Positions 1-64,000 of a stretch of 64,000 nucleotides of DNA are shown piece by piece (position 1 is the stretch's first letter; every line of letters starts with the position of its first letter). The stretch is from assembly GCA_021773355.1 (NCBI GenBank), contig JAJFKE010000011.1:124001-188000 (forward strand), given 5' to 3'. The DNA is from Gammaproteobacteria bacterium (GTDB lineage: Bacteria; Pseudomonadota; Gammaproteobacteria; Pseudomonadales; Pseudohongiellaceae). The notes below the pieces were generated by a model. That model had not been told where the DNA came from. It worked only from the letters and a program-made list of their open reading frames with translations, and ran no database searches. The position numbers and the translations under genes were made by a program.

Positions 1-653
1 AAGAAATCTTATTACAAATACTACATCTGTGCCGAAAGCATGACCTGATTCTTTTTGCCGATGAAATATACAGCAAAATTATTTACGATGACGCCGTCCA
101 TGTTCCCGTTGCATCGCTGTGTGAGGACGTATTCATAGTGAGTTTCAACGGCCTCTCTAAATCCTACCGTCTGGCAGGATTTCGTTCCGGGTGGATGATT
201 CTCAGCGGCCCCAAAGAAAGAGCCAGCAGCTATATTGAAGGCTTGGAAATACTTACCAATATGCGCCTGTGCGCCAACGTTCCCGCACAGTTTGCAGTAC
301 AGACTGCACTAGGTGGTTATCAGAGCATTAAGGAACTCATTTTACCGGGAGGACGTTTAAAGCAGCAAAGAGACACTGCCTGGGATTTGCTCACACAAAT
401 ACCCGGCGTCAGCTGTGTAAAACCCAGCGGCGCGATTTATATGTTCCCACGCCTGGACCCGGCGGTTTACAAGATAAAAGATGATGTCGCACTAATATTG
501 GATATTTTGCATCAGGAACAGATACTCCTTGTGCAAGGCAGCGCCTTCAACATCGATGATACGCAGCACCTACGCCTGGTATTTCTGCCTAGAGAAGATG
601 AGCTTATTCCCGCTATGGCGAAAATATCCAAGGTACTTGAACAATATCGATAA
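1..653 (+). CDS. alaA: Alanine transaminase, AlaA-like, 5'-truncated by window edge
   Basis: PLP-dependent class I aminotransferase that interconverts pyruvate plus glutamate with alanine plus 2-oxoglutarate in the cytoplasm. The reading frame is open from base 3, so about the first half of the protein lies outside the window. The 216 codons present include FADEIY, whose Asp would bind the PLP ring nitrogen, and NGLSKSYR, whose Lys (residue 53 of the fragment) would form the Schiff base. GFRSGW supplies the phosphate-binding Arg. The segments GYIEGLE-like, MRLCANVPAQ and QTALGGYQS match E. coli AlaA (YfbQ) closely from memory. An apparent start at the GTG at 138 is internal, not a real start. 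It converges on pdxB with only 14 bp between stop codons and no obvious terminator. The family is certain; the precise amino-acid specificity is inferred from similarity. Confidence 0.88.
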   Translation, partial: EILLQILHLCRKHDLILFADEIYSKIIYDDAVHVPVASLCEDVFIVSFNGLSKSYRLAGFRSGWMILSGPKERASSYIEGLEILTNMRLCANVPAQFAVQTALGGYQSIKELILPGGRLKQQRDTAWDLLTQIPGVSCVKPSGAIYMFPRLDPAVYKIKDDVALILDILHQEQILLVQGSAFNIDDTQHLRLVFLPREDELIPAMAKISKVLEQYR

Positions 654-667
654 TAATGGGTTTTTAG

Positions 668-1819
668 TTATTCCAGTTGAAAGCCTAAAATAGAAAGGAA
701 TTCTGTTTGGGCTTGCGTGTAGTTACTTTTAAGTAGCAATCTGCTGCGAAATTCCTGTCTGCTCAAGAGTCTCTGCCGAAATGCATCGAAGGCCTCCTTG
801 CCTAGACCAGCATTCAAGTCAATTTTAAACTCATCACTTAACTGAGGCAGTGGCAAGGCGGCCAGCAATGCGGTGAATTGCGACTCTTCGTTAGGCGTAT
901 GCAAACTTGCCAAATCCACCGTTTGCTGTTGATGTTCTATGCCGCCGGGCTCTGGCTCTAGAGCGAAGTGTTGCTCGAATGCTGTAAGTAATTGTGCCGT
1001 GGCAGCCGACTTCGCTTCCCTGCTATACCCCGCTATGTGAGGAGTAGCTATATCCACAGCATTAGCCAGATCGAGATCGATCATCGGCTCACTTGCCCAC
1101 ACGTCAAAAATACAAACCAAATCATCTCGCTTCGAAAGAACTTGTTTCAACGCTGCTTCGTCAACCACTTCACCTCTGCATGCATTAATTAACAAGGCAT
1201 GCGCGGGTAGGAATGCCAACTCTCTGGCGCCAATCAGCTGATTCGTAGGATGCGGGCCGGTTTCGCTTAGAGGAACATGAAGGGACACCACATCGCTAGC
1301 TAGCGCCTCCTCAAGCGAGCAATACTGCATGCCGTCACTATTCTCGCCAGCTACTGCATTGTCGGCAAGAAACGGGTCGCAGAGTCGAACTGGCATTTTC
1401 ATTTCAACGAGTTTACGCGCGTAGAGCCCACCAACTTCACCACCACCAACAATTCCGACCGTGCAATTGCCAAACTCGAAGTCCTTATACAGCACCGCAT
1501 ACGCCATAGCCGCGAAGCAATAGTCCACTACCGCATTGGCATTGCTCCCTTTGGCGTCGGCAAAATTGATTCCTTTACGCTGCAAATAAGCAAGATCGAT
1601 ATGATCCGTGCCGCTGGTCGCGCTACCTACAAAACGGATATTTGTTCCAGACAGAACTGATTCATTAACTTGGGTTATAGAACGAACGAGCAGCGCATCG
1701 GCTTCGCTCAAATCAACTTGCCCTATGCTTCGACCATCGAAAAGATGAAGTTCTCCGTAGCGGCAGAAGCTGCTTTGAACTGCAAGAATATCCTTATCAG
1801 CGAAAATATGCAGAGTCAT
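668..1819 (-). CDS. pdxB: Erythronate-4-phosphate dehydrogenase PdxB
   Basis: Oxidises 4-phosphoerythronate to 2-oxo-3-hydroxy-4-phosphobutanoate, the second step of the DXP-dependent pyridoxal phosphate pathway. The 383-residue length is normal for PdxB (about 380). The NAD-binding Rossmann loop GIVGGGEVGG is at residues 122-131. The 2-hydroxyacid dehydrogenase catalytic elements are visible as NACRGEVVDE and ATPHIAGYS, and the C-terminal 90 residues are the PdxB-specific dimerisation domain. SATSGTDHID near residue 67 is typical. It is the last gene of a leftward series and starts 3 bp after the exonuclease stop, so it is almost certainly co-transcribed. The next PdxB-pathway transaminase (serC) would normally sit beside pheA and is not present there in this window. 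Confidence 0.95.
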   Translation of the reverse strand: MTLHIFADKDILAVQSSFCRYGELHLFDGRSIGQVDLSEADALLVRSITQVNESVLSGTNIRFVGSATSGTDHIDLAYLQRKGINFADAKGSNANAVVDYCFAAMAYAVLYKDFEFGNCTVGIVGGGEVGGLYARKLVEMKMPVRLCDPFLADNAVAGENSDGMQYCSLEEALASDVVSLHVPLSETGPHPTNQLIGARELAFLPAHALLINACRGEVVDEAALKQVLSKRDDLVCIFDVWASEPMIDLDLANAVDIATPHIAGYSREAKSAATAQLLTAFEQHFALEPEPGGIEHQQQTVDLASLHTPNEESQFTALLAALPLPQLSDEFKIDLNAGLGKEAFDAFRQRLLSRQEFRSRLLLKSNYTQAQTEFLSILGFQLE

Positions 1820-1822
1820 TGA

Positions 1823-2779
1823 CTAGTTATGCTCAAATCGTTCAGCAATAGATAGAAGATGCGAGCTATCGTCGAGTGTGAAATTGTACTTTCCAAGAAA
1901 TTTTTCGAAGGATTCAATGTCAAAGCTAGACAATTCAAGCGAACGCGGCGATGCATTGGCAAAACCTTCATGCCTATCTTGCGCATCACAAACAATGGTC
2001 GCTAAAACCTTACTCAATCGTGCCTTCTGCTGATGTAGTTCCAGTTTTTCTGCAATCCCTCTAGCGCCACGCAAGGCCAGCTGTGCAATCGAATCAAGGT
2101 TCTTGTACACGCCGTCTAAATCGTGAAAATTTCTGAGTAACTCCTTCGCTTTTACCGGACCGACTCCTGGCACTCCACTAATGCAATCTACCGCATCACC
2201 GACCAAACCCAGATAGTCTGGAAACTGCTCCGGGTTGACACCAAATTCCCGTTCAATATCGGCTCGAAACCTCTTCCTGTTCCCACTGTAATCCCAAACA
2301 TGGTCCCTATCCGTTTTTAATAATTGGGACAAATCTTTATCCCTGGATACAATGCAAAGAGTCGTATTACCCTCACCTAGTGCGGACATCCTCCTAGAAA
2401 GCGTACCGATAATATCGTCCGCTTCGTATTTTTTACTTGCATAGGCAGCAATTCCGGCAATTGAGCATATTTCTCTACAAGCACCCAGTTGCATGGCCAA
2501 GTTGTCATCAGGAAGCTCGCGATTGGATTTATAATCCGGACACAGATCATGACGAAAGCCCGTAAACAGACTTTCATCTAAGGCGACAGCGATCAGCCGA
2601 GGTCTAACTCGCCGCAGAAATTGCAATAAGAACTGCGTAAAACCATACACTGCGCTAAGATCGTTTCCATCGATATCGAAACATTCTACATAGGGAGAGA
2701 AATGGGATTGAAATATGTAAATTGAGCCGTCAACCAGATAGTAGGTACTACTCTCGTTCGTTAAAGTTGACAATTTCAC
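1823..2779 (-). CDS. 5'-3' exonuclease / flap endonuclease family (Xni/ExoIX-like, H3TH domain)
   Basis: Structure-specific 5' nuclease related to the N-terminal nuclease domain of DNA polymerase I and to E. coli Xni (ExoIX). At 318 residues it is longer than Xni (about 250) and close to the Pol I nuclease domain. The PIN-like fold shows the metal-ligand pattern YLVDGS near the N terminus, VALDES, YEADDIIGT, and SRDKDLSQL with DAVDCISG. The helix-three-turn-helix segment is SGVPGVGPVKAKELL. No polymerase domain follows, since the stop comes after an ordinary C-terminal tail. It lies 51 bp downstream of tusA and 3 bp upstream of pdxB in one direction. A role in Okazaki-fragment or flap processing is likely from the family; whether it is the Xni orthologue or a paralogue cannot be settled by eye. 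Confidence 0.82.
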   Translation of the reverse strand: MKLSTLTNESSTYYLVDGSIYIFQSHFSPYVECFDIDGNDLSAVYGFTQFLLQFLRRVRPRLIAVALDESLFTGFRHDLCPDYKSNRELPDDNLAMQLGACREICSIAGIAAYASKKYEADDIIGTLSRRMSALGEGNTTLCIVSRDKDLSQLLKTDRDHVWDYSGNRKRFRADIEREFGVNPEQFPDYLGLVGDAVDCISGVPGVGPVKAKELLRNFHDLDGVYKNLDSIAQLALRGARGIAEKLELHQQKARLSKVLATIVCDAQDRHEGFANASPRSLELSSFDIESFEKFLGKYNFTLDDSSHLLSIAERFEHN

Positions 2780-2830
2780 CGCCCTTTTAAAGTGCTTGCT
2801 TACAGTTTAAATCGGTATTTCTTGGTGCTA

Positions 2831-3106
2831 TCAACCACCAGTCTTACGAATTAAGTAAGAATATTTATCGCCGTCTTCCTTAGATTCTAAAAGCTCATGA
2901 CCAAGAAAGTGGCAGAATTTCGGCACATCACGACTGGTAGATGGATCCGTTGCTGTAAGTCGCAATAAATCTCCTGCCTGCATATCCCGTATTTTATTAT
3001 GTAATAACATTACCGGCTCTGGGCAGAATAGTCCGCAGGCATCCAGCTCGACAGTGGCGCGTGATTGAGGGTCATCAGTGTTAGAGTTATGAGATGAATC
3101 GGGCAT
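2831..3106 (-). CDS. tusA: Sulfur carrier protein TusA
   Basis: Small cytoplasmic persulfide carrier that takes sulfur from IscS and passes it on to TusD, ultimately for 2-thiouridine in tRNA wobble bases. The 91-residue protein carries the diagnostic CPEP motif with Cys28 as the expected sulfur-binding residue, preceded by LDACGLF and followed by [16 protein letters not shown]. The rest of the SirA/TusA fold follows ([15 protein letters not shown], then a C-terminal strand). The first 17 residues are polar and extra compared with E. coli TusA (81 residues). It lies between yheU (16-bp gap) and the exonuclease gene, and two genes downstream of ttcA. That places two tRNA-thiolation genes in the same transcription unit, which may reflect shared sulfur-transfer function. 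Confidence 0.94.
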
Positions 3107-3122
3107 TTTTGTGATTGCTAAG

Positions 3123-3344
3123 TTAATTGTCAGTAATCGGAACGTTTGTCTGCAAATGACAGCTTTGAGACTCAGGATCGTAGCTAATTATGATTTCATC
3201 CCGTTGCAGTTGATTTTTAACCTGCTGAACCTTCTGTTCCAGACTATATTCCCGCTCGCCATAGTCCGTGCCTTCTCTACTGATGAATTCTTCGATAATA
3301 GCTCGTAGCGTCTCTTCCGCAAGCTCTTGATGGGGAATCTTCAT
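3123..3344 (-). CDS. yheU: YheU family protein (UPF0270)
   Basis: Conserved small protein of unknown function. The 73-residue product matches the E. coli YheU pattern: a leading IPHQEL, then [18 protein letters not shown] and [13 protein letters not shown]. These are the conserved UPF0270 signatures. There is no signal peptide, membrane segment or cysteine cluster, although one Cys is present near the C terminus. It sits between ttcA (61-bp gap) and tusA (16-bp gap) in the same direction. Family assignment is confident; no function can be given. Confidence 0.9.
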
Positions 3345-3405
3345 CCTAAGCTTGCTAACAATCGTAATCTAATACCACAGCAACTGATCACAGAATCCAC
3401 ACTCA

Positions 3406-4305
3406 CTATATAATCTCCACTATATTCAGTTTCTCAGTAACGGCGATATCCGCACGCAACTCCGTAAACGGAAAATTACTTGTGTCAGCCAACTGCGATA
3501 GCGACACATTAGCAATACTTCGAAAAATGCTCTCTACTCGCCCAGGATGACTCTTGTCCCATTGCTGTAACATGGCTTTTATCGCCTGCCTTTGCATATT
3601 GTCTTGAGTGCCGCAGAGGTTGCAAGGAATTATGGGAAAATCACTTAATTGCGCATATCGTGCTAATTCTTTTTCTTTACAGTAAGCCAGAGGACGAATA
3701 ACTACATTTCGTTTATCGTCACTCAACAGCTTAGGGGGCATTGCTTTTAACTTGCCGCCATAGAACATATTCAGAAAAAGCGTTTCAACAATATCATCTC
3801 GATGATGCCCCAATGCGATCTTGGTTGCGCCTATTGATTGCGCATGATTGTACAAAATTCCTCGCCGCAATCGAGAACATAAACCACAATAAGTTTTCCC
3901 TTCCTCAATTTTGTCTATTACAATTGAATAGGTATCTTTCTCGATAATAGTGTAATCCACGCCGAGAGAAGTAAGATAATTTGGTAACAGCTGCTCGGGA
4001 AAGTCAGGTTGTTTTTGATCGAGGTTTACTGCATGAATACGAAAATCAATAGGCGCGTGCCGTTGCAGATTAAGCAGTATATCCAGCATTGCATAGGAAT
4101 CCTTGCCACCCGATAAACAGACCATGACAAGATCACCATCTTCGATCATGTTGAAGTCGGAAATCGCCCGCCCAACATCTCTCCTTAAATTCTTGCGTGA
4201 GCGATTCAGTTTCGAATGCTTGCCCGAATCTATACTTCTTGACGTCAGCTTTGCAAATTGCATATTTGACGTCTCCGCATTCTCATTGGAGTCTTCGTTC
4301 AACAT
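3406..4305 (-). CDS. ttcA: tRNA 2-thiocytidine synthetase TtcA
   Basis: ATP- and [Fe-S]-dependent enzyme that thiolates cytidine 32 in certain tRNAs. The PP-loop SGGKDS is at residues 65-70. The catalytic cysteines appear as CGLC at 140-143 and C228 in PCNLCG, which together hold the iron-sulfur cluster in this family. [10 protein letters not shown] is another conserved family segment. Length (299) is slightly below E. coli TtcA (311). The start lies 5 bp after the fadA stop, so it appears to be transcribed from the fadBA promoter. That is an unusual coupling of fatty-acid oxidation to tRNA modification, probably coincidental stacking of genes. Confidence 0.95.
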
Positions 4306-4310
4306 CGAAA

Positions 4311-5513
<1,203 letters not shown>

Positions 5514-5549
5514 TCAGAGCGAGCGAAAGCTGGAAATATTCAAGTTCGC

Positions 5550-7691
5550 CTAGTTATAAAATTTTTCGTTGGCACTTGCCATGTTGCGCATCTTTTCGGT
5601 CGGTTGATAAAGCGCACCCAAACCAGCATATTTATCCGCAATATCACAAAATTCGCTTAGACCGATACTATCCACATAGCGAAGAGCTCCTCCTCGAAAT
5701 GGTGGATAACCCAAACCTAGAACCAAGCCCATGTCCGCTTCGATAGCTGTCGCTACGATTCCGTCTTCCAGACAGCGAACAGTTTCCAGGCACAAGGCGA
5801 CCATCATACGCTCTACAATTTCCTGGTCTTCGAATTCTCTGCTGTTAACAGCCATAGAGGCAGCCAACTGTTCAGACTCTGTATTAGCTAGTTTTTTCGG
5901 TTTACCCCTCTTGTCAATTTCGTAAAGATAGAAACCGCTACCGGATTTTTGGCCCAGGTTTTTTTGTTCGTATAATTTATCAATCACGGTATCGAAGTCC
6001 AAGCGCATACGATCAAAACCCGTTGCCATAACTGCCTGAGCGTGTACCGCTGTGTCCAAGCCCACCACGTCAAGTAAATAGGCTGGGCCCATAGGCCAAC
6101 CAAAGCGCTCCATGGCTTTATCGATCTGTTTATAGTTCGCGCCATCATGGAGCAATCTGGAAAACGCACCGAAGTAGGGAAATAAGATTCTATTCACCAA
6201 AAAGCCTGGGCAGTTGTTCACCACTATAGGTGTTTTCCCCATCTTCTTCGCGTAAGCCACGGTAGTGGCAATAGTTTCATCACTGCTGAGCGCCCCACGA
6301 ATAACTTCTACCAATGGCATCACCGGCACAGGATTAAAAAAGTGCATGCCGCAGAAATTTTCAGGTCGCTTAAGTACGCTAGCCAAATCATCCACTGAAA
6401 TTGTTGAAGTATTGGTTGCTATTATGGTGTTTTCATTTACCAGTGATTCCAGCTCGGCGAGAACCGACTTCTTAATCTTAGGATTTTCAATTACCGCCTC
6501 AACCACAATATCTACATCTTTGAAGCTGTCGTAACTTAGAGTTGGCTCTATGCTGGAAAGAACGGCGAACATTTTATTCCCGTCCATGCGCCCTTTTAGG
6601 ACTTGTTTATCTAACTGTTTTCTGGCTTCCGCCATACCTAAATCTATGCCTTCTTGCGCAATATCCTTCATCAATATAGGAGTACCCTTCAGTGCGGACT
6701 GATAGGCAATTCCGCCACCCATGATGCCCGCGCCTAATACGGCGGCTTTTGCAATCGGCTTGGCAGAGGCCAGGTATTTCTTCGCCTGGCTTCCCAGAAA
6801 CTGATCGTTTAAGAACATCTGCACCAAGTTTGCCGCTACATCTGTCCCGGCAAGCTTTATGAAACCCTTGTGTTCAAGCTCCAGCGCACCAGCACGGTCC
6901 AAACCTGCCGCGTCTTGCATTACCTGCACCGCCGTTATCGGAGCTGGATAATTTGGCCCGGCCTGGGCAACTACAAGAGCCTTGGCTGTTTCGAATGCAA
7001 CATTCAATTCAATGGGTGTAAGCGTGAGCGGAGATTTTTTCTGCGCCCTCACCTTCCTGTAGTTGAGTTTCCCTTCATTACACTGTTGGATAATTTTCTC
7101 TGCGGCTTCGAGCAGAATCGTTTCATCTACGATTGCATCTATGGCACCTTCTGCAAATGCCTGTTTGGCCTTAATGTGTGAACCGCTACTTATCCATTGA
7201 TTGGCATTATCTGCACCTATGAGTCGCGGCATTCTGACAGTCCCGCCAAATCCGGGCAGGATGCCCAATTTTACTTCTGGAAACCCGACCACCGCCGAAT
7301 CCGTAGCCACGCGATAATCCGTTGCTATCGCCAGTTCAAAACCGCCGCCGAGGGCTGTTCCATTTATTGCGGTTACCGTTGGGTATGGCAGGTCTTCCAA
7401 GTCTGAGAAAATCTTATTGGCCTCTACCAACCAAGCCAATACCTGTTGCTCGCCCTCACTGAACTTTGCTGTAAATTCAGTAATATCCGCCCCGACGATA
7501 AATGAAGACTTGGCACTTGACAGAATCAGGCCTGAGACATCGGCTAGTGCCAAAGAAGCTATCCCTTGCTGCAGTTCTCGCAGAGTGTTTTGATCAAACT
7601 TATTGACTGAGGAGCCCTCCAGATCAAAGACCAAGTGGGCAATGCCAGAAGGCAATACATCGACGCTCAGCGTCTTGCCTGTGTAAATCAT
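5550..7691 (-). CDS. fadB: Fatty acid oxidation complex alpha subunit FadB
   Basis: Multifunctional protein with enoyl-CoA hydratase and L-3-hydroxyacyl-CoA dehydrogenase activity (plus isomerase and epimerase). The N-terminal crotonase domain has the catalytic glutamates at E119 (GGGFEL) and E139 (GFPEVKLG), the same positions as in E. coli FadB. The NAD-binding loop of the dehydrogenase part is VLGAGIMGGG near residue 315. HFFNPVPVMPLVEV and the C-terminal helical domain (LGLGYPPFRGG) follow. Length 713 is near the usual 715-729. GGAG 7 nt before the ATG supports the start. A TATAAT box lies about 46 bp upstream. With fadA it should allow growth on long-chain fatty acids. Confidence 0.96.
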   Translation of the reverse strand: MIYTGKTLSVDVLPSGIAHLVFDLEGSSVNKFDQNTLRELQQGIASLALADVSGLILSSAKSSFIVGADITEFTAKFSEGEQQVLAWLVEANKIFSDLEDLPYPTVTAINGTALGGGFELAIATDYRVATDSAVVGFPEVKLGILPGFGGTVRMPRLIGADNANQWISSGSHIKAKQAFAEGAIDAIVDETILLEAAEKIIQQCNEGKLNYRKVRAQKKSPLTLTPIELNVAFETAKALVVAQAGPNYPAPITAVQVMQDAAGLDRAGALELEHKGFIKLAGTDVAANLVQMFLNDQFLGSQAKKYLASAKPIAKAAVLGAGIMGGGIAYQSALKGTPILMKDIAQEGIDLGMAEARKQLDKQVLKGRMDGNKMFAVLSSIEPTLSYDSFKDVDIVVEAVIENPKIKKSVLAELESLVNENTIIATNTSTISVDDLASVLKRPENFCGMHFFNPVPVMPLVEVIRGALSSDETIATTVAYAKKMGKTPIVVNNCPGFLVNRILFPYFGAFSRLLHDGANYKQIDKAMERFGWPMGPAYLLDVVGLDTAVHAQAVMATGFDRMRLDFDTVIDKLYEQKNLGQKSGSGFYLYEIDKRGKPKKLANTESEQLAASMAVNSREFEDQEIVERMMVALCLETVRCLEDGIVATAIEADMGLVLGLGYPPFRGGALRYVDSIGLSEFCDIADKYAGLGALYQPTEKMRNMASANEKFYN

Positions 7692-7736
7692 ATGTCGCTC
7701 CAGTGGTGTGGACCCGCGGCAGGTCTTGAGCGGCGC

Positions 7737-7742
7737 ATTATA
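7737..7742 (-). promoter_or_regulatory. Probable -10 box of the fadBA promoter
   Basis: The minus strand reads TATAAT here, a perfect -10 hexamer, 45 bp upstream of the fadB start. The sequence 17 bp upstream (TTCTTA) is a poor -35 match, so the promoter may need an activator or may be weak. I could not identify a FadR or PsrA operator by eye. Confidence 0.5.
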
Positions 7743-7813
7743 ACGCTGCTAAGCATATATAAGAAGTCACGCTGTATGCGGTTACAGTCCCTATTCTGGG
7801 TTATTATTGGAGC

Positions 7814-8893
7814 ATGGACAGACAATTAGATCGAAATGGCGGTTACTCATTTCTGCAGCTCTTATTCAAATTTTATCTAAGTTGCTGCATCTTGCTATTA
7901 GGCAGCAATGCCGCGCGAGCAGCAGACAGTGCCGTGATCTTGCTATATCACCATGTTGCGGAAGATACACCTCCCTCAACCAGTATTTCGCCCGCGGATT
8001 TCAGAGGCCACCTGACCTATCTGAGAGACAATGGTTTCAACGTAGTCCCATTGAATCAAGTGATAGACAGCCTGCGTTCAGGCCAAGCCTTGCCTGAAAA
8101 ATCGGTGGTCATCAGCTTCGACGATGGGTATCGCTCGATTTACAATGTGGCTTTCCCGCTACTCAAGTCCTTTAATTTTCCTTTCACGCTTTTTCTCAGC
8201 ACCGAACCCATAGATCTTCAACAGCCCAATTATATGAATTGGCAACAGGTTCGCGAAATGTCGGATGCCGGCGTCATTATCGCCAACCACATGGTGGACC
8301 ACCCCTACATGCTGGAAATGCTGGAGAACGAAGATTCGACGCAGTGGCTAGCTCGACTGCGTGCAGATCTTCTATTGGCCGAACAGCGAATTGAAACTGA
8401 AACTGGGCAATCCCACCGATATCTCGCCTACCCCTATGGCGAATACGATCCTGCCATCAAGTCCATGCTTAAGGATCTGAATTTCATTGGATTGGCACAA
8501 AATTCTGGCGCGGTAGGGCCTAACTCCGATTTTTTGGCACTACCTCGATTTCCCCTGGCTAGCATCTATGCAAATCTTGCTACAGCTAGAACCAAGTTTT
8601 CAACGCTACCATTCACGGTTAATCAGCTGCAACCAGATTCTCCTGTAACCTCCCTGCGCAACCCCAGCGTTACCCTAAAATTTGAACCCGGCGCATATAG
8701 CTACGGTCAGATCGCTTGCTTTGCGGACAGCAAGCCGATTGCAATGACCTGGCTGGATAAGCAGCAGGGTGTAATGGAATTAAAACCTGAAGACAGTTTT
8801 AGCGGCAGACGCTGGCGTTATATTTGTACTGCACCGGATCCCAATTCAGACCGTTTTTACTGGCATTCAGTACAGTGGATAAATTTGGATTGA
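7814..8893 (+). CDS. Secreted polysaccharide deacetylase (NodB/PgaB-type domain)
   Basis: Exported carbohydrate esterase family 4 protein. A hydrophobic segment at residues 12-37 ending in NAARAADSA looks like a cleavable signal peptide. The NodB motifs are present: FDDGY at residues 102-106 (catalytic base and metal Asp), the metal-binding histidines in NHMVDHP (H159 and H163), and YPYGEYD downstream. The opening ILLYHHVAEDTP resembles the deacetylase half of PgaB. Residues beyond about 265 form a small beta-rich tail of unknown role. The start is the only in-frame ATG, but its GGAG lies just 1 nt upstream, so an upstream alternative codon is possible. It converges with the bax-like gene. 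The substrate could be an exopolysaccharide of the poly-N-acetylglucosamine type or peptidoglycan; the sequence does not decide. Confidence 0.85.
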   Translation: MDRQLDRNGGYSFLQLLFKFYLSCCILLLGSNAARAADSAVILLYHHVAEDTPPSTSISPADFRGHLTYLRDNGFNVVPLNQVIDSLRSGQALPEKSVVISFDDGYRSIYNVAFPLLKSFNFPFTLFLSTEPIDLQQPNYMNWQQVREMSDAGVIIANHMVDHPYMLEMLENEDSTQWLARLRADLLLAEQRIETETGQSHRYLAYPYGEYDPAIKSMLKDLNFIGLAQNSGAVGPNSDFLALPRFPLASIYANLATARTKFSTLPFTVNQLQPDSPVTSLRNPSVTLKFEPGAYSYGQIACFADSKPIAMTWLDKQQGVMELKPEDSFSGRRWRYICTAPDPNSDRFYWHSVQWINLD

Positions 8894-8937
8894 TTTACGC
8901 GAAGCTATGGGCTGGATTTCAGCTGAAATAGTGTTAG

Positions 8938-9789
8938 CTAGTTTTCCAGCCAGCGCCTATCTCTTTTCTCCAAATCGTTTTGCTGAATCAGGGTTTGTAC
9001 TTCGTCAATATAATTCTCACCCCTTTGGGAATATCGATCCAGACCATGCGCCAACAGGATTGAATCAAGAACTCGGCCAAGCTTTCGAAGCTGAGCGCGC
9101 TGCGCTCGGAAATCATCGTAAAGGTGGTGGGTGTTGATATTCAGAAAATATCCTTCAATGGCAGCCCCTATTGTATCGAAGCTTTTAACCTCGTGAGTAG
9201 CACCATCGACTCTGCGGTTTGGGACAATGCCGCAACCTGCCTCATAACACCATTGGCCAAAAATATTGTTTCCTTCCAAGGTGAATCGCGAGGTTCCCCA
9301 CGCCGACTCATTGGCGGCTTGTGCCAATACTAGTGACGCGGGAATCACATCAACTCTTAGCAATAGTTCCGCCAAGATCAGTCTATCGCTTTGTAGATTG
9401 GCATCGACATCATATTTGCTGGCAAGATCCAACAACCACTCTTTTTCCCGACTACTTAGCACTATGCCACCGTCCACAATTTCGGAATAAGACAATAATT
9501 GTCCGCGATATTCGCTTATGCGCCGATTTTCATCACGCACATAGTCCTGCAAAAAATCAAAAAACTGCTGCTTTTTAGCCTCTATATCTGAAATTGACGC
9601 GAAGTCGGGGAAAACAACAATAGGCGTGGGAATTTCAACTAAGGACGTGGCAGCCTGATGTGGGGGCGCAAATTTAGTAACTAGAATCGTCAATAGCAGC
9701 AAGCCAAAAGACGCAATTCCGGCGGCAATCAGCTCAAGTCTTCGTTTCTGATCAAACGACTCTAAACCTGCTGTCATCTCTAGTCTCAT
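8938..9789 (-). CDS. bax: Bax-like membrane-anchored N-acetylglucosaminidase
   Basis: Glucosaminidase-domain protein (LYZ2/FlgJ-like fold) of the Bax family, expected to cleave peptidoglycan glycan strands in the periplasm. Residues about 20-42 form one membrane segment (AAGIASFGLLLLTILV) with the rest outside. The catalytic Glu is in QAANESAWGTSRF. NNIFGQWCYEAGCG and VKSFDTIGAAIEGYFLNIN are characteristic of Bax. Two cysteines in that loop could form a disulfide. Length 283 is close to E. coli Bax (274). It is monocistronic. A CRP-like palindrome lies 57 bp upstream of the start. It converges on the deacetylase gene, and the two together form a small cell-envelope sugar-processing pair. Confidence 0.88.
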   Translation of the reverse strand: MRLEMTAGLESFDQKRRLELIAAGIASFGLLLLTILVTKFAPPHQAATSLVEIPTPIVVFPDFASISDIEAKKQQFFDFLQDYVRDENRRISEYRGQLLSYSEIVDGGIVLSSREKEWLLDLASKYDVDANLQSDRLILAELLLRVDVIPASLVLAQAANESAWGTSRFTLEGNNIFGQWCYEAGCGIVPNRRVDGATHEVKSFDTIGAAIEGYFLNINTHHLYDDFRAQRAQLRKLGRVLDSILLAHGLDRYSQRGENYIDEVQTLIQQNDLEKRDRRWLEN

Positions 9790-10152
9790 TAACTTCGAAA
9801 TATGAATTGAGTATGCTGATTATTGACTCAGTAGGAAATAGTTTAAGTGATAGCAATCACAAAAGAACATCAAGTCAGAAGTAGCTCGGGGCAAGCCTCA
9901 TAACGATAACTCCATCCTTACAACTAACCAGCTGCTAACACTTGCATTAGCTATGATATGCATCCTACTGAAATATATAGAGATAAGAGTTTACTATCGG
10001 GCGAACAAAAAAGAGACCCTCCTCTATATCAATTACACTCCACGAAACTATGCACACCTACCCATTAAGTACGCTACCTGCGAGTAAATAGATTATCTTC
10101 GGGCAGTGATTTAATAATTAATTGATCGAGGGGCTGCATCCCAGATTGCCCA
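9790..10152. other. AT-rich intergenic region between bax and bolA
   Basis: About 360 bp without a credible gene. Near its left end is a CRP-like palindrome (9846-9861). The rest is AT-rich with no tRNA, no clear hairpin and no open frame with a ribosome-binding site. It is downstream of both bolA and upstream of bax on the minus strand. Confidence 0.5.
9846..9861 (-). promoter_or_regulatory. Candidate CRP/Vfr binding site upstream of bax
   Basis: The 14 bases 9847-9860 read GTGATAGCAATCAC, a GTGAT-N4-ATCAC perfect inverted repeat. On the minus strand this is TGTGA-N6-TCACT, nine of ten matches to the CRP half-sites. The centre is about 64 bp upstream of the bax start codon. CRP-family consensus is established knowledge; that this organism has a CRP/Vfr protein and that it acts here is inference. 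Confidence 0.45.
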
Positions 10153-10467
10153 TCAGCCAGCCGAACTACCCCCTCTGCAATCAGGAGACGATGGAACACC
10201 CTGCTGTCGTTGTTTCCATTCTACAGGCGTATATAAATGTAGCGCTAGTGCATGCACCCCATCTGCCAGCTCCTGTTCTAACAATTTATATACAGCCTGA
10301 TGTCTGCGAACTGGCGCCAACTGCAGGAAGTCATCCGCCACAGCGGTGATATTATAATGTGACTCTGTCGCCGGACCTCCGTGCATATGGCTTTCGTTGA
10401 TAACCTCAAGTAATGCAATTTGCAAACCAGCGGTCAATTTTTTTTCAATCGAATCTTGTACCGTCAT
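10153..10467 (-). CDS. bolA: BolA family protein
   Basis: Small class II KH-like protein that works with monothiol glutaredoxins in iron-sulfur and iron homeostasis and influences cell shape. The 104 residues show the BolA pattern: an N-terminal helix (VQDSIEKKLTAGL), NESHMHGGPATESHYNIT, RRHQAVYKLLEQEL with VHALALHLYTPVEW. The invariant C-terminal His is the H in VHALAL. It has extra 15 residues at the C terminus (Ser/Gly/Pro-rich), beyond what most BolA proteins have. It is divergent from the YlqF-type GTPase gene; a TATACT box on the minus strand about 45 bp upstream may be its -10. Confidence 0.93.
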   Translation of the reverse strand: MTVQDSIEKKLTAGLQIALLEVINESHMHGGPATESHYNITAVADDFLQLAPVRRHQAVYKLLEQELADGVHALALHLYTPVEWKQRQQGVPSSPDCRGGSSAG

Positions 10468-10604
10468 ATGTTAATCCTTAGTCCTGAGCAATACTCAGTT
10501 CAACCTGCTTTAGCCCTTACAAGTATAGCCCATATACTACCGTGAATTTGAAGTGGTCTTGCGGGCCCAGCCTGGTTACACTGTCGCCCTCATGGAGCCC
10601 TACG

Positions 10605-11438
10605 ATGGCCATTTCCTGGTACCCTGGACATATGCATAAAGCCAGCAAAGAGCTGGTAAAAGTTATGCACAAAACCGATGCTGTCATCGAAGTACTGGAT
10701 GCCCGCATACCCGAATCCAGTTCGAATCCCCTGCTAGCCAATATTCGGGAGCAACGCCCCTGCATTCGAATCCTGAATAAGGCGGATTTAGCTGACGCCG
10801 AGATTACTGCGGCTTGGGCCAGGCATTTTTCAAGGCTTGGCAATAGCGAATGCCTTATAAACGGGCGTGACACGCAAATTACCAAGGCTGACATTGTAAC
10901 AGTGGCGAAGAAACTGATCGGTAACACCGATGAATCCCTGCTAATCCAAGGTCAACTAGTCATTGATGGTATCCCGAATGTGGGTAAATCCAGCTTATTG
11001 AATCAATGGGCCGACAGGAAATTAGCCAGGACCGGCAATGAGCCAGCAGTTACCAAGGGCCAGCAACGTGTAAGACTGCAAGAAGGTTGGTACCTCGTTG
11101 ATACCCCAGGGATGTTGTGGCCGAAACTGGAAGATCAGACCAGCGCCTATCGCCTGGCTGTAACAGGAACAATCCGCAATACAGCCGTGGAGGTAGCGGA
11201 TATCGCCTGGTTTCTCGCGGAACTATTATTGGCCGACTATCCCGATCGCTTGGCTGCACGCTATGAGTTGGCAAATACCAGTATTGATCCTGAGCAGTTC
11301 TTCAATCAGCTTGCCAAACTCAGAGGTTCCTTGGGCCGTGGTGGCATTCCAGACATGAACAAAACAGCGGAAATATTACTAAACGACTTCCGCTCAGGTA
11401 AACTAGGCAAATTCAGCCTGGAAGTACCTCCCTCGTAA
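10605..11438 (+). CDS. ylqF: Circularly permuted ribosome biogenesis GTPase, YlqF/RbgA family
   Basis: GTPase of the YawG/YlqF class; RbgA of Bacillus acts in late maturation of the 50S subunit. The permuted motif order is visible: G4 (NKAD in RILNKADLAD) comes before G1 (GIPNVGKSS) and G3 (DTPGM). I place the start at the ATG at 10605, not at the upstream frame opening at 10542. GGAG lies 7 nt before it and the product then begins MAISWYPGHMHKA, the conserved YlqF N terminus, giving 277 residues. E. coli lacks this family member. It is divergent from bolA and 74 bp upstream of the M16 protease gene. Confidence 0.9.
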   Translation: MAISWYPGHMHKASKELVKVMHKTDAVIEVLDARIPESSSNPLLANIREQRPCIRILNKADLADAEITAAWARHFSRLGNSECLINGRDTQITKADIVTVAKKLIGNTDESLLIQGQLVIDGIPNVGKSSLLNQWADRKLARTGNEPAVTKGQQRVRLQEGWYLVDTPGMLWPKLEDQTSAYRLAVTGTIRNTAVEVADIAWFLAELLLADYPDRLAARYELANTSIDPEQFFNQLAKLRGSLGRGGIPDMNKTAEILLNDFRSGKLGKFSLEVPPS

Positions 11439-11512
11439 CACGCGTCAGATCGCATTGCAGTTTCTCCCAGGTAGTTACACGAAGATTTAGTGATATAAGG
11501 CATTCAACTAGC

Positions 11513-14479
11513 ATGACAGAAGTCAGTGTTTCCGACAGCAAGCAACATCATCCACTCCCTACTCCCAGCCACCATCATGCATTCGAGTGGCAACGTAGTG
11601 AAGAGATTAATTCCCTTAACATAGTCATGGAGGAATATGTACATAAGGGCACCGGTGCTAAACATTTCCACCTAAGTAGCGAAAATTCGGAAAACGTCTT
11701 TTTGCTTGCCTTTAGAACCGTCCCTATGGACTCAACCGGAGTAGCTCATATTCTTGAGCATACTACACTTTGTGGTAGCAAGAAATTTCCTGTTCGTGAT
11801 CCGTTCTTCATGATGATTCGTCGGTCTCTGAACACTTTCATGAATGCATTTACCAGCAGTGATTGGACCGCCTACCCATTTGCCAGCAAGAACAAGAAAG
11901 ACTTCAATAATTTACTGAGTGTTTATCTTGATGCTGCTTTCTTCTCACGCTTGCATGAGTTGGATTTTGCGCAGGAGGGTCACCGACTAGAGTTTGCAGA
12001 TCCGGGTGATAGCAATAGCCAACTTCAATACAAAGGCGTAGTGTATAACGAAATGAAAGGCGCCATGAGTTCCACAAATAGCGTTCTCTGGCAAACTATT
12101 AGCAAGCATGTCTTTCCAACCACAACTTATCATTACAACAGCGGCGGTGAACCCGAAAACATTCCCCAGTTAAGTTATCAAGAACTACTGGATTTCTATA
12201 ACAGCCACTATCATCCCAGCAACTCTGTATTCATGACATTTGGCAATATTCCTGCAGCAGAACATCATGAAAAGTTTCACGAACTCGCTCTTGCCAACTT
12301 CGACAGGCTCGATATTAAAATCGAAGTTCAGGACGAAAAAAGATATTCGTCGCCCCTGCGTGTAGAAGAATCATACGCCGCTGAAGCGTCTGCAAAACCT
12401 CAGAGTCATGTGGTTCTGGCCTGGCTACTAGGCCGCAGCACAGAACTAAGTGATCTATTTAAAGCCGAATTAATCTCCAGTGTATTACTAGACAATAGTG
12501 CCAGTCCGTTACTTAGAGCGCTTGAGATAACAGAACTGGGCAGCTCTCCCTCGCCTATGTGCGGATTGGAAGATTCCAACCGGGAGATGAGCCTAATGGC
12601 CGGGCTCGAAGGCTGCTCGGCAGAATCTAGCCAGGAGATTGAGGACTTAATCATTCAAACCCTGAAAGATGTTGTGAAGAACGGCATTCCTTTTGAACAG
12701 GTGGAGGCGGCCTTACATCAATTGGAGTTGAGCCAACGGGAAATTTCAGGCGACAGTTATCCCTATGGCCTGCAACTAATTCTTGCTGGCCTATCTACAG
12801 CTATGCATCGGGGCGACCCAATCAAGTTACTGGATATTGATCCTGTCCTGGCGGAATTACGTGGCCTAATTAAGAATGATCGATTCGTTCCCGATCTCAT
12901 ACAAGAACTACTACTGGATAACCCGCACCGAGTGACCCTGACTCTAAAACCAGATACAGAATTAGCCAATCGCAAAATTGAGGCAGAGCTTAATCAGCTA
13001 GCTGCGATTAAGAACTCCCTTAGCGAGAGTGAAACTCTGGCAATAATTGAACGCGCGAAGCAGTTGTCAGAACGGCAAATGGTAGAAGATGATCCAGCCT
13101 TGTTGCCAAAAGTCGGCCTTGAAGACGTACCGGAATATATTAGTGAACCGCAGAAACAGAGCGCGATTTTGAGCAACTGCAAATCAGGAGTCAGTTTCTA
13201 CGGGCAGGGAACCAATGGCTTATGCTACCAGCAAATTGTCATGGCAATCCCCGCGCTAAATCAGGAATTGTTAGAAATATTACCGCTTTACACCAGCTGC
13301 CTCACCGAGTTTGGCATTGCCGACAAAGACTACACCGAAGTTCAGGCCTGGCAGGCTCAGGTAAGTGGAGGTGTAAACTGTTTCAGCAGCATTCGAAGTG
13401 ATTTGCACGATGTACAAACCAGTAAGGCAGTAATTTCATTTTCCTCAAAATGCCTTCGAGGTAACCATAGGGCGCTTTCAGATTTACTACAGCGGACAAT
13501 TCAGGAAGTACGATTTGACGAAGACCAGCGTCTGCAAGAACTCATCGAGCAAATATGTGCTCGAAAAGAAAACAGCATTACCGGCCAGGGTCATAGTCTG
13601 GCAATGAGCCTGGCATCGAGCAAAATGAGCCCTACTGCACTACTCGCGCACCGTTTCGGAGGGCTAGAGGGCATTCAACAACTTAAACTATTAAGAGATC
13701 GCCTACAGAATAAAACAGCCCGCACAGAGCTATTAGTTAAGTTCCAATCTCTACACGCTTTAATCCTGTCCGCCGAGAAAGAGTTCCTGCTAATTGCTGA
13801 ACCTGAGCATCAGACAAATCTTATCGCAGATATCGATGCAGCATGGCGAATGAACGACGACAGCAAGGCCGACAACACACTATCTTTACCCCCGGTCAGG
13901 GAGTCGGTGAGGCAAATCTGGACCACGTCGACACAAGTAAACTTTTGCGCGAAAGCTTACCCAACGGTAGCCTCAGGGCACGAAGATAACGCCTCTCTGC
14001 AAGTGCTTGCCGGCTTCATGAGGAATGGCTTCTTGCACAGATCCATCCGCGAACAAGGCGGAGCCTATGGTGGAGGAGCAAGCCAGGATGCTAATTCCGC
14101 ATCATTCAGGTTTTTCTCCTACCGTGATCCTAGACTCGAGGAGACCCTTGCTGACTTTGATGCAGCAATAGACTGGGTTATTTCCAGTAAACACAGCCCT
14201 CATCAAGTGGAAGAAGCCATCCTGGGTGTCATCGGCGGATTAGATAAACCAGCTTCACCCGCCGGAGAGGCGAAACAAGCCTTTTTTAATCAACTCTTCG
14301 GCAGAACCCTGGAGCATAGAATGAATTTCAGAAGGCAAGTTTTGGCGACTACAGTAGATGACCTAAAGCGCGTCGCCGAGAGATATCTGCTTCCAGATCA
14401 GGCCAGCATAGGGATAATAAGCAACAAGGAATCTGCTGATAGTTTAAAAAGCGATCAGTTAAAGATAGTAAATCTTTAG
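11513..14479 (+). CDS. M16C zinc metallopeptidase, presequence-protease (PreP) type
   Basis: Large insulinase-family peptidase with two halves forming a clam-shell chamber. The inverted zinc motif HILEH is at residues 79-83 (His79, Glu82, His83) and the third ligand should be the Glu in VVYNEMKGAM. SLNTFMNAFTSSDWTAYPF and the C-terminal REQGGAYGGGA (Arg/Tyr of the inactive half) are PreP signatures. Length 988 is typical for the M16C group. No signal peptide is evident, so it should be cytoplasmic and degrade peptides. A His-rich stretch at residues 12-22 is unusual for an N terminus. It follows the GTPase gene by 74 bp. Downstream lies the candidate sRNA. Confidence 0.92.
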   Translation: MTEVSVSDSKQHHPLPTPSHHHAFEWQRSEEINSLNIVMEEYVHKGTGAKHFHLSSENSENVFLLAFRTVPMDSTGVAHILEHTTLCGSKKFPVRDPFFMMIRRSLNTFMNAFTSSDWTAYPFASKNKKDFNNLLSVYLDAAFFSRLHELDFAQEGHRLEFADPGDSNSQLQYKGVVYNEMKGAMSSTNSVLWQTISKHVFPTTTYHYNSGGEPENIPQLSYQELLDFYNSHYHPSNSVFMTFGNIPAAEHHEKFHELALANFDRLDIKIEVQDEKRYSSPLRVEESYAAEASAKPQSHVVLAWLLGRSTELSDLFKAELISSVLLDNSASPLLRALEITELGSSPSPMCGLEDSNREMSLMAGLEGCSAESSQEIEDLIIQTLKDVVKNGIPFEQVEAALHQLELSQREISGDSYPYGLQLILAGLSTAMHRGDPIKLLDIDPVLAELRGLIKNDRFVPDLIQELLLDNPHRVTLTLKPDTELANRKIEAELNQLAAIKNSLSESETLAIIERAKQLSERQMVEDDPALLPKVGLEDVPEYISEPQKQSAILSNCKSGVSFYGQGTNGLCYQQIVMAIPALNQELLEILPLYTSCLTEFGIADKDYTEVQAWQAQVSGGVNCFSSIRSDLHDVQTSKAVISFSSKCLRGNHRALSDLLQRTIQEVRFDEDQRLQELIEQICARKENSITGQGHSLAMSLASSKMSPTALLAHRFGGLEGIQQLKLLRDRLQNKTARTELLVKFQSLHALILSAEKEFLLIAEPEHQTNLIADIDAAWRMNDDSKADNTLSLPPVRESVRQIWTTSTQVNFCAKAYPTVASGHEDNASLQVLAGFMRNGFLHRSIREQGGAYGGGASQDANSASFRFFSYRDPRLEETLADFDAAIDWVISSKHSPHQVEEAILGVIGGLDKPASPAGEAKQAFFNQLFGRTLEHRMNFRRQVLATTVDDLKRVAERYLLPDQASIGIISNKESADSLKSDQLKIVNL

Positions 14480-14557
14480 TTATTACAATAGGTTAAGTTT
14501 GTTTAATAATATCTCACTTGATTATGAAAAGAATACAAAAAATTCTCTTAATTCGCG

Positions 14558-14585
14558 GGAACTTTTCGTACACGCCCTAGTCTGA
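14558..14585 (+). promoter_or_regulatory. Sigma-E (RpoE)-type promoter
   Basis: GGAACTT at 14558-14564 and GTCTGA at 14580-14585 are separated by exactly 15 bp. This matches the RpoE promoter consensus of Gammaproteobacteria (GGAACTT, about 15-16 bp, GTCNNA). No coding sequence of any size begins directly downstream, but an intrinsic terminator lies about 100 bp away. The start of transcription would be near 14590-14592. The match is seen directly; use by RpoE is inferred. Confidence 0.7.
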
Positions 14586-14589
14586 ATAA

Positions 14590-14690
14590 GTGTAGGTAGA
14601 TGTCATACAAAATTGTGGGTTTTGTTTCATTTATCTCTCCCTTGATAGTATATTGAGCCCAACAACCTCTGGTCGTTGGGCTTTCTTTTT
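14590..14690 (+). ncRNA. Candidate sigma-E-dependent small regulatory RNA
   Basis: A roughly 100-nt transcript is predicted between the RpoE-like promoter and an intrinsic terminator. Its parts are: a 5' hairpin with stem ACAAAA/TTTTGT (14607-14612 with 14620-14625) exposing TTGTGGG in the loop, a single-stranded CU-rich stretch with TCTCTCCC at 14634-14641, and a terminator hairpin at 14656-14682 followed by a T-tract. A CU-rich single strand complementary to Shine-Dalgarno sequences plus an Hfq-type 3' U-tail is the architecture of RybB/MicA-like RNAs. It has no recognisable sequence similarity to those that I can see. There is no reading frame of note inside. It is the only content of the space between the M16 peptidase and the CDF transporter genes. 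Confidence 0.55.
14656..14690 (+). terminator. Rho-independent terminator of the candidate sRNA
   Basis: AGCCCAAC (14656-14663) pairs perfectly with GTTGGGCT (14675-14682). An A-C mismatch and a further ACC/GGT pairing close on a TCT loop. The run TTTCTTTTT follows. Its position, 170 bp after the peptidase stop, makes it more likely to end the sRNA than the peptidase message, though it could end both. Confidence 0.85.
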
Positions 14691-14774
14691 ATACAGCCAG
14701 CGCACTTGCGACCTGTCCCAGACCATACATTTAGTTGCCTTCGGCTAAAGACAATACTTTCTCCTCAAAACCCT

Positions 14775-15941
14775 ATGGATGCACAAAACGCGAAGAATGA
14801 GGCGACACGGGTCACTCTGGTCGGTATGTGGCTGGACCTTGCACTGGGATTCGGGAAAATCATCGGCGGAGTAATTACCCAGTCCTTCGCCCTGGTAACC
14901 GATGGCATCCACTCCCTAACCGATGTGGTCACCGATATCTTCGTGTTGATCGTCGCTGGGCGTGCCCATGCTGCTCCCGATGCTGAACATCAATACGGAC
15001 ATGGACGCTTTGAAACCCTTGGCACTATTGCCATGGGAATTGTGTTTTTCATTACTTCCGCAATTCTCCTGTATGACAGCATAAACCGACTACGAGTCAG
15101 TGAACCCATTCCTATCCCCGCCTTTGCCGGAATAGTCTTGGCGCTGATATCTATCGCCGCCAAAGAATGGATCTTCCAGTACACCATGCGAGTCGCACGA
15201 AGATTAAATTCCAATCTTCTTAAGGCAAACGCTTGGCACAGCAGAAGCGATGCCATTTCCTCCATCGCTGTATTAGTAGGTATTGTCGCTGCTCGACAAG
15301 GCTATGTATGGATGGACATTGTCGCCGCCATGTTCGTGGCCCTGATCATAGCAAAAATAGGTTGGGAGCTATGCGCCGACAGCCTCATGGAATTGGTTGA
15401 TACGGCCGTCCCGCAGCAGCGTCGGCAGCAATTTGAGGCTTGCATTTTGGGTGTTAATGGCATCCTCGGTATCACTGATCTTAGGAGCAGATCTTCCGGT
15501 GGCAAAATCATTCTTGATGTGCGATTACTGGTTAACTCTCACATATCTGTTTCCGAGGGACATCAACTCGGAGAGACTGTTAGCAAGTCATTGATAGGTC
15601 AGTTCAGTGATATTTCTGAAGTACTGGTTCACATAGACCCAACACATCACCATACTGAAGATGGCACTCCTCAGAGTGCCACCCAGTTGCCAGAGCGCGC
15701 ACAAGTCATTCAAACCATTAAGAGTAGTTGGCAAAATTTATTAAGTGAGGAAGCTTTTGCCTCGATTGATCTTCACTATTTGGACGGTGTGATCGAGGTG
15801 GACTTAGTTATCAACGTCGATGAATTTTCGCCTTCTCTGGCAGAAAACTTACAAGCAGCGATAGCATTTGTGCCCTATATTTCACGACTACGTATTTTCA
15901 ATAAAATGTACGAATCCAAGCCTGATAACAAATTAGTCTAA
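14775..15941 (+). CDS. Cation diffusion facilitator (CDF) family transporter
   Basis: Inner-membrane proton-coupled exporter of divalent metals such as zinc, iron or manganese. I start it at the ATG at 14775 (388 residues). The frame opens upstream at a TTG inside the terminator of the sRNA, which is not credible as a start. Ribosome binding upstream is weak. The two metal-site motifs are HSLTD (TM2) and HSRSD (TM5), an HxxxD/HxxxD pair expected for the transport site. Six hydrophobic segments precede a soluble C-terminal domain with His-rich HIDPTHHHTED. The C-terminal about 80 residues (after position 300) form an extra domain beyond the usual FieF length of 300. Metal specificity cannot be read from the sequence. 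Confidence 0.87.
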   Translation: MDAQNAKNEATRVTLVGMWLDLALGFGKIIGGVITQSFALVTDGIHSLTDVVTDIFVLIVAGRAHAAPDAEHQYGHGRFETLGTIAMGIVFFITSAILLYDSINRLRVSEPIPIPAFAGIVLALISIAAKEWIFQYTMRVARRLNSNLLKANAWHSRSDAISSIAVLVGIVAARQGYVWMDIVAAMFVALIIAKIGWELCADSLMELVDTAVPQQRRQQFEACILGVNGILGITDLRSRSSGGKIILDVRLLVNSHISVSEGHQLGETVSKSLIGQFSDISEVLVHIDPTHHHTEDGTPQSATQLPERAQVIQTIKSSWQNLLSEEAFASIDLHYLDGVIEVDLVINVDEFSPSLAENLQAAIAFVPYISRLRIFNKMYESKPDNKLV

Positions 15942-15979
15942 GCCAATACCTAGAGCAAAATTCGACTGCACATAATTAC

Positions 15980-16011
15980 TTACAAACGCCGGGCATTTCC
16001 CTATACTAGGG
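15980..16011 (+). promoter_or_regulatory. Promoter and operator-like palindrome of the oxidoreductase operon
   Basis: TTACAA (15980-15985) and TATACT (16002-16007) are spaced by 16 bp and could form a sigma-70 promoter 74 bp upstream of the first start codon. The -10 box is embedded in CCCTATACTAGGG (15999-16011), a perfect CCCTA-N3-TAGGG inverted repeat. A repressor binding there would block transcription; no known regulator is recognised. Confidence 0.5.
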
Positions 16012-16080
16012 CCCTACAAACATCGACGACGGCGGGACGCTGAGCTTAGAATTAGAATATAAAAGGAAATCCGGTTAGCA

Positions 16081-17865
16081 ATGAAACCGACTGATATCGC
16101 CGATCCGAACTACTTTCATAAAGTTGTTGACTGCCAGTGGGCATGCCCCGCTCATACACCAGTTCCCGAATACATAAGGCTGATTGCTGAGAAGCGCTAT
16201 TCTGATGCCTATATGATCAACTGGCACTCGAATGTGTTTCCAGGAATTCTTGGTCGTACCTGCGACCGACCCTGTGAACCTGCTTGCCGACGAGGAAGGG
16301 TTGAAGAGCAGCCGGTAGCAATTTGCCGTCTCAAACGAGTAGCCGCAGATTATAAATCGGATATTAGAGACCGTCTCCCACAAGCGCCAAAGAAAAAAAA
16401 TGGCAAACACATTGCCTTGATTGGCGCAGGCCCGGCTTCCCTGACAGTAGCCCGAGATTTATTACCACTAGGATATGAGATTACCTTGTTTGAGCGTGAC
16501 GCTGTCAGCGGCGGTGCAATGCGAACACAAATTCCTCGTTTTAGATTGCCAATAGAAGTATTAGAAGAAGAGTTAAACTACATCCTGGATATGGGTGTAA
16601 ATTGTCGTTTCGGTGAGGAAATTTCCAGTATGCAATCCCTGCTGCAAGAAGGCTATGACGCCATTTTTGTTGGTACAGGCGCGCCCCTGGGAAAATGGTT
16701 AGACTTGCCAGGACACAAAGAAGCCAGCGACAACATTCACACCGGAATAGAATGGCTTGCAAATGTTGCCTTCGAGCATATTTCAAGTGTTGGCAAAAAG
16801 GTATTGGTTCTAGGTGGCGGTAATACTGCAATGGATTGCTGTCGCACCTCAAAACGAATTGGCGGTGAAGATGTTACCGTGGTGGTTCGCAGCGGTTTTG
16901 ATGAAATGAAAGCATCTCCTTGGGAAATTGAAGATGCGATGAACGAAGACATACCTATTCTTAACTTTCACGTACCAAAGCGCTATATCGTTGAAGGCGG
17001 CAAATTAGTGGCTATGGAATTCGAAAAAGTACGCAAGGAAATCGATGCCGATGGCAGACGTCAACTAGTTCCCACCGGTGAAGAACCCGCTATTCTGCCT
17101 TGTGACGACGTGTTGTGCGCCATAGGACAGGAAAATAGCTTTCCTTGGATAGAACGAGACCTGGGTATTGAATTCGATAAATGGGAAGTACCTATTCTTA
17201 ACAAGTCCACATTTCAATCCACTAACGAAAAAGTGTTCTTTGGTGGCGATGCCGCACTTGGGCCAGACAATATAATTACGGCAGTAGCTCACGGACACGA
17301 TGCTGCGGTCTCTGTTCATATGCTCTGTGAAAAGCAAGATATAACTAAGCGACCTGACCCCCTTACAAATTTAAGTAGCCAGAAAATGGGGATTCACCAA
17401 TGGTCCTATGACAACGACATCAGTGCCGACTTCCGCTTTGCTGTTCCTCATGCAGATAAAAAACTCACGCTGAACGACATCAATATCGAAGTAGAACTAG
17501 GTTTCGATGAGCAGTTGGCCTTTAACGAAACTATGCGCTGCCTGAACTGCGATGTGCAAACTGTATTTACAGATAAGTTATGTATCGAATGTGACGCCTG
17601 TGTAGACATCTGCCCTACCGATTGTATTAGCTTCACGCAAAATCAAGGTGAAACCGAGCTCAGACTGAGCATGTTAGCCCCAGCTGAGAACATCGAGCAG
17701 GATCTGTATGTATCCGACATCCTGTCTACTGGCCGCATTATGGCGAAGAATGAAGACTTGTGTCTTCACTGTGGTCTATGCGCCGAGCGCTGCCCAACCA
17801 ATGCCTGGGACATGCAAAAATATTTATTCAATACTGCTAAAGCGGAAAACGCATGCCAGAGTTAA
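16081..17865 (+). CDS. GltD-like FAD/NAD(P)-binding flavoprotein with C-terminal 2[4Fe-4S] ferredoxin domain
   Basis: Electron-transfer subunit placed first in an operon with 2-oxoacid:ferredoxin oxidoreductase subunits. N-terminal cysteines C18, C22, C61, C65, C69 and C82 match the iron-sulfur part of glutamate synthase small subunit and dihydropyrimidine dehydrogenase. IGAGPASLTVA (FAD) begins near residue 113. VLGGGNTAMDC marks the NAD(P) site. The C terminus has two ferredoxin motifs, CIECDACVDICP and CLHCGLCAERCP. Probably it passes electrons between reduced ferredoxin sites of the oxidoreductase and NADP(H). The last 13 bp overlap the alpha-subunit start, suggesting coupled translation. 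AAGGAA lies 12 nt before the ATG. The redox partner and direction are inference from context. Confidence 0.87.
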   Translation: MKPTDIADPNYFHKVVDCQWACPAHTPVPEYIRLIAEKRYSDAYMINWHSNVFPGILGRTCDRPCEPACRRGRVEEQPVAICRLKRVAADYKSDIRDRLPQAPKKKNGKHIALIGAGPASLTVARDLLPLGYEITLFERDAVSGGAMRTQIPRFRLPIEVLEEELNYILDMGVNCRFGEEISSMQSLLQEGYDAIFVGTGAPLGKWLDLPGHKEASDNIHTGIEWLANVAFEHISSVGKKVLVLGGGNTAMDCCRTSKRIGGEDVTVVVRSGFDEMKASPWEIEDAMNEDIPILNFHVPKRYIVEGGKLVAMEFEKVRKEIDADGRRQLVPTGEEPAILPCDDVLCAIGQENSFPWIERDLGIEFDKWEVPILNKSTFQSTNEKVFFGGDAALGPDNIITAVAHGHDAAVSVHMLCEKQDITKRPDPLTNLSSQKMGIHQWSYDNDISADFRFAVPHADKKLTLNDINIEVELGFDEQLAFNETMRCLNCDVQTVFTDKLCIECDACVDICPTDCISFTQNQGETELRLSMLAPAENIEQDLYVSDILSTGRIMAKNEDLCLHCGLCAERCPTNAWDMQKYLFNTAKAENACQS

Positions 17866-19709
17866 TTCAAAGCTCCAAAGTCAGCACTATCACCAAGACC
17901 AACGACTTTGTGGTTAAGTTTGCGAATGTGAATGGTTCCGGTTCTGCCAGCGCAAATAGCATGTTCGCTAAAGCCGTATTTCGCATGGGAATTCCCATCA
18001 GTCCTCATAATATCTTTCCTTCAAACATTCAGGGCCTGCCCACCTGGTATGAGGTAAGAATAAGTGAGCAAGGTTATCTTGGCAGACGCGGGGGAGTTGA
18101 CCTGATTGTTGCCATGAACGAACAGACTATCGGCAAGGATATCGCCTCGGTGGTCCCCGGGGGTTATGTTCTGTATGACTCATCTAAGATGTTAGCTAAT
18201 GAATTGCTGCGTGATGATGTCACCTACTTGCCTATCCCTCTAAAAGATATATGTTTGACAGAGTTTGAAAAACCAGCGCAGCGACAATTGTTTAAAAACA
18301 TCGTCTACGTTGGAGCTTTATCGGCGTTTCTAAACATCGATTTCAAGGTGCTAACCGGTCTGGTTGGCGACCAGTTCAGGGGCAAGGAAAAATTAATTCT
18401 ACCCAATATCCATGCGCTTGAGCTCGGGCATCACTACGCCAGTGACAATTTTGAGTGCCCGTTGACTCTGAGATTAGAAAAAAGCAACAAAAACAGCAAC
18501 AAGATACTTATGGATGGGAACACAGCGATTGGTTTAGGCAGTGTTTACGGTGGAGCTACCATAGCAGCATGGTACCCCCTCACGCCTTCCACCTCGGTGG
18601 TGGATAGTTTTGGTAAATATTGCAAGCGGCTTCGAATAGACCCCGGCACCGGCAAGAAAAAGTATTCTATTGTCCAGGCGGAAGATGAATTAGCAGCAAT
18701 TGGAATAGCTATCGGTGCAGGATGGAATGGTGCGCGTGCATTTACCGCCACCAGTGGCCCCGGTATTTCTTTAATGCAGGAGTTTTTGGGCCTCGCCTAC
18801 TTCTCGGAAGTGCCGATAGTGCTCTTCAATATTCAGAGGGTAGGACCATCGACCGGCATGCCGACTCGTTCGCAACAGGGCGATTTACTGTGCTGTGCCT
18901 ATGCCTCACACGGCGACACCAAACACGTGTTGCTTTTGCCATCAACACCCAAGGAATGTTTCGAATTCGCCGCGGACGCTTTTGACCTGGCAGACCGAAT
19001 TCAGTCTCCCGTTATCGTAATGAGTGACCTGGAACTCGGCATGAACGAACAAATTTGTGATCCTCTAAACTGGGATGACAAACGACTATATGATCGAGGC
19101 AAAGTCTTAACAGCCGATCAACTCGAAGAAATTGAGAAGTACGGCCGCTATCTGGATACCGACGGCGATGGCATTCCGTATCGCACCTACCCGGGTACAC
19201 ACCCAGAAAAAGGCAGCTATTTCACGCGAGGCAGCTCACACGATTCCTATGCCGCCTACACCGAAGACGGCACAGTTTACGCCGAAGTCATGGACAGACT
19301 GGCCTTAAAGATGAGAACGGCGGTTAATTATTTACCAGAGCCGGAAGTGTCCGAAACGACGACAAATAAGCTGGCAATGCTTTATATAGGCACAACGGCA
19401 AGTGCAGTAAATGAAGTATTGGATAACTTGGCAAAAAAAGGAATAACAATGGACACCATGCGTGTTCGAGCATTTCCTTTTCACGACAGCGTGGCGGAAT
19501 TTATAGAGAACCACGAATTGGTTTATATCATCGAACAAAATCGAGATGCACAATTGAAGAGCCTGCTTAAAATTGAATGCAATACCCACGAAGAAAAAAT
19601 GCACTCAATCCTAAGCTATGACGGCGTCCTGATTACCGCACAATTTATAGAGCAGTCTATTCTGGAATCCATGCAAAAACTGGATGCAAGCGGCGAAGTG
19701 CCCGCATAA
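17853..19709 (+). CDS. korA: 2-oxoacid:ferredoxin oxidoreductase, gamma-alpha fused subunit (KorA-like)
   Basis: Catalytic subunit of a thiamine-dependent enzyme that decarboxylates a 2-oxoacid, probably 2-oxoglutarate, to acyl-CoA and reduced ferredoxin. Residues about 15-190 are the gamma domain (NVNGSGSASANSMFAKA). From about 210 the alpha domain follows, with GNTAIGLGSVYGGATIAAWYP-type segments, SGPGISLMQEFLGLAYFSE and PTRSQQGDLL. Length 618 fits the fused KorA form. It overlaps the flavoprotein gene by 13 bp and is 18 bp before the beta subunit. The gene symbol is by family; the substrate was not proven. Confidence 0.88.
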   Translation: MPELIQSSKVSTITKTNDFVVKFANVNGSGSASANSMFAKAVFRMGIPISPHNIFPSNIQGLPTWYEVRISEQGYLGRRGGVDLIVAMNEQTIGKDIASVVPGGYVLYDSSKMLANELLRDDVTYLPIPLKDICLTEFEKPAQRQLFKNIVYVGALSAFLNIDFKVLTGLVGDQFRGKEKLILPNIHALELGHHYASDNFECPLTLRLEKSNKNSNKILMDGNTAIGLGSVYGGATIAAWYPLTPSTSVVDSFGKYCKRLRIDPGTGKKKYSIVQAEDELAAIGIAIGAGWNGARAFTATSGPGISLMQEFLGLAYFSEVPIVLFNIQRVGPSTGMPTRSQQGDLLCCAYASHGDTKHVLLLPSTPKECFEFAADAFDLADRIQSPVIVMSDLELGMNEQICDPLNWDDKRLYDRGKVLTADQLEEIEKYGRYLDTDGDGIPYRTYPGTHPEKGSYFTRGSSHDSYAAYTEDGTVYAEVMDRLALKMRTAVNYLPEPEVSETTTNKLAMLYIGTTASAVNEVLDNLAKKGITMDTMRVRAFPFHDSVAEFIENHELVYIIEQNRDAQLKSLLKIECNTHEEKMHSILSYDGVLITAQFIEQSILESMQKLDASGEVPA

Positions 19710-19727
19710 CTAAGTGGCAAACAAATT

Positions 19728-20783
19728 ATGAGCTATATAAGCAAACCGAAATTTAAGCATCCACAGATGCGAACCAATGATATCGGTTTAACACGAAGAG
19801 ACTACGAAGGCACGTTAACTACACTGTGTGGTGGCTGTGGGCACGATTCTATTAGTGCAGCTATTATCCAAGCCGCATCGGAAATGTCGTTACAGCCTCA
19901 TCAAGTTGCGAAGATATCGGGCATCGGTTGTTCCTCAAAAATCCCCTCATATTTCATGAGCAAGGCCCATGGATTTAACTCTGTACATGGAAGAATGCCC
20001 TCTGTTGCCACCGGGGCTAATATTGCTAACAAAGATCTGTATTATATTGGAATATCGGGAGATGGTGATAGTGCGTCCATCGGTCTTGGTCAGTTCTGTC
20101 ACATAGTCAGACGTCGCATCAACATGCTGTATATAGTAGCTAACAACGGTACCTACGGATTAACCAAGGGCCAGTTATCCGCCACAGCAGATATAGGTTC
20201 TAAGACAAAGTCGGGCGAGGAAAGCCAATTTGATAGTATAGATATGGCAACACTGGCAATCGAACTGGGTGCCAGCTTTGTTGCTCGCAGCTTTTCAGGC
20301 GACAAGAAACAACTAGTTCCTTTACTGCAAGCCGGCCTAACCCACAAGGGCTTCGCCTTTATAGACGTCATCTCCCCCTGTGTCACCTTCAATAACACTG
20401 ATTTTTCTACCCATGGCTATAAAAACACTTGGGAAAATAATATCGCATTGAGTGAAATTGATTTCGTTCCAATGCGGGAAGAAATTACTACCAGTTATGC
20501 TCCTGGAAAAGAAAAGGAAATTACCCTGCATGATGGCTCGGTTGTACACCTGCACAAGACAGGGAATAACTATGACCCTTCAGATAAAGAGAATGCTCTG
20601 CATCACATAAACGCCTATAAGAAGCAGGGAAAAATAGCCACGGGGCTGCTCTATATTAATCAGACCACGTCTGACCTGCATGAACTACAGGATACGGTGA
20701 ACAAACCCTTCAATAGCCTTGGTGTGCAGGACCTATGCCCAGGAAGCGAAGCCCTGCGTGATATAAACAGTACATTTCGCTAG
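19728..20783 (+). CDS. korB: 2-oxoacid:ferredoxin oxidoreductase beta subunit (KorB-like)
   Basis: Thiamine diphosphate-binding partner of the gamma-alpha subunit. CGGCGHDS (residue about 36) and SGIGCSSKIP provide cysteines for the [4Fe-4S] cluster. ISGDGDSASIG is the TPP/Mg motif and NNGTYGLTKGQ completes it. The C-terminal cysteine in SPCVTFNN is also conserved in the family. Length 351 is normal. It ends 5 bp before the stop of djlA on the other strand. All three subunits needed for a soluble oxidoreductase with NADP(H)-linked electron exit appear to be encoded together here. Confidence 0.9.
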   Translation: MSYISKPKFKHPQMRTNDIGLTRRDYEGTLTTLCGGCGHDSISAAIIQAASEMSLQPHQVAKISGIGCSSKIPSYFMSKAHGFNSVHGRMPSVATGANIANKDLYYIGISGDGDSASIGLGQFCHIVRRRINMLYIVANNGTYGLTKGQLSATADIGSKTKSGEESQFDSIDMATLAIELGASFVARSFSGDKKQLVPLLQAGLTHKGFAFIDVISPCVTFNNTDFSTHGYKNTWENNIALSEIDFVPMREEITTSYAPGKEKEITLHDGSVVHLHKTGNNYDPSDKENALHHINAYKKQGKIATGLLYINQTTSDLHELQDTVNKPFNSLGVQDLCPGSEALRDINSTFR

Positions 20784-20788
20784 AAAAT

Positions 20789-21571
20789 TTATTTCCGCTG
20801 AGCCTTAAGCAAATCGTAGGCTGCTTTTATTGACTGCGTTTTTTGTGTCGCTATGTCTATCATCTCCTCCGGCAAACCCTTTGCTACAAGCTTGTCCGGA
20901 TGGTGTTGATTCATTTGTTTGCGGTAAGCTTTCTTCAATTCCACATCAGTGCAGTTCGTCGACACACCTAATAGCTCATACGCTGCTTGAATATTATCTG
21001 CGGAAGATTCTTCGTTGGCGAAGTGCGCCTGACCAGAGAGTCGGCTGAGCAAAGCATTAAAATCAGCAGCAGAATAACCTAGGTCTCTGGCAATACTCTC
21101 TAATAAAGCTTGTTCACGGGAGTCTAGTCGGCCGTCGGCGAAGGCCGTAGCGATAATAATTTCCAGGAACATTTGAATAAGATTGCGACGTCTAAAACAT
21201 TCTCGCTTGAATTGAGCAAGTATTTCGTGCACTGGAAAGCTATCTTTCTTTCCCTCATTGAATAAATTCATGGCCACAGTGCGCTGCTGAGAAGTTAAAC
21301 GCATCTGCTGCATGACTTGTTCAGCCATGGCTATTTCATCTTTGGTGACCCGCCCATCAGATTTCGCGACATAGCCCATTAAAGCGAAAGTGGTGGTAAA
21401 GAAAACCGACTGCACTCGTTCGGTAGCACCCAGACCCAGGGAATCGTCCAGGCTCAGGCCATCCAATCCCCCATCAAAATAATTGCCCAGAGCCGCGCCT
21501 AGAACCGCGCCCAAAGGTCCACCCATCATGAAGCCGAAGGCGCCCCCTACTACTTTTCCCCACCAACTCAT
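20789..21571 (-). CDS. djlA: Co-chaperone DjlA (TerB-like domain plus J domain)
   Basis: Membrane-associated DnaJ-like regulator of DnaK. The N terminus is a Gly/Ala-rich hydrophobic segment with glycine-zipper character (WWGKVVGGAFGFMMGGP and LGAALGNYFDGGL), expected as the single membrane anchor. A TerB-like helical domain spans about residues 55-175 (YVAKSDGRVTKDEI, FADGRLDSREQALL). The J domain is at the C terminus with the HPD tripeptide in NQHHPDKLV. Length 260 agrees with E. coli DjlA (271). It is the last gene of the smc-zipA-ligA-transglycosylase direction and converges on korB. Confidence 0.92.
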   Translation of the reverse strand: MSWWGKVVGGAFGFMMGGPLGAVLGAALGNYFDGGLDGLSLDDSLGLGATERVQSVFFTTTFALMGYVAKSDGRVTKDEIAMAEQVMQQMRLTSQQRTVAMNLFNEGKKDSFPVHEILAQFKRECFRRRNLIQMFLEIIIATAFADGRLDSREQALLESIARDLGYSAADFNALLSRLSGQAHFANEESSADNIQAAYELLGVSTNCTDVELKKAYRKQMNQHHPDKLVAKGLPEEMIDIATQKTQSIKAAYDLLKAQRK

Positions 21572-21694
21572 AGTCTGCCCTGCTACTGTCTGTTAAATAT
21601 TAGTTAAAAATAAGATGTCGGATTTTTCGCCAACGCCAACTACGCAGGCCGGTTAAGCGCGAGTGCATCTTTCGTCTTTCAAAGTTTGAGTCTA

Positions 21695-22312
21695 CTAGGA
21701 AATAAGGCGTTGAAACCAATTCTTGTCCAACTCATGTCTACAACTGTCGAGCTGAGCGGAGAACCTACTCGAATTTGTCTGGACTCGGCCCGCAGCGTCG
21801 AGCAACCACTGCTTACTGCGATAAGAGGCTCTTTGATAGCCACCATTCCCCTCATGGTAGGCATAATACAGATGCATTGCATTGTCTCTTGAAATGTTGC
21901 TAATTCGGGTGGAATTGGCGTTATACCAGCCAACGAAATCGATGGCGTCGGAGAAATTTGCACGTGAGGCGCGATTATTCCCAGATTTGATTTCATATTC
22001 TTGCCAAGTTTCATCGAGAGCTTGGGCATACCCGAACGCCGAGGATGGTCTGCGCCCAGGGAAGATCCAAAGAAATCGATTTCTCGCTGGCTTTGCCTTG
22101 GCCCTAAATGAGGATTCCTGATAGATGAAAGCCATATTAACAGCCACCGGTATCCCCCATCTCTGCTCAGCATTCTTGGCTGCCTTATACCAGGCACGGC
22201 GGTCGTCAAATATCTCGCAAATATTAGCCACACTGGCCGGTGGCGAACTTACGCAAGAAGCCAGAACAACCAACAGGGGCACACAAACTAATTTATTTAC
22301 TGGATTAATCAT
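21695..22312 (-). CDS. Lipoprotein with lytic transglycosylase (SLT) domain
   Basis: Outer-membrane-directed lipoprotein with a soluble lytic transglycosylase fold that would cleave peptidoglycan glycan chains. A lipobox, LASC, ends the signal peptide at residue 20 (VCVPLLVVLASC). The catalytic Glu is in IYQESSFRAKA. GYAQALDETW and YAYHEGNGGY are the remaining SLT signatures. Length 205 makes it a short family member. It follows ligA by 31 bp and is followed by djlA after 123 bp, all leftward. The best match by memory is to small transglycosylase lipoproteins near ligA in Pseudomonas-like genomes, but I give no symbol. Confidence 0.87.
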   Translation of the reverse strand: MINPVNKLVCVPLLVVLASCVSSPPASVANICEIFDDRRAWYKAAKNAEQRWGIPVAVNMAFIYQESSFRAKAKPARNRFLWIFPGRRPSSAFGYAQALDETWQEYEIKSGNNRASRANFSDAIDFVGWYNANSTRISNISRDNAMHLYYAYHEGNGGYQRASYRSKQWLLDAAGRVQTNSSRFSAQLDSCRHELDKNWFQRLIS

Positions 22313-22343
22313 GACAACTCGAAATTCCGGCCTCTAGCTGAAT

Positions 22344-26125
<3,782 letters not shown>

Positions 26126-26247
26126 AAGAAAATAACAAAGCCTGGTTATGGTGCTGTAAAAAACTTAAAAATTATTAATGTTATCTTACAGTTACCGCAT
26201 TTTCTTTAGCGAAGAAACGGGCTTTTTCAGGAGTGAGCTGGGTGAAA

Positions 26248-29200
26248 TTACATTGCCGCTAATTCGGCAGCCTCGTCAATGTCCACGGCGACGATTCTGG
26301 ACACACCAGGTTCGTGCATGGTGACCCCCAATAACTGGCTGGCCATTTCCATGGTTATCTTATTATGGGTAATGAAAATAAACTGAACATTTTCTGCCAT
26401 TTCCTTCACAAGACTTGCGTAACGCCCAACGTTGGCGTCATCCAGAGGCGCATCAACCTCATCCAGCATACAGAATGGCGAAGGGTTAAGGCGAAATATA
26501 GAGAAAACCAGGGCTATAGCCGTCATTGCTTTTTCCCCACCCGATAACAGGTGGATAGTGCTATTCCGTTTACCAGGAGGACGCGCCATGATCGCAACAC
26601 CAGTATCCAGCAAGTCTTCGCCGGTCATGTCAAGATAGGCATGGCCACCGCCAAATACCTTGGGAAACAAGTTCTGTAAACCAGCATTGATCTTATCGAA
26701 AGTCTCCTTGAACCGGGTTCGCGTTTCCTTGTCAATTTTCCGAATCGCGTTCTGCAGTGTATCCAGTGCCCTTTCGAGATCATCATTTTGACTATCAAGA
26801 TAGACCTTGCGTTCTGACTGCTGCGCGTATTCGTCGATGGCAGCCAGATTTATCGGTCCCAGTCTCTGGATTCGATTGCCTAACTTCTCCAGCTCTTGCT
26901 CACATTGCTGTTGGCTCAAATCTTCGGGTAAATTGGCTAGCACCACATCCAAATCAAACTTTGCCTGCTGTAATTGCTCCAGAATGCCGTCCCGCTTTAC
27001 CGATGCGCCTTCGCTCTTCAGGCGCTTCTGCATGAGGTTTTCTCGAACCTGGTTTAGCTGTTCCTGCACTTGATTGCGCTGCTGCTCCAAGCTGCGGATA
27101 GTATGCTCGTTCGCGTCCACTCGTGCCTTTGCCTCAGCCAATTCCTTCTCAACTTCCAGTCTTTGCTGCAACAGTGCTTCAAGGTCAGTGCGCATCTGCA
27201 GCAGAGGCTCGTCGGAGTCGGCAATCTGCACAGTAAGGGAATCCATGCGCTCACGGCTACGCTGAACTTGCGTCGCCATCCTATCCATAGTCTCCCGAGT
27301 GGACTGCAGCTGGGACTGCACGGATTGCTGTTTTAACGCCAGTTCGTGCGCCAAGTCTTTGTCTTTTCTGGAATTTCCTCTGCAGCTTTCCAGACCCAGT
27401 TGACGCTCTTCGCGCTGTGCTTCAAGCTGCTCACGCCCGCCAACATCCTGCTCCATGCTGTCTAAAGCCCGTTGCAGTCTGGCGCGTGAAGCCGCCGTGT
27501 TCTCTTGCTCCACAGCCAGTTGCCGATTCAATTCTTGCAACTCATGATGAATGCGCTGTTTGCGTAAGTTGGCTTCTTCAATCTTCGCCATTTGTGCACT
27601 TACTTGAGATTTAAGTTCGCTGTGTAGCTGGGTTTTCTCCGCCAAGTCACCTTGTAGCTTCTCGCGCTCCGTTTCGTTCTTGCTGAGCGACTCTTTAATC
27701 TGAATTTGTTTTCCATGTAAAACAGCAGCTTCTTCTTCTAATCTTTTGATTTTTTTGAATAAATCAGCAATTACACCACGTCTTTCTACAACCGAATCCT
27801 GCTTGCTGAAATTACTCACTTGCAGCCAGGCGCTCCCCAGCCACACACCATCCGCGGTAATAATTGACTCTTGGGGAGCAAGTTGAGCACGGTGGCTTAG
27901 GGCCTGCACAAGGCTATCCGCCACAAAAATACCCTGCAGCATGTCATTCAAGCCCCATTCACTGCTGACTTTTTCGTTTAAGGCAGTGAGCGGCAGCTGG
28001 GAATTAGCCGCGCTGTTATCGCCAGCCTTTACTTCGATCAAGGCCAGTTTTCCCTGCGGAAGCTCTGCCAACATGGATTCGATATTATCCAGGCCTTCTA
28101 CACAGATACTTTGTAAAGTGTCACCCAGGACCATTTCGACGGCCCGCTCCCATCCTTCGGCAATCTTGATCCCTTCCGCCAGCCGGATTTGATTATCCAG
28201 ACCTTGTTTGCCCAACCACTGGTTCAGCGACTCATTGTCTTGACCCAATGCGGCCTGTTGCAGAGCATCCAGGGACGCCTGTTTTCCTTTGGCGGCCTGC
28301 AGCTCACTACGAATTTCATTAAGGTCATCGGAGCCTTTGCTTAGCGCCGCCCTGTGCTCTTCAATAACCAGGTTTAGGTCCTTGTTGCTTAGCTGCATAG
28401 CATTGATACTTTCTTCAAGAATCAGCACCTCAGCCGAAGCTTCACCAACTGTCTCGTCAACCGGTCCTTCAGCCAGGTTTTCTCGTTCGTCTTCCAGCTT
28501 ACGTTTTCTCTCCAGCCCTCTTTCAACAATATTATCCAGCTGCTGAATTCTCGACTGTTCCACCTCAGCTGTCTGACGTGGCTCTTCAGCACGCTGGTTA
28601 AACTCATCCCAATCCAGTTGCCACTGTGTTAAATCTTGCTCAGCCTGTGCCAATAAGGCAGATGAGTTTTGCTCTGCTTCGCGGGCTGCCTCCAGAGCGG
28701 GAGTAATGGAAAGCATTTCTGCATCAAGCTGGGTAATCTTCTTCAGATCGACATCCAGTTCTTCCTTCGTCTGCGACCACAGTTCCTCGGTCTCGGACAG
28801 ATCCAGTTTAAACTGATCAATGCGTTCAAGATGGTGCTCTATAGACTGTTCTATCCTGGCAATGTCATTTCCCAGGCTATAAAACCGCGCCTGCACCTCA
28901 CCGAAGGCGTCGGCAAGCTCACTATTGTGAGATAAATGCTCTTCCACCTTCGCATCGATTGCTCGCTGCTCTGCGGTAGTTGCTTCTATTTTAATTTCCA
29001 GGCTTTTTATCGCCTCCTGGTTCTCCTTTAACTCCTCATCAAGACCGCGCCAACGGAGCCCGTTTAGATTGGCAGTGGTTTCGCGCTCTGCTTTCTTAAA
29101 CTCGGCATATTTTTCAGCAGCCACGGACTGTCTTTGCAGGTGTTGCAGCTGGCGACCTAATTCATCACGAATGTCTTCAAGTCTTTCCAGGTTATCTTTG

Positions 29201-29760
29201 GTGCGCTTAATACGATTTTCAGTTTCACGCCGTCTTTCCTTGTACTTGGAAATACCCGCCGCTTCTTCTATAAATACTCGCAATTCTTCCGGCTTCGATT
29301 CGATCAGGCGGGACACCATGCCCTGCTCAATGATGGAATAGCTACGGGCACCCAAACCGGTACCGAGAAAAATATCGGTTATGTCTTTACGCCGCACCTT
29401 GGTGCCATTCAGGCTATAGGTGGATTGCGCATCTCTGTCCACCTTGCGCTTAATCGATACCTCGTCGAAGTTGGCATACTCACCGGTAAGCTTGTGATCG
29501 TGATTATCAAACACCAGCTCAACACTGGCCTGGCCAACGGGTTTGCGGCCTCCAGAGCCATTGAAGATGACATCGGTCATGTTCTCGCCACGCAGGTTCT
29601 TGGCAGAACTCTCGCCCATCACCCAACGCACGGCATCGATGACATTGGATTTACCACAGCCATTCGGACCAACCACGGAACAGAGGTTGGAAGGGAAATC
29701 GATAGTGGTGGGGTCTACGAAGGATTTAAAACCGGCTAATTTGATGCACTTCAGGCGCAT
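26248..29760 (-). CDS. smc: Chromosome segregation ATPase SMC
   Basis: Structural-maintenance-of-chromosomes protein that loads at ParB/parS and extrudes DNA loops with ScpA and ScpB. Walker A is GPNGCGKSN at residues 31-39. Two long coiled coils flank a hinge at about residues 500-650. The ABC signature is LLSGGEKAMT and Walker B is FCMLDEVDAPLDDANV, near the C terminus. Length 1170 is standard. No scpA/scpB genes are in the window. It is the first gene of the smc-zipA-ligA series (122-bp gap to zipA). Confidence 0.97.
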   Translation of the reverse strand: MRLKCIKLAGFKSFVDPTTIDFPSNLCSVVGPNGCGKSNVIDAVRWVMGESSAKNLRGENMTDVIFNGSGGRKPVGQASVELVFDNHDHKLTGEYANFDEVSIKRKVDRDAQSTYSLNGTKVRRKDITDIFLGTGLGARSYSIIEQGMVSRLIESKPEELRVFIEEAAGISKYKERRRETENRIKRTKDNLERLEDIRDELGRQLQHLQRQSVAAEKYAEFKKAERETTANLNGLRWRGLDEELKENQEAIKSLEIKIEATTAEQRAIDAKVEEHLSHNSELADAFGEVQARFYSLGNDIARIEQSIEHHLERIDQFKLDLSETEELWSQTKEELDVDLKKITQLDAEMLSITPALEAAREAEQNSSALLAQAEQDLTQWQLDWDEFNQRAEEPRQTAEVEQSRIQQLDNIVERGLERKRKLEDERENLAEGPVDETVGEASAEVLILEESINAMQLSNKDLNLVIEEHRAALSKGSDDLNEIRSELQAAKGKQASLDALQQAALGQDNESLNQWLGKQGLDNQIRLAEGIKIAEGWERAVEMVLGDTLQSICVEGLDNIESMLAELPQGKLALIEVKAGDNSAANSQLPLTALNEKVSSEWGLNDMLQGIFVADSLVQALSHRAQLAPQESIITADGVWLGSAWLQVSNFSKQDSVVERRGVIADLFKKIKRLEEEAAVLHGKQIQIKESLSKNETEREKLQGDLAEKTQLHSELKSQVSAQMAKIEEANLRKQRIHHELQELNRQLAVEQENTAASRARLQRALDSMEQDVGGREQLEAQREERQLGLESCRGNSRKDKDLAHELALKQQSVQSQLQSTRETMDRMATQVQRSRERMDSLTVQIADSDEPLLQMRTDLEALLQQRLEVEKELAEAKARVDANEHTIRSLEQQRNQVQEQLNQVRENLMQKRLKSEGASVKRDGILEQLQQAKFDLDVVLANLPEDLSQQQCEQELEKLGNRIQRLGPINLAAIDEYAQQSERKVYLDSQNDDLERALDTLQNAIRKIDKETRTRFKETFDKINAGLQNLFPKVFGGGHAYLDMTGEDLLDTGVAIMARPPGKRNSTIHLLSGGEKAMTAIALVFSIFRLNPSPFCMLDEVDAPLDDANVGRYASLVKEMAENVQFIFITHNKITMEMASQLLGVTMHEPGVSRIVAVDIDEAAELAAM

Positions 29761-30085
29761 GAAGGTCTCTGAAAGTTACTTATTCTTGTGTAAAACGAAT
29801 CGGACTAAAGACTGACACTGGCACTCATTCACGCTGTGTTCTATTGCTAAATCCACGAGTAATAATTGCGCCAAAGTTTAGCCGATTTGAACATTTAATG
29901 ACAGGATAAAACTTGGCTTTGCAGTGGATTGTTTGGACTGAGAGAAAGTGATTAGTTTTCCCCTAACTGTTTTAATTAGAGCCGTGTAAACTGCGCAGTC
30001 GACTGAGCGTTAGTTAATGTAGAATAAAATATTCGCGCAATTTTTGAGCAACAGTATCAGCTAATCTGGATACACAAGAATTTAA
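29761..30085. other. Divergent intergenic region between smc and the outer-membrane-like gene
   Basis: 325 bp, AT-rich. It must contain the promoters of both neighbours. The only element I note is the 10-bp palindrome CAGTCGACTG at 29996-30005. A possible plus-strand promoter (TTGAGC, 17 bp, TGGATA) at about 30042-30070 is weak. No gene or RNA is recognised. Confidence 0.4.
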
Positions 30086-31219
30086 ATGACCGACAAAATG
30101 AAATTCGTCTTTCTTCTTTCACTGCCGGCGGCTCTGCTGTTAGAAATCACTCCAACTATGGCGGATACACCCTTGGGCTGGATTAACACCTCGAATCCTG
30201 CAGCATATACGACCACCAAGGGAGAGCTGGAAATCAGCGCCGCGGCAATAGCCGTAAACGATTCGCTGGATATCTTCAACTATCGGGACGACTTGATCGC
30301 AGCCAGTGGCAGTTTAGAAGGCGATAGTGGTGATCTAAGCGGCTCACGGCTTGAATTGAATTACGGTATTGCTACCGACCTGTCTGTCTTCTATCGTCGA
30401 CAGCAACAGTCACTAACACTCGATTTGGGGGAAATCAGTTCTGTGGATGTGCGAGATATCGATAAATCTCTGGATACCGTAGCGGAATCGGCGGGTATCA
30501 AATGGACATTTTACCGAGCCAATCTACTAAACCCCGACAACAGGCAAACCGCTGCTTCACTGGAGCTAACTGGGTTCTCAAGCGAGAGTAACGACTTTGA
30601 TGTCGTGCTGGATGAAATACGCTTTGATGATGTCACCATCATCTTTGGTGTACCCCAAACTTTTTCGGTCTCCAACATGAAAGATGAGGGATGGAAGGCA
30701 AAACTGATATATAGCTGGCCACTCACTGAGTCCGCAATCGGTTCCGTTTGGACTGGATACGGCGAGAGTTCTGCGGCTTCTGGAACAAGCACCGATTTAC
30801 AATCGGCGACTATTAGCCAGTTTTTCGAACAAAGCTTCGAGCTGGAGGAAAGCTATCTCTACTTCGGCGCTGGCTTGAATACGCAGATTACCCCACGCCT
30901 TTCAGCTAGTTTAAATTATGAATATATTAGTTTAAGCGACTCAAAGTTAAATAGATTTCCGCCTACGCCTGTTAGCGAATTGCCCAGTTTTTTCACATCA
31001 AGTGGCCAATCAAATGTAGATGACAATCATACATTTAAGGCCAGCCTTGCTTATTGGCTAACACCTAGTATTAACCTTAGTGTCTCCGGGCAATTATATT
31101 CCAATCAATTCGTCGGAGTACTGCCGCACTATAACAATCCATTAAGCGGATCCTTCTCCGATACACCCTATGGGTTCGCGGGAATTGAACTTAGCTATAA
31201 AATTTCAGGAACCCCTTAA
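30086..31219 (+). CDS. Predicted outer-membrane beta-barrel protein, function unknown
   Basis: A signal peptide covers residues 1-26 (FLLSLPAALLL then ITPTMA). The 350-residue mature part alternates short amphipathic strands ending in aromatic residues (LELNYGIATDLSVFYRRQ, YLYFGAGLNTQ, SLNYEYISLSD, GIELSYKI). That pattern suggests a beta-barrel, though the final residues are Gly-Thr-Pro rather than a terminal Phe. No cysteine pattern or catalytic motif is seen. A second ATG at 30098 is an alternative start. It is followed 161 bp later by a large secreted protein gene in the same direction, so the two may act together at the cell surface. I do not recognise the family. Confidence 0.6.
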   Translation: MTDKMKFVFLLSLPAALLLEITPTMADTPLGWINTSNPAAYTTTKGELEISAAAIAVNDSLDIFNYRDDLIAASGSLEGDSGDLSGSRLELNYGIATDLSVFYRRQQQSLTLDLGEISSVDVRDIDKSLDTVAESAGIKWTFYRANLLNPDNRQTAASLELTGFSSESNDFDVVLDEIRFDDVTIIFGVPQTFSVSNMKDEGWKAKLIYSWPLTESAIGSVWTGYGESSAASGTSTDLQSATISQFFEQSFELEESYLYFGAGLNTQITPRLSASLNYEYISLSDSKLNRFPPTPVSELPSFFTSSGQSNVDDNHTFKASLAYWLTPSINLSVSGQLYSNQFVGVLPHYNNPLSGSFSDTPYGFAGIELSYKISGTP

Positions 31220-31392
31220 AAATGCTTAGCGTAGAGACTATTTCGTGTTATTTTCGTTAGCTTGAATACAGCTTGGCTAGAGCAAACTATTTTTTGCTGG
31301 ACTTTCGCTATTGAATCGAGCTACGCCAGACGCAGATAACAGAAGAAAAACAACGACTTAGACACATAAACGGACAATGTATGAGGCAGCAT

Positions 31393-33936
31393 ATGCGAGC
31401 GATATCCATAAAAACTTTAAGCCCTAAATCCCTTGTGCTTGGCGTGGCCCTAGCTTGTAGCATGACTCCTACGCTGGCGGCTGATCTGAATATTAACGGT
31501 GATTCCGTAAATGTAACTTCAGGTGGAGGGTTTAACCAAAGTCGGGTAATTAATCCAACAACAGGAATACTTCCTGCGCTCACCATTCCAGCCGCCGCAA
31601 TATCGGGCGGAACCGCAATTCCTAATTTTACCTTCACCCTGGAGTCACCCACCGCTCCTGCTGACGGTGCCTATACCTTCAGGGCCGGAATCGTTATCGA
31701 CGATGACAATTCAGCGAGTCGCCTGGAAGTTACAATTCCATCTATAACGATGACCTTTAGCAGCAGCGGAACCGTACTTAACGGCTCGGTTCCGGCGGGA
31801 AGTGCGGTAACCGTATCCGCACGTGCTTCCGATAACACTACCCAACTAAATGCCTCTTTGAGTAATGGCTTGTTTTCATTTTCCGGTGCCAGTCTTAGCT
31901 TTACCGCGGGCACGCAAGTGACTGAAATTCAAAGCAAGGGCGGTGTCCTCGGTAATATTGTCTCAGCTCTTGGTATAACTGGCGCCTACACCTACGCGGT
32001 GGTGTTAAAACAAACGGCAGGTACCGAAGTACTGACTTTCGGAACAGAAACAGGTGGATTCTCGGCCTTAGGTTGTGCGCCTAGTGGTACATTTGTGCTT
32101 AGCAGTACAGACTTCACCGGCGGCTTCGGTCTTCAAGGGCAGTTTGACATCACAGGCGGCGCCGGCAATGGCGCACCGCCAACCCAATTTTCAGCAACGT
32201 GTACTACTGCTATCTCTAGCGGTGGATCAACCCCTAGCCCAACAACAACAGCAACAGCTGTAGCTGCAACGACAACAAGTACTGACAATTTTGTGGCAGA
32301 GCTAACCCTTAATGGTGTTAGCGAAGATACCGTACCTCAACTGACCACACTAGTTGCTGATACCTCCACCGTTGTAGAAACACTAGTGGATGACATCTTA
32401 GTTGGATCAGGTAGTGTTGATACTGTCCGTAGTATGAGCAACAACCTGGCGGGTCAAGCTACAGCCATCTCAATAATAGCTAGCCTAACCAGCTCCGCAG
32501 ACGAAAGTACTGTCGACAGCCTTGTATCCAGTATGGTCAGTACCACTAACAGCCTGACGAATGTATTTAATGCACTTACTACCGCAACCACGACCGATGT
32601 TCCCATTATTAATGATACTGCCAATAACAATGCATTTGTCTATATGGGCAACGATGGCATGCAAGATAACTGGGCAATCGTTGTAGGTCAGAGTGACCTG
32701 ACTAGCGACGATCTTATTCTTATTCTTCAGTCACCAAACGCCATTTCGACTAACACCAGCCGTGCCGTGGAACGTGTTTCCGAACTTTTGGAATCTGTGG
32801 AACGCCTGGAGGAAAGTTTTTTAAGCTTTCCTGGAATCACTCTGGATAACACCACTTACGGTTTACTCAAAGACCTATCCCAGGCAGCGATAGAGCGAAC
32901 ACTGAATCCGCTTGGGGCCGAACTTGGATTGACTGAAAATTATCAAAGTGATGCCGCTACCCAGGCTCTGTTAAGTAGCAATCCCGCTCTACTTGATCGT
33001 CTTCTTAACCTGGTTGGAATAAATGTAGGGGCAGCGACCTCCATCGATGCTGCTGCCACGACTACGTCGTTAAGTTCTGCTGGATTGAGTTCCACAGCCG
33101 CCGCCGCACTCGCTGCAGATCTTTCCGCTTTTACCAAGGCAGATGATCTCAGCTTCGATTCCGGCACTGGCGACAAATCAGTAGCCGATCGGCTTACATC
33201 CAGTCTGGGACTGACCAGCATTGATGTCAGCAGCATAACTGGCGTGCTTGGTTATACCACCGACCCTACAACCGCGTTTGCCGCACTGGTGAAAGAAGTG
33301 CTACCTGCCCCAGCCGCTCTCCCAGAAGGTACATTCGCATTAGCTGATGGTTCTGCGGTAATTATCGGCGACGGAGTGGCGATTGTCTTAGTCACCACTT
33401 CCGATTCCATCGATGATTTCGCGCTAGCCATCGAAACTGTCGGTGCTGGTGCGTTTACCACATCCGTTGCGCCTAACGGAGTCGTATCTCTGACTGAAAC
33501 CGCATCGGGCGCAATCTTTAGTTCGCTGTTTTCATCTGACGCCTTAGTTGCAGGAACCGGCACCAGCGAAACCGTGTTCGAAGCTCCCAGTGGCGATCCG
33601 GCACTGAGCACCTACCTGTTTGTGGTTCAGGACAAAGATGGAACCAGACAGAATATTCTGCCAGCGATTGCCGATAAGTCCTTCTTCGAATCTGTTACCG
33701 ACTTCGGTTTTCAGGTCAGCACTAATACCAGCGACGGAACGATTCAAATTGACGGCTTTAATTTCAGACCAGATTATTTCTTAACTCCCCTAGCAGTATT
33801 GGACTCGATATTCCTGGCCAATAACGCAGACGCTAATGGAGTCGCCTACAGAGCCGTGGATGCTAATGGGGACGGTGTTACCGATTACCAGGTTCTTACG
33901 GTTGATGGTTTGCAAACGGTTTACGGCCTGCCTTAA
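31393..33936 (+). CDS. Large secreted Ser/Thr/Ala-rich protein of unknown function
   Basis: 847 residues from the ATG at 31393, chosen because GAGG lies 6 nt upstream; an ATG at 31381 lacks such a site. Residues 1-28 form a signal peptide (LVLGVALACSM then TPTLAA). An N-terminal beta-rich domain reaches about residue 270 and holds one cysteine pair (GCAPSG and ATCTT). A Thr/Ala/Ser linker (TPSPTTTATAVA) follows, then a long Ala/Ser/Thr/Val-rich helical-looking middle. Near the C terminus are acidic loops of the DANGDGVTD kind, resembling calcium-binding type-3 or dockerin loops. The gene downstream is a WecA-like transferase 22 bp away on a different likely unit start. No family is recognised; adhesin, S-layer-like or matrix roles are open. 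Confidence 0.62.
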   Translation: MRAISIKTLSPKSLVLGVALACSMTPTLAADLNINGDSVNVTSGGGFNQSRVINPTTGILPALTIPAAAISGGTAIPNFTFTLESPTAPADGAYTFRAGIVIDDDNSASRLEVTIPSITMTFSSSGTVLNGSVPAGSAVTVSARASDNTTQLNASLSNGLFSFSGASLSFTAGTQVTEIQSKGGVLGNIVSALGITGAYTYAVVLKQTAGTEVLTFGTETGGFSALGCAPSGTFVLSSTDFTGGFGLQGQFDITGGAGNGAPPTQFSATCTTAISSGGSTPSPTTTATAVAATTTSTDNFVAELTLNGVSEDTVPQLTTLVADTSTVVETLVDDILVGSGSVDTVRSMSNNLAGQATAISIIASLTSSADESTVDSLVSSMVSTTNSLTNVFNALTTATTTDVPIINDTANNNAFVYMGNDGMQDNWAIVVGQSDLTSDDLILILQSPNAISTNTSRAVERVSELLESVERLEESFLSFPGITLDNTTYGLLKDLSQAAIERTLNPLGAELGLTENYQSDAATQALLSSNPALLDRLLNLVGINVGAATSIDAAATTTSLSSAGLSSTAAAALAADLSAFTKADDLSFDSGTGDKSVADRLTSSLGLTSIDVSSITGVLGYTTDPTTAFAALVKEVLPAPAALPEGTFALADGSAVIIGDGVAIVLVTTSDSIDDFALAIETVGAGAFTTSVAPNGVVSLTETASGAIFSSLFSSDALVAGTGTSETVFEAPSGDPALSTYLFVVQDKDGTRQNILPAIADKSFFESVTDFGFQVSTNTSDGTIQIDGFNFRPDYFLTPLAVLDSIFLANNADANGVAYRAVDANGDGVTDYQVLTVDGLQTVYGLP

Positions 33937-34006
33937 GTGAATCTGGCCTGATCAACACTTGCCACCACTGACAAGTGTTGATCTGAGGTCACTCACTCTG
34001 CTTCTT

Positions 34007-35029
34007 ATGATTTACGCCAACCTACTAAGCGCTTTTCTACTTACCGGACTCTCCCTGTTCGCGTTAAAGCCTGTCGCATTCAAAGTCGGTCTGGTCGATA
34101 TCCCTGGTGGTCGTAAAACACATCTAAGTGCTACCCCGCTGGTGGGAGGCCTTGGTATTTTTCTCGGCATCTTTCTTATGTCGCTTATTACTCCGGGTGT
34201 GTTTAGCGATTATGGACCTCTACTGAGCCTGGCTGCTCTTATTCTCTTTATTGGCACGGTTGATGATGCAAAGGAATTAACAGTTGCAGTGCGAATGACC
34301 GGACACGCCTTAGTGGCCCTTGCAACCGCGATAGTCGCCGAAGTACAGCTTAACTCCTTCGGCGCCATATTTTTTGGTAGTGCGATCGATCTTGGAATCC
34401 TGAGTATTCCTGTTACGGTATTTGCGATAGTTGGTGTTATCAATGCCGTCAATATGGCCGATGGCATCGATGGCCTTTCTGGAGCACTGGTAATTGTCAG
34501 CCTCTCACTCGTGGCAATCCTTGCTTATTCTGCTGGCCACGAAAATACCGCGACTTTTTGCTTGTTGGTAATCTGTTCAATACTGGCTTTCCTTACCTTA
34601 AATTTTCGCCGACCTTGGCATAAAAAGGCTTTGGTGTACTTAGGTGATGCGGGCAGCACCATGTTGGGTTTTGTGCTTGCCTGGTTGATGGTTAGCAACT
34701 CGCAGGGTGAGGACATGATTTTTGCTCCAGTCTATGCGTTGTGGTTCTTAGCTGTTCCTCTGTTTGATACCGTAAACTTATTAATCAAGAGGCCACTCAA
34801 CGGTCGGTCGCCATTTGCCCCCGGCACGGATCACCTGCACCACAATTTATTGAGTCGTGGGCTTTCTGTAAGCCAGGTTGTAATTGTAATTACTGGTATC
34901 GCTATTGTGTTTGGCGGTATTGGTCTTATAGGTATTTCAACAGGAGCCAGCGAATCTGTTATGTTCCAACTCTTTATAGGGCTGTTTTTTCTGTACTTCC
35001 TGTTCTCTGACAAAATCAAGGCCAATTAG
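34007..35029 (+). CDS. Undecaprenyl-phosphate sugar-1-phosphate transferase, WecA/GT4-like
   Basis: Multi-pass inner-membrane enzyme that moves a HexNAc-1-phosphate from a UDP-sugar to undecaprenyl phosphate, starting glycan synthesis. I start at the ATG at 34007 (340 residues). The frame also opens at a TTG at 33959, but alignment with E. coli WecA favours the ATG. GLVDIPGGRKTH, NMADGIDGLSG (Mg-binding Asp), YLGDAGSTMLGF and the HLHH cluster (DHLHHNLLSR) are the family motifs, giving about ten membrane segments. A second GT4 transferase lies at 49242-50261, so the organism has two such initiators in this stretch. Its neighbours are secreted proteins, not other sugar enzymes. Confidence 0.87.
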   Translation: MIYANLLSAFLLTGLSLFALKPVAFKVGLVDIPGGRKTHLSATPLVGGLGIFLGIFLMSLITPGVFSDYGPLLSLAALILFIGTVDDAKELTVAVRMTGHALVALATAIVAEVQLNSFGAIFFGSAIDLGILSIPVTVFAIVGVINAVNMADGIDGLSGALVIVSLSLVAILAYSAGHENTATFCLLVICSILAFLTLNFRRPWHKKALVYLGDAGSTMLGFVLAWLMVSNSQGEDMIFAPVYALWFLAVPLFDTVNLLIKRPLNGRSPFAPGTDHLHHNLLSRGLSVSQVVIVITGIAIVFGGIGLIGISTGASESVMFQLFIGLFFLYFLFSDKIKAN

Positions 35030-35211
35030 AGAATAGCAACTCCAAAATCCACTGGTCCAGCCTTTTCGCAGGTCGCCTAATACCATTAAGTTCAGGGCAT
35101 GGTGCCTAGTAATTCTCTTATAAAAAATACAACTTCGATCTAAGTCGTGTAAACGCAAATTGTGCTGCTGCGTTACTTAGTCTACCGCTGTGATTCTTAT
35201 GGGAGCCTATT

Positions 35212-35586
35212 ATGCGAATTCTACTGCTTATTTCTGCCCTTCTTCTGACATTTACAGGTTGCGCCAGTATCGAAGACTTGACCGGTAATAATCCAATTAT
35301 CGATACCCAAGGAGTAAATCTAGTCCAATACGATACGGATCTCATTCAATGCGAGAGATATGCTGACGAGGTGGCTATCGCGCAAAAAGCAGGTTCAGGC
35401 GCAGTAGCTGGCGCCGTTGTGGGTGGCGTGTTCGGCGCTGTGGTCGGAGACAGTGACACCGCCAAGAAAGGCGCTGGAGTCGGCGCCGTTGGCGGTGGCG
35501 CGCGGAGCGTTAGTGAGGGAATCCGTGAAAGGGAGAGAGTAATTAAGCGTTGTTTGCTTGGCAGAGGTTATCGGGTACTAAACTAA
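35212..35586 (+). CDS. Small glycine-zipper lipoprotein
   Basis: A 124-residue envelope lipoprotein. The signal peptide ends in FTGC, a lipobox with Cys17. A Gly/Ala-rich glycine-zipper region (GSGAVAGAVVGGVFGAVVGD, then GAGVGAVGGGA) lies at about residues 60-97 and resembles those of membrane-inserting Rick_17kDa/Gly-zipper lipoproteins. The two flanking cysteines (C47 and C116) may pair. The start has GGGAG 7 nt upstream. Its role is unknown; such proteins often stabilise the outer membrane. Confidence 0.72.
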   Translation: MRILLLISALLLTFTGCASIEDLTGNNPIIDTQGVNLVQYDTDLIQCERYADEVAIAQKAGSGAVAGAVVGGVFGAVVGDSDTAKKGAGVGAVGGGARSVSEGIRERERVIKRCLLGRGYRVLN

Positions 35587-35884
35587 TTATTTCTAGCGCA
35601 GAGATAGTCCCATTCCAGGCTTCGCCAACGACGTTTGAGTAGACGCTCAGCTTTCCAATTCGCCAAATCCAGCCCAACTTGTTAACCATTGTTACCCAAA
35701 AGTAAATCTTTTGTTAACTGGTAATCCCAGAAATTCTGTCTATATTTATACACAGCATGGAACGCTATCGCGAGGTACAAGGATGTAACCTCGCTTCATA
35801 ATCCCAATCGAATGCGGCACTTAAATTGCTGCGACTAACATCTGCGTCGTATTGCGCAGCAAAAGGAATTGGAGGCCTGAACTC
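35587..35884. other. Intergenic region with a stem-loop upstream of the RHH gene
   Basis: 298 bp without a gene. GCGAGGT (35770-35776) and ACCTCGC (35788-35794) form a perfect 7-bp inverted repeat that extends by three pairs with one bulged A. It lies 90 bp upstream of the ribbon-helix-helix gene and has no T-tract, so it is more operator- or leader-like than a terminator. Two similar TTGTTAAC copies (about 35680 and 35713) also occur here. Confidence 0.35.
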
Positions 35885-36076
35885 ATGTTCACCTTAGATC
35901 TTCCTAAAGAAATTGAAAGACGGCTATTGGTACTCGCCATGCACACCGGTCGCACAGTCCAGTTTTGCGCAAGAGAAGCGATTCTCGATTATATCGATGA
36001 AGTTGAGGAGAGATATCTGGCTATGGACAGGATCAGCGAAGATGGCTCTGGGGATCAGTATGATTTGCAAGACTGA
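35885..36076 (+). CDS. Lone ribbon-helix-helix protein, RelB/CopG antitoxin-like
   Basis: 63 residues from the ATG at 35885, which has GGAGG 9 nt upstream; the frame opens at 35852 but without such a site. The N-terminal strand-helix-helix (MFTLDLPKEIERRLLVLA then TGRTVQFCAREAILDYI) is the pattern of RHH DNA-binding antitoxins of the RelB/TraY kind. A charged C-terminal tail would normally bind the toxin. No toxin gene follows: the next 60 bp are non-coding and then a tRNA gene lies on the other strand. It is either an orphan antitoxin, a remnant of a lost module, or a small autoregulator. It sits in the most accessory-looking stretch of the window. Confidence 0.7.
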   Translation: MFTLDLPKEIERRLLVLAMHTGRTVQFCAREAILDYIDEVEERYLAMDRISEDGSGDQYDLQD

Positions 36077-36136
36077 AATTACTCGTTACTGAAACTACGC
36101 AGATCACGGTGAAGTAAATGACGAATATTTGTGAAT

Positions 36137-36213
36137 TGGTCGGGGCGGCCGGATTTGAACCGACGACCACTACACCCCCAGTGTAGTGCGCTACCAGACT
36201 GCGCTACGCCCCG
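36137..36213 (-). tRNA. tRNA-Pro (GGG)
   Basis: The minus strand folds into a cloverleaf of 77 nt with CCA encoded. The acceptor stem is CGGGGCG/CGCCCCG with A as discriminator. The D arm is GCGC/GCGC. The anticodon arm CTACA/TGTAG holds loop CTGGGGG, whose anticodon is GGG (proline). The T arm is GTCGG/CCGGC with TTCAAAT. The tRNA 5' half is repeated upstream in transcription direction. Confidence 0.95.
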
Positions 36214-36442
36214 AATATCTTGTTACATGTCTAAAGCCAGAACGTTTAAAACGACCTACGCCAGTGTATTTATTGTTTACCTCATCCCACCAGTGTAGTG
36301 CGCTACCAGACTGCGCTACGCCCCGAATATCTTGTTGCAAGTCAAAAGCCAGAAAGTTTACAACGGCCTACTTCAGTGTATTTATTGTTTACCTCATCCC
36401 ACCAGTGTAGTGCGCCATCAGACTGCGCTACGGCCCGAATAG
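36178..36442 (-). repeat. 112-bp tandem repeats carrying the 5' half of tRNA-Pro
   Basis: Three copies start at 36178, 36290 and 36402, exactly 112 bp apart. The first two are complete and differ at about 8 positions; the third is cut off after about 41 bp. Each begins at tRNA nucleotide 36, inside the anticodon, and covers nucleotides 36 back to 1 plus about 76 bp of upstream leader. The first 47 bp of copies 1 and 2 are identical. Copy 3 has three substitutions in the tRNA part and one breaks an acceptor pairing. So the promoter region and tRNA 5' half were duplicated while the 3' half was not. Confidence 0.92.
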
Positions 36443-36486
36443 AGTATCTAGATTGGATATTCAACGAAATATTGCTGCAGAAAAGC

Positions 36487-36840
36487 CTACAATCGAGCTA
36501 TTACGCCCTCTAAATCTTTTACCAATGATTTGATTTCACTGGCATTCACGTTGGATTTGGCCATGTCTTCCGGATTGTCACTCATCTTTTGTCTGGCGCC
36601 GCCAATCGTATAGCCCTGCTCGTAGAGTAGGCTCTTGATTTGCCTGATTAAAATGACATCCTGGCGTTGATAATAACGTCTATTGCCACGTCTTTTTACT
36701 GGTTTTAGCTGGGGAAATTCAGCTTCCCAGTATCGAAGTACGTGAGGCTTAACGGCACAAAGCTCACCAACTTCACCTATGGTGAAATAACGTTTAGGGG
36801 GTATTGGTGGTAATTCGTCGTTATTCTTCGGTTCCAGCAT
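36487..36840 (-). CDS. MerR-family transcriptional regulator downstream of ihfA
   Basis: 117-residue regulator with the MerR winged-helix N-terminal domain: [13 protein letters not shown] then [13 protein letters not shown] and the wing [11 protein letters not shown]. The short C-terminal helix ([20 protein letters not shown]) suits dimerisation. There is no cysteine metal-binding site, so this is not a classical metal sensor. It overlaps the end of ihfA by 20 bp and is translated with it. The same ihfA-merR pair is common in Pseudomonas-like genomes; its ligand is unknown. Confidence 0.88.
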
Positions 36841-37129
36841 ATCCCTCTACCCTTGCTTTCAGTTTCTGTCCTGGCCGAAATGTTACAACCCGGCGGGCCT
36901 TGATAGGGATCTCTTCACCTGTCTTCGGATTACGTCCTGGTCGCTGTTTCTTGTCTCTGAGATCGAAATTGCCGTATCCGGAGAGTTTAACCTGTTCGTT
37001 GCGCTCTAGAGAGAGGCGGATCTCTTCAAAGTACTGCTCGACCACTTCCTTGGCCTCACGCTTGTTCAGTCCAAGTTCTTCGAAAAGGCGTTCAGCCATA
37101 TCGGCTTTAGTGAGTGCTCCATCCGCCAT
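36821..37129 (-). CDS. ihfA: Integration host factor alpha subunit
   Basis: DNA-bending HU-family protein that pairs with Ihf[25 protein letters not shown] is the dimer helix region and [12 protein letters not shown] the beta-arm tip with Pro that intercalates DNA. Length 102 is normal. It starts 14 bp after pheT and overlaps the MerR gene by 20 bp. The partner gene ihfB is at 53144-53446. Confidence 0.97.
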
Positions 37130-37143
37130 ATCAAAATCCCCAA

Positions 37144-39531
37144 CTAATTCCGCAAATTTGCATTAAATTTATCTTGTAGTCCGTTGACGCAATTACTAAT
37201 TATTGTATTTATGTCGTCTTCGCTAAGAGTGCGGGAAGGATGCTGCCACGTCAAGCCCAAAGCGATACTTTTTTTGTCTTTTGCGACTGCATCCCCTTGA
37301 TAAACATCAAATATTCGTAGGTCGGTGAGGAACTCACCGGCGTTTTCCCGGACATTATCCAAAATATCTGCCGCGGGGCTGTGCCTATCAACGACGATGG
37401 CTAAATCGCGACTTACTTCTGGAAACTTGGACAGAGCTGCGGCGGATGGCAGTATACGGTCTTGCAGCGGAGCCAGTTCCAGTTCGAACAGATAGCAACT
37501 GGATGAAATGCCCAGTTTGCGCTGAATTGCTGGGTGCAGAGCACCTACATGTCCTACTGCTACCCCATCCTTCTCTATGCGGGCGCACTGCCCACTGTGA
37601 AAACAGCTGTAATCTGCTGCTGCAAATTCATAACCATTAGTTTCGAGTCCAAGTGATATCAAAGTCTCAATGTCACCCTTTACATCATAAAAGTCACTCA
37701 TTACATTGTTACTATTCCAATTTTCTGGAAGTTTTTTTCCCGAAATAAGACCGGAAAGCATGGCTGTCTGTTCAATATCGCCATGCTTCTGTCGGAACAC
37801 CAATCCTGTTTCGAAGATTCGTACTCGATCTTGCTGGCGGTTTTCATTGTATTTCAAGGTGCTCAATAGCCCCGGTAAGATACTGCTTCGCATTACAGAC
37901 ATATCTGCCGAAATGGGATTTTGTAAGGCAATGAACTGTTGCTCAGGAAAGAGAATTGTAGCCAGGCTTGGCTCAATAAAGCTGTAAGTAACCACTTCTT
38001 GGTAGCCCAGAGCCACTAATTGCTGACGAATACGACTTAAACTGCTGTGAGATTCAGGCTTTGAGCGAAAACTCTGCTTGCCTGGTCCAGCGGTTTGCGG
38101 CAGACGGTTATAGCCATAGATTCTTGCAAGTTCCTCTATGAGGTCAGCTTCTATACTCACGTCGAAGCGAAATGATGGCACCAAAACCTGCAAGCTCTCA
38201 CCATCATCGCCGTTCAACTCAAAACCCAGTCTCTGCAAGATATCTTTGACCTCATCCCGAGCTATCTCAACACCCAGCAGGTTCTTGATGGAGCTATATT
38301 GAAGTCGAACTTCTGCCGCCTCGGGAAGATTACCCAGCGCCTCAGTAATAGGTCCGGCCTCTCCTCCGACAATTTCCAATAAAAGCTGAGTAGCTCGCTC
38401 CATCGCCGCTCTTTGCAGATTGTAATCCACTCCGCGCTCATAGCGATGAGACGCGTCTGTATGCATGCCATAGGACCTGGCTTTCCCCGCTACTGCCAAT
38501 GGAGCAAAGAAGGCGCTCTCCAGGAAGACGTCTTTTGTTTCATTGCTAACCGCGGTTGCCAAGCCCCCCATGATGCCAGCTATAGCCACTGCCTTGCTGG
38601 TGTCGGCAATGAGTAAAGTATCAGGGGTCAGCTCTACTTCTTTTCCATCGAGCAGGATCAGTTTTTCATTCTCGGCAGCAAAACGAACGTCTATCTGGCC
38701 ATCCAGCTTATTTAGGTCAAATGCATGCATGGGTTGGCCTAATTCCATCAGCACATAGTTCGTTACATCAACTACCGGGTCAATGCTACGCAAGCCTGAA
38801 CGTCGCAGCTTCTCCTGCATCCACAATGGTGATACCACATTCAGGTTAATGTTTCGGACAACTCGTCCTAAATAACGCGGACAGGCATCTTTAGCTGTAA
38901 TCGAAATAGCAAATTCATCTTTCAGCGTCGAGATGTTTTCCACTACATCGAGTTTTTTTACGTCTTGGCGGCCTATTACACCTACTTCGCGCGCTAGCCC
39001 GATCATACCGAGGCAGTCGCCTCTATTGGGAGTCAGATCTAATTCTATGCTGGTGTCATCCAGTTTCAAATATTCACGGACGTTAGTTCCAACTTCAGCC
39101 TGTTCCGCTAACTCAAGCAAGCCTGCTGAGCTCTCAGCCAAGCCAAGTTCTTCTGCTGAACAAAGCATGCCATTGGATTCGATTCCGCGTATTTTTGCTT
39201 TCTTAATCTTGAAGGGCTTTGAATTGTCGTTTTCGATTATCTCAGCGCCCAGGGTTGCGAATGGCACCTTCAAGCCAATACGAACATTGGGTGCGCCGGA
39301 TACAACTTGAAAAGATTCCTCTCCATTACTAACACTACAGAGACTGAGTTTATCGGCATCGGGATGAGGCTCAACAGACTCGACTAAAGCAACAACTATG
39401 CCTGAAAATTTTCTAGCGACCGCAGATGACCCATCAACCTCAAGACCAGCCATAGTTAGCTCGTCTATGAGACGCTGAGTTCCAAACTGCGGGTTAACCC
39501 ATTCTCGAAGCCATTGTTCGCTAAATATCAT
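37144..39531 (-). CDS. pheT: Phenylalanine-tRNA ligase beta subunit
   Basis: Large subunit of the alpha2-beta2 phenylalanyl-tRNA synthetase; it binds tRNA and carries editing activity. The N terminus has the EMAP-like tRNA-binding fold ([19 protein letters not shown]), B3/B4 editing domain ([38 protein letters not shown]), B5 and a C-terminal anticodon-binding FDX-ACB domain ([13 protein letters not shown]). Length 795 matches E. coli PheT. It starts 31 bp after pheS. No phenylalanine attenuator leader is visible upstream of pheS. Confidence 0.97.
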
Positions 39532-39562
39532 CGCTTATATCACTTCTTTGAAAAGTTGAAAC

Positions 39563-40961
<1,399 letters not shown>

Positions 40962-40991
40962 TTTTTATCTCCTGTTGATTTTAACTAGCGA

Positions 40992-41189
40992 CTAATTTTC
41001 GCGCAGCATACGTTTAACTGCGGGAACATCGGCAGCATGTACGGCACTAGTGCCACGCAGCTGTCGCTTTCGCTTGGTTGTCATCTTGGTCAGGATATGA
41101 CTCTTGTAAGCGCTCTTGCGCTTAAAACCGGAACCAGTCTTCTTAAACCGTTTCGCGGCACCGCTATGGGTTTTTAATTTACCACTCAT
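40992..41189 (-). CDS. rpmI: 50S ribosomal protein L35
   Basis: 65-residue basic ribosomal protein. [19 protein letters not shown] and [18 protein letters not shown] are characteristic of L35. It follows infC after a 130-bp intergenic stretch containing a strong hairpin terminator, so expression depends on read-through or a second promoter. None of the candidate promoters in that stretch is convincing. Confidence 0.97.
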
Positions 41190-41266
41190 ACTCTTAACTC
41201 CGCATTTGCACTGGAATCTATCTGAAGATTTTGTGTGTGCTTTTGATAATTTCTAACAATCAAAAA

Positions 41267-41308
41267 GGTCAGTATCCAATGAACCCAGCGGATCATTGGA
41301 TACTGACC
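41267..41308 (-). terminator. Strong intrinsic terminator between infC and rpmI
   Basis: GGTCAGTATCCAATG (41267-41281) is the exact reverse complement of 41294-41308. That gives a perfect 15-bp stem with a 12-nt loop. On the minus strand it is followed by TTTTTG. It begins 11 bp after the infC stop. This is an unusually strong terminator to find in the middle of the thrS-infC-rpmI-rplT-pheST cluster; it could act as an attenuator. Confidence 0.82.
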
Positions 41309-41319
41309 CTTTATACTCG

Positions 41320-41844
41320 CTAGCGCTTTTTGACCGGTGCCAATACCATTACGATTTGCCGGCCTTCCATCTTGGGCTCCTGCTCTACGGTGCCATACTC
41401 GGCTAAATCCTCACGAATTCTGCCAACTAGCTCCATACCAAGATGTTGATGGGCCATTTCCCGACCGCGGAATCTTAACGATACCTTGGCCTTGTCCCCA
41501 TCTTCGAGGAAACGTATCAGGTTGCGTAGTTTTACCTGATAATCCCCTATTTCCGTCCCTGGTCGAAATTTGATTTCTTTAACCTGAGTTCTTCGCTGCT
41601 TCTTCTTATTCGCAGCCTTTTCTTTCTTGAGATCGAATATATGCTTACCATAATCCATGATCTTGCAGACCTGTGGCACTGCATCAGGCGCTATTAGCAC
41701 CAGATCAAGCTTGGCTTCGGCCGCAGCCGCTCGCGCTTCCTCTAATGATTTAATTCCGAGTTGCTCTCCGGTCTCTCCGACCAGACGAACTTCCTCAGCT
41801 TCGATAAACTCATTAATGATGGGCTTCTTAGAACTACTCCTCAT
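41320..41844 (-). CDS. infC: Translation initiation factor IF-3
   Basis: Binds the 30S subunit, checks the start codon and keeps subunits apart. The 174-residue product contains [56 protein letters not shown] and [19 protein letters not shown]. The best start is the ATG at 41844; no ATT/ATA start, as used in E. coli infC for autocontrol, is in frame. It has no good ribosome-binding site at normal spacing: AAGAGGA lies about 19 nt upstream, next to a 9-codon overlapping frame (41834-41863). The thrS stop is 57 bp upstream. Confidence 0.94.
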
Positions 41845-41901
41845 GATATGCGCGAACGCTCATTCCTCTTCGATGTCATATTAATTCTGGGTTCTCCTCT
41901 C

Positions 41902-43851
41902 TCATTCACTGCTATTATTCTCTGTCATCAGTGCAGAGTCACTTCGGCCAAAATTGGCGACATCCTGACTTAAGTGGGTGCAAAAGTCGTCGAATGTCAT
42001 AGTTCCCAAGTCTTCGCCACCGCGTTTGCGAACTGCCACAGTACCGTTTTCCACCTCTTTATCTCCAACTACCAAGAGATAAGGAATCTTCTGTAAAGTA
42101 TGCTCGCGGATTTTAAAGCCGATCTTCTCATTTCTCAAGTCCATAGACGCTCTAAACCCTTTATTTTTCAAGGATTCTTCGAATTTCTGGCAATAATCGA
42201 TCTGCTTATCGGTAATATTCAAAATCATCGCCTGTTCCGGGGCCAACCACGCGGGTAAAGCGCCGGCATAATGCTCTATCAAAATGCCGATAAATCGCTC
42301 AAATGATCCCAAAATAGCTCTGTGCAGCATCACCGGAGTCTTTCGGCTACTGTCTTCTGCCACATATTGCGCGCCCAGCCGACCCGGGGTAAAGAAATCC
42401 ACCTGAATGGTCCCGCATTGTTGGACTCTACCCATACAATCTTTCAGAGAATACTCGATCTTAGGGCCATAGAAAGCCCCTTCACCTGGCACTAATTCCC
42501 AAGGCAATCCGGTTGCATTTAAGGCATCTTTCAGTGCTTGCTCGGCTTTGTCCCAGAGATCATCGGAGCCGACACGTTTCTCTGGCCTCATAGACAAGCG
42601 CAAAATTACCTCATCAAAACCGAAATCTTTGTAGACCAGGAACAGCAAATCCATAAAATCGGCTACTTCAGCCTGTATTTGCTCTTCCGTGCAGAAAATA
42701 TGGCCGTCGTCTTGTACGAAACTGCGGACACGCATCAATCCATGCATGCTACCGGAGGGTTCATATCTGTGACAGGAGCCGAATTCTGCCAGTCGCAGAG
42801 GTAGATCGCGATAGCTCTTAAGGCCTTGATTGAAGACCTGAATATGACAGGGGCAATTCATTGGCTTAATGGCGTACATGCGATTGTCCGACTCGACACT
42901 GAACATCTCATCAGCAAACTTTGACGCATGCCCTGATTTTTCCCACAGAGAGTAATCGACCAACTGCGGTGTATTTATTTCCTTATAGTTATTTGCGTCT
43001 TGCACCTGGCGCATATGGCGCTGTACGGCTTGATAAATTCTCCAACCCTTGGGATGCCAAAATGCCATGCCCGGCGCTTCTTCCTGAAAATGGAACAAGT
43101 CCAAATGTTTGCCCAACTTACGATGGTCTCTTTTTTCGGCTTCTTCTAACCTCTGCAGGTAGAGATTCAAATCTTTCTTCGAACCCCATGCTGTACCGTG
43201 AATTCGTTGCAACATTTCATTATTGGCATCGCCGCGCCAATAGGCACCAGCAACCGAAGTAAGTTTAAAAGCCTTGATTGACCCAGTGCTGGGGACATGA
43301 GGTCCTCTGCACAGGTCAATGAAGTCGCCCTGACGATAGAAAGAGAGATCTTCCTCACCGGGAATCGATTCAATAATCTGTACTTTGTAGTCCTCACCCA
43401 TCTCTTTAAACATGGCGATGGCGTCTTCACGACTCAGGATTGAACGTTCTACTTTCAAATTCTCCTTCACTATTTCGCCCATTACTTTTTCAATGGCCTG
43501 TAAATCATCGGGAGTGAAGGCACGCTCGAAAGCAAAATCGTAAAAGAAGCCGTCCTCAGTAACTGGACCTATGGTCACTTGAGCCTTGGGAAATAACCGT
43601 TGTACCGCCTGTGCCATCAAATGAGCACAGGAATGTCGAATAACTTCGAGCCCGTCATGGTCACGCTCTGTAATTATGGCAACTTCAGCGTCAACGGAAA
43701 CAAGACATGAAGTATCCACCAAGAGACCATCCACACGGCCGGCCAGAGCAGCCTTAGCTAGTCCAGCACCAATAGATTCAGCTATCTCCATCACAGTAAG
43801 CGGGTTGTCGTAGTCGCGTTTACTGCCATCGGGTAAGGTTATATTTGGCAT
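41902..43851 (-). CDS. thrS: Threonine-tRNA ligase
   Basis: Class II synthetase (649 residues, E. coli 642). The N-terminal TGS domain ([16 protein letters not shown]) is followed by the editing domain, with [12 protein letters not shown] supplying zinc-type His residues. The catalytic core has [30 protein letters not shown], and the C-terminal anticodon domain. It heads the thrS-infC-rpmI-rplT-pheS-pheT-ihfA cluster. Its 5' leader (43852-43960) was not seen to form the E. coli ThrS operator. Confidence 0.97.
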
Positions 43852-43963
43852 CTTGTGTCCAATTAGCTCTGTTCAATAACAAGGAGAACAGTGAAACTGA
43901 CTAGGAGTCACCATTTCGCCCTCAATCAATTAGTGATTTCACGTTTGTATTAGTTCTAAGGAA

Positions 43964-44040
<77 letters not shown>

Positions 44041-44067
44041 AGAATCACTCGATAGAAAAGATTGGCG

Positions 44068-44097
44068 ATTATACGGAATCACAGGGCTAGGTGTCGA
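44068..44097 (-). promoter_or_regulatory. Sigma-70 promoter of tRNA-Val
   Basis: On the minus strand TCGACA (44092-44097) and TATAAT (44068-44073) are 18 bp apart. The -35 differs from consensus at one base and the -10 is perfect. The start of transcription would fall about 20 bp before the tRNA. Confidence 0.7.
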
Positions 44098-44116
44098 TGG
44101 GTTTATGCTATTTAAG

Positions 44117-46135
44117 TTATTGCTTTAACAGCTGATTCTTAAGTTCGGCAATTCTGTCGCGCGTATCAGCCGCCTCCTCAAACGCCAGATTTTTGGCGAA
44201 CTCATACATCACTGATTCAAGCCGTACTATTTCTTTGCTAAGCGCCACTGGATCAGCGAAGTCGATACGAGAGTAGGCACCTCCTTTCTCGCCCGGCCCT
44301 CTACCTCGCTGTCTCACCCTGGTTGCGGGATTCGAGTAAGCGCCCTCCATAACATCAAGCACTCTGGTTTTTACCCCTGCTGGGGTGATGCCGTGCTCCT
44401 TATTGTACTCCAACTGCACATTCCGACGCCGTTCCGATTCCCCTATAGCCCGCTCCATGGATCCTGTAATTCGATCCGCATAGAGAATAGCTTTACCATT
44501 GAGGTTGCGTGCAGCCCTGCCGACGGTTTGAATCAGGGAACGCTCTGAGCGTAGGAACCCCTCTTTATCCGCATCTAGTATCGCCACCAGAGAGACTTCA
44601 GGTATATCCAAGCCTTCCCTTAGCAAGTTAATACCTACGAGCACGTCAAAATGGCCTAACCTTAGATCTCGCAGAATTTCTGAGCGCTCAACAGTTTCAA
44701 TATCCGAATGCAGATAGCGGACACGTACATCGTGTTCGGCCAGATAGTCAGTTAGGTCTTCCGCCATGCGTTTCGTCAACACGGTAACCAGGACTCGTTC
44801 CCCCTGTGCAGCAATCCGACGAACTTCTGACAACAAATCATCCACCTGTGTACGTGCTGGCCTAACCTCCAATTCAGGATCGATAAGCCCGGTTGGCCGG
44901 ACTACCTGTTGCACTCTGTTCCCCTCGTGTTCCTCCTCATAGTTACCTGGAGTGGCGGACACAAAAATTATCTGCGGCGTCAGATTCTCCCATTCTTCGA
45001 AGCGTAGCGGCCGGTTATCTAGTGCAGATGGCAGTCGAAAACCGTACTCCACCAAGGTTTCCTTTCGTGATCTGTCACCTTTGTACATGGCACCCAGCTG
45101 TGGAATGGAAACATGGGATTCATCAGCAACTACCAGAGCCTCCGTAGGCAGGTAATCGTAAAGTGTGGGTGGAGGCTCTCCCGCTCCTCTTCCTGAGAGA
45201 TAGCGAGAATAGTTCTCGATGCCAGTGCAATAACCCAGCTCCTGAATCATCTCCAGATCAAATTTCGTGCGTTGTTCCAGTCTCTGTGCCTCGACAAGTC
45301 GATTGTTGCTACGTAGCTGCTGCAAACGATCCTTAAGTTCCAATTTAATATCATCCAGGGTTCCCAGCAGGGTTTCACGCGGCGTAACGTAATGGGATTT
45401 TGGGAATACAGTTAGGCGCGGAACTTCCTTGATTAGTTTTCCGGTTAATGGATCAAAGAATGACAGTTTCTCGACTTCATCGTCATACAGCTCTATGCGA
45501 ATAGCATGGCGCTCTGATTCTGCGGGATAGATATCAATTACATCACCTCGAACTCTATAAGTTGCGCGGCGTAGTTCCATATCGTTGCGGGTATATTGAA
45601 GGTCCGTTAGGCGGCGGATAAGGTTTCGTTGGTCAATCTTGTCGCCGCGATCCAGATGTACGACCATTTTCAGGTAGGAGTTAGGATCTCCCAGACCATA
45701 GATTGCAGAAACTGTTGCAACAACGATTACATCCTGCCTCTCTAGTAACGCCTTCGTGGCAGACAGGCGCATCTGTTCAATATGATCGTTAATCGATGCG
45801 TCTTTTTCTATATACACATCCGAGGAAGGTACGTAGGCCTCAGGCTGATAGTAGTCGTAATAGGAGACGAAATACTCTACGGCATTGTTCGGAAAGAACT
45901 CCTTGAACTCACCGTATAGCTGAGCTGCCAGTGTCTTATTCGGCGCCATAACCAGCGTGGGCCGCTGCATTCTCTCAATCACATTGGCTATGGTGAACGT
46001 CTTTCCAGAGCCTGTGACCCCAAGCAGGGTTTGAGCGCGCAGCCCGTCTTCCAAACCCTCCACCAGGCTGGCGATGGCTGCAGGCTGGTGGCCCGCTGGC
46101 TTGAAATTTGAATGAATTTTGAATTGAGTTTCCAT
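44117..46135 (-). CDS. uvrB: Excinuclease ABC subunit B
   Basis: Damage-verification helicase of nucleotide excision repair. Walker A GVTGSGKT is at residues 39-46. The beta-hairpin region is in [27 protein letters not shown] (DExH) and [13 protein letters not shown] (motif VI) are present, and the UVR motif for UvrC binding ends the protein. Length 672 matches the usual 670. No LexA box is found upstream. It is monocistronic and divergent from tRNA-Asn. Confidence 0.97.
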
Positions 46136-46204
46136 TAACAGCTAATCCGGCGCTAAGCAAACCCCTAAGATTACAACAGATAAGGGCTAAGCGTGTAGTG
46201 AGTA

Positions 46205-46271
46205 TTGACCGAGTCAGCTTTTCTCATTAGTATACGCGCGGTTTACAGCTATACTGTCATATAGTGTAAAC
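46205..46271 (+). promoter_or_regulatory. tRNA-Asn promoter region with inverted repeat
   Basis: TTGACC (46205-46210) and TAGTAT (46228-46233), 17 bp apart, form one candidate promoter. Downstream is a 7-bp inverted repeat, GTTTACA (46241-46247) and TGTAAAC (46265-46271), with a 17-bp spacer. The inner six bases of its arms (TTTACA and TGTAAA) could themselves act as -35 and -10. Which is used cannot be decided by eye. Confidence 0.45.
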
Positions 46272-46280
46272 AGCAATTAA

Positions 46281-46355
46281 TGCCCAATAGCTCAATGGTA
46301 GAGTAGGTGACTGTTAATCACTTGGTTCCTGGTTCGAGTCCAGGTTGGGCAGCCA
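46281..46355 (+). tRNA. tRNA-Asn (GTT)
   Basis: 75-nt cloverleaf with encoded CCA. Acceptor TGCCCAA/TTGGGCA has G as discriminator. The anticodon arm GGTGA/TCACT (with one mismatch) holds CTGTTAA and anticodon GTT (asparagine). The T arm is CCTGG/CCAGG with TTCGAGT. It is a single-gene unit between uvrB and the cyclophilin. Confidence 0.94.
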
Positions 46356-46493
46356 ATTTTTCTCGTTTCGATGAATCCCCCACCCGCCCATGACCGCTCA
46401 ACATCAATTCACCTGTGGTTAAGCCTGGATCAAATAATGTATAGTTAGCGGCTCAAATTATCAGCCATTTCCATATATCGCAGGAGATAAGTT

Positions 46494-47069
46494 ATGCGCA
46501 AAACCCTATTTTCAATACTACTGACCATTCCTCTGCTGATAAGCACGAATTTATTGGCCCAGGACAACCCTGTCGTTGTTATGGAAACAAATAAGGGCAC
46601 CATTAAGATTGAACTTTGGGCAGATAAAGCACCTATAAGCGTAGCCAATTTCCTTCGATATACGGACAACAACTTTTTTGATGGGCTGATCTTCCACCGG
46701 GTTATCCCAGGTTTTATGATACAGGGAGGCGGCTTTAGTCCCGAACTAGTGCAGAAGTCTACCTACGAAGAAATTAAGAACGAAGCGAGTGCTGCGTTAG
46801 CTAACAATCGAGGCACTTTGGCGATGGCTAGAACCAATGTTGTGGATAGTGCCACCAGCCAATTTTTTATTAATCTGGTGGACAATGCCTTCCTGAATCA
46901 CACCGATGAAACACCTCGTGGATTCGGCTATGCTGTATTTGGCGAAGTGATTGAAGGAATGGATGTAGTAGATCAAATCGCAGCTGTCGAAACAGGCCCG
47001 GGACGGGGTGGTCATCAAAACGTACCAATGGAACCGGTAATCATTACCTCAGCTAGACGCCAGGAATAG
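46494..47069 (+). CDS. ppiA: Periplasmic peptidyl-prolyl cis-trans isomerase, cyclophilin type
   Basis: Folding catalyst for proline peptide bonds in the periplasm. Residues 1-23 form a signal peptide ending LLAQ. The cyclophilin active site shows [31 protein letters not shown] and [13 protein letters not shown]. This is the compact bacterial form (191 residues with signal, E. coli PpiA 190). AGGAG sits 8 nt before the ATG. It converges with the WbpM-like gene. Confidence 0.93.
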
Positions 47070-47174
47070 TTTCCGAAGCCGCTAGGAAGCAACAAGACAC
47101 ATACCTGGGACGCCCGTATTTAATCCTTAACGCAGAGGATAAAATGCGGGTTTAAGTTATCAAGCGTATTACTG

Positions 47175-49145
47175 TTAATCTATGGTTTTATGCTGGTCTT
47201 TGAACAGCGGCGTGATCTTTGTTCCCAAATTTTTATCCGCGCGCGATTCAGCGGAGTCCCACAATGGGTCGCTTACTTCTTCCTTCGGCTCAAAACCATC
47301 CACTGCCTCCATCAGCAGCGAACGAATCCCCTTTAGATCAATCTGTTTACAGGCTAAATCGAGTCTGCTAAGCAGCCCTTCTAGAGCGTCCCAAGCCAGA
47401 GTTTCTTCCTTGGCACGCATGATCTTCGGATGCTCGGTGCCGGTAACAGATTCTCCAATTAGTAATTCCTCGTAGAGTTTTTCCCCAGGGCGCAATCCCG
47501 TATACTCAATCGCAATATCGCCGCGGTACGAATTTTCATCTTTGACCTCGTAGCCCATCAGGTGCACCATTTTTTTAGCGAGATCGATGATCTTAATCGG
47601 CTCGTGCATGTCCAAAACAAACACATCGCCTCCCGTTGCCATTGAGCCCGCTTGAATAACCAATTGCGCCGCTTCCTGCACCGTCATAAAGTAACGCGTT
47701 ACTTCTGGATGTGTAACCGTAACTGGACCTCCAGCGCTGATCTGCCTTCGAAATAGTGGAACAACCGATCCTGAAGAGCCTAGTACATTCCCGAAACGCA
47801 CCATACTAAACCGCGTCGCGCTATTTTTTTGTGCCAATGCCTGTAATACCTGTTCAGCAAATCTCTTTGTAGCTCCCATAAAATTGGTCGGTCGCACTGC
47901 CTTGTCCGTTGAAATAAGCACAAAATTTCTGACTTCATATTTTTCTGCTGCCTGCGCAGAAACCAAGGTACCAAAAATATTGTTTTGCACTCCTTCGACA
48001 ATATTTTTTTCTACCATAGGTACCTGCTTGTAGGCAGCAACATGATAGACAGTATCAACGTCAAAGGTTTTAATTGCGTTTTCCATTTGCAGCTTATCGC
48101 CAACTGAACCCAATAGTGACACTATCTCAATCCCACTACCGTTCTCGATGCTCTGTAATTTCTCAAGTAACTCTGCCTCTAACTTGTACAAACCGAACTC
48201 AAAAGAATCCAGCAAGACCAGCCGCGAAGGACTAATTGAAACTATCTGCCTGCAAAGCTCTGAACCAATGGACCCTCCTGCACCAGTCACCATAACCGAC
48301 TGACCACTAATGCAGGCACCTAGCAATTCTGGATTTGGTGGGACAATATCACGACCCAATAAGTCTTCGATGTCTATATCCCGAATTTCATCAACGCCCA
48401 CTTTACCGGAAACCATATCGAATAAATCCGGTACGGTCTTGACATGTACCGGCAGATGCTCCAGTCGATTCAAGATTTCTTTTCTTTCGGCATGAGTGGC
48501 CGATGGTATCGCCAACAATATTTGACGAACGGAGTAACTCTCAACCAGTTCGTATAAGGAGTTTGGACTATAGACTCGAATTCCATGAACAGTATTACCG
48601 AGCATAATATGACTATCGTCGACAAAGGCCACTGGCAGGTATTGATCTCCGCTCTGTAGTGCAACCAGCAATTGCATGCCGGAACTTCCCGCACCATAGA
48701 TAATAACCGGTTCTTTTGGTCGAAAATTTTGGATCAGGCTCTGCAGCATAACCTTTGCAAGAAAACGCGTGCCGCCTATTAACAACAAAGCAATCATCCA
48801 AAAAATGGGCAGAACGGACAGGTCCGATGAATCCGGGGTTTGCGAGAAAAAATACGAAGCCGCCAAGAGGCAACTAGCTATGGTCACGCTTTGCAGTATC
48901 AGAAATCCACTCTGCAGGCCCATATACAAAACCAGTGCCCGGTACAAACCAATTCGGATAAAAACCAAAATGCTGACAGTGGTTGCGAGCGAGAAATAAA
49001 AGTAGAAGCGCTGGTCTTGCGCAAAAAAATCTTTGCCCAGTAAAGCGAATGAAAATGCGAGCGCCGCTACGATCATTAACGCATCTGCTAACATCATAAG
49101 AATTTGTTTTATGGAACGTGACAATGGGATCGTATTTAGATCCAT
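47175..49145 (-). CDS. wbpM: Membrane-bound UDP-sugar 4,6-dehydratase, WbpM/CapD-like
   Basis: Makes UDP-4-keto-6-deoxy-HexNAc for O-antigen sugars. The N terminus (about residues 10-130) has four membrane segments. A CoA-binding-like Rossmann region precedes VTGAGGSIGSEL (NAD site, about residue 293) and the catalytic stretch TNFMGATKR, whose Met and Lys replace the usual Tyr-Lys pair in this family. Length 656 matches WbpM (665). It follows the GT4 gene by 96 bp. In Pseudomonas this pair ends the B-band O-antigen locus. Confidence 0.88.
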   Translation of the reverse strand: MDLNTIPLSRSIKQILMMLADALMIVAALAFSFALLGKDFFAQDQRFYFYFSLATTVSILVFIRIGLYRALVLYMGLQSGFLILQSVTIASCLLAASYFFSQTPDSSDLSVLPIFWMIALLLIGGTRFLAKVMLQSLIQNFRPKEPVIIYGAGSSGMQLLVALQSGDQYLPVAFVDDSHIMLGNTVHGIRVYSPNSLYELVESYSVRQILLAIPSATHAERKEILNRLEHLPVHVKTVPDLFDMVSGKVGVDEIRDIDIEDLLGRDIVPPNPELLGACISGQSVMVTGAGGSIGSELCRQIVSISPSRLVLLDSFEFGLYKLEAELLEKLQSIENGSGIEIVSLLGSVGDKLQMENAIKTFDVDTVYHVAAYKQVPMVEKNIVEGVQNNIFGTLVSAQAAEKYEVRNFVLISTDKAVRPTNFMGATKRFAEQVLQALAQKNSATRFSMVRFGNVLGSSGSVVPLFRRQISAGGPVTVTHPEVTRYFMTVQEAAQLVIQAGSMATGGDVFVLDMHEPIKIIDLAKKMVHLMGYEVKDENSYRGDIAIEYTGLRPGEKLYEELLIGESVTGTEHPKIMRAKEETLAWDALEGLLSRLDLACKQIDLKGIRSLLMEAVDGFEPKEEVSDPLWDSAESRADKNLGTKITPLFKDQHKTID

Positions 49146-49241
49146 AACTTTCCCCAGTTTTGAGCCGAAACCAGCTCGCCGTATTTACGTTTAAAATCAA
49201 TTCGTAGCAAAGCTTTCATTAATGTGTTTACCCACTCAAAA

Positions 49242-50261
49242 TCATTGCTTGACTTTTTCACTTCCAGCATCAAAGCGCAGCGCTAAAAATATCAACGGTA
49301 TCAGCCCCACAATAGTGATGTATAGTCCCAAACTAACATATTGCACCGACAGCCAGGCTAAGGGTCCCAACCACAGAAGATTGACTAGTAGTAAGCTTAT
49401 CGTCACTTTAGCGTGACTCTTATAGTATCGAGCAGCATTTTGATAGGCATGAGATGCATGCCCCTCGTACCATCTCTGCTTTCGCTTAAATCGCAGAGCC
49501 AATGTCAGCGTTGCGTCCACAATAAATACACCTAAAAGCAGCACCCACGTCCACACCGTCATGCTGCCATGATGCATGGAGAACAGTGCCATCACGCCTA
49601 GACCGAAACCAATAAAACTGCTGCCGACATCACCCATAAAAATCTTCGCTGGGGGCCAGTTCCACAGTAGAAACCCCGCTGCCGTGGCGGCAAATGTGGC
49701 TGACAAAAGGACCAGTACATCATCGTTATTTATAACAATAATGAGTGACAGAATATTTACAAAGATTAATTGAGTTCCAGCTATTCCATCGATTCCGTCC
49801 ATAAAATTGAATAAATTGAGCAGCCATACCAGCGCAAAAATTGCTAGCACGTTCAATAACAAGGACTCCGGCAACTGCATAAACCCAAAATCGATTGCCG
49901 GCACGTCTCCTAGACAATAAACCACCCACGCAGAAGCCAGAAACTGTGCTGGGATGCGCCATCTAATATCTAAATGCCGAATATCATCGATGATGCCTAT
50001 AACTGCTATTACTCCCGCCGTCATCATGGCGGCAAATTCCTGGCTTGGAATCAAACCCTTGTGGTAGTAGTACACCACCACAAGAAGTACCAGACACGCA
50101 ATCCCCACCCCTCCCCCCACTGGGATTGGGTTAGCGTGGGCACTTCGGGAAACAGGAATATCTATTAGATGAAATCGCGCCGCCGCCATGCGGAACAGGC
50201 CGGTTACGATAGCCGAGCTTATAAATAGCAGGCAACTTAGGAATAATAGCGACATCGACAT
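49242..50261 (-). CDS. Polyprenyl-phosphate sugar-1-phosphate transferase, WbpL-like
   Basis: Multi-pass GT4 enzyme that starts O-antigen repeat synthesis on undecaprenyl phosphate. Motifs are DIPVSRSAHANPIPVGG, NFMDGIDGIAG (Mg Asp), FMGDVGSSFIGFG and HASHAYQNAARYYKSH near the C terminus. Length 339 fits WbpL (about 340). It is separated from the comEA gene by the terminator at 50334-50357. The WecA-like gene at 34007 is a different lineage member, as its HLHH motif shows. Only this transferase and the WbpM-like enzyme are left of a normal O-antigen locus. Confidence 0.86.
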   Translation of the reverse strand: MSMSLLFLSCLLFISSAIVTGLFRMAAARFHLIDIPVSRSAHANPIPVGGGVGIACLVLLVVVYYYHKGLIPSQEFAAMMTAGVIAVIGIIDDIRHLDIRWRIPAQFLASAWVVYCLGDVPAIDFGFMQLPESLLLNVLAIFALVWLLNLFNFMDGIDGIAGTQLIFVNILSLIIVINNDDVLVLLSATFAATAAGFLLWNWPPAKIFMGDVGSSFIGFGLGVMALFSMHHGSMTVWTWVLLLGVFIVDATLTLALRFKRKQRWYEGHASHAYQNAARYYKSHAKVTISLLLVNLLWLGPLAWLSVQYVSLGLYITIVGLIPLIFLALRFDAGSEKVKQ

Positions 50262-50333
50262 CCAGCTTTTAAATCATCTTGGCAATGCCGCTATTATAAC
50301 GAGCTTCTAGAAATTTTCAGTAATAAAATCAGA

Positions 50334-50357
50334 CACTTTCAAAGGATAGTGAAAGTG
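50334..50357 (-). terminator. Intrinsic terminator after comEA
   Basis: CACTTTCA (50334-50341) and TGAAAGTG (50350-50357) form a perfect 8-bp stem with an 8-nt loop, just after the comEA stop on the minus strand. The 3' flank TCTGATTTTATT is U-rich but interrupted, so termination is probable rather than certain. Confidence 0.65.
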
Positions 50358-50375
50358 CCTTATCGGGCATGTTTC

Positions 50376-50684
50376 TTATTTATTGACGATGATTATCCGT
50401 TGCCTGTTTTTCTCAACAGTAGCCACACCAATTCCCTTGACCTCAGCTAATTCGTCGACTGAATGAAAATTCCCAAACATCTCTCTGTAGGCGACAATGT
50501 CCTGTGCCTTGCTCAAGCCAACACCGTCCAGGGCGGCTGCAATCGCAGTCGCATCGGCATTGTTAATATCCAGCATTGAAATTTGCTGAGTAACGCCTGG
50601 ATTCGCTTCAACAGCAAAGCTTATGGGGGAAAGTGCCAACATTATGGCAGCCACGGCCAGTTTAGAGACAGTTAGTCTAGTCAT
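50376..50684 (-). CDS. ComEA-like helix-hairpin-helix protein
   Basis: Small exported protein with two HhH motifs that bind DNA (LDINNADATAIAAALDGVGLS and VDELAEVKGIGVATVEKN). A signal peptide covers residues 1-26 (LAVAAIMLALSPISFA). I start at the ATG at 50684 (102 residues) because AAGGA lies 7 nt upstream; the frame opens further back at 50747 without support. Proteins of this size often pair with type IV pili for DNA uptake, but no competence genes are in the window. It is 68 bp from pyrF in the same direction. Confidence 0.85.
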   Translation of the reverse strand: MTRLTVSKLAVAAIMLALSPISFAVEANPGVTQQISMLDINNADATAIAAALDGVGLSKAQDIVAYREMFGNFHSVDELAEVKGIGVATVEKNRQRIIIVNK

Positions 50685-50752
50685 AGTAATATCCTTATCG
50701 CTAGGTTCATTGAAAGCAGCGTCGCGCTGCCTACAAAAGCTTAGCAAAGAAA

Positions 50753-51454
50753 TTAACTAACGCCAGCTATGGCCAAATTAAATTCTTCAAGTACTTCATT
50801 TGGTGACTCGGCCTGGGTAATCGGACGACCGACAACCAAATAGTTACTCCCACAGCGCACCGCCTCCGCCGGGCCCAAAATCCGTTTTTGATCGCCCGTA
50901 GCATCTTCCGCACGGCGTATTCCGGGTGTAACGAGACAAAAATCATCAGGCAGCTGAGCCCTTAACAATCGGGTCTCAGCCGCAGAACAAACAACACCAT
51001 CGAGGCCTGCCTCTCGCGCCAAGAACGCAAGCTTACTCACCTGCTCTTCGGGGCTTGATTCAATCCCTATTTGTCTTAAGTCATCTTCAGCCAAACTTGT
51101 TAACACAGTAACCGCTATTAACCTGGGTCGTTCCTTACCAAATTCACCCAGCGCCGCCCGCGCCTGCTCCATCATTGGCAGGCCACCGGATGCGTGCACA
51201 TTCAACATCCAGACACCTAAATCACCTGCAACCTTGACCGCCTTCGATACAGTATTAGGAATATCGTGAAATTTTAAATCGAGGAACACTTCGAAGCCGT
51301 GGGCTGCAACCTTTTTAACAAGCTGAGGACCACAGGCGGTGAATAATTCCTTGCCAATTTTTACTCGACACAAGCTGGGATCCAACTTATCTAACAACTT
51401 CAAAGCTTGTTCGGCCGAATTAAAGTCCAGAGCTACAATTATTCTCTTATCCAC
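50753..51454 (-). CDS. pyrF: Orotidine-5'-phosphate decarboxylase
   Basis: Final step of UMP synthesis. I choose the GTG at 51454 as start, giving 233 residues. GGAG lies 5 nt upstream and the product then begins with the usual [11 protein letters not shown] longer frame to 51538 would overlap lapB by 64 bp. The active-site cluster [11 protein letters not shown] (Lys-Asp pair) and [14 protein letters not shown] and GRPITQA are present. Usual length is 230-245. It lies 20 bp after lapB, a common lapAB-pyrF order. Confidence 0.94.
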
Positions 51455-51474
51455 TGATACTCCAAAACCTGTTT

Positions 51475-52686
51475 TTATTTTCTCGCCAAGCTTGACTCGC
51501 CGCCCGCAGTTTTTGAAATCGGCCTTATTTTGTCCCATTTTTTACAACTTGGACACATCCAAAAAAGGCTCTTAGTTTCGAACCCGCAGTGATGACATCT
51601 GTATTCAGAATTTTTACTCACCTGCTCATGAATTAGATTTAACAATGATTCAAGGCTAGCCGCAACCTCAGACTCAACATTGTGAATCTGCAGGCTTAGC
51701 AACTCAACCAAACCGTCTAAGGTGGGATATTGGTCTAGATGCTCACTTAGAAACGCTATCGCCACGGCACTTCCTGCTTTGTCTTTGATTATTTTTGCCA
51801 AAAGTAGCACCGCATTTGTATTAGTGTTTTCCCTGACTATCTCTCTAAGAAGCTTCTCGAATTCGTCATTGGAACCAAGCTGTTGGTAACATTGATTAAG
51901 GGGCTCAAGTACTTGCGTAATAAACCCAGGATTAGCTGAACGAATTCGCAGCAACTCCTTAATGGCTCCCTGAAAATTACCCTGACGTTGTTCAATTTTT
52001 GCCAATAACAACAAGGCCCGTATATTTTTACGCTCAAAAGTAAAGGCTCGTTTTAATTCAGCTTTAGCCTGGCTGTCTTGATTTGTCTCTAACAATTGCT
52101 CCGCGATTTCGCAACAGAAATGTGCTGCGCTTGCACGTATCTCGGCATCCTTCTTATAACGAGGGCTTTCAAGCAGCTTGATACAAGAAGACCTCGCCTT
52201 GCTCCATTCTTTTTCCGTTTGATAAATAGTTATCAGATACTGTAACGCCTCCCACCTTGCATCGGATTCCTCATTAAGAACCTCGTTTAGTAATCTTTCC
52301 GCTCTATCCAGCAGTCCGGCAGCAATGTAGTTCAGCGCTAGTTGCAATCTCACTGAGTCGGAGAATGCTCGCTCGAGACTGGGTCTGGCCAGCAAAGCTT
52401 GATGAACATTTATAGCCTTATCAACCTTACCTCTTCTACGCAGCAACGCACCTAAGGCCAAATGAGTCTCTACAGTGTCGCTATTTATCTCCAGAGCCTT
52501 TATAAATGTGTCTATGGCCTCATCCGGCTCATCATTGAGCAGGTAATTAAGCCCAACAAAATAGTCTTGAAAAATATCTCTACCGTTTGGCTTGGTTTTA
52601 ACCTTAGCAGCAGAGCCAAAGCGCCCCATAAGCCATCCAGCTATAACGGCGATAAGTAAAAGAATGTAGAAATTCATACTATCCAT
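51475..52686 (-). CDS. lapB: Lipopolysaccharide assembly protein B
   Basis: TPR protein at the inner membrane that regulates FtsH degradation of LpxC and so balances LPS synthesis. Residues about 4-20 form a membrane anchor ([16 protein letters not shown]). About nine TPR units follow ([34 protein letters not shown]). The C terminus ends in a rubredoxin-like metal domain with CHHCGF and CPSCKKW. Length 403 is near E. coli LapB (389). It follows lapA by 12 bp. Confidence 0.95.
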
Positions 52687-52698
52687 TAAGCATCGTCT

Positions 52699-53025
52699 CT
52701 ATTTTTTAATATCCTTTATAGATAGAGAGCGCAGTTGCGATACTTCGAACTCGGCATCATTAAGGGCTTTGTGAAGCCGACGAATTTCGGCTCGAGATTT
52801 TAGATTTCTAAAAATTCCTAAACCCAGTAATAGACCCAACAAGCCTCCCGATACAAATGCACCGATTATCCAGACAGAAACAGGTTGTGGTGAAAGTTGC
52901 CAAGAACCAATTCCAATACCTACCGGAGTAGAATTGAAATAAGAAAAAGTAACGCTCGCTGCAAATACCAGCAGAAGAAAGAATCCTGAAAGTAATTGGG
53001 TAATTTGGCGCATCGAAGGAGTCAT
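52699..53025 (-). CDS. lapA: Lipopolysaccharide assembly protein A
   Basis: Small DUF1049 inner-membrane partner of LapB. Two membrane segments (LLSGFFLLLVFAASVTF and WIIGAFVSGGLLGLLLGLGIF) are followed by a short coiled cytoplasmic tail (RRLHKALNDAEFEVSQLRSL). Length 108 is typical (98-108). A second ATG at 53013 is an alternative start; neither has a strong ribosome-binding site. Confidence 0.92.
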   Translation of the reverse strand: MTPSMRQITQLLSGFFLLLVFAASVTFSYFNSTPVGIGIGSWQLSPQPVSVWIIGAFVSGGLLGLLLGLGIFRNLKSRAEIRRLHKALNDAEFEVSQLRSLSIKDIKK

Positions 53026-53090
53026 CCAAGCTGTTTGGCCCCGTTACGGAACCATTGCTACTAATCGGAATATTACCAGTCAGAAACGAA

Positions 53091-53119
53091 AACGGCATAA
53101 CCTCAAAGGCTATGCCGTT
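53091..53119 (-). terminator. Intrinsic terminator after ihfB
   Basis: AACGGCATAACCT (53091-53103) pairs with AGGCTATGCCGTT (53107-53119) through 13 positions with one G-U on the minus strand, closing a 3-nt loop. On the minus strand TTCGTTTC follows. It separates ihfB from lapA, so lapAB has its own promoter. Confidence 0.78.
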
Positions 53120-53143
53120 ATTTGCAAAAGCCATTGAGTAGAT

Positions 53144-53446
53144 TTAGCTGTGCTGCTCTACCAACATACTTGTATTTACACGATCACGTAATTCTTTACC
53201 GGGTTTGAAGTGTGGCACATACTTCCCACTCAGCGCTACAGGGGTTCCGGTTTTGGGATTTCTTCCTATACGGGGCACTCTATAATGCAGGGAAAAGCTA
53301 CCAAAACCCCTGATCTCGATCCTACCGCCTTCAGATAAGACCTGAGACATATATTCAATAATCGCCTTCACTGCAAGTTCAACGTCTTTAGAAGACAGTT
53401 GAGTTTGTTTTCCAGCAATACGATCTATAAGTTCTGATTTGGTCAT
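53144..53446 (-). CDS. ihfB: Integration host factor beta subunit
   Basis: Pairs with IhfA (36821-37129) to bend [28 protein letters not shown]-type N terminus, [16 protein letters not shown] and [16 protein letters not shown] are the HU/IHF signatures. Length 100 is normal for IhfB (94-100). It is 150 bp downstream of rpsA and ends in its own terminator. Confidence 0.96.
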
Positions 53447-53548
53447 AATTGTCCCCTGTCCTAGTACAACGCGGTCCTGTCGTAATTCGGTTTATCGTGC
53501 AGCTAGTTAAAGCCTAACACAATCCAATTATAAGATTGAAGCCAGATG

Positions 53549-53577
53549 TATTGACGCGCCACAGGGGTGCGTCAATA
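53549..53577 (-). other. Hairpin between rpsA and ihfB
   Basis: TATTGACGC (53549-53557) and GCGTCAATA (53569-53577) form a perfect 9-bp stem with an 11-nt GC-rich loop, about 19 bp after the rpsA stop. On the minus strand it lacks a U-tract, so it may stabilise the rpsA message or slow polymerase, rather than fully terminate. Confidence 0.5.
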
Positions 53578-53596
53578 CAGGAGAGACTCCGTAAGA

Positions 53597-55270
53597 CTAG
53601 CTCTTATCCATCTCAGCTTTGATGAGATCACCAATAGTGCCGGGTGAAACATCAGCGGCTTCTGTCTTATGATCTTTCACCGCGTTCTTTTCATCATCAA
53701 GAGCTATAGCCTTAACTGAAAGACTCAACACTCTGTTCTTTCGATCTACGCTAACAATTTTCACTTCAATCTCGGCGCCTTCTGTTAAAGCATTACGTGC
53801 GTCTTCGACTTTGTCGCGACTGATTTCGGACGCTCGCAGCATGCCTTCCACTCCCTCCTTCAGGGTAATAGTGGCCGACTTAGCTTCAAGTGCAGTGACG
53901 ATTCCGTTTACGATGCTACCTTTCTCAAACTCACTTACATAGTTCATGAAAGGGTCATCTTCCAGTTGTTTTACACCCAATGAGATTCGCTCACGTTCGG
54001 GATCGATAGAAAGAATAACAGTCTCAATCTCATCACCTTTCTTGTATTCGCGCACTGCTTCTTCACCAGGCTCGTCCCAAGAAATGTCTGAAAGATGTAC
54101 CAGGCCATCAATGTTTCCATCGAGACCGATGAAGATACCAAAATCTGTAATCGATTTAATACTCCCAGATATTTTGTCACCTTTCTTGAAGTTCTCTGCA
54201 AAGCCGTCCCAAGGATTCTGGAAACACTGCTTAATACCAAGAGAGATTCGACGACGTTCTTCGTCGATATCCAGAACCATTACGTCCACTTCATCACCTA
54301 GATTTACCACTTTAGATGGGTGAATGTTCTTATTTGTCCAGTCCATTTCGGATACGTGAACCAATCCTTCGACACCCTCTTCCAACTCGGCAAAGCAGCC
54401 ATAATCGGTAAGGTTGGTGACAATCGCCTTAACCCGAGTGTTTTCGGGATATCTGGCCTTGATAGCAACCCAGGGGTCTTCACCCAATTGCTTCAATCCC
54501 AACGACACGCGATTTCGATCGCGGTCATACTTAAGAACCTTAACGTCGATCTCGTCACCCACATTCACAATTTCGTTTGGATGTTTGATCCGCTTCCAGG
54601 ACATATCCGTGATGTGCAACAAGCCATCTACGCCACCCAAATCAACGAAGGCGCCGTAATCAGTTAGATTCTTAACAATACCTTTAACTGACATACCTTC
54701 CTGCAACTTCTCTAGCAAGGCATCTCTTTCTTCTGTGCTCACTGATTCCAGAACCGCACGTCGGGAAACAACAACATTGTTTCGCTTTCGATCCAGTTTG
54801 ATCAGTCTAAATTCCAATAGCTGGCCTTCTAAATGCAGGGTGTCTCTTACTGGTCGAACATCGACCAAGGAACCCGGCAAGAAAGCTCGTATATTGTTCA
54901 AATCAACGGTAAATCCGCCTTTCACCTTGCCATTAATAACGCCAGTAACGATGTCATTCTTCTCGTGGGCTGCTTCAAGCTCCATCCAGGACTCAGCACG
55001 CTTGGCCTTCTCTCTGGATAATCGAGTAGCACCGAAACCGTCTTCGACAGTCTCCAGAGCCACCTTAACTTCATTGCCCACTTCTAGTGAGAAGTTGCCT
55101 TGCTCGTCCAGGAATTCAACACGGGGGATAACGCCTTCAGATTTGAGGCCGGCGTGGACTGTAACCCAGTCCGAATCTATCTCTATAACAGTACCAGTTA
55201 CGATGGCACCAGGGGTCATATCTATCTCAGTTAAGCTTTGTTCGAATAGATCTGCAAAATTTTCACTCAT
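53597..55270 (-). CDS. rpsA: 30S ribosomal protein S1
   Basis: Binds mRNA leaders and delivers them to the 30S subunit. Six S1 repeats follow one another; repeats 3-6 are clear, each with GxV..xxDYGxFVxL-type cores ([56 protein letters not shown]). Length 557 agrees with E. coli (557). It lies between cmk and ihfB, the classical cmk-rpsA-ihfB order. Confidence 0.97.
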
Positions 55271-55294
55271 TATTTATTCCATTTGTTTCAAAAA

Positions 55295-55324
55295 GTTATA
55301 AACCACATTGCATGTGAATTACAA
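55295..55324 (-). promoter_or_regulatory. Candidate rpsA promoter with a palindrome in the spacer
   Basis: On the minus strand TTGTAA (55319-55324) and TATAAC (55295-55300) lie 18 bp apart. The palindrome CACATTGCATGTG (55304-55316, arms CACAT/ATGTG) fills the spacer and could bind a regulator. The leader would be about 20 nt before the start codon at 55270. Confidence 0.45.
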
Positions 55325-55426
55325 CTAACCGCATACCAGTTTTGCGGGGTGATTAAGATTAATTCCTGGACTGCCAATTCTGGCGATACAGTCTAGAAAC
55401 CGTTTCCAATTACGCATTATTGCTGC

Positions 55427-56092
55427 TTATGCGCAGCGGTATAGTTCCAAGACCTGGTTAACAACCTGATCAATGCTTAAGTCGGTTGTATCTATAACGA
55501 TGGCATCTTCAGCGGGTTTAAGTGGTGAGATGACGCGCTCAGTATCGCGCTTGTCCCGCTCTTTTAGGTCTCGCAAAAGGTCGGGCAGAATAGCATCAAT
55601 ACCCTTACCTATCAACTGCTTATATCGCCTTTTCGCTCTTTCTTCAGGGCTTGCCGTGAGGAATATCTTAAGCTCGGCATCGGGGAACACTACAGTGCCC
55701 ATATCTCTGCCATCGGCAACCAGTCCAGGCGGTTGGCGAAAGGCCAGCTGTCGTTCGAACAGAGCCTCACGTGCGGCGCCTATAGCACCCACTCTGGATG
55801 CCATGTCACTACCCAGATCACTTCTGATGTCTAGGCTTACCTCAATACTATCTAGGCAAACTGAGCCTTCGCCACTACGTCCAAACTCTATATCCAGGTC
55901 TTTGGCCAAGCTTGCCACTGCCTGATGGTCAGTAAGATCAAGCTTTTTACGGTTGCAAGCCACGCCAAGGACTCGGTAAAGCGCCCCGCTATCCAACAGG
56001 GAGTAACCCAGTGTTTTGGCGACCCTGGACGCTATTGTGCCCTTGCCCGAGCCGGAAGGTCCATCTATGGCTATTACGGGAGCCTTACTCAT
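55427..56092 (-). CDS. cmk: Cytidylate kinase
   Basis: Phosphorylates CMP and dCMP. The P-loop GPSGSGKGT is at residues about 12-20. VADGRDMGTVVFPDAELKIFLTASPEERAKRRYKQL holds the CMP-binding Arg/Asp and LID region. Length 221 is normal. It starts 10 bp after the TyrA-AroA stop in the same direction. Confidence 0.97.
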   Translation of the reverse strand: MSKAPVIAIDGPSGSGKGTIASRVAKTLGYSLLDSGALYRVLGVACNRKKLDLTDHQAVASLAKDLDIEFGRSGEGSVCLDSIEVSLDIRSDLGSDMASRVGAIGAAREALFERQLAFRQPPGLVADGRDMGTVVFPDAELKIFLTASPEERAKRRYKQLIGKGIDAILPDLLRDLKERDKRDTERVISPLKPAEDAIVIDTTDLSIDQVVNQVLELYRCA

Positions 56093-56102
56093 TCCTAACT
56101 TC

Positions 56103-58319
56103 CTATGTTTGCGCTACTGATACCTGGATGCCGACACTCTTCGCCAGTTCTACGAAATTGGGAAAAGAAGTCGCAACGTTGGCGCAATTCGCTATATGAA
56201 TATTTGACCGGGCTCTCAGGGCAGCAACGGTGAAAGCCATGGCTATACGATGGTCACCAAAGCTGTCAATAGAACCCCCGCCTATCTGCCCACCAGTTAT
56301 GCGGATACCGTCATCGAACGCTTCTACGGCAATACCCAGTTGAATCAAGCCTTTTTCCATGGCCTCAAGGCGGTCACTCTCCTTCACTCGGAGTTCGGCC
56401 GCACCTCGTAGCAATGTTTCGCCTCTTGCACATGCAGCGGCAACAAAAAGCACAGGAAACTCATCGATCGCCAAGGGAATTTGATCTTCATCTATCTTGA
56501 TGCCAGACAGGCTTCGATAGCGAACCCGCAAATCTGCTACCGGTTCTCCTCCTACAAGTTTTTCATTGCTTCTTTCAATATCTGCACCCATAGCTAACAA
56601 GATATTAATCACCCCAATCCGCGTTGGATTAACACCCACATGTTTCAGTGTTAAATCCGAGCCAGGGGTAATAGCCGCTGCAACCAAAAAGAATGCCGCT
56701 GAAGAAATATCGGCCGGCACATCGATATCACAGGCCTGCAAGTCATGACCTCCCTGCAGTTTGCATAGCCCTTTTTCAGCATCACAGAGAATCGGATAAG
56801 CAAAGCCCTGTAACATTCGTTCGGTGTGGTCACGACAACTAGCGGGTTCGATAATTTCAGTGTCCCCACTTGCATACAATCCGGCTAACAATAAGCAGGA
56901 TTTTACCTGTGCGCTGGCAATCGGCATTTGGTAACGAATTCCGCTTAATGCGGTGCCGGTGATTTTCAAAGGCGGCCTCCCGGAGGATGCGGTTTCAATG
57001 ACCGCCCCCATCTCGCGCAGGGGAACGGCTACTCTATTCATCGGACGTTCCATTAGCGATTTGTCGCCAGTCAACACGCTTGCAAATGGCTGCGCCGCTA
57101 GCAAACCAGCAAGCAATCTCATCGCTGTCCCCGAATTACCCATATACAAGGGTTTACGTGGCTGCTGCAATCCATCTTTCCCGACACCGTAAATAGTCAG
57201 CTCACCGTTTTCAGGTCCAACAATCGTTACACCCATCTCTCGAAAAGCCGCGACCGTGTTTAGTGCGTCTTCGCCTTCCAGAAAACCACTCACACGAGAA
57301 ATACCATTAGCAATGGAGCCAAGTATAATCGAGCGATGCGAGATAGATTTGTCACCCGCAACACGAATTGAGCCGGTTACATGGCCACCAGGTTTAACAT
57401 TGAAACTGCGTAAGCTGCTTGTCATTTCTGTAGAACTCTTTGGCTCATAGTGTGTACTAATGAAATTATCCCTGACCCGTTTAACGTGACTAAACGATTC
57501 TTTCAAAAAATCTCGGTCTCGCTTATGTATTGCTTTCTTAAACTGTAAAAGACTCTGGATATAGTCATCCAAAACTTTTTCAACGGCAGTCGAATTTGCG
57601 ACAAAAATATCTGACCACATATTTGCATCGCTAGAGGCTAGTCTACTGAAATCTGCGAAACCACCTGCTGCGTAACGGAAAATATCTTCGCTCTGTTCTT
57701 GCTTTAACAAGACATCAACGATTGCATAGGCCAGCAGGTGAGGCAAATGACTTGTTGCCGCTAGTACCTCGTCATGACGGTAACAGCTCATGCCCAACAC
57801 ATTCGCGCCTAGCTCCCGCCACAAATTATTTACCACCGCCACTACTTCCGATGAATTTCCGACATGTGGAGTGACAATTACATTTCTATCTTGAAATAGG
57901 TCATCGACCGAAGCAGCATAACCACTTTGCTCTGAACCCGCGATTGGATGCGCTGGTACAAATCTGCTCATTGCTTCTTCGGCTAAGCCCATATCTGCTG
58001 AAAAAAGATGAGACTTGACACTAGCCACATCAGTGATGACTGCATCATTCTTCATCAAGGCAGCGATTTCAGGGAATATGCGGCAAATACTTAGAGCTGG
58101 TACTGCCAGGATAATAATATCGGCTTGGGGGCACAGTTCTTCCACGCTACCAGCGGCGTCTATAATCTTATCCTGCATAGCTTTGGCCAACGCCGTGGCA
58201 TTTTGATCACAGGCTACTACCTTTCTATGCGCCACTGCTTTCTTTAATCCGCGCGCAATCGATCCGCCGATCATACCCAAACCGACGATAAGCACTATCT
58301 TGTTGCTGGATTCATTCAT
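56103..58319 (-). CDS. tyrA-aroA: Bifunctional prephenate dehydrogenase / EPSP synthase (TyrA-AroA fusion)
   Basis: Two aromatic-pathway enzymes in one 738-residue chain. Residues 1-290 are the NAD-dependent TyrA part with GLGMIGGS at 13-20 and HPIAGSEQSG. From residue 299 the AroA domain makes 5-enolpyruvylshikimate-3-phosphate. It shows AGDKSISHRS, GNSGTAMRLLAG, RPMNRVAVPLREMG, SAQVKS and DHRIAMAF. These fit the class II group better than the E. coli class I type, and the position equivalent to E. coli Gly96 is Gly here. Such fusions are known in Pseudomonas. The cyclohexadienyl specificity of the TyrA part cannot be read. It overlaps nothing; pheA ends 34 bp upstream. Confidence 0.95.
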   Translation of the reverse strand: MNESSNKIVLIVGLGMIGGSIARGLKKAVAHRKVVACDQNATALAKAMQDKIIDAAGSVEELCPQADIIILAVPALSICRIFPEIAALMKNDAVITDVASVKSHLFSADMGLAEEAMSRFVPAHPIAGSEQSGYAASVDDLFQDRNVIVTPHVGNSSEVVAVVNNLWRELGANVLGMSCYRHDEVLAATSHLPHLLAYAIVDVLLKQEQSEDIFRYAAGGFADFSRLASSDANMWSDIFVANSTAVEKVLDDYIQSLLQFKKAIHKRDRDFLKESFSHVKRVRDNFISTHYEPKSSTEMTSSLRSFNVKPGGHVTGSIRVAGDKSISHRSIILGSIANGISRVSGFLEGEDALNTVAAFREMGVTIVGPENGELTIYGVGKDGLQQPRKPLYMGNSGTAMRLLAGLLAAQPFASVLTGDKSLMERPMNRVAVPLREMGAVIETASSGRPPLKITGTALSGIRYQMPIASAQVKSCLLLAGLYASGDTEIIEPASCRDHTERMLQGFAYPILCDAEKGLCKLQGGHDLQACDIDVPADISSAAFFLVAAAITPGSDLTLKHVGVNPTRIGVINILLAMGADIERSNEKLVGGEPVADLRVRYRSLSGIKIDEDQIPLAIDEFPVLFVAAACARGETLLRGAAELRVKESDRLEAMEKGLIQLGIAVEAFDDGIRITGGQIGGGSIDSFGDHRIAMAFTVAALRARSNIHIANCANVATSFPNFVELAKSVGIQVSVAQT

Positions 58320-58353
58320 TGCAGATCGTAAATTGATTTGTCTAAAGCGTGAG

Positions 58354-59202
58354 TTAAACCAGCTTGGAAGCCGGATAAGAGCCCAAAAGTTTCACTTCCG
58401 CTCCACAAACTTTTAAGACATCGAATAATTCCATGGTAATCCTGTCCTTTGCGTGACCTTCAAAATCAATGAAGAATACATATTCCCAAGCTTCTTTCTT
58501 CGATGGACGTGTTTCAATTTTGGTTAAACTAAGTTGATATTTTTCGAACGGTTCCAGCACTCGAAACAAGGCTCCTGGTTTGTTCTCGGTATAGACTAAT
58601 ATGCTGGTTTTGTCCTCCCCAGTAGCCTCAGTTTCACCTAGTGATAACACCAGAAATCTTGTGCGGTTATTGGATTTATCTTGTATATGATCCTCTAAGC
58701 AATGTAGTTTGTAGATTGTCGCTGCAAATCCACTGGCTATGGCTGCAGTGTTAGCATCCGATTGAGCAAGGATTGCAGCTTCTGCGTTACTCGAGCATTC
58801 TAGTTGCTCTACTTGCGGAAAATTTGCACTGAGATAGTTTCTGCATTGCGCCAGAGACTGTTTATGAGATGCGATTCTCCTAATATCTGATTTCTTAGTA
58901 CCAGATTGCGCAAGAAGACTATGCTCTATGGATACGATTTGTTCACCGATAATTTTCGCGCTGCAGTCTACTAAACAATCCTGAGTATTATTTATCGCAC
59001 CCTCAGTAGAATTTTCTACAGGCACAATCCCATGTGTTGTTTGTGCGGTTTCTACTGCAGAAAATACGTCGTCGATGGTGGAACAATCAACCAAACCCAC
59101 GTCGCTTCCAAAGAATTCCATAGCAGCCAATTGCGAATAGGTCCCCGCGGGGCCCAGATAAGCTACGTTTATTTCTATTTTGTTATTGGCGGATTGAGTC
59201 AT
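58354..59202 (-). CDS. pheA: Prephenate dehydratase PheA without chorismate mutase domain
   Basis: Converts prephenate to phenylpyruvate on the way to phenylalanine. The chain has only the dehydratase lobes (VAYLGPAGTYSQLAA, PVENSTEGAI, the catalytic TRF at residues 181-183) and a C-terminal ACT domain (about 197-275, PGALFRVLEPF, IETRP) for phenylalanine feedback. Length 282 is far below the usual 365-385 of the gammaproteobacterial P-protein because the N-terminal chorismate mutase part is absent. An in-frame stop lies 9 bp before the ATG, so no longer form is hidden. Chorismate mutase must come from elsewhere. Confidence 0.93.
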   Translation of the reverse strand: MTQSANNKIEINVAYLGPAGTYSQLAAMEFFGSDVGLVDCSTIDDVFSAVETAQTTHGIVPVENSTEGAINNTQDCLVDCSAKIIGEQIVSIEHSLLAQSGTKKSDIRRIASHKQSLAQCRNYLSANFPQVEQLECSSNAEAAILAQSDANTAAIASGFAATIYKLHCLEDHIQDKSNNRTRFLVLSLGETEATGEDKTSILVYTENKPGALFRVLEPFEKYQLSLTKIETRPSKKEAWEYVFFIDFEGHAKDRITMELFDVLKVCGAEVKLLGSYPASKLV

Positions 59203-59292
59203 GGATCTCTACAGCAGTCTGAGGGTATTCGTTATTGGTGCGAGCGTCCACGAGCAATTAGTGTACTGCATATACAAACAGATAATCTGATC

Positions 59293-61911
59293 CTACTCAG
59301 GCTCTGGCTTATCTGTATCTGTGCTCAATTCAGGTTCAACCACAATCTCAGTTTCGTGCTCAGAATAGATTACGTCAACATCGTCAGGCTCGTCTACTTG
59401 TTCTAATCCAACTAATTTTTCACCTTCTTTGAGTCGAATCAAGCGAACACCTTGAGTGTTTCTACCTTGGATGGAAACTTCGTTGACTCGGGTTCTGACT
59501 AGTGTGCCCTTATCAGAAATCAACATAATTTCATCAGATTCGACAACTTGCACAGCACCTACAACAGCACCATTGCGCTCACTAGTCTGCATACCGATTA
59601 CACCTTGTCCGCCGCGCCCATAAATGGGGAAGTCGTCTATCAGAGTTCGCTTACCGTAGCCATTTTCACTTACTGTTAATATTTGTTTGTCCTGTTCAGG
59701 AATAATGAGTGCAATCATATTGAAATTTTCGGCCAATTTGATCCCCCGTACGCCCCGTGCTGTCCTGCCCATGGCGCGCACATCAGTCTCATTAAAGCGG
59801 ATAGTTTTACCACTGCTACTAAATAGCATGACATCTTTTGATCCATCAGTAAGTGCAGTTCCAACCAACTCATCGCCTTCATCCAGTTCGATAGCCCTGA
59901 GGCCAACACTTCGCTGTCTGGCAAAGTTAGTAAGAGCTGTTTTCTTCACCGTGCCATTTCCTGTCGCCATAAACACGAAGTGGTCTTCTGAATACTCCTG
60001 TACAGGCAACATGCTAGTAATGCGCTCACCTTCCTCCAACGGCAATATATTTACTAATGGTTTTCCTCTAGCCGTTCGACTGGCAACAGGAATCATATAA
60101 ACCTTTAACCAATAAACTTTTCCGCTGCTGCTAAAGCAAAGCAAGGTGTCATGGGTACTGGCAATAAGCAGATGCTCTACTATGTCTTCATTCTTAACCG
60201 AAGCCGCAGCCTTACCTGTACCGCCCCGTTTCTGCGCGCTGTAATCTGCCAGCGGTTGAGACTTGGCATAACCTGTCTTAGAAATAGTAACAACACGATC
60301 TTCTTCTGAAATCAAATCTTCCGTGGTCAGGTCTAACTGCGATCCAACTATTTCAGTACGTCTTTCATCGCCGTATTCCTTCAGAACCTGCTCCAGCTCT
60401 TCACGAACAACGCTAAGCAGACGAGGTTCGTTCTGTAATATATCCAGATAATCAGCAATTTGTTTTAGCAACTCCGTATAATCGTTGATTAGCTTTTCAT
60501 GTTCCAATCCGGTTAAGCGATGTAACCTCAGCTCCAGTATTGCCTGCGCCTGCTCTGGGGTCAGGAAGTATTCATCTCCTTTCAGTCCATATACTTCGTC
60601 CAATCCTTCGGGTCGACAGGCATCTGCACCAACCTCTCCTAGCATTTCCAAAACACTATCTGATTTCCAGGACCTAGCCAGCAGCTTTTCCTTGGCTTCA
60701 GCTGAGGAAGGCGAGCTTTTAATTAATGCTATAACTGCATCGATATTGGCCAAGGCCACTGCCAGGCCTTCCAGGATATGGCCGCGTTCCCTCGCCTTCC
60801 GCAGCAGAAAGCTGGTACGCCTGGATACTACTTCTCGCCGATGACGGATGAAAGAATCCAGCATGTCCTTTAGGTTTAGTAACCTGGGCTGGCCATCGAC
60901 AAGAGCAACCATGTTTATGCCAAAAACGGACTGCATCTGTGTTTGCGCATAAAGGTTGTTCAGTACCACGTCACCCATTTCGCCTTTACGTAGTTCGATG
61001 ACTATTCGTAATCCATCTTTGTCTGACTCATCACGAAGTTCTGAAATGCCTTCGATCTTCTTTTCTTTTACCAGTTCTGCGATTTTCTCAATCAACTTGG
61101 ATTTGTTAAGTTGATAAGGAATCTCAGTGACAAGTATGGTTTGCCTGCCTGCTTTCTCTTGATCGACGATCTCGGCCTTGGCACGCATATAAATACGCCC
61201 TCTGCCGGTACGGTAGGCCTGAACAATGCCAGCCCTGCCATTGATGATTGCGGCTGTGGGAAAATCCGGGCCGGTAATATGTTCCATCAAGCCATCGATA
61301 TCAATGTCTGGATCATCCAATAAGGCTATAGCACCACCTATCACCTCGGTAAGATTATGCGGCGGTATATTTGTAGCCATTCCTACTGCGATGCCCGAGG
61401 AGCCGTTGACCAATAAATTTGGAACGCGAGTCGGCATTACATCCGGAATGTGTTCTGTACCATCATAGTTGGGAGAAAAATTGACTGTTTCTTTGTCTAA
61501 ATCCGCCAGTAAGTCGTGCGCAATTTTTTCCATGCGTATTTCTGTGTAACGCATGGCTGCGGCGGAATCTCCGTCGATTGATCCGAAATTGCCTTGACCG
61601 TCTACGAGCGGGTAGCGAAGCGAGAAATGCTGAGCCATCCTTACGATAGTGTCATACACCGCAGTGTCGCCATGAGGATGGTATTTACCAATCACATCGC
61701 CAACAATACGAGCAGACTTCTTATAAGGCTTGTTGTAATCATTCGACAACACACTCATTGCGAACAATACCCTTCTGTGAACAGGTTTCAGGCCATCACG
61801 CACATCGGGTAATGCCCGACCTACAATTACGCTCATTGCATAGGCGAGATAGGATTCACGCATTTCACTTTCTAGTGCGACAGGCAAGACCTGTTTTGCA
61901 AACTCGGTCAT
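59293..61911 (-). CDS. gyrA: DNA gyrase subunit A
   Basis: Breaks and rejoins DNA to introduce negative supercoils with GyrB. The catalytic tyrosine is Y122 (MRYTEIRM). The quinolone-target region reads [11 protein letters not shown] with Thr83 and Asp87, the residue pattern of P. aeruginosa (E. coli has Ser83). The GyrA box AQKRGGTG precedes the C-terminal beta-pinwheel. The end is an acidic tail (DTDKPEPE). Length 872 is typical. It is 90 bp upstream of pheA; in Pseudomonas serC sits between them. Confidence 0.97.
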
Positions 61912-62281
61912 AGACTAACTAATTCCTAATATGGGGAAACTACAGGGTGATTGAGACATGGTTTTAGCATAAAAAATACAGGTTTTTTTTAAAATTCCTT
62001 ATACTTTTAGCGGCCGATTCCATGCTTTTCTGATGCTAAAACTGCGGATTATATTACGATCGAAACCTGACTTCGCAAAAGCTGTAGATTGTACCATCAA
62101 CCGGCCCTTCTTGGACAGTCAAATAGCCTTTTTCTCACATAAAAATCCCCTGTTTTATCAGTAATTTCCGACCTCTAAGCAGGTGATTTTTGCAGGGCGC
62201 TATTTTGCATTTTTCTGGGTATAATTCCAGCCCTGATTTCACTCATAAAACCCGATTCGAGCACAAACATTCGAGGAAAAT
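61912..62281. other. Divergent regulatory region between gyrA and mtaD
   Basis: 370 bp without a gene. On the minus strand TATAAT (62048-62053) with TTGCGA 19 bp upstream is a candidate gyrA promoter. On the plus strand TATAAT (62220-62225) is a candidate mtaD -10 with no clear -35. A run of eight T near 61983 and AT-rich DNA between may respond to supercoiling. Nothing else is seen. Confidence 0.5.
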
Positions 62282-63637
62282 TTGAATACCAAAAGCATTA
62301 TTGAAGCCGATCTATTGATACAGGCAAAATGGATAATTCCAGTGCGTCCGCAAGGTGTGGTTTTTAAAGATCATTGCCTTGCCATACGGGCTAATAAAAT
62401 TGTCGCAATATGCCCCGCTGAAGAAGTGACAACAAGCATCAATGCAGCAGAAAAAATGCTACTCGACAGCCATGCGCTTATTCCAGGCTTGATCAATGCA
62501 CATGGTCATTCCCCGATGTCCCTATTACGGGGCATAGCGGACGATATTTCCTTGTCGGAATGGCTGGAAGATTCGATTTGGCCACTTGAAGCAAAGTTCG
62601 TATCGGAGAAGTTCGTTCGCCATGGCGCAAACCTTGCCATAGCCGAAATGATTCGTTCAGGAACAACTTGTTTCGCTGACATGTACTTCTATCCTGAGCA
62701 AGTTGCAAGATCGGCACTTGCAGCGAACATACGTGTGCAGCTCGCCAGCCCGGTTCTGGACTTCCCCACGGTCTGGGCTCAAGATGCCGAGGAGTACATC
62801 TCGAAAGCGACAAGGCTTCATGACGATTATAGGCATAGCGAGCTGATTCACACCGCGTTTGGGCCTCATGCCCCTTACACTGTGTCTGATGCCCCTCTTC
62901 TAAAGCTTTCAACGCTAGCCGAAGAGATGGATATACCTATACATATGCATCTCCATGAAACCGCCAAAGAAGTATCCGATGCCGTGGCAGCAGATGGGCG
63001 TACTCCGATTGCACGACTGAAGCAGCTGGGCCTGTTAAGCCCCAGGCTGGTATGTGTCCATAGCACCGAACTTTCAGATGAAGATATTGCAATGCTGGCT
63101 GAGGCGGGCTGCCATGTGGTGCACTGCCCGGAATCGAATCTAAAACTTGCAAGTGGATTTTGCGAGGTGGGCAAGCTAAGCAAAGCCGGCATCAATGTAG
63201 CTCTCGGTACTGATGGCTGTGCCAGCAATAACGATTTGGACATGTTTTCGGAAATGCGAACAGCCGCACTGCTTGCCAAAGCCGTAGCTGCAGACGCGAG
63301 TGCGCTGCCTGCCCAACAAGCCCTGGAGATGGCCACCATTAATGGTGCCCAGGCACTGGGACTGGATGCGCAAATTGGTAGCCTGGAAATTGGTAAATAC
63401 GCCGACATCGCCGCCATCAATCTGGACGCATTAAATAGTATGCCGACATTCAATCCTGTTTCACAATTGGTTTATGCCACCCAGGCATCGCAGGTTTCTC
63501 ATGTGTGGTGTGCTGGTCAGCTTCTGCTTGAAGAGGGAGAATTCACTAGTCTTGATGTGCACGCGATCAGAACCGATACCGAGCATTGGCGAAACAAAAT
63601 TGCGGCCGCGTCCCAGTTGCGCACCCAACCTGGATAA
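62282..63637 (+). CDS. mtaD: 5-methylthioadenosine/S-adenosylhomocysteine deaminase MtaD
   Basis: Amidohydrolase (TRZ/ATZ group) that deaminates methylthioadenosine in methionine salvage. The start is a TTG with GAGGA a few bases upstream, giving 451 residues. Metal ligands appear in NAHGHSPM (HxH), MHLHETAKE, VHSTELSD and GTDGCASNND. Length and motif spacing match P. aeruginosa MtaD. In Pseudomonas mtnA lies between gyrA and mtaD; here it is absent. The next gene starts directly after its stop codon. Confidence 0.92.
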   Translation: MNTKSIIEADLLIQAKWIIPVRPQGVVFKDHCLAIRANKIVAICPAEEVTTSINAAEKMLLDSHALIPGLINAHGHSPMSLLRGIADDISLSEWLEDSIWPLEAKFVSEKFVRHGANLAIAEMIRSGTTCFADMYFYPEQVARSALAANIRVQLASPVLDFPTVWAQDAEEYISKATRLHDDYRHSELIHTAFGPHAPYTVSDAPLLKLSTLAEEMDIPIHMHLHETAKEVSDAVAADGRTPIARLKQLGLLSPRLVCVHSTELSDEDIAMLAEAGCHVVHCPESNLKLASGFCEVGKLSKAGINVALGTDGCASNNDLDMFSEMRTAALLAKAVAADASALPAQQALEMATINGAQALGLDAQIGSLEIGKYADIAAINLDALNSMPTFNPVSQLVYATQASQVSHVWCAGQLLLEEGEFTSLDVHAIRTDTEHWRNKIAAASQLRTQPG

Positions 63638-64000
63638 ATGAATAGAATTATGGAAAACGTCGACGAAGTTGAAATCCGAAAATTTGAAAGCCTGGCTGCT
63701 CGTTGGTGGGATCCTGACAGCGAATTCAAACCCCTGCATCAGATAAATCCACTGCGCATGAGCTACATCAGCAGAATAATAAACCCGGCTGGGAAAAAAA
63801 TACTCGATGTGGGCTGTGGAGGTGGCATTCTGGCTGAGGCGATGGCCCATCATGGAGCCCAGGTAACCGCTATAGACATGGCTGATGCCTCTCTCTCGGT
63901 GGCGAAACTGCATCAACTCGAAAGCAAACTTGATATCGATTATCAAAAATCCTCAGCGGAACTGTTTGCAGAAAATCATCCAGGGCAATTTGATCTGGTG
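63638..64000 (+). CDS. ubiG: Ubiquinone biosynthesis O-methyltransferase UbiG, 3'-truncated
   Basis: S-adenosylmethionine-dependent methyltransferase for two O-methylations in ubiquinone synthesis. Its 121 visible codons run off the window. EIRKFESLAARWWDPDSEF is the UbiG-specific N terminus and KILDVGCGGGILAEAMA the methyltransferase motif I. The first ATG at 63638 directly follows the mtaD stop codon; a second ATG at 63650 (MENVDEVE) is also possible. mtaD-ubiG is a conserved pair in Pseudomonas. Confidence 0.93.
   Translation, partial: MNRIMENVDEVEIRKFESLAARWWDPDSEFKPLHQINPLRMSYISRIINPAGKKILDVGCGGGILAEAMAHHGAQVTAIDMADASLSVAKLHQLESKLDIDYQKSSAELFAENHPGQFDLV

What the first reader, a model, noticed from the sequence alone, without database searches (positions are those of the whole stretch)
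16081..20783. 2-oxoacid:ferredoxin oxidoreductase operon with a fused GltD-like flavoprotein in a respiratory lineage
Three genes encode a GltD/DPD-type FAD/NAD(P) protein with a C-terminal two-cluster ferredoxin domain, a gamma-alpha fused KorA and KorB. No separate ferredoxin gene is needed. It could link 2-oxoglutarate oxidation to NADPH or run reductive carboxylation. The rest of the window (FadBA, UbiG, ordinary core) points to an aerobic heterotroph, where such an enzyme is less expected. The 13-bp gene overlap and shared direction support one complex.
Basis: partly seen in the sequence, partly recalled or inferred. Interest (0 to 1): 0.55.

Follow-up and report, generated by a model that had tools for sequence, protein, structure and literature searches.

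The report
Lipoate-free 2-oxoglutarate oxidation enzyme operon
Three neighbouring genes encode an iron-sulfur enzyme that most likely oxidises 2-oxoglutarate and passes the electrons to NAD(P), and in some tiny-genome relatives it appears to stand in for the usual TCA-cycle enzyme.

Summary
The operon is real: korC (16081-17865), korA (17853-19709), korB (19728-20783), + strand. KorC is a GltD/Nfn/DsrL-like flavoprotein with a C-terminal two-cluster ferredoxin domain; KorA and KorB are 2-oxoacid:acceptor oxidoreductase subunits. It is a conserved C-A-B module of Proteobacteria and Bacteroidota with its own KorB clade. This genome and most carriers sampled also have SucA, so here it is an accessory. 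The main exception is a SAR86-like order, where 54 of 63 carriers show no SucA. In its one-contig genome G319, sdhCDAB runs into sucCD, sucA-sucB-lpd are missing, and the trio holds the only POR_N protein. That is the best evidence for 2-oxoglutarate; G319 lacks Lpd and E2 homologs altogether, so pyruvate stays open. Reductive carboxylation found no support. A 2024 SAR86 paper already mentions a 2-oxoglutarate ferredoxin oxidoreductase in an alternative TCA cycle.

The parts
16081..17865 (+). korC: GltD/Nfn/DsrL-like iron-sulfur flavoprotein, 594 aa; N-terminal Fe-S region aa 17-93, FAD/NAD(P) region aa 110-405, C-terminal two-cluster ferredoxin domain aa 501-575
16885..16893 (+). V269-R270-S271, at the place of the YRR motif of NADP-using relatives
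   Evidence: alignment; 127 of 127 rows
17488..17559 (+). EVELGF...RCLNCDVQ element (aa 470-493), aligned with the N-terminal residues 25-48 of two Nfn-type large subunits but placed behind the flavin domain; C487 and C490 in 127 of 127 rows
17853..19709 (+). korA: fused gamma-alpha subunit, 618 aa (TIGR03710 over cut-off); YPLTP motif aa 241-245, R329, T334
19728..20783 (+). korB: beta subunit with thiamine diphosphate domain and four conserved Cys (34, 37, 68, 218) for one [4Fe-4S] cluster; K71, L145, K147

Best explanation
The trio encodes a lipoate-independent 2-oxoglutarate:NAD(P)+ oxidoreductase complex. KorAB (thiamine diphosphate, CoA, one [4Fe-4S]) oxidatively decarboxylates 2-oxoglutarate to succinyl-CoA; electrons pass through the KorB cluster to the ferredoxin domain and FAD of KorC and end on NAD(P)+. 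In this genome, which also has SucA, it would be a second route to succinyl-CoA; in a SAR86-like genome without SucAB it would be the only one found. Shown: genes, domains, conserved ligand residues, conserved module, absence of sucAB and lpd beside an otherwise kept sdh-suc cluster in one one-contig genome that has the trio. Inferred: complex formation, substrate, electron path, acceptor and direction. NAD+ is favoured over NADP+ on one motif only.
For: Domains and families. KorB keeps the four cluster Cys; KorA keeps the carboxylate-binding Thr and Arg, and KorB the Lys and Leu that Sulfolobus work ties to substrate choice (PMC5020499, passages read). C-A-B order in the 69 of 80 named loci in which all three genes were found, from Alpha-, Beta-, Gammaproteobacteria and Bacteroidota. 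SucA is missing in 3 of 29 other carriers of the class sample: G319, G456, G510. In G319 sdhCDAB is followed directly by sucCD without sucA-sucB-lpd; the trio is about 10 kb away; NADP-isocitrate dehydrogenase, AcnB, citrate synthase and SucCD are kept; tblastn finds no SucA, SucB or Lpd at E 0.001; the trio KorA is the one POR_N match at E 1e-10. G456 and G510 have sucCD and no sucAB in the 19.9 kb read around it. In the order of G319 none of the 51 carriers of families f207 and f226 has SucA, while the 105 SucA-bearing genomes are all in f217 or f76.
Against: No activity is measured here. G319 shows no Lpd, no E2 homolog and no AceE motif, so the trio could be there for pyruvate. Of 199 genomes in that order 40 have neither KorC nor SucA, 7 of them among the 40 good ones; one of these, G563, keeps korB and the 3' part of korA but not korC. 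SucA is present in 103 of 103 good relatives in the window's order, of which only 49 have KorC, and in 49 of 50 named carriers tested, a few only as fragments, so no need for the trio is visible there. In the SAR86-like order 9 genomes have both. Other 2-oxoacid oxidoreductases, and SucB, were not searched across G456 and G510. The Asp468 position of StOFOR1, needed for 2-oxoglutarate there, is Ser/Thr here, and the two 2-oxoglutarate enzymes have Arg where KorB has Lys71. The curated 2-oxoglutarate-specific models match far below cut-off.
Confidence: 0.6

Rival explanations
1. A broad 2-oxoacid:NAD(P)+ oxidoreductase that serves pyruvate as much as 2-oxoglutarate, like the Sulfolobus enzymes.
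For: G319 lacks detectable Lpd, E2 and AceE motif, so acetyl-CoA from pyruvate would also need a replacement. The pocket keeps the Ser, Thr, Lys and Leu of the broad StOFORs.
Against: G319 keeps TCA enzymes on both sides of the gap, which a pyruvate-only enzyme would not close. AceE was sought only by one recalled motif.
Confidence: 0.2
2. A ferredoxin-reducing 2-oxoglutarate oxidoreductase that feeds low-potential reductions such as aromatic ring reduction, as the SAR86 paper suggests with a reference to Thauera.
For: The SAR86 paper states this reading (PMC11582366, passages read). KorC has several clusters that could pass electrons out.
Against: No overlap between the 10 genomes with benzoyl-CoA reductase A (E 1e-60) and the 30 with KorC among 369 of the class. 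In the 8 bcr loci read, KorA relatives are distant (27-33% identity), as are the 7 KorB relatives (38-42%), and no KorC relative was found in the stretches read at E 1e-5; six of the KorB form another clade.
Confidence: 0.12
3. A reductive (CO2-fixing) 2-oxoglutarate synthase driven by NADPH.
For: The enzyme family is reversible in principle (recalled).
Against: About 200 mV uphill from NAD(P)H (recalled potentials); SucA is present in most carriers sampled outside the SAR86-like order. Other reductive TCA genes were not searched.
Confidence: 0.03

Closest known systems
2-oxoglutarate:NADP+ oxidoreductase of Azoarcus evansii (Ebenau-Jehle et al. 2003; recalled, paper not held)
   Same: As recalled, a KorAB enzyme with an added NADP-linked flavoprotein subunit
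   Different: No sequence was compared here; YRR is VRS in KorC, so the acceptor may differ
Two-subunit 2-oxoacid:ferredoxin oxidoreductases: 6n2n (Magnetococcus, organism recalled) and Sulfolobus tokodaii StOFOR1/2 (5b48, 5b46)
   Same: KorA and KorB homology; StOFORs have TPP and one [4Fe-4S]
   Different: In the KorB tree they lie outside the trio clade; no flavoprotein partner appears in the passages read (PMC5020499)
DsrL, NAD(P)H:acceptor iron-sulfur flavoprotein of sulfur metabolism (PMC7596348, abstract and passages read)
   Same: Same domain order: N-terminal Fe-S, FAD with embedded NAD(P) domain, linker, C-terminal two-cluster ferredoxin
   Different: KorC is linked to oxoacid oxidoreductase genes, which the DsrL authors used as a reason to leave genes out
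NfnB/NfnL and the GltD family
   Same: Central flavin domain; matches over about 400-440 aa at E 2.7e-59 to 1.6e-73 for Nfn-type and related chains
   Different: RCLxC element sits behind the flavin domain; YRR is VRS
Mycobacterium tuberculosis KOR (Rv2455c/Rv2454c; PMC2773412, abstract and passages read)
   Same: A KOR completing the oxidative TCA cycle in an aerobe
   Different: The paper reports no measurable reduction of NAD+ or NADP+ with KG as donor; no KorC in the passages read
2-oxoglutarate ferredoxin oxidoreductase of SAR86 families RedeBAC7D11 and Magnimaribacteraceae (PMC11582366)
   Same: Probably this trio: the order scanned has two families with the trio and no SucA, and POR_N in the same genomes save two. 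That the order is SAR86 is my inference
   Different: The paper reads it as a source of reduced ferredoxin; no flavoprotein partner in the passages read

Membership tests
2-oxoacid:acceptor oxidoreductase (OFOR) superfamily, KorAB type | POR gamma, POR_N and TPP domains | tested here: met
   TIGR03710 over cut-off
2-oxoacid:acceptor oxidoreductase (OFOR) superfamily, KorAB type | Four Cys for the proximal [4Fe-4S] cluster in the beta subunit | tested here: met
   C34, C37, C68 in 86 of 86 rows, C218 in 85 of 86, one gap
2-oxoacid:acceptor oxidoreductase (OFOR) superfamily, KorAB type | YPITP Thr and the carboxylate Arg | tested here: met
   T244 in 119 of 123 rows and R329 in 116 of 123, the rest gaps; the motif's Ile is Leu in 35 rows, the window's included
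2-oxoglutarate oxidoreductase | Activity with 2-oxoglutarate | not testable with these tools
   indirect only: sucAB absence in G319
2-oxoglutarate oxidoreductase | Curated 2-oxoglutarate-specific model over cut-off | tested here: not met
   PRK09627 172.6 bits against 579, PRK09628 132.3 against 364
2-oxoglutarate oxidoreductase | Pocket residues of StOFOR1: Lys49 beta, Leu123 beta, Asp468 alpha | tested here: inconclusive
   K71 and L145 in 86 of 86; Asp468 position Ser 40 and Thr 74 of 123, 9 gaps; known 2-oxoglutarate enzymes differ at these places too
NADP-using NfnB/DsrL-2 type flavoproteins | YRR motif | tested here: not met
   VRS in 127 of 127 rows
DsrL | Domain order with C-terminal two-cluster ferredoxin | tested here: met
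DsrL | Gene not linked to oxoacid oxidoreductase genes | tested here: not met
   linked to korAB; criterion
DsrL | Genome with dsrAB | not tested
   dsrAB was not searched
Bcr-linked KorAB | Linkage to bcr genes and membership of their KorB clade | tested here: not met
   no bcrA match in the own genome
Azoarcus evansii 2-oxoglutarate:NADP+ oxidoreductase | Sequence similarity of all three subunits | not tested
   no sequence at hand; paper not held

The most novel reading that the evidence does not exclude
An NAD(P)-linked, lipoate-free oxidoreductase has replaced the 2-oxoglutarate dehydrogenase complex, and perhaps pyruvate dehydrogenase too, in two families of abundant surface-ocean SAR86-like bacteria, so that an oxygen-exposed, oxidative TCA cycle runs on an enzyme type usually assigned to anaerobes; the window's lineage keeps both versions.
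Probability: 0.4. Interest if true: 0.7.

Novelty: new variant of a known kind. Interest (0 to 1): 0.5.

Why it matters
A self-contained three-gene module that closes the TCA cycle without lipoate, E2 or Lpd would explain how some streamlined marine bacteria live without sucAB, and would correct the reading of these genes as a ferredoxin source. It gives a simple assay: 2-oxoglutarate, CoA and NAD+ or NADP+ with three purified proteins.

Tried and rejected
Rejected: reductive carboxylation and aromatic-ring-reduction roles (see rivals). Tried without gain: upstream FNR/Anr boxes in 120 upstream regions of 250 bases: at most one mismatch in 2 regions against 1 and 0 for two control patterns, at most two mismatches in 16 against 10 and 6; no clear excess. 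Neighbour genes: lineage-wise synteny only, with ligA in 19 of the 97 stretches compared and zipA-like and smc-like genes in fewer, in the window's relatives and Halieaceae; PQQ-like genes (named by eye) beside the trio in Bradyrhizobium and allies. AlphaFold model of KorC from 22 sequences: mean pLDDT 53.4, both Fe-S ends mostly below 50, so not used and no fold search made. Literature: ten searches were answered. The papers used came from 18, 25 and 58; in the listings of the others I saw none on this trio as such, but I opened few of them (PMC8307300, passages, nothing on this trio). No wider claim of absence from print is made.

Counts to read with care: the 127 KorC, 123 KorA and 86 KorB rows include some genomes twice (the own genome in KorC and KorA, others under both a named and an unnamed record); 121 KorC are distinct after trimming. 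Of 80 named loci all had KorC, 78 KorA and 69 all three; L052 ends inside korC, L123 has some room but no KorA was found, and L077 and L127 have inserted sequence inside the operon. Some ORF starts in my script are too far upstream. SucA in named genomes was asked for 50 of the 80 loci. The KorB tree used 40 sequences chosen by me, four of them core segments only. Order-wide absence rests on the tool's first look at draft genomes, most of them under 90% complete.

Full report
The observation. Pfam and NCBIfam place KorC among GltD/Nfn-like flavoproteins (best model PRK12771, below its cut-off, matched over aa 7-579) with a C-terminal two-cluster ferredoxin domain, KorA in TIGR03710 (over cut-off) and KorB near the PorB/KorB models. 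The window belongs to a 5.08-Mb genome; a named relative with 84% identical KorC is OM182 bacterium MED-G28.

The module. KorC was sought in 146 genomes of the window's order: 77 have it at E 1e-100, 49 of 103 good ones, 18 of 56 genera. I fetched 16 longer loci of carriers; all 16 have all three genes. A scan of named genomes gave 80 loci, the best of 587, from Alpha-, Beta- and Gammaproteobacteria and Bacteroidota, among them Bradyrhizobium, Neoroseomonas, Ramlibacter, Halioglobus, Tahibacter, Runella and Saprospirales. 69 of the 80 show all three genes, in the order C-A-B on one strand; most of the other 11 end soon after korC. In a class sample 30 of 369 genomes have KorC at E 1e-150, the own genome included. 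Of 17 Cys checked in KorC, 15 are Cys in 127 of 127 rows and two in 126 of 127 with one row cut.

What the anatomy says. KorB keeps the cluster Cys and the Lys and Leu near the substrate; KorA keeps the Thr and Arg that hold the carboxylate. The Asp468 position of StOFOR1 is Ser or Thr. KorC begins too late to hold the first two N-terminal Cys of Nfn proteins, but residues 470-493, with C487 and C490, align with just that N-terminal element. I infer that these two Cys complete the distal cluster from the C-terminal side; the alignment with formate dehydrogenase-type fusions runs through the same element behind the flavin domain. The structure prediction was too poor to test this. At the NADP phosphate site, YRR of NfnB and of NADP-using DsrL-2 (PMC7596348, abstract and passages) is VRS in 127 of 127 KorC rows. 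One Arg is kept, so this points towards NAD+ but does not prove it.

Relation to SucAB. The window's genome has SucA in a cluster with genes that I name sucB, lpd, sucC, sucD and sdh by order and by eye, and a second KorAB pair without flavoprotein, whose KorB falls outside the trio clade in a tree of 40 sequences (29 of 29 trio KorB together, support 0.89). SucA is present in 103 of 103 good genomes of the window's order and in 49 of 50 named carriers tested, 47 over the cut-off. So in these carriers the trio is an extra. In the class sample 26 of the 29 other carriers have SucA and three do not: G319 (1.19 Mb, one contig, 97% complete), G456 and G510. In G319 sdhCDAB runs straight into sucCD; sucA, sucB and lpd give no tblastn match at E 0.001; isocitrate dehydrogenase (NADP), AcnB, citrate synthase and SucCD are present. 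The trio lies at about 769.6-774.3 kb, some 10 kb from sdhC, and its KorA is the only POR_N match (E 1e-10). G456 and G510 have sucCD and no sucAB in the 19.9 kb read around it; other oxidoreductases and SucB elsewhere were not searched there.

The order of G319. Of 199 genomes, 63 have KorC, 105 SucA and 63 POR_N (the same genomes save G596 and G679). From the lists: 54 KorC only, 96 SucA only, 9 both, 40 neither; among the 40 good genomes 7 have neither. The 51 carriers in families f207 and f226 have no SucA; 12 carriers are in f217, 9 of them with SucA; f76 has no carrier. This reflects few evolutionary events, not 199 independent ones. The 40 genomes with neither are unexplained. One, G563, has der directly beside the last part of korA, then korB and purC, with korC missing (gene names by likeness to G319 and by eye); assembly fault and real deletion cannot be told apart.

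Not the Bcr-linked enzyme. The SAR86 paper refers to Thauera's enzyme (Dorner and Boll 2002, not held). Genomes with bcrA (10 of 369) and with KorC (30 of 369) do not overlap. Of the 10, I read loci of 8: 8 have a KorA relative, 7 a KorB relative, at 27-33% and 38-42% identity, and no KorC relative was found in the stretches read.

Judgement. The trio most likely works as a 2-oxoacid:NAD(P)+ oxidoreductase, with 2-oxoglutarate the likeliest substrate. As G319 seems to lack Lpd, E2 and AceE too, pyruvate stays open. The operon is a new variant of a known kind, partly noticed in print: DsrL authors set such linked genes aside and SAR86 authors listed the enzyme.

Noticed in passing
G000:C16:618291-621217 (L133 6292-9218): A second korAB pair (643 and 332 aa) of another clade without a flavoprotein gene among the ORFs listed beside it; this genome thus has three candidate routes from 2-oxoglutarate.
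   Followed up: partly
G319 (L171-L230): A 1.19-Mb gammaproteobacterial genome with no detectable Lpd, SucA, SucB or AceE motif: possibly no lipoate-dependent 2-oxoacid dehydrogenase at all.
   Followed up: partly
L265 9400-11020 (G563): Only the 3' part of korA (from about residue 461) and korB are there; korC is missing beside der, although the genome is one contig.
   Followed up: partly
L066, L075 and other Bradyrhizobium and allied loci: The trio lies next to genes that look like pqqB-pqqE (named by eye) and a small protein of unknown role.
   Followed up: no
window 20789-26125: DnaJ-like gene, lysozyme-like gene, ligA and zipA-like gene (named by eye) beside the trio; ligA and its neighbours are also beside the trio in Halieaceae, in another orientation, which suggests an old shared location.
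   Followed up: partly
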